The position numbers and the translations under genes are program-made. A stretch of DNA of 14,894 bases. It comes from Lachnospiraceae bacterium. Its GTDB lineage: Bacteria > Bacillota > Clostridia > Lachnospirales > Lachnospiraceae. Numbering within the stretch: position 1 is the stretch's first letter; every line of letters begins with the position of its first letter. The notes under the pieces were generated by a model. It was not told the origin of the DNA, searched no databases, and saw nothing but the letters and a program-made list of their open reading frames with translations. Shown here one piece after another: positions 1-14,894 of this stretch. The stretch lies in contig JAFUXY010000150.1 of the NCBI GenBank assembly GCA_017477005.1, positions 1 through 14,894 of the forward strand. Reading direction: 5' to 3'.

Positions 1-4
1 AACC

Positions 5-652
5 ATGAACGAAAAAAAGACAGGAATCCTCTTAGATATAGACGGCACGCTTTGGGATTCTTCCACTGTCGTAGCGGAAAGCTACCAGGAAATGATGGAT
101 CGCCATCCCGAGGTGGGGGGCGCCTGCACCCGGGACGACATCATGCACGTCATGGGAAAGACCATGACAGAAATTGAAGGGATTTTATTTCCCCAGCTCG
201 CTCCGGAAGAACGCCATCTTTTTATGAAAAAATGTGAAGATTACGAGATTGAATACCTGTTGACCCACCCGGTTGAGCCTTTCCCCGGCGTAGTCGATAC
301 GTTGAGAGCCTTGTCCAAAGATTTTCCCTTATTCATAGTCAGCAATTGCCAAAAGGGATATATCGAGGCGTTTATCGAGATCACCGGCCTGTCGGACATC
401 ATCTTAGATCACATTTCCTTCGGCGACAATCTGCTCCCCAAAGGAGACAACATCCGATTGATTGCCGAGCGAAATGGCTTGGAGCGGTATTTCTACCTTG
501 GCGATATCCAATCGGATTATGACGCCACGATAGCGGGCGGCGGAGAATTCATCCACGCGGCCTACGGCTTCGGGACGATCCGCCAGTCCGTCCCCAAAAT
601 CCATGATATCCGGGAGCTTCCGGCATTGATGAAGGAGTTGGCAAAAAGCTGA
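5..652 (+). CDS. HAD-family hydrolase (phosphoglycolate phosphatase-like)
   Basis: A 215-residue cytoplasmic protein with all four HAD phosphatase motifs visible. Motif I is DIDGTLWD, with the nucleophile D11 and general acid D13. Motif II is IVSN (S113). The motif III lysine is probably K146 in LLPKGDN. Motif IV is GDIQSDYD (D167, D171), followed by a glycine-rich AAYGFG stretch. The helical segment between motifs I and II (about residues 18-90) is a C1-type cap, as in phosphoglycolate phosphatase and beta-phosphoglucomutase relatives. It should hydrolyse a small phosphorylated metabolite using Mg2+, but the sequence does not fix the substrate. The start at 5 gives the normal HAD N-terminus; only four bases precede it, so its ribosome binding site and promoter lie outside the window. 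It converges on the acetyltransferase gene, with only 5 bp between the two stop codons. Family assignment is secure, substrate unknown. Confidence 0.9.
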   Translation: MNEKKTGILLDIDGTLWDSSTVVAESYQEMMDRHPEVGGACTRDDIMHVMGKTMTEIEGILFPQLAPEERHLFMKKCEDYEIEYLLTHPVEPFPGVVDTLRALSKDFPLFIVSNCQKGYIEAFIEITGLSDIILDHISFGDNLLPKGDNIRLIAERNGLERYFYLGDIQSDYDATIAGGGEFIHAAYGFGTIRQSVPKIHDIRELPALMKELAKS

Positions 653-676
653 TGGAGTCACCTTGAAAGCTCCATC
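641..676 (-). terminator. Probable intrinsic terminator of the kinase/acetyltransferase unit
   Basis: On the minus strand a 7-bp stem (GATGGAG / CTCCATC, 12-nt loop) is followed three bases later by CTTTTTG. It lies across the two convergent gene ends, so it includes the last codons of the acetyltransferase gene. The T run is short and slightly displaced from the stem, so the call is moderate. In the plus direction no T run follows. Confidence 0.4.
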
Positions 677-1092
677 TTCACATGCTTGACTCCCTCTTCC
701 AGAAACTCCTCAGAGCAGACCACAAACCCCGCTTTTTCATAGAACCCGATCGCATGGCTTTGGGAATCAATAGAAATCTTCTCTAGGTTGAACTTTTTTT
801 CAACCTCCTCGATTCCAAATCGAAGAAGTCTTCCGCCAAGCCCCGCACCATGTTCTATCGTCAGTACCCTTCCCATACGGACGATGCCACGCCCTTCTTC
901 AAAGGCTCGCAGGTACGCCACGACCTTTCCTTCGTCCTCGAAAAAGACGTGCAGGCTGTCGTAGTCCTTGTCGTCCATATCCACATAAAGAATATGCTGT
1001 TCCGCTACAAATATTTTTGCCCGCGCCTTCAGGATTTCGTACAATTCCCGCTTGGAAAGCTCCTCGAAGGTCTTTGATTTTTGTACTATCAT
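658..1092 (-). CDS. GNAT-family N-acetyltransferase, ElaA-like
   Basis: A 144-residue protein built as a single GNAT domain. The N-terminal half has the ElaA-type pattern LYEILKARAKIFVAEQ, then the acidic segment DMDDKDYD and a histidine (SLHVFF). The acetyl-CoA pyrophosphate loop follows as RVLTIEHGAGLGGRLL. The C-terminal part has the usual SQSHAIGFYEKAGF motif of GNAT beta-strand 5 and helix 4. It should transfer an acetyl group from acetyl-CoA to an amine on an unknown small molecule or protein. Its ATG overlaps the stop codon of the upstream sensor kinase gene (ATGA), which suggests translational coupling and one transcript. ElaA-like proteins are poorly characterised, so no substrate is proposed. 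Confidence 0.88.
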   Translation of the reverse strand: MIVQKSKTFEELSKRELYEILKARAKIFVAEQHILYVDMDDKDYDSLHVFFEDEGKVVAYLRAFEEGRGIVRMGRVLTIEHGAGLGGRLLRFGIEEVEKKFNLEKISIDSQSHAIGFYEKAGFVVCSEEFLEEGVKHVKMELSR

Positions 1093-4025
1093 TTTTTCAA
1101 TACGACTCCCAGACCTGCCCCTGGTACAAGAAGGCGCTGTCTTTCACCCCCCCCCGAAAGAATTTCCTTCAGGGTATCCATCAATTCTTTCACATCAATC
1201 GGCTTCGCCACATGCCCGTTCATACCGGCCTCAAACGCATTCCTGCGATCTTCGTCAAAAGCATTCGCCGTCATAGCGATAATCGGAATGCTCGAAAGCC
1301 CCGGGTTTTCCAACGCTCGGATATGTTTCGACGCCTCATACCCGTTCATCCTGGGCATCTGAATATCCATCAGCACTGCATCAAAATAACCAGGCTCAGA
1401 AGCAGCCACCATCTCGACCGCCTTTTTGCCATCGTCCGCCTCCTCTACCGCGAAACCGTTCATCTCGAGCACCGTATGGGCGATTTCCCGGTTGATCATC
1501 ATATCATCCACCAACAACAAACGCTTCCCGGTGAAGTCAATCTCCGCGTCCTTGTCCTTTCCCGCCTCGCGCTTGCGATAATCCTCCTTTGAAATAGCGA
1601 ACTCTACCCGGACGATGAATTCCGAACCATTTCCGGGCGCCGTATCGACATCGATCGTACCTCCCATCATGTCAACAATTTTCTTCGTAATCGCCATTCC
1701 CAGACCTGTGCCCTGAATACCGCTGGTCGTGGACGTTTTCTCCCTTTCGAAAGCCTCAAACACATGGGCGGCGAACTCCGGCGACATGCCGATTCCATTG
1801 TCCTTGACATGAAACTCATACCGCCCGTTTCCTTCGGCCGTTTTTTCCTTTTGCAGAACCCGAACCTCTATACTTCCCTCATCCGGCGTGTATTTGACGG
1901 CGTTGCTCAAGAGATTCAACAATACCTGGTTCAGCCGGAGCCGGTCGCAGACAATGTTTTCATCCTCGATACCACTCATATCAAATTGCAGGGTTTGCTT
2001 CTTTTCCTCCGCCAAATGACCAACCATCGAGTACAAGTTGTCCAAGAGCTCCGGCAGATAGCAGGGAGCGTTTTCAAGCTCGATCTTTCCACTCTCAATG
2101 CGGCTCATTTCCAGCACATCGTTGATCAGTGACAACAGGTGGCTGCTCGAAGCCTCTATTTTCTCAAGATATTCGTTGGTTTTCGCGCGATCATCACCGC
2201 TCTGCTTTGCCAGATTCGTAAAACCTATGATCGCGTTCATCGGCGTGCGGATATCATGCGACATATTGGAGAGGAAGGTCGTTTTGGCCCGGCTCGCCCG
2301 CTCGGCCTCTTCCACCGCCTCCTGCAAATGATCCCTCGCCGTCACCAGCTCCTCTTTCTGCTGCGTGACGACCTTCAACATCTGCAATTCCTTCTCCTGC
2401 TGCTCCCTGGCCTTCCGCAGATTGATCGCCAGCATCACCGCCACCACAATGATCAGCCCGATGATGAGCGCCGCAATCGACAGCACGATCAGCACATTGT
2501 CCTGAACGAAATCCGAAAGCGTGTACTCGCTGTTGTTGTCCGTGTAGCGGTACATCGCATTGGTCATATTCGACTTGTCGATCAGGGAAATACCTCGTTC
2601 GAGCAGCGAATACATCGTATTGTTGCCCTTCTTCACGCCGATGCAGTAATTAATCGACTCATCGAGAGTCAGGCGGTTCAGCATATTGTATTCCCGTCGC
2701 GTGAGAAGGCCGTCCGCGCGTCCGCTGCCGAAAAAGGTACAGGTCGCCCTCCCCTGCTTCACCGCTTCAAGGCAGTCCTCCGGCGAGTCCACCAGAATAA
2801 TCTCGCTGTCCGGGTAATGCAGCATCACATAATTTCGTTGGAACGGACTCCGATCCGAAAGAGCGATCACACTGGTCGCCTGGTCGTTGTAATCCCCTTG
2901 GTAAACTAAGTGGACACTGGATTCAACAAGGTCGTTTGTCTGAACAATTCCCTGCTGCTCCGAAATCCAGATGCAATCATGCACCGGAAAAGCGGCTTCC
3001 ACCTCACCGGAATCGAGCGCCGCAATCATATCTGTATATTTTTCAAAGGGTTTGTATTCAATCTGAATCTGATCCGACAGGCCGAGCTGTCTCTTCCAGT
3101 CCTCGAAAATGTCGGTCATCACGCCGCTGGGATTCCCGTCTTCATCCACGCCGGAATAGGGAATGTAGTCGTTGATATAGCCCACCTGCATAGAGCCATG
3201 TTCGCTGACCCACTCGCTCTCCTGTGGAGAAAGCGCCGCATTGACGGCGGTATTTTGAAAATATTTGATCTGTAGGCTCTGGGTGAAATAAGGGTTGCTT
3301 TCGTTGATCGTCGTCAACGCCTGATTGAGCTCAGACAGCAGATCCTTTCGGCCGCGAGTCACGGCGAGGTAATAAGATGACTCGCCCACCATCACAACCG
3401 GCGAAAACCCCGAATTAGAGGGAACATTGTTGTTCACGGCAATCACCGCGTCAATCTCCCCATTTTCAAACGCCTCATCCCGCGCCTCGAAATCGTCGAA
3501 CAACACCTCCTCGCACTTCGCGCCGGACTCTTTCATCCACGACTCAAAATAGGTGGTCATCAGGTTGTTTTCCAAGGTGCCGATACGTTTCCCGGCGAGG
3601 GTGGAGAGATCGCTTCCAAGGATGTCGTCGTTTCCAGCCTTTTTATAAATGTAATAAGACTCAAATCCCATTTCAAAACCGGGATAATTCATCAGCGTCG
3701 AGCGTTCCTCCGTATAGGACACCCCCGCCAATAGGTCAATGTCCCCTTCCAGAAAAGCATCGTACAAATCCGACCAACCGCCATTCACATATTCATATTC
3801 CCATCCAGTATAATTGGAAACACTCTGAAGGTACTCATACGAATACCCGCTTTTCTGGCTCTTTTCGTCTCCCTCCTGAAAATGATCGGAATTGTACCAC
3901 CCCACCCGCACCTTCTGGCTCTCGGCCGCTTTGATAGATCCCGTATCGAAACACAGAGGTAATACGGAAAACAGCAACACAAATAGGATTCGCATTGATG
4001 CGGTTCGTTTCACTTTTTTCTTCAT
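1089..4025 (-). CDS. Hybrid sensor histidine kinase with two solute-binding sensor domains
   Basis: A 978-residue membrane-anchored hybrid kinase. In order: signal peptide or N-terminal membrane segment (about 11-34); two SBP_bac_3-like ligand-binding domains (about 38-258 and 278-485) outside the cell; one transmembrane helix (about 509-533); a coiled coil (about 538-580); HisKA with phospho-accepting H590 in SHDIRTPMNAIIGF; HATPase_c with N box (N708), G1 DNGIGM (D742) and G2 GTGLGM (about 773-777); and a receiver domain with D840/D841, phospho-acceptor D887 in LMDIQMP, T919 and K941. It should sense an amino-acid-like or other small solute and pass phosphate from H590 to D887, then to an HPt partner not seen here. 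The start is preceded by GGGGGA. The last 20 or so residues follow a run of nine Gs and are unlike the family (see findings). The acetyltransferase gene overlaps its stop by 4 bp. Confidence 0.93.
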   Translation of the reverse strand: MKKKVKRTASMRILFVLLFSVLPLCFDTGSIKAAESQKVRVGWYNSDHFQEGDEKSQKSGYSYEYLQSVSNYTGWEYEYVNGGWSDLYDAFLEGDIDLLAGVSYTEERSTLMNYPGFEMGFESYYIYKKAGNDDILGSDLSTLAGKRIGTLENNLMTTYFESWMKESGAKCEEVLFDDFEARDEAFENGEIDAVIAVNNNVPSNSGFSPVVMVGESSYYLAVTRGRKDLLSELNQALTTINESNPYFTQSLQIKYFQNTAVNAALSPQESEWVSEHGSMQVGYINDYIPYSGVDEDGNPSGVMTDIFEDWKRQLGLSDQIQIEYKPFEKYTDMIAALDSGEVEAAFPVHDCIWISEQQGIVQTNDLVESSVHLVYQGDYNDQATSVIALSDRSPFQRNYVMLHYPDSEIILVDSPEDCLEAVKQGRATCTFFGSGRADGLLTRREYNMLNRLTLDESINYCIGVKKGNNTMYSLLERGISLIDKSNMTNAMYRYTDNNSEYTLSDFVQDNVLIVLSIAALIIGLIIVVAVMLAINLRKAREQQEKELQMLKVVTQQKEELVTARDHLQEAVEEAERASRAKTTFLSNMSHDIRTPMNAIIGFTNLAKQSGDDRAKTNEYLEKIEASSSHLLSLINDVLEMSRIESGKIELENAPCYLPELLDNLYSMVGHLAEEKKQTLQFDMSGIEDENIVCDRLRLNQVLLNLLSNAVKYTPDEGSIEVRVLQKEKTAEGNGRYEFHVKDNGIGMSPEFAAHVFEAFEREKTSTTSGIQGTGLGMAITKKIVDMMGGTIDVDTAPGNGSEFIVRVEFAISKEDYRKREAGKDKDAEIDFTGKRLLLVDDMMINREIAHTVLEMNGFAVEEADDGKKAVEMVAASEPGYFDAVLMDIQMPRMNGYEASKHIRALENPGLSSIPIIAMTANAFDEDRRNAFEAGMNGHVAKPIDVKELMDTLKEILSGGGERQRLLVPGAGLGVVLKK

Positions 4026-4072
4026 AGTATCCCCCGATCATTCCATTCGTCCGAAAAAATCCATTTGCAAAC

Positions 4073-4078
4073 ATTATA
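4073..4078 (-). promoter_or_regulatory. -10 box of the probable sensor-kinase promoter
   Basis: The minus strand reads TATAAT at 4078-4073, about 48 bases before the kinase start codon. The -35 region is weak: TTCAAT lies about 16 bases upstream. The box sits in the 81-bp gap between the J-domain gene and the kinase gene, the right place for a separate kinase/acetyltransferase transcript. Confidence 0.5.
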
Positions 4079-4106
4079 ACAAAGACCTACAGAAATTGAA
4101 ATACCT

Positions 4107-4994
4107 TCACCACCATTCCAACAGCTTTTGAATCTCTTCATAATGGTCGGAAACGCTTCCCGAGACCGCCGCGCCTATCTCGATCTGAATGGAAATATCC
4201 AACTTCCCCGCGCAGTTTAAGTCCCTTCTCGCCGTATGCAGCTCTCCAGTCCAAAGCTTGGCCTTTACCCCGTCTATATCCTCCAACAACAAGGGATTGA
4301 CAACATAATAAAAGCTGTCCTCATCATACGAAAGATTCCCGTATATTACGCCTTCCCTGTCGGAAATTGCGACACGACTCCCCTCGGGTCTCGCAAAAAC
4401 CTCAAAGCTCTGCTCCCGGCCTTGCAGCGCGCGAACCAAACCAAAATCCGAGACCCCGACTGCTCCCGCAAACGCGTATACCTCGCTTTCCTCCCCTGCT
4501 TCCTGACAGAGCCCCACCTTTCTCGCGCAGGAAATCGGCTCAATAAAATCCTGCATCAGCAGATGAAACAACCCGGCCTCATCTCCGTGACACGCATATT
4601 CCCGGATCAGATCTGCCGTCCGCATTGCGACACTTCGTGCCAGCATTTTGAAGTCTTCAAGATAAGGATCCCAGAGATATTTCCCTTCCGCCACCTGCCG
4701 AATCGGGATCCGCTTGTCCAAAAAACTATAATCCACAAACACTTCCCGGTCGCAAAAAGCGTTCTCATTGACTGCGGCGTTCCATCTTGGCGCAGCTTCG
4801 CCAAAAGACAGCTCCTTGCTGTGCGTTTTCACATACTCGTAGGCCGCATTGATCCGCTGCGACCTGTGAATATTCTCATCCCCCGCCGCATCGGGATGAT
4901 ACAGCAGCATCAGCCGCCGATATTTCCGTTTTCTCATGGTCTCGGAATCCGTCTCCGATATCCCCAATATGCGATACGCCTCACGCAAATCCAT
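4107..4994 (-). CDS. J-domain (DnaJ N-terminal) protein with an unrecognised C-terminal region
   Basis: A 295-residue protein. Residues 1-60 form a J domain: REAYRILGI begins helix I, then the helix II KYRRLMLLYHPD carries the essential HPD tripeptide (H33-P34-D35), then the RINAAYEYV helix. J domains stimulate the ATPase of a DnaK-type Hsp70 partner. The remaining 235 residues contain neither the Gly/Phe linker nor the zinc-finger repeats of true DnaJ, so this is a type C J-protein whose C-terminus probably binds a specific client. I do not recognise that region. The start at 4994 is preferred over 5045 because GGGGATGAA lies directly upstream and the J domain begins there. The gene starts 8 bp after the stop of the AAA-ATPase-like gene, so the two are probably cotranscribed. 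Confidence 0.8.
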   Translation of the reverse strand: MDLREAYRILGISETDSETMRKRKYRRLMLLYHPDAAGDENIHRSQRINAAYEYVKTHSKELSFGEAAPRWNAAVNENAFCDREVFVDYSFLDKRIPIRQVAEGKYLWDPYLEDFKMLARSVAMRTADLIREYACHGDEAGLFHLLMQDFIEPISCARKVGLCQEAGEESEVYAFAGAVGVSDFGLVRALQGREQSFEVFARPEGSRVAISDREGVIYGNLSYDEDSFYYVVNPLLLEDIDGVKAKLWTGELHTARRDLNCAGKLDISIQIEIGAAVSGSVSDHYEEIQKLLEWW

Positions 4995-5002
4995 TTCATC
5001 CC

Positions 5003-6736
5003 CTACGCCTTCACACCGGCAATGCAAGCCTTTTTGCAGAAGCAAATACCAAAGGAGATTGCCCCGGCATAGCCCTCGTCCAAAATCCCTTCCTCGTACT
5101 TCTTGTCCTCAATCTGTCTGTATGCTTCCAAAAGCCCATCGTTCATCTCGCTAAACTTTTTGCGCGTCTTGACCTCAAAGATGTACGCCGGGTCTCTTGG
5201 ACGATTCGGGTACAAGACGATATCCGGTCGGCCATCTCCCGCCTCCCGGTTGCTTCTCGCCCGGTAGCGAGGCATCTCTGTCAACATAGAATGCAGAAAT
5301 CCATGATAGAAAAACTCACTGCTGTCAAAGGTACTAATCGTTTTGCCCAATATGTCCGTCAGAATATCTCCGATCGTGTCTGCATCCTTTTGCAAGATCG
5401 CAGCGTACAAATCCTGGCGGCTTGTGCGCCGAACAATTCCCTCAAACCAATTACGAATCTGATTCCTATAGATGCTTTTTATTTCCAGATTGGGAATCCG
5501 CATGGCCACATAGACATCATCTCCGTCTTCCCTTTCTGACACCTTGCGCATATAGCCTGTGAAAAAAAGGAAATTCCATAGATTCTCCCTGCTCTGATAG
5601 ATATCGTCATAGGTAATATCCTCGTGAATCCGTTTCTCGATGGTTCCACCGGCGATCAGCTTCTCCAGTTCTTCTTTGGTTTCCTCATCCGCCTGCTCCA
5701 CCAAATCTTTGATGATGGCATTTCCGGAGGTGTTCGCCCAGTATGGCTCCGGAAACTGCATGCCGTCAATTACCTTGCTGTACACATAATGCGTCACGCT
5801 CCACGGATTGTAGATCTCGGTATTCCCGAACAGATAGCCGTTGTACCATTTCCGCACTTCTTCCGTCTTCTCCGAAAGACCGTACGCCGCAAGCATTGCC
5901 TCCGTTTCCTCCTGCGTGAAACCAAAGCCCTCTGAAAATCCCGTTCCCCGGACAGAATTGATCACCAGATTATTTAATCCCGTGAAAATACTCTCCTTGC
6001 TAATGCGTAGACAGCCGGTGATTATAGCCCGTTCCAAAGCCGTGTTCGTCTTCAAAGCCGATTCAAACATCGAGCGGATAAAACCGACCATCTGCCTGTA
6101 GAATCCGGCATAATACGCATTTTCCAAAGGCACATCGTATTCATCGATCAAAATAATAACATTTTTGTCGTGGTGCTTTTTTAACAGTTTGCACAAATCT
6201 CCGATCGCCGTTGCAAAGGCGCCTATATCCTTTTCCAGTTCTCTGTCACCCTCTTCATCATACGAATACGAATGAAGCGTCGCTGCAAGCCATGTTCGAA
6301 TCTTATCTTTGTCTTCGTCATTCAGCTTTTCGGACTCCAACAGATACCTATGCCTGTCCACTTCACTGGCGATCACATTCCGAAGCTGATAGAAAGCGTT
6401 CTTAAAATTGGGCTGTTTGGCCGATTTCAAGGTCATGAACAGCACCGGATACTGCCCCTGCATGGCAAGAATTTCAGGAGACGCTTCCATGATCTTTTTC
6501 CCAGTGAAATACCGGGCGTTGTCTACCACATTTCCATCATAGTCGTATTCCAATTCAAAGAATGTCTGCAATGTAGTAAGCGCCAACGTCTTTCCAAATC
6601 GACGAGGTCGGGTAAAAAGCGTCACCGTTCCGCCCTGCTCCACAACATCACGGATCAAAAGTGTCTTGTCCACGTAATACAATTTTTCATCAACAAATCT
6701 CTTATAAAACTCATATCCCATTCCGATTCTCTGCAT
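5003..6736 (-). CDS. AAA-ATPase-like protein with C-terminal PD-(D/E)XK nuclease-like domain
   Basis: A 577-residue member of the AAA-ATPase_like/PDDEXK_9 group (formerly DUF1703), which is found in many copies in gut Clostridia and Bacteroidetes. The N-terminus YYVDKTLLIRDVVEQG leads to a modified Walker A (TRPRRFGKT, K49). Walker B is VIILIDEYD (D198, E199), followed by TGCLRISKESIF (240-251) and the WYNGYLFG segment (about 297-304). The C-terminal nuclease-like fold has PDIVLYP (D505) and FEVKTRKK (E521, K523), the D...ExK signature, after SNREAGDGR. The start is supported by GGAGG seven bases upstream. Its role is unproven; genome-defence, mobile-element or regulatory roles are possible for the family. 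All visible motifs are intact, in contrast to the decayed relative at 9858-10424. A J-domain gene follows 8 bp downstream. Confidence 0.87.
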   Translation of the reverse strand: MQRIGMGYEFYKRFVDEKLYYVDKTLLIRDVVEQGGTVTLFTRPRRFGKTLALTTLQTFFELEYDYDGNVVDNARYFTGKKIMEASPEILAMQGQYPVLFMTLKSAKQPNFKNAFYQLRNVIASEVDRHRYLLESEKLNDEDKDKIRTWLAATLHSYSYDEEGDRELEKDIGAFATAIGDLCKLLKKHHDKNVIILIDEYDVPLENAYYAGFYRQMVGFIRSMFESALKTNTALERAIITGCLRISKESIFTGLNNLVINSVRGTGFSEGFGFTQEETEAMLAAYGLSEKTEEVRKWYNGYLFGNTEIYNPWSVTHYVYSKVIDGMQFPEPYWANTSGNAIIKDLVEQADEETKEELEKLIAGGTIEKRIHEDITYDDIYQSRENLWNFLFFTGYMRKVSEREDGDDVYVAMRIPNLEIKSIYRNQIRNWFEGIVRRTSRQDLYAAILQKDADTIGDILTDILGKTISTFDSSEFFYHGFLHSMLTEMPRYRARSNREAGDGRPDIVLYPNRPRDPAYIFEVKTRKKFSEMNDGLLEAYRQIEDKKYEEGILDEGYAGAISFGICFCKKACIAGVKA

Positions 6737-6795
6737 ACTCCACCCTCCGCCTTTATCTCGTCTCCCTCGAGCCTATTTCATATATGACTGAATAG

Positions 6796-8418
6796 TTACA
6801 AAGAATACAAATACATCCTCGCCTCATAGGGCCGCAGTGTCTCCCACTCTCCGGCGTCCTCATAGCTGCAGACCAACAACGTGGCCGCATCGTTCGGCTT
6901 TTCCACCGGGTTTTTCACTGTCTCGCCGTAGAAATTGCAGACCACCAAAAGCTGCGTACTTTCATCCGTCCGCGTATAGGCAAACACCGCCTCGTCCTCT
7001 TCGCACAGCAACTCAAATTCGCCGTCCAAAAAGACAGGATATTCCTTCCGGCAGGCAATCAATTTCTGATAGCAATGAAACACAGACTTCACATCCCCGA
7101 CCTGGCTTTCGGCATTTATTTCCTTGTAATTTGGATTGACCTTCATCCACGGTGTCACCGTGGAAAATCCTGCGTTTTCGGCATCGCTCCACTGCATCGG
7201 CGTACGCGCATTGTCGCGGCTCTTGGCGTAGATCGAACGCATGATCTCGTCCTTGTCGTATCCAGCCTCAATCCTCTCCTTGTACATCCCCAGCGTTTCA
7301 ATATCCTGGTAATCCTCGAGCGACAGCTTGATATTCGTCATACCCAGCTCTTCTCCCTGATAAATGTACGGCGTCCCCTGCATCCCATGCAAAAGGATGG
7401 CCAACATCTTGGCGGATTCCACCCGGTAGGCTCCGTCATCCCCCCAACGGGACACAATTCGCGGCAGGTCGTGGTTGTCCCAGAAAAGACTGTTCCATCC
7501 CTGTCCAAACAACTCCTTCTGCCAACGCTTGAACACCTCTTTCAATTTCAAAAATGGAACCGGCGCCAGATCCCACTTCTCCTTCCCCTCGATCTGATCC
7601 AACACGATATGCTCAAACTGAAAGACCATCGACAGCTCGCTGCCGTCCGGATTGCTGTAGAGCTTAGCCAACTCAGGCGTCGCACCCCAAGCCTCTCCCA
7701 CCGAAACCAGATCCGCCCTCTGGAATGTCTCCTTGCTCAGTTCCTTCAAGTAATCCTGAAGATGCGGTCCATTGAAGGTCACTCCATTGTCCGGATCTTT
7801 GGCGATCAGATCGATCACGTCCAACAGGAAACCGCCCACGCCCTTAACAATCCAGAAGTTGATCATATCGTACAGCTCCCGACGCAGCGTAGGATTGTCC
7901 CAATTCAAATCCGGCTGCTTGACAGCGAATTGATGGAGATAATACTGCCCCAGCTCCGGCACCCATTCCCAGGCTGAGCCGCCGAACGCTGCCTTCAAAT
8001 CATTGGGCGGCGCGCCTTCCACTCCATCCCTCCACACATAATAATCATGGTACGGATTGTCCTTGCTCTTCTTCGCCTCCACAAACCATCGATGCTCATC
8101 GGAAGAATGATTCAACACCAAATCCATGACGATACGGATGTCCCGTTTCTTCGCCTCCCGAATCAGAGTCTCCATATCCTCGAGATTTCCAAACATCGGA
8201 TCAATATCCTGATAATCCGACACATCGTATCCGTTGTCTGCCTGCGGCGACCGACAGACCGGGCAGATCCATATGGCGTTGATCCCGAGCGTTTCAAGGT
8301 AATCCAGCTTCGATACGATCCCCTGTAGATCTCCGATCCCGTCTCCATTACTGTCGCAAAAGCTCCTTGGATAAATTTGATAAATGACCGTGCTCTTCCA
8401 CCACTTTTCCTTCTGCAT
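6796..8418 (-). CDS. GH13 alpha-glucosidase (oligo-1,6-glucosidase type)
   Basis: A 540-residue cytoplasmic enzyme of the GH13_31-like group, which releases glucose from isomalto-oligosaccharides or related alpha-glucosides. Visible features are the N-terminus TVIYQIYPRSF, the calcium-loop-like DSNGDGIGD, region I DLVLNHSSDEH (99-109), region V QPDLN (169-173), region II GFLLDVID with predicted nucleophile D200, region III VGEAWG with acid/base E242, and region IV FWDNHDLPRIVSR with transition-state D317. Val201 after the nucleophile is the residue associated with alpha-1,6 preference in this group. The residue two before the nucleophile is Leu198, where GH13 enzymes almost always have Arg (see findings). 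The start at 8418 has GGGAGG upstream and begins at the family's usual N-terminus; the longer frame to 8505 would overlap the antiporter gene and is rejected. It lies 73 bp downstream of the antiporter gene. Confidence 0.9.
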   Translation of the reverse strand: MQKEKWWKSTVIYQIYPRSFCDSNGDGIGDLQGIVSKLDYLETLGINAIWICPVCRSPQADNGYDVSDYQDIDPMFGNLEDMETLIREAKKRDIRIVMDLVLNHSSDEHRWFVEAKKSKDNPYHDYYVWRDGVEGAPPNDLKAAFGGSAWEWVPELGQYYLHQFAVKQPDLNWDNPTLRRELYDMINFWIVKGVGGFLLDVIDLIAKDPDNGVTFNGPHLQDYLKELSKETFQRADLVSVGEAWGATPELAKLYSNPDGSELSMVFQFEHIVLDQIEGKEKWDLAPVPFLKLKEVFKRWQKELFGQGWNSLFWDNHDLPRIVSRWGDDGAYRVESAKMLAILLHGMQGTPYIYQGEELGMTNIKLSLEDYQDIETLGMYKERIEAGYDKDEIMRSIYAKSRDNARTPMQWSDAENAGFSTVTPWMKVNPNYKEINAESQVGDVKSVFHCYQKLIACRKEYPVFLDGEFELLCEEDEAVFAYTRTDESTQLLVVCNFYGETVKNPVEKPNDAATLLVCSYEDAGEWETLRPYEARMYLYSL

Positions 8419-8491
8419 GGTTGTCCTCCCATCTTTCCTTGATTTGACTACACCTCTATGTCTACTGTTCCACAAATCAAATCGCTGTGCT

Positions 8492-9670
8492 TTAGTCTCC
8501 CTCAAAAACCATCTTCAGCAGCACCGGAGTCAGTAAGGTCGTAATAATCACGACTACGACGATTGGTGCAAACATCTCCTCGCTGACAAGGGAAATCTGG
8601 CGTCCTTTTTCCGCCACGATCAGCGCGACCTCCCCGCGGGAGATCATGCCCACGCCGATCCGAAGGGAATCCTTGCCGTTGAAACCACAGCATTTCGCTC
8701 CGAAACCGCATCCCAGCATCTTTGAAAGAATCGCCACGACGACCAGCACTACAGCAAACAGCCACATCTGTGTCGACATATGACCTATGGAAACCTTGAT
8801 CCCTATGCTCGAAAAAAACACCGCCATGAAGAACATATTCAGCAAGTTTTCAATCTTTAGATCAATGTAATCCCGCAGCTTTGAAGAGCACAGGATCAGC
8901 CCGGCGAAATACGCCCCTGTAATATCCGCAATACCAAAAAAATATTCCGATACAAACGCCATTAGCATGCAAAAGGACAACCCAAAAAGCCCCGCCCTTC
9001 GTTTGTGGTCATTCTTGGCTATCATCGGTTCCATACGATGGATCACAAAATACAAAATCCCGATCAAAACCGCATAGAGAACAATCTTGCCCCCCACCTC
9101 CACGGGACGGGCGGTGGTATCCCTCATACTTGTCACAATGGTCAGCACGATGATCCCCAAAATATCGTCGATCACAGCCGCGCCGAGAATTGTCGTCCCC
9201 ACATCTCCAGACAGCTTCCCCATCTCTTTCAAGGTCTGAACCGTAATACTCACGGACGTCGCCGTCAGAATTACGCCAACAAAGACCGCTTCAAGCATCG
9301 CCGTCGAATCTGCCGGATCGATGCCGAAAAAAAGCCCAAAGCTCAGCGTTCCCAAAACCAGCGGCACCAGTACGCCGATGATTGCTGTCACCATAGAGGC
9401 CTTCAGATTTCGCTTCATCTGATCCATATCCGTGGTGAGCCCGGCGGAAAACATCAGAAACACCACGCCCAATTCAGCCGTGAACTCCAAAAACTCACCT
9501 GTTGGTGTAGCGTCGTCGATCACGATACATCCCAGCAAACTGGGTCCCAAAAGCACTCCGGCCAGCAGATAGCCCACCACCTCCGGCAGATGAATCTTTC
9601 TCACACAAAGCCCACAGACCTTTGTGGAAAACAAGATAATCGCCAGCCAAAGCAAAAAGATATAACTCAT
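8492..9670 (-). CDS. Cation:proton antiporter (CPA2 / Kef-NapA type)
   Basis: A 392-residue polytopic inner-membrane protein with about 11-13 hydrophobic helices and no C-terminal TrkA-N/RCK domain, so shorter than KefB/KefC. Typical CPA2 segments are HLPEVVGYLLAGVLLGP near the N-terminus, ELGVVFLMFSAGLTTD, LTATSVSITVQTLKEMG, GAAVIDDILGIIVL with the adjacent Asp pair expected in electrogenic Na+/H+ exchange, ITGAYFAGLI, and ISRGEVALIVAEKG near the C-terminus. It likely exchanges Na+ or K+ for H+ and supports pH or osmotic balance; the ion is not determined. The start at 9670 is chosen because AGGGAG lies 5-7 bases upstream and the first helix begins immediately; the longer frame to 9766 would run through its own promoter. 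The glucosidase gene follows in the same direction. Confidence 0.9.
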   Translation of the reverse strand: MSYIFLLWLAIILFSTKVCGLCVRKIHLPEVVGYLLAGVLLGPSLLGCIVIDDATPTGEFLEFTAELGVVFLMFSAGLTTDMDQMKRNLKASMVTAIIGVLVPLVLGTLSFGLFFGIDPADSTAMLEAVFVGVILTATSVSITVQTLKEMGKLSGDVGTTILGAAVIDDILGIIVLTIVTSMRDTTARPVEVGGKIVLYAVLIGILYFVIHRMEPMIAKNDHKRRAGLFGLSFCMLMAFVSEYFFGIADITGAYFAGLILCSSKLRDYIDLKIENLLNMFFMAVFFSSIGIKVSIGHMSTQMWLFAVVLVVVAILSKMLGCGFGAKCCGFNGKDSLRIGVGMISRGEVALIVAEKGRQISLVSEEMFAPIVVVVIITTLLTPVLLKMVFEGD

Positions 9671-9722
9671 TGCGCTCTCCCTTCTACTCTCCGCGCAGTT
9701 CCTCAACCATCTTTTCCCCCAC

Positions 9723-9731
9723 ATTATACCA
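9723..9731 (-). promoter_or_regulatory. Extended -10 promoter of the antiporter gene
   Basis: The minus strand reads TGGTATAAT, a full -10 hexamer with the TGn extension, about 50 bases upstream of the antiporter start. No good -35 is visible at 16-18 bp, which fits an extended -10 promoter. Confidence 0.55.
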
Positions 9732-9764
9732 CATCCACCATTCATAAAACACAAAAGAAATGGC

Positions 9765-9793
9765 AAAAAAAGAGACAGAGTACAATCTGCCTC
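9765..9793 (-). terminator. Intrinsic terminator downstream of the AAA-ATPase-like pseudogene
   Basis: On the minus strand the stem GAGGCAGA / TCTGTCTC (8 bp, one G-U pair, 6-nt loop) is followed directly by seven Ts. It lies between the pseudogene end (9858) and the antiporter promoter, so it insulates the antiporter unit from leftward transcription. Confidence 0.75.
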
Positions 9794-9816
9794 AAAAAAT
9801 ATACATTTCTCTGAAA

Positions 9817-9830
9817 TTATAGTAAACGAA
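9817..9830. repeat. 14-bp direct repeat, left copy flanking the pseudogene
   Basis: TTATAGTAAACGAA occurs here and again at 10440-10453, in the same orientation and bracketing the AAA-ATPase-like pseudogene. The right copy continues into a palindrome; this copy does not. Confidence 0.7.
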
Positions 9831-9857
9831 TTTAAGAATTGCCTAATAAAACCAGAT

Positions 9858-10424
9858 TCAGCCCTTTCGAATCAGGCACTGTTCCCCCTCAAAAGCGAAG
9901 CCGTACTTCAGGATGCGGTCATGCGGAATGCCGCGGGCGAGAAGGTCGGCATCGTATCTCTTCTCTTCGATCTGCGCGAGGGCGTTTTGGGCGGCATCCT
10001 CGAGGGTCTTCTCGCCGTCCTCGGTATCGAATACCTTGAATTCCATGATAACGGCGACATTTTTTGAGTCTTTGGGCTCCATGACCACATCGTAGCGCCC
10101 GTAGCCGCTCTCCCTGTTTGACTTGACTTATATAGTCAGTGGGAATGAGCGATCTGAAAACAATTCCACGATATGCTTTTTTATTCCAATTACAGCGTCA
10201 GCATAGTTGTTGGCCTTTACTCCGGCAAAGGTTATAAATATCACCGGAAACGTTCCCTGCAGATGTCGGTATGTCTCTTCCTCCCAGATCGACAGCCCTT
10301 CAAAAAGGTCGCCGCGGCCCTCGTATTTATTGGAAAAGAAATAATCCAGCATACCTACATAGAAACAGTCATTTTCTCGCAGATATTCAAAATCCTGCGT
10401 CCCCATAGATACCGTTTTAGCCAT
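9858..10424 (-). pseudogene. Decayed AAA-ATPase-like/PD-(D/E)XK gene
   Basis: Two minus-strand pieces in the same reading frame belong to one former gene of the family seen intact at 5003-6736. The first (10424-10128, 98 codons) starts with GTQDFEYLRENDCFYV and jumps straight to GMLDYFFSNKYEGRGDLFEG. By comparison with the intact relative, about 30 codons covering the RPRRFGKT Walker A are missing. It continues through TFPVIFITFAGVKANNYADA and ends at a TAA. After the stop the same frame resumes with VKSNRESGYGRYDVVMEPKD, VAVIMEFKVFD (nuclease ExK) and a normal C-terminus ending at 9858. Roughly 350 residues of the middle, including Walker B, are absent. Ribosome binding site (GGGAGG), promoter and terminator remain. 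The short frame starting at 10088 is only the tail piece. Confidence 0.85.
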
Positions 10425-10439
10425 GTGTCTGCCTCCCTT

Positions 10440-10468
10440 TTATAGTAAACGAACAAAGTGAGTTTACT
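10440..10468. repeat. Imperfect palindrome with the right copy of the 14-bp direct repeat
   Basis: AGTAAAC (10444-10450) and GTTTACT (10462-10468) are perfect inverted arms. Extended to 11 bp, the arms mismatch at two positions, around a 3-nt centre. The first 14 bases (10440-10453) repeat the sequence at 9817-9830. It lies between the promoter and the start codon of the pseudogene, so it could have been an operator, or the end of a small mobile unit. Confidence 0.6.
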
Positions 10469-10515
10469 TTACACCAATACTATACTATCATTCGGAAAGT
10501 TCTTGTTGATGAAAC

Positions 10516-10545
10516 ATTATACCACGAAAGCATAAGACGTGTAAA
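10516..10545 (-). promoter_or_regulatory. Sigma-70-type promoter of the AAA-ATPase-like pseudogene
   Basis: The minus strand has TTTACA (10545-10540), an 18-bp spacer and TGG-TATAAT with the hexamer at 10521-10516. It points at the pseudogene start about 90 bases downstream, with the palindrome in the leader between them. Confidence 0.65.
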
Positions 10546-10610
10546 TGGGATGATATTTCAAATATACTGATCCATTGAGTATCCATCCCGCCTTATTCCC
10601 TTTCCGATGC
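10546..10610. other. Gene-free spacer (centre of the 10425-10783 interval)
   Basis: The 10425-10783 interval holds no credible coding sequence. It contains the palindrome, the pseudogene promoter, this unstructured spacer, a leftward terminator, an A/T-rich stretch and a GC-rich inverted repeat. I see nothing in 10546-10610 itself. Confidence 0.5.
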
Positions 10611-10646
10611 CAAAAAAGAAAGAGACAGGCCTTTCCACCTGTCTCT
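10611..10646 (-). terminator. Intrinsic terminator ending the CRISPR/toxin-antitoxin transcript
   Basis: On the minus strand a perfect 9-bp stem AGAGACAGG / CCTGTCTCT with an 8-nt loop is followed by TTCTTTTTTG. It is the first convincing terminator met by leftward transcription from the CRISPR array, so it probably ends the transcript covering cas1 through the BrnA-like gene. Confidence 0.8.
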
Positions 10647-10723
10647 CTCACGCATGCATAAACTTTTCTTTTTTTGGGGTTTGTTACTTGTTTTTGTTCT
10701 GTGTTTGATTACATATATAAATA

Positions 10724-10753
10724 CGACCCCACCTTCCGAAAAAACGGGGGTCG
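10724..10753. repeat. GC-rich inverted repeat downstream of the BrnA-like fragment
   Basis: CGACCCC (10724-10730) pairs with GGGGTCG (10747-10753) across a 16-nt interior that contains CCG-AAAAAA-CGG. No T run follows on either strand, so it is not called a terminator. It may mark a breakpoint that removed the end of the upstream gene, or be an RNA-processing hairpin. Confidence 0.45.
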
Positions 10754-10783
10754 CAGAAAAAAATTTCAAAGCAGGGTCTTTTC

Positions 10784-11002
10784 CTAATCAACCAACACGG
10801 AATCAAGCCGAAGAAAAGTAAGCTCCTTAATCGGACGATAATACTTCGGATTAGCAGGCATAAACTCAGCAAGCTCTTCATCTGTGAGTTCTGGAGCATC
10901 ATCCGTAAATTTTATAGGTCTTCCTGCAGCCGCCCTTATCTCTTCTAACTTTTCTTTAGTAGGCTGGTCCCCAGCTTTCAACGTCATCGTTACTGTAGCC
11001 AT
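10784..11002 (-). pseudogene. BrnA-like antitoxin, C-terminally truncated
   Basis: A 72-residue acidic protein: MATVTMTLKAG, a helix PTKEKLEEIRAAA, then FTDDAPELTDEELAEF and an ending FLRLDSVLVD. This resembles the N-terminal part and first strand of BrnA-type antitoxins, whose family usually continues from a xxLRLD strand into two helices containing a GYQxRIN-like motif (ribbon-helix-helix DNA binding). Here a TAG follows VLVD and I find no continuation in the other frames, so the DNA-binding helices appear lost. That comparison is from family knowledge and not from an alignment. The ATG overlaps the stop of the upstream reading frame (TAATG), with GGAG just upstream, so translation is probably coupled. 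No BrnT-like toxin gene is next to it. An intact short protein of another family remains possible. Confidence 0.55.
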
Positions 11003-11151
11003 TATATATTCTCCTTACCATTTTGCTCAACAATACCTCCGACATATTCTAAAACTGTAGAAACAATTTCTCTTGCCATCGCAACCTGCTCTCTGGTTTC
11101 GGGTATTGAGATCACAAAAAAATTCTCATAGTCACTCTTTGTTCTGATCAT
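11002..11151 (-). pseudogene. Displaced C-terminal part of the HEPN protein
   Basis: A 49-codon frame begins MIRTKSDYENFFVIS and runs through ETREQVAMAREIVSTVLEYV to a stop that overlaps the next ATG (TAATG). The R-T-K-S-D-Y-x-x-F-F-V-x-S pattern followed by a long amphipathic helix is the usual C-terminus of PF05168-type HEPN proteins. It therefore belongs to the gene at 11148-11444 but lies in its -1 frame. No good ribosome binding site precedes its ATG. Reading across an A6 run with a -1 shift would give one protein of about 147 residues, a normal length for the family. Confidence 0.7.
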
Positions 11152-11444
11152 TTGAATTTTCCCGATTTTTTGCTTATTTCCTTGGGAAACACTCCCTCCT
11201 TGACATAAATCTTATTAAATGCTCCAATTACCTGAGAATGATGTTTATAAGCTAAATTTTTCAAAGAGAGACAAGCTGACAAAGCATAAAAGACTGCGTA
11301 ATATGATCGGTTGTTCGCTGTCTTGTATTCTTCTATTTTCAGATTTTTTTCAGCTGATTCCAATGCTTCCCATGCGACAGACATACGGTATTTAACCAAT
11401 TCTATATTGTAGTCTTTTGTTTTTATTAAATCATCATTTTTCAT
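11148..11444 (-). CDS. HEPN-domain protein (HepT-like), frameshifted at an A6 run
   Basis: A 98-residue frame matching the N-terminal two thirds of a PF05168 HEPN domain: YRMSVAWEALESAEKNL, then NRSYYAVFYALSACLSL, then HHSQVIGAFNKIYVKEGVFPKEI. In MNT/HEPN modules the HEPN protein is an RNase-like toxin and the MNT protein its antitoxin. Here the RxYYAxF segment carries Tyr53 where RX6H members have His, a variant that also occurs in this group, so activity cannot be judged. After AGC-AAA-AAA the frame gives SGKFK and a TGA, while the family C-terminus continues in the -1 frame (11002-11151). The gene overlaps the MNT gene by 11 bp and has a strong GGAGGAAGG binding site, consistent with an antitoxin-toxin operon. 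It may be dead, phase-variable or expressed by frameshifting. Confidence 0.72.
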   Translation of the reverse strand: MKNDDLIKTKDYNIELVKYRMSVAWEALESAEKNLKIEEYKTANNRSYYAVFYALSACLSLKNLAYKHHSQVIGAFNKIYVKEGVFPKEISKKSGKFK

Positions 11445-11931
11445 ACAACCATATACCTTCCTCCCTCACATTATCAAAAAAAGGATCGGTTCCCTGTTCC
11501 CTTCTATCAAAGTAGTCTTGACCATACATCAACGGATTAACAACGATGTATTCGTCTTCACGCTCCCCCACATCATACTCATAACTTACATTAAAAGCAA
11601 TCTCCGAAAGATTATCGCCATTATTTCTGACCTCATCTTCTGAATAATCTGTCACTACCAAAATATCAACATCAGAACCGAATCTGTAATCCCCCCTTGC
11701 ATAAGAACCAAACAATATGATTTCTCTAATATGAGAGCCATAACAGTCTACCGCTTGCCTTACAAACTCATCAAGCTTCATCTTGACTTTTGAAGGAATC
11801 GGCTTTTTTAACTCGTATGGATTTTCCCCCTCATCATAAAACGTAATCAGAAATTTTTTTCCATTGAAACCAGATAAATCCGAATCTAGGATAATACTAT
11901 TATTTTGAACTCGACCATTCAGTGTTTTCAT
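11434..11931 (-). CDS. MNT-type nucleotidyltransferase (MntA-like antitoxin) with N-terminal extension
   Basis: A 165-residue protein. Residues about 52-165 form a minimal nucleotidyltransferase with the signature GSYARGDYRFGSDVDILVV, i.e. GSX10DXD with D87 and D89 as metal ligands. D120 in SYEYDVGE is a possible third acidic residue. In characterised MntA/HepT pairs this enzyme neutralises its HEPN toxin by adding AMP groups to a tyrosine; that role is inferred here from the overlapping HEPN gene. The first 35 residues (KTLNGRVQNNSIILDSDLSG...) resemble the short beta-barrel pattern of DUF104/AbrB-like antitoxins, an unusual fusion. The start has GGGGAGGA nine bases upstream. The gene lies 40 bp after csm6, with no terminator or clear promoter between them. 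Confidence 0.85.
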   Translation of the reverse strand: MKTLNGRVQNNSIILDSDLSGFNGKKFLITFYDEGENPYELKKPIPSKVKMKLDEFVRQAVDCYGSHIREIILFGSYARGDYRFGSDVDILVVTDYSEDEVRNNGDNLSEIAFNVSYEYDVGEREDEYIVVNPLMYGQDYFDRREQGTDPFFDNVREEGIWLYEK

Positions 11932-11972
11932 TTTGACACATCCTCCCCGTCAAAGGTATCAAGCAAAGACAT
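11928..11972 (-). CDS. Possible 14-codon bridging ORF between csm6 and the MNT gene
   Basis: The minus strand contains a 14-codon frame, MSLLDTFDGEDVSK. Its ATG overlaps the csm6 stop as TGATG and its own TGA overlaps the MNT start as ATGA. Such double overlap would carry ribosomes from csm6 into the MNT gene. No good binding site precedes it; the nearby GGGG is too close to the ATG. It may be a coupling leader, the 3' remnant of a lost gene, or chance. Confidence 0.3.
   Translation of the reverse strand: MSLLDTFDGEDVSK
11932..11954 (-). promoter_or_regulatory. Hairpin holding the MNT ribosome binding site in its loop
   Basis: TTTGAC and GTCAAA on the minus strand form a 6-bp stem whose 11-nt loop is GGGGAGGATGT, which contains the MNT Shine-Dalgarno. 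The stem ends at the start codon. It could be a translational control element or a small operator; the symmetry may be fortuitous. Confidence 0.3.
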
Positions 11973-13288
11973 CACCCCATTTTTTCAATTATTCTTTGGT
12001 TCATAATATCATATGAATTCCAGTCGTCCTTTTTTACTCGAATCCCGGAATAATGAAATAATTTCTTGATAAGATCCATGATCTGTTTTGCATTGTACCC
12101 TGTGTTCATTTTTATCATTTCATCTGGAATAGCCGTCATTTGATGCGCTGCTACATTTCGTATCTTTGCCTCAACGAACCGAAGATCGTCAATCAGCTTT
12201 GTCAATTCATTATCCTCTGACATTTTTTCGATCAAGACTATCATATGGGACGAATAAACCGGACTATTCGTTCGAAATTCATAGAAACCCGTCTCAAGCA
12301 ACCGCAAAACCTCTGTTCCCTGCAGCTTGTTTATATCCCATTTCATACTACCATCTGAACATACTTTGCAATATCTTTTCAAGTCTATACGGCAGGTTTT
12401 CAAAAGGATTCTTTCTAGCAACCCAGCAAACAGCGGCGTAAACGCTCGTATAAAGTCCGCATATTCTCCCCTTCTGCGTTTGATGTCCATAGATAGGGCG
12501 TATTCGAATACTTTTCTGTCATCCGTCGACCATACAGGGAAAAGACGCTCTCGATTGTTCTCTGAAAATTTTCCAATTCCACTGTTGTCCAATTCCAACC
12601 GAGCATGTGCCAATTGTAGAAATCGCTCATAAGCCACCGTTCTTTCTTTCGGCAATAGTTCTACCATGCGAATTGCGGCCGCATAATCATAGGCAAGGAT
12701 ATGTTTCTTTAGTATTTCTTCGTTTTTTATAGCGGACAATGTCGGACACTTTATTTCGCGACAGCGATTCTCTGTTTCGCCGTTGTCTTCGTTCAATTCC
12801 CATACTGTTTCAAGATCAAATCCTTTGTGAGTATGTTCATTCATAGATCTCGTTGGAGTGACGACCTGGATGGCCTTGCAAGGAAATTCCCCCAATGTAA
12901 TCAGCACCAACAGCCCGCTTTTCATGGCGGGTGTTCCACTGGAGATATTGATTAATAAACTATCCTTCTCATCCAGTTTTGAATAAATATCCCGAATAAT
13001 CTGACCAAACTCAGCATAAAAATAATCATACTCCTGCACATCCTCCAGATCGGGTCTTTCGATCAAGGATACCTCTATATCCCTACCCTGCTGTTTTGCA
13101 AGCTGATGGATACAGTATACATATCGGTTGTCCTTCCTGTGATAAGACAACATTTCTTTTGAGAGAAACAACACCACTTGGTCTGGCTGATAATAGCGAC
13201 ATATATGAAGCATAGATCCATCCCGCAAATTATTCAGCGATATCGGATCCGTTCCCCCTATCGGAGAAAATAATACCTTTTTACCCAT
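11972..13288 (-). CDS. csm6: Csm6-type CARF-HEPN ribonuclease (type III CRISPR accessory effector)
   Basis: About 438 residues from the preferred start. The N-terminal CARF domain (about 1-165) starts with GKKVLFSPIGGTDPISLNN, includes DGSMLHICRYYQPDQVVLFLSKEM, and has the ligand-binding ISSGTPAMKSG motif (about 115-125), as in Csm6. A helical linker leads to a C-terminal HEPN domain with RNVAAH, the R-x4-H catalytic motif (R377, H382). In type III systems Cas10 makes cyclic oligoadenylate on target recognition, which binds CARF and activates HEPN RNA cleavage. The first ATG (13309) overlaps the cas2 stop as ATGA, but the ATG at 13288 has AAGGA seven bases upstream and starts at the conserved N-terminus, so it is preferred; either start may be used. 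The Cas10 gene is not in the window. Confidence 0.9.
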   Translation of the reverse strand: MGKKVLFSPIGGTDPISLNNLRDGSMLHICRYYQPDQVVLFLSKEMLSYHRKDNRYVYCIHQLAKQQGRDIEVSLIERPDLEDVQEYDYFYAEFGQIIRDIYSKLDEKDSLLINISSGTPAMKSGLLVLITLGEFPCKAIQVVTPTRSMNEHTHKGFDLETVWELNEDNGETENRCREIKCPTLSAIKNEEILKKHILAYDYAAAIRMVELLPKERTVAYERFLQLAHARLELDNSGIGKFSENNRERLFPVWSTDDRKVFEYALSMDIKRRRGEYADFIRAFTPLFAGLLERILLKTCRIDLKRYCKVCSDGSMKWDINKLQGTEVLRLLETGFYEFRTNSPVYSSHMIVLIEKMSEDNELTKLIDDLRFVEAKIRNVAAHQMTAIPDEMIKMNTGYNAKQIMDLIKKLFHYSGIRVKKDDWNSYDIMNQRIIEKMG

Positions 13289-13305
13289 CGTTCCATCCTT
13301 TTCCA

Positions 13306-13632
13306 TCATATCACAATCACATCCTCGTCATCTTCCGGAATTTCCTTTGTTCCCCAGGCGCTAATCTGACTTTGCCCCGTAATCCGATATACGCGAATGC
13401 TGTCCTCGCTGCTACAGAACCTAGGAATCTCTTCCATTAATTTGTTGTATTTCTTTTGCGTTAGTCTTGCCTCGAAAGCGGATTTTTGCACCCTCGTACC
13501 ATATCCCTCTAAATGCTTTGCAAACTTTGTACGCTTTTTGTTCTCTATGATATCATAAATGATCAATACAAGTATTTTTCGAGAGTCACTATCGACTTTT
13601 ACCTCAAAAAAATAATTTTCCGTTTCTATCAT
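13306..13632 (-). CDS. cas2: CRISPR-associated endonuclease Cas2
   Basis: A 108-residue Cas2. The core begins with KILVLIIYDI, where D27 is the conserved metal-ligand aspartate of the first strand. It continues with KRTKFAKHLEGYGTRVQKSAFEA and then SIRVYRI and a C-terminal acidic tail. About 18 residues precede the core, a little more than in most Cas2 proteins. It forms the structural centre of the Cas1-Cas2 integrase that inserts new spacers. The ATG at 13632 overlaps the cas1 stop (TGATG) and has AAGGA seven bases upstream; an in-frame TTG at 13635 is less likely. Its stop overlaps the first csm6 ATG. Translational coupling along cas1-cas2-csm6 is therefore likely. Confidence 0.95.
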   Translation of the reverse strand: MIETENYFFEVKVDSDSRKILVLIIYDIIENKKRTKFAKHLEGYGTRVQKSAFEARLTQKKYNKLMEEIPRFCSSEDSIRVYRITGQSQISAWGTKEIPEDDEDVIVI

Positions 13633-14633
13633 CAACGTATCCTTATTGGCTCATATACTTCTGCACTTTCCCTGCGTATCGCCTCAACCAATTTGCCTAC
13701 CTGAAGGGCGACAGCTCTTCGAAAGCTCACTGGATAATCCACATACTGTAAATACCTTATTTCTGTTTGAAGCTTTCTTTCCATCTTTTTCAAATAGGTT
13801 TGCAATCCTTTTCGCTGAATATAACATCCTTTGCTCTCTTCATCGAAATAAAATTCCTCTCTTTGGATTTCCGCGCCATTGATCATTCCCATCGCTAAAG
13901 CATCTACAATCACCGCCCGCCATTCCTCTATCAAATCACTCGCTAACGTAGGATGCTTTTCTGCATCTCTATGCATAAAGCCAAAATACGGATTTAGCCC
14001 ATGATTTTCAATTTCTTCGTAGAGCAAGTTCATTAAAATCGAATATCCCAAAGATATCATGGAATTGAACGGGTCTAAAGGCGGTCGTCGGTTTCTGCCA
14101 GAAAAAGCAAAGTTTTCATTGATGCATTTTGACAGTCCTTGAAAATAATACCTTGCTCCCAATCCCTCATGTCCTGTAATCTGCGTAATATCCTTTCCAC
14201 GTTCAATTTTCTTTTGAGAATTTGTTAGTTGCAATTCCTCCTGTTTTATATCTGTCTTTGTCGATTTTGCATACCGCCGCAATACGACCAATTGATTATG
14301 CACCTTCGCCTCCAATATTCGTTTGCTTAACTCCAAAGCAAACGATGTGTCGTACATGGACGCTTGTTTTCGCTGTAATTGGGCGTTGATATGCCCCGTT
14401 GACATCAGCCTTCCAAAATAACTCCCACCTTTCGAGAAAAAGGCTATTGGAATGCCGTTTTGAAGGCATTTTTCCATACATTGAGTAGTAATCTGTGACT
14501 TACCCAACAAGATAATACTTTCCACAGATTCAATCGGAAGGCTTTTCGTCATTCCATCCTGATAGTGTACTTTTATTCGATTACTTTCTGTCGTAATCTT
14601 CGCTCCATTTTCATTGATATATAGCAAACTCAT
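13632..14633 (-). CDS. cas1: CRISPR-associated integrase Cas1
   Basis: A 333-residue full-length Cas1. The N-terminal beta domain runs to about residue 80 (SVESIILLGKSQITTQ, GIPIAFFSKGGSYFGRL). The helical catalytic domain has E156 in TGHEGLGARYYF, H221 in YFGFMHRDAEKHP and the acidic cluster ASDLIEEWR (E236/E237), the E-H-E/D metal site. It also has RPPLDPFNSMISLGYSIL (183-200), typical of Cas1. With Cas2 it integrates spacers at the leader end of the array. The start codon at 14633-14631 directly abuts the leader-distal degenerate CRISPR repeat, and the AAAGGGG ribosome binding site lies inside that repeat. No reverse transcriptase or Cas6 fusion is present. The neighbours cas2 and csm6 and the repeat type point to a type III-A (Csm) locus. 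Confidence 0.96.
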   Translation of the reverse strand: MSLLYINENGAKITTESNRIKVHYQDGMTKSLPIESVESIILLGKSQITTQCMEKCLQNGIPIAFFSKGGSYFGRLMSTGHINAQLQRKQASMYDTSFALELSKRILEAKVHNQLVVLRRYAKSTKTDIKQEELQLTNSQKKIERGKDITQITGHEGLGARYYFQGLSKCINENFAFSGRNRRPPLDPFNSMISLGYSILMNLLYEEIENHGLNPYFGFMHRDAEKHPTLASDLIEEWRAVIVDALAMGMINGAEIQREEFYFDEESKGCYIQRKGLQTYLKKMERKLQTEIRYLQYVDYPVSFRRAVALQVGKLVEAIRRESAEVYEPIRIR

Positions 14634-14667
14634 TTATGTCCCCTTTCGGAGTTTTTATTTTCAAATC
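14634..14667 (-). repeat. Degenerate terminal CRISPR repeat that carries the cas1 ribosome binding site
   Basis: This 34-nt unit aligns with the three downstream repeats with five differences, three in the first eight plus-strand positions, one in the TTTATA stretch (A to T) and one at the last base. Degeneration marks the leader-distal end. On the minus strand it reads CTCC-GAAA-GGGG, then ACATAA, then the cas1 ATG. The hairpin therefore persists with one G-U pair, and its 3' arm is the Shine-Dalgarno of cas1. Confidence 0.85.
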
Positions 14668-14894
14668 TGTAAACAAGTATACAGTGACATGGAAGAGCCA
14701 AGACTTTCCGTCTCCTTTCGGAGTTTATATTTTCAAATGCCAGCACGACACAACAGACGCATGGGATAATGGTTCATAATTCCGTCTCCTTTCGGAGTTT
14801 ATATTTTCAAATGAACCCTCAATAGGGGATGGTTCACGGGGTTAAACAACGGACTTCCGTCTCCTTTCGGAGTTTATATTTTCAAATGCAGGAT
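14634..14894 (-). CRISPR. CRISPR array, leader-distal end, cut by the window edge
   Basis: Four repeats are visible: a degenerate one at 14634-14667 and three identical 34-nt copies at 14706-14739, 14780-14813 and 14855-14888. On the plus strand they begin TTCCGTCTCCTTTCGGAG and end TATTTTCAAATG. Spacers of 38, 40 and 41 nt separate them, and a fourth is cut off after 6 nt. On the minus strand each repeat folds as CTCC-GAAA-GGAG (GNRA loop) and ends in GACGGAA, resembling the ACGGAAAC handle of the Streptococcus thermophilus Csm system. Together with the degenerate repeat next to cas1, this sets transcription leftward, with the leader outside the window on the right. Exact repeat ends could shift by one or two bases. 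Confidence 0.95.

Follow-up and report, generated by a model that had tools for sequence, protein, structure and literature searches.

A cas1 start codon fused to a degenerate CRISPR terminal repeat, with a putative Shine-Dalgarno sequence inside the repeat hairpin

In the stretch of Lachnospiraceae DNA analyzed here (the window, 14,894 nucleotides, contig C538 (G000:C538) of its own draft assembly) the start codon of cas1 is fused to the degenerate terminal repeat of a CRISPR array, and the putative cas1 Shine-Dalgarno (SD) sequence lies inside the hairpin of that repeat, a combination that sets this locus apart from its relatives. The reading that we favor, with modest confidence, is that a type III-A locus with its array inside the gene block has lost the gap in front of cas1, so that the 3' arm of the terminal-repeat hairpin would act as the cas1 SD on transcripts reading through the array, that the weak hairpin would only temper initiation and a Cas6 cut would leave the message poorly translated, and that the arrangement arose as a by-product.

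The junction of the terminal repeat and cas1

The terminal repeat (ATTTGAAAATAAAAACTCCGAAAGGGGACATAA) covers 33 nt on the reverse strand (14666-14634) and the cas1 ATG follows directly 3' at 14633-14631, in agreement with an earlier sequence-only reading in which the ATG was the triplet right behind the degenerate repeat. On the 36-nt frame of the relatives' repeats the same copy extends over 14632-14667 and the ATG overlaps it by 2 nt (gap of -2), with an in-frame TAA immediately before the ATG. The cas1 gene (13632-14633, reverse strand) begins ATGAGT and encodes 333 residues, with a Pfam Cas_Cas1 match (1e-88) and Cas1_IIIa as the best PADLOC model. In an alignment with 12 relatives its start coincides with their conserved N-terminus; across the 13 rows S2 is invariant and M1 is present in at least 90%. 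The junction and start codon as read from the window are confirmed as real. Their sole source is a single contig of a draft, probably metagenomic assembly of 538 contigs and 76.4% completeness.

Relative to the exact repeat, the terminal copy carries one T to A change in the A-rich 5' part, GGAG to GGGG in the hairpin and GACGG to GACAT behind it, amounting to 4 changes in the 27-nt core and six on the 36-nt frame. The change to GGGG had been noted from the sequence alone, along with removal of the GACGGAA handle bases; the latter holds in part, GAC and the last AA being retained.

The hairpin (CTCC-GAAA-GGGG, 14640-14651, reverse strand) is of the Cas6 type and has a predicted folding energy of -4.7 kcal/mol (exact repeat, -5.6). 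Its stem of only four pairs, one of them G-U, is weaker than that of the exact repeat, and the single stem change converts a U-A to a U-G pair. The putative SD (AAAGGGG, 14640-14646, reverse strand) places its Gs in the 3' arm of the stem, and 6 nt (ACATAA, 14634-14639, reverse strand), a remnant of the crRNA handle, separate it from the ATG. The proposal that the AAA-GGGG arm is the cas1 ribosome binding site (RBS) with ACATAA as spacing is thus matched by sequence and predicted fold as far as the layout and a putative SD within the hairpin are concerned. The SD/anti-SD duplex energy is -11.8 kcal/mol, comparable to that of native cas1 SDs (median of -10.75 for 46 cas1 starts of relatives), and was computed with a Firmicutes anti-SD because the exact 15-base pattern of the 16S 3' end is absent from the assembly. 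In predicted folds of 45-170 nt the four SD Gs are mostly paired (unpaired probability 0.02-0.2). The hairpin 3' arms of 61 consensus repeats all resemble an SD (-6.4 to -10.2, median -8.4, with -7 or lower in 46 of the 61), so that the repeat offers a ready-made, half-hidden SD and loss of the gap would call for no new one.

The type III-A locus and its relatives

Behind the junction, cas1 is followed on the same strand by cas2 (13306-13635; listed start TTG at 13635 with an ATG directly after, Cas2 profile matches beginning at residue 22) and csm6 (11972-13309; CARF and HEPN domains, TIGR02672 at 1e-146). In front of it, the leader-distal part of the array (14667-14894, reverse strand) holds spacers and three exact 33-nt repeats (14706-14738, 14780-14812 and 14855-14887) and runs off the contig. 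Its probable continuation is found on contig C343 (L009:6394-6786), where six more exact repeats stand behind cas6, cas10/csm1, csm2, csm3, csm4 and csm5; the 27-nt repeat core at up to 3 mismatches matched only these nine places in the assembly. The whole locus, all on one strand, would then read cas6-csm1-5, 136 nt (leader), array, cas1-cas2-csm6; that C343 joins C538 is inferred, since both contigs end inside the array. The exact repeats end CTCCGAAAGGAGACGGAA, and the two bases that follow the 33-nt unit are AC in the three leader-proximal copies on C343 only, and GT (mostly), TT or AG elsewhere; the relatives' 36-nt repeat typically ends ACGGAAAC.

The gene content is that of a type III-A system. 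NCBIfam profiles match C343 frames for Csm1 (2.8e-233), Csm2 (1.7e-16), Csm4 (5.1e-72) and Csm5 (2.1e-28) and for Csm3 in two pieces (9.3e-31 and 9.9e-29), so that Cas10/Csm1 and Csm2-5 are all represented, tied to the window through the inferred join. Csm6 has both its CARF and HEPN domains, Cas6 is encoded in the same assembly (L009:160-843 on C343, TIGR01877 at 3.1e-19), and the repeats carry a hairpin before an 8-nt handle of the ACGGAAAC type. Uninterrupted effector genes are expected of an active system, without strictly defining one; here csm3 is split by an in-frame TAA (L009:3900-3902, C343) into pieces whose matches to the Csm3 profile follow one another. The stop is either a true lesion or an assembly error, and because of it the system may be decaying.

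At 11148-11931 (reverse strand), behind csm6, a HEPN-domain protein is encoded beside a nucleotidyltransferase, resembling a HEPN-MNT toxin-antitoxin pair, with an NCBIfam MntA match below the cut-off. At 9858-10088 and 10128-10424 (reverse strand) two short frames look, from their translations, like remnants of a gene of the same general kind as the 577-residue frame at 5003-6736.

In the type III-A locus of Staphylococcus epidermidis RP62a the array precedes the whole cas/csm gene block. Unlike that locus, the window locus has its array between csm5 and cas1 and its last repeat fused to cas1. The two are alike in keeping leader, array and cas/csm genes together, with cas1, cas2, csm1-6 and cas6 present, according to reports on RP62a (PMC9762709, PMC5404769), the first of which describes Cas6 cutting within repeats to give crRNA intermediates.

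Relatives were drawn from one scan of genome contigs (best 80 of 200 Cas1 relatives) and four genome searches, and counts refer to these 80 plus the window. A same-strand array lies upstream of cas1 in 60 of the 80, so the array running into cas1, which the sequence-only reading had considered, is ordinary here. Wherever a same-strand csm5 is visible upstream of an array-bearing relative's cas1, the array sits between the two (45 of 45; 44 by script and L037 by the coordinates of its exact copies), and the array inside the gene block is the usual layout of the sample. The other 15 array-bearing relatives show no upstream csm5, in most cases owing to the end of the contig. The genuine exceptions, as far as the sequence shows, are L084, with its cas6-csm genes behind csm6, and L045, which lacks a csm gene over the 6 kb in front of cas1. 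In L090 and L091 the interval between csm5 and array holds other sequence as well. Thirteen relatives have csm5 upstream and no detected array, and in six of these (L035, L046, L082, L098, L099, L106) cas1 follows csm5 by 16-52 nt.

Among the 61 loci with an array, window included, the gap from repeat end to cas1 is at most 20 nt in 5, 30 nt in 13, 60 nt in 32 and 100 nt in 41. The window has the smallest (-2), followed by L088 (11 nt), L095 (14 nt), L041 and L051 (16 nt each); the relatives range from 11 to 2943 nt, and their gap is 11-60 nt in 31 of the 60 and 11-30 nt in 12. Type III-A loci of relatives with the array between csm5 and cas1, many of them from Lachnospiraceae (examples are L034, L041, L049, L051 and L088), share with the window the gene order, the strand and a degenerate terminal repeat near cas1; in [Clostridium] aminophilum (L034, L040) the gap is 48 nt. 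The difference lies in the SD: among the 40 relatives with a gap of at most 100 nt, 39 have it downstream of the repeat, where it would stay on the mRNA after a Cas6 cut, whereas that of the window would not. In the lone exception (L088) the energetic optimum lies at -24 from the ATG, too far, and AAGGAAGTGAG nearer the start is a second candidate that overlaps the handle. An SD inside the stem-loop at usable spacing is therefore private to the window in this sample, and the fused repeat-SD-ATG junction recurs in none of the 60 array-bearing relatives.

Wider searches gave the same picture. A conserved junction was rejected: a scan of 397 family genomes for the pattern hairpin-GAC-N0-14-ATGAGY returned three matches, of which only that in the window is cas1, those in L113 and L115 belonging to other genes. 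In the family search 22 of the 397 genomes, our own included, encode this cas1 at E 1e-50 (junctions read by eye; this set overlaps the later one), and searches of the order (392 genomes) and class (391 genomes) added nine more loci, none of them fused on reading by eye. The five other genomes of the genus lack this cas1 at E 1e-30, and plasmids show no DNA similarity to the window, tblastn against them giving 140 records, all below 60% identity. Alignment of the junction in relatives, put forward earlier as a check, thus shows it not to be conserved: repeat-SD-ATG is a one-lineage variant rather than a conserved switch, and the SD positions in the relatives make a link between Cas6 and cas1 translation impossible as a general design.

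Expression and origin of the fused junction

In the window lineage the stretch that separates the terminal repeat from cas1 in most relatives would have been lost, leaving the repeat as 5' UTR. On our favored reading cas1-cas2-csm6 would be translated from a transcript reading through the array, and the weak 4-bp hairpin with its G-U pair would merely temper initiation. In type III-A repeats the Cas6 cut lies on the 3' side of the stem, at its base, and leaves eight bases ahead of the spacer. At this usual position the cut would fall between 14640 and 14639 and, because the SD is 5' of it, would remove the SD, leaving ACAUAA-AUG, a 6-nt cas1 leader from which translation would be poor. The cut itself may fail, given the changes next to the presumed site and the weaker stem. 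An effect of Cas6 in this one lineage is physically plausible from the sequence.

The foremost alternative, which we regard as rather unlikely, is a separate cas1 promoter within the last spacer or the terminal repeat, in which case the repeat would be a mere 5' UTR and array processing irrelevant. Room for a promoter exists in the 20 of 60 array-bearing relatives whose gap exceeds 100 nt (102 to 2943 nt), whereas in the 12 with gaps of 11-30 nt it would have to sit in acquired spacer or repeat sequence. Across 14400-14894 no sigma-70-like or terminator-like site was scored on the cas1 strand and no sigma-70-like site on the other, a result that carries no weight for or against a promoter: at 41 junctions and 32 leaders this kind of scan found no excess over shuffles. 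Rfam gave no match at gathering scores in 9000-14894. Read antisense, the exact repeats of the window (14706-14872, forward strand) resemble weak intrinsic terminators, a hairpin followed by a T-rich stretch, with 3 against a shuffled mean of 0.5.

An evolved feedback loop also appears unlikely. Here plentiful free Cas6 would bind and cut the terminal hairpin, strip the SD and lower Cas1-Cas2-Csm6, and scarce Cas6 would leave transcripts uncut and raise their output. The position of the SD 5' of the usual cut, the retained hairpin whose sole stem change still pairs, and the presence of Cas6 in the assembly speak for it. Against it stand the lack of conservation of the junction among the near-cas1 relatives described above, the placement of the window on a lone branch of the Cas1 tree, and the interrupted csm3, which makes a tuned switch less credible in this genome. 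That assembly at a repeat dropped a short piece between the terminal repeat and cas1 is very improbable: the draft is fragmented and both contigs end inside the array, but random collapse would not supply a distinct terminal copy (six changes) with a good SD at good spacing.

Rather than a feedback switch shaped by evolution, the fused junction is most likely a by-product of a deletion or fusion that has been tolerated. A single deletion between the repeat AAAGG and a native SD of the AAAGGGG type, as found in L051, L070 and L086, could yield the window junction in one step. In the Cas1 tree (77 of 81 rows) the window is a lone branch (0.49) in a poorly resolved set, and four gap classes mapped on the tree take 32 changes against a shuffled mean of 41.5, hence some clustering of gap classes.

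To our knowledge, little is known of how type III systems keep spacer acquisition in line with the making of guide RNAs, and a natural locus in which a Cas6 hairpin supplies the cas1 RBS bases makes this link directly testable by reporter. In the literature searched, represented by partial texts, no account of a CRISPR repeat that serves as RBS for cas1 was found, a statement that holds for that search. The nearest likeness is to engineered Csy4 (Cas6f) switches, in which a CRISPR endoribonuclease hairpin is placed in an mRNA, as in the window, and cutting alters stability or translation (PMC8621321). Those switches are man-made, the activator freeing the RBS by cutting and the repressor working through mRNA stability (PMC8621321), whereas a cut in the window would remove the RBS.

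Erosion of the terminal repeat

Degenerate last repeats of CRISPR arrays have long been known. In the 51 loci with a gap of at most 300 nt, window included, a stem of at least four pairs is found in 46 terminal repeats, against a mean of 5.95 in shuffles. The handle differs from the consensus at 38% of positions in the terminal repeat versus 9% in the penultimate one, and is exact in 1 of 51 versus 30 of 51. Mismatch in the terminal stem-loop (12%) is close to that in the 5' part (15%; penultimate repeats, 8% and 9%), and it is the handle rather than the stem that is the outlier, which speaks against a strong claim of stem retention. Where a four-pair stem lies in fixed register (39 loci, 156 pairs), 137 pairs show no change, 9 have changed yet still pair (8 as G-U) and 10 no longer pair.

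Handle erosion increases as cas1 comes closer. The mean number of differences out of 8 is 3.38 at gaps of up to 30 nt (n=13), 3.16 at 31-60 nt (n=19), 2.11 at 61-100 nt (n=9), 1.80 at 101-300 nt (n=10) and 0.90 beyond 300 nt (n=10), with a Spearman coefficient of -0.46 within gaps of up to 300 nt, a trend noticed first and then tested on the same loci. The 28-nt repeat body lacks such a trend (means of 4.69, 2.63, 3.78, 5.20 and 2.80 over the same classes). At the 14 two-row tree forks with an array in both rows, handle erosion is stronger in the row whose gap is smaller in 10, with 4 ties and no reversal; the two gaps differ at least twofold at 7 of the 14 (5 in favor and 2 ties), a pair of gaps as close as 21 and 22 underlies one of the ten, most forks differ by one or two bases and some are poorly supported. 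In the far loci insertions may have separated the array from cas1, and deletions bringing cas1 nearer could have trimmed the handle. Pure truncation as the cause of handle loss was considered and rejected: past the first mismatch, positions -4 to -2 match in 43 of 85 cells versus an A content of 36% in the gaps (based on 42 in-register loci, positions -2 and -1 near background), and substitution seems to contribute.

The trend fits a relaxed need for the handle, a role as 5' UTR, or avoidance of false guides from cas1 mRNA. In its most elaborate form, which we put forward tentatively and think distinctly improbable, the terminal repeat of arrays inside type III-A gene blocks would be a dedicated border element, at which a Cas6 cut would part the guides from the cas1-cas2-csm6 message and whose handle would have been erased against loading of false guides into the Csm complex; in the window this border would have been pushed into the cas1 RBS, making Cas6 a repressor of acquisition. 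A border that keeps its stem and loses its handle as cas1 nears allows a comparative approach to the question of whether an mRNA that follows an array needs shielding from use as guide, and is the part worth following.

A minor feature of the array was seen by eye: a spacer starts TTATG behind the SD-like AAAGGAG of a repeat and so opens a frame of 14 codons (14733-14777, reverse strand) that runs into the next repeat and stops there.
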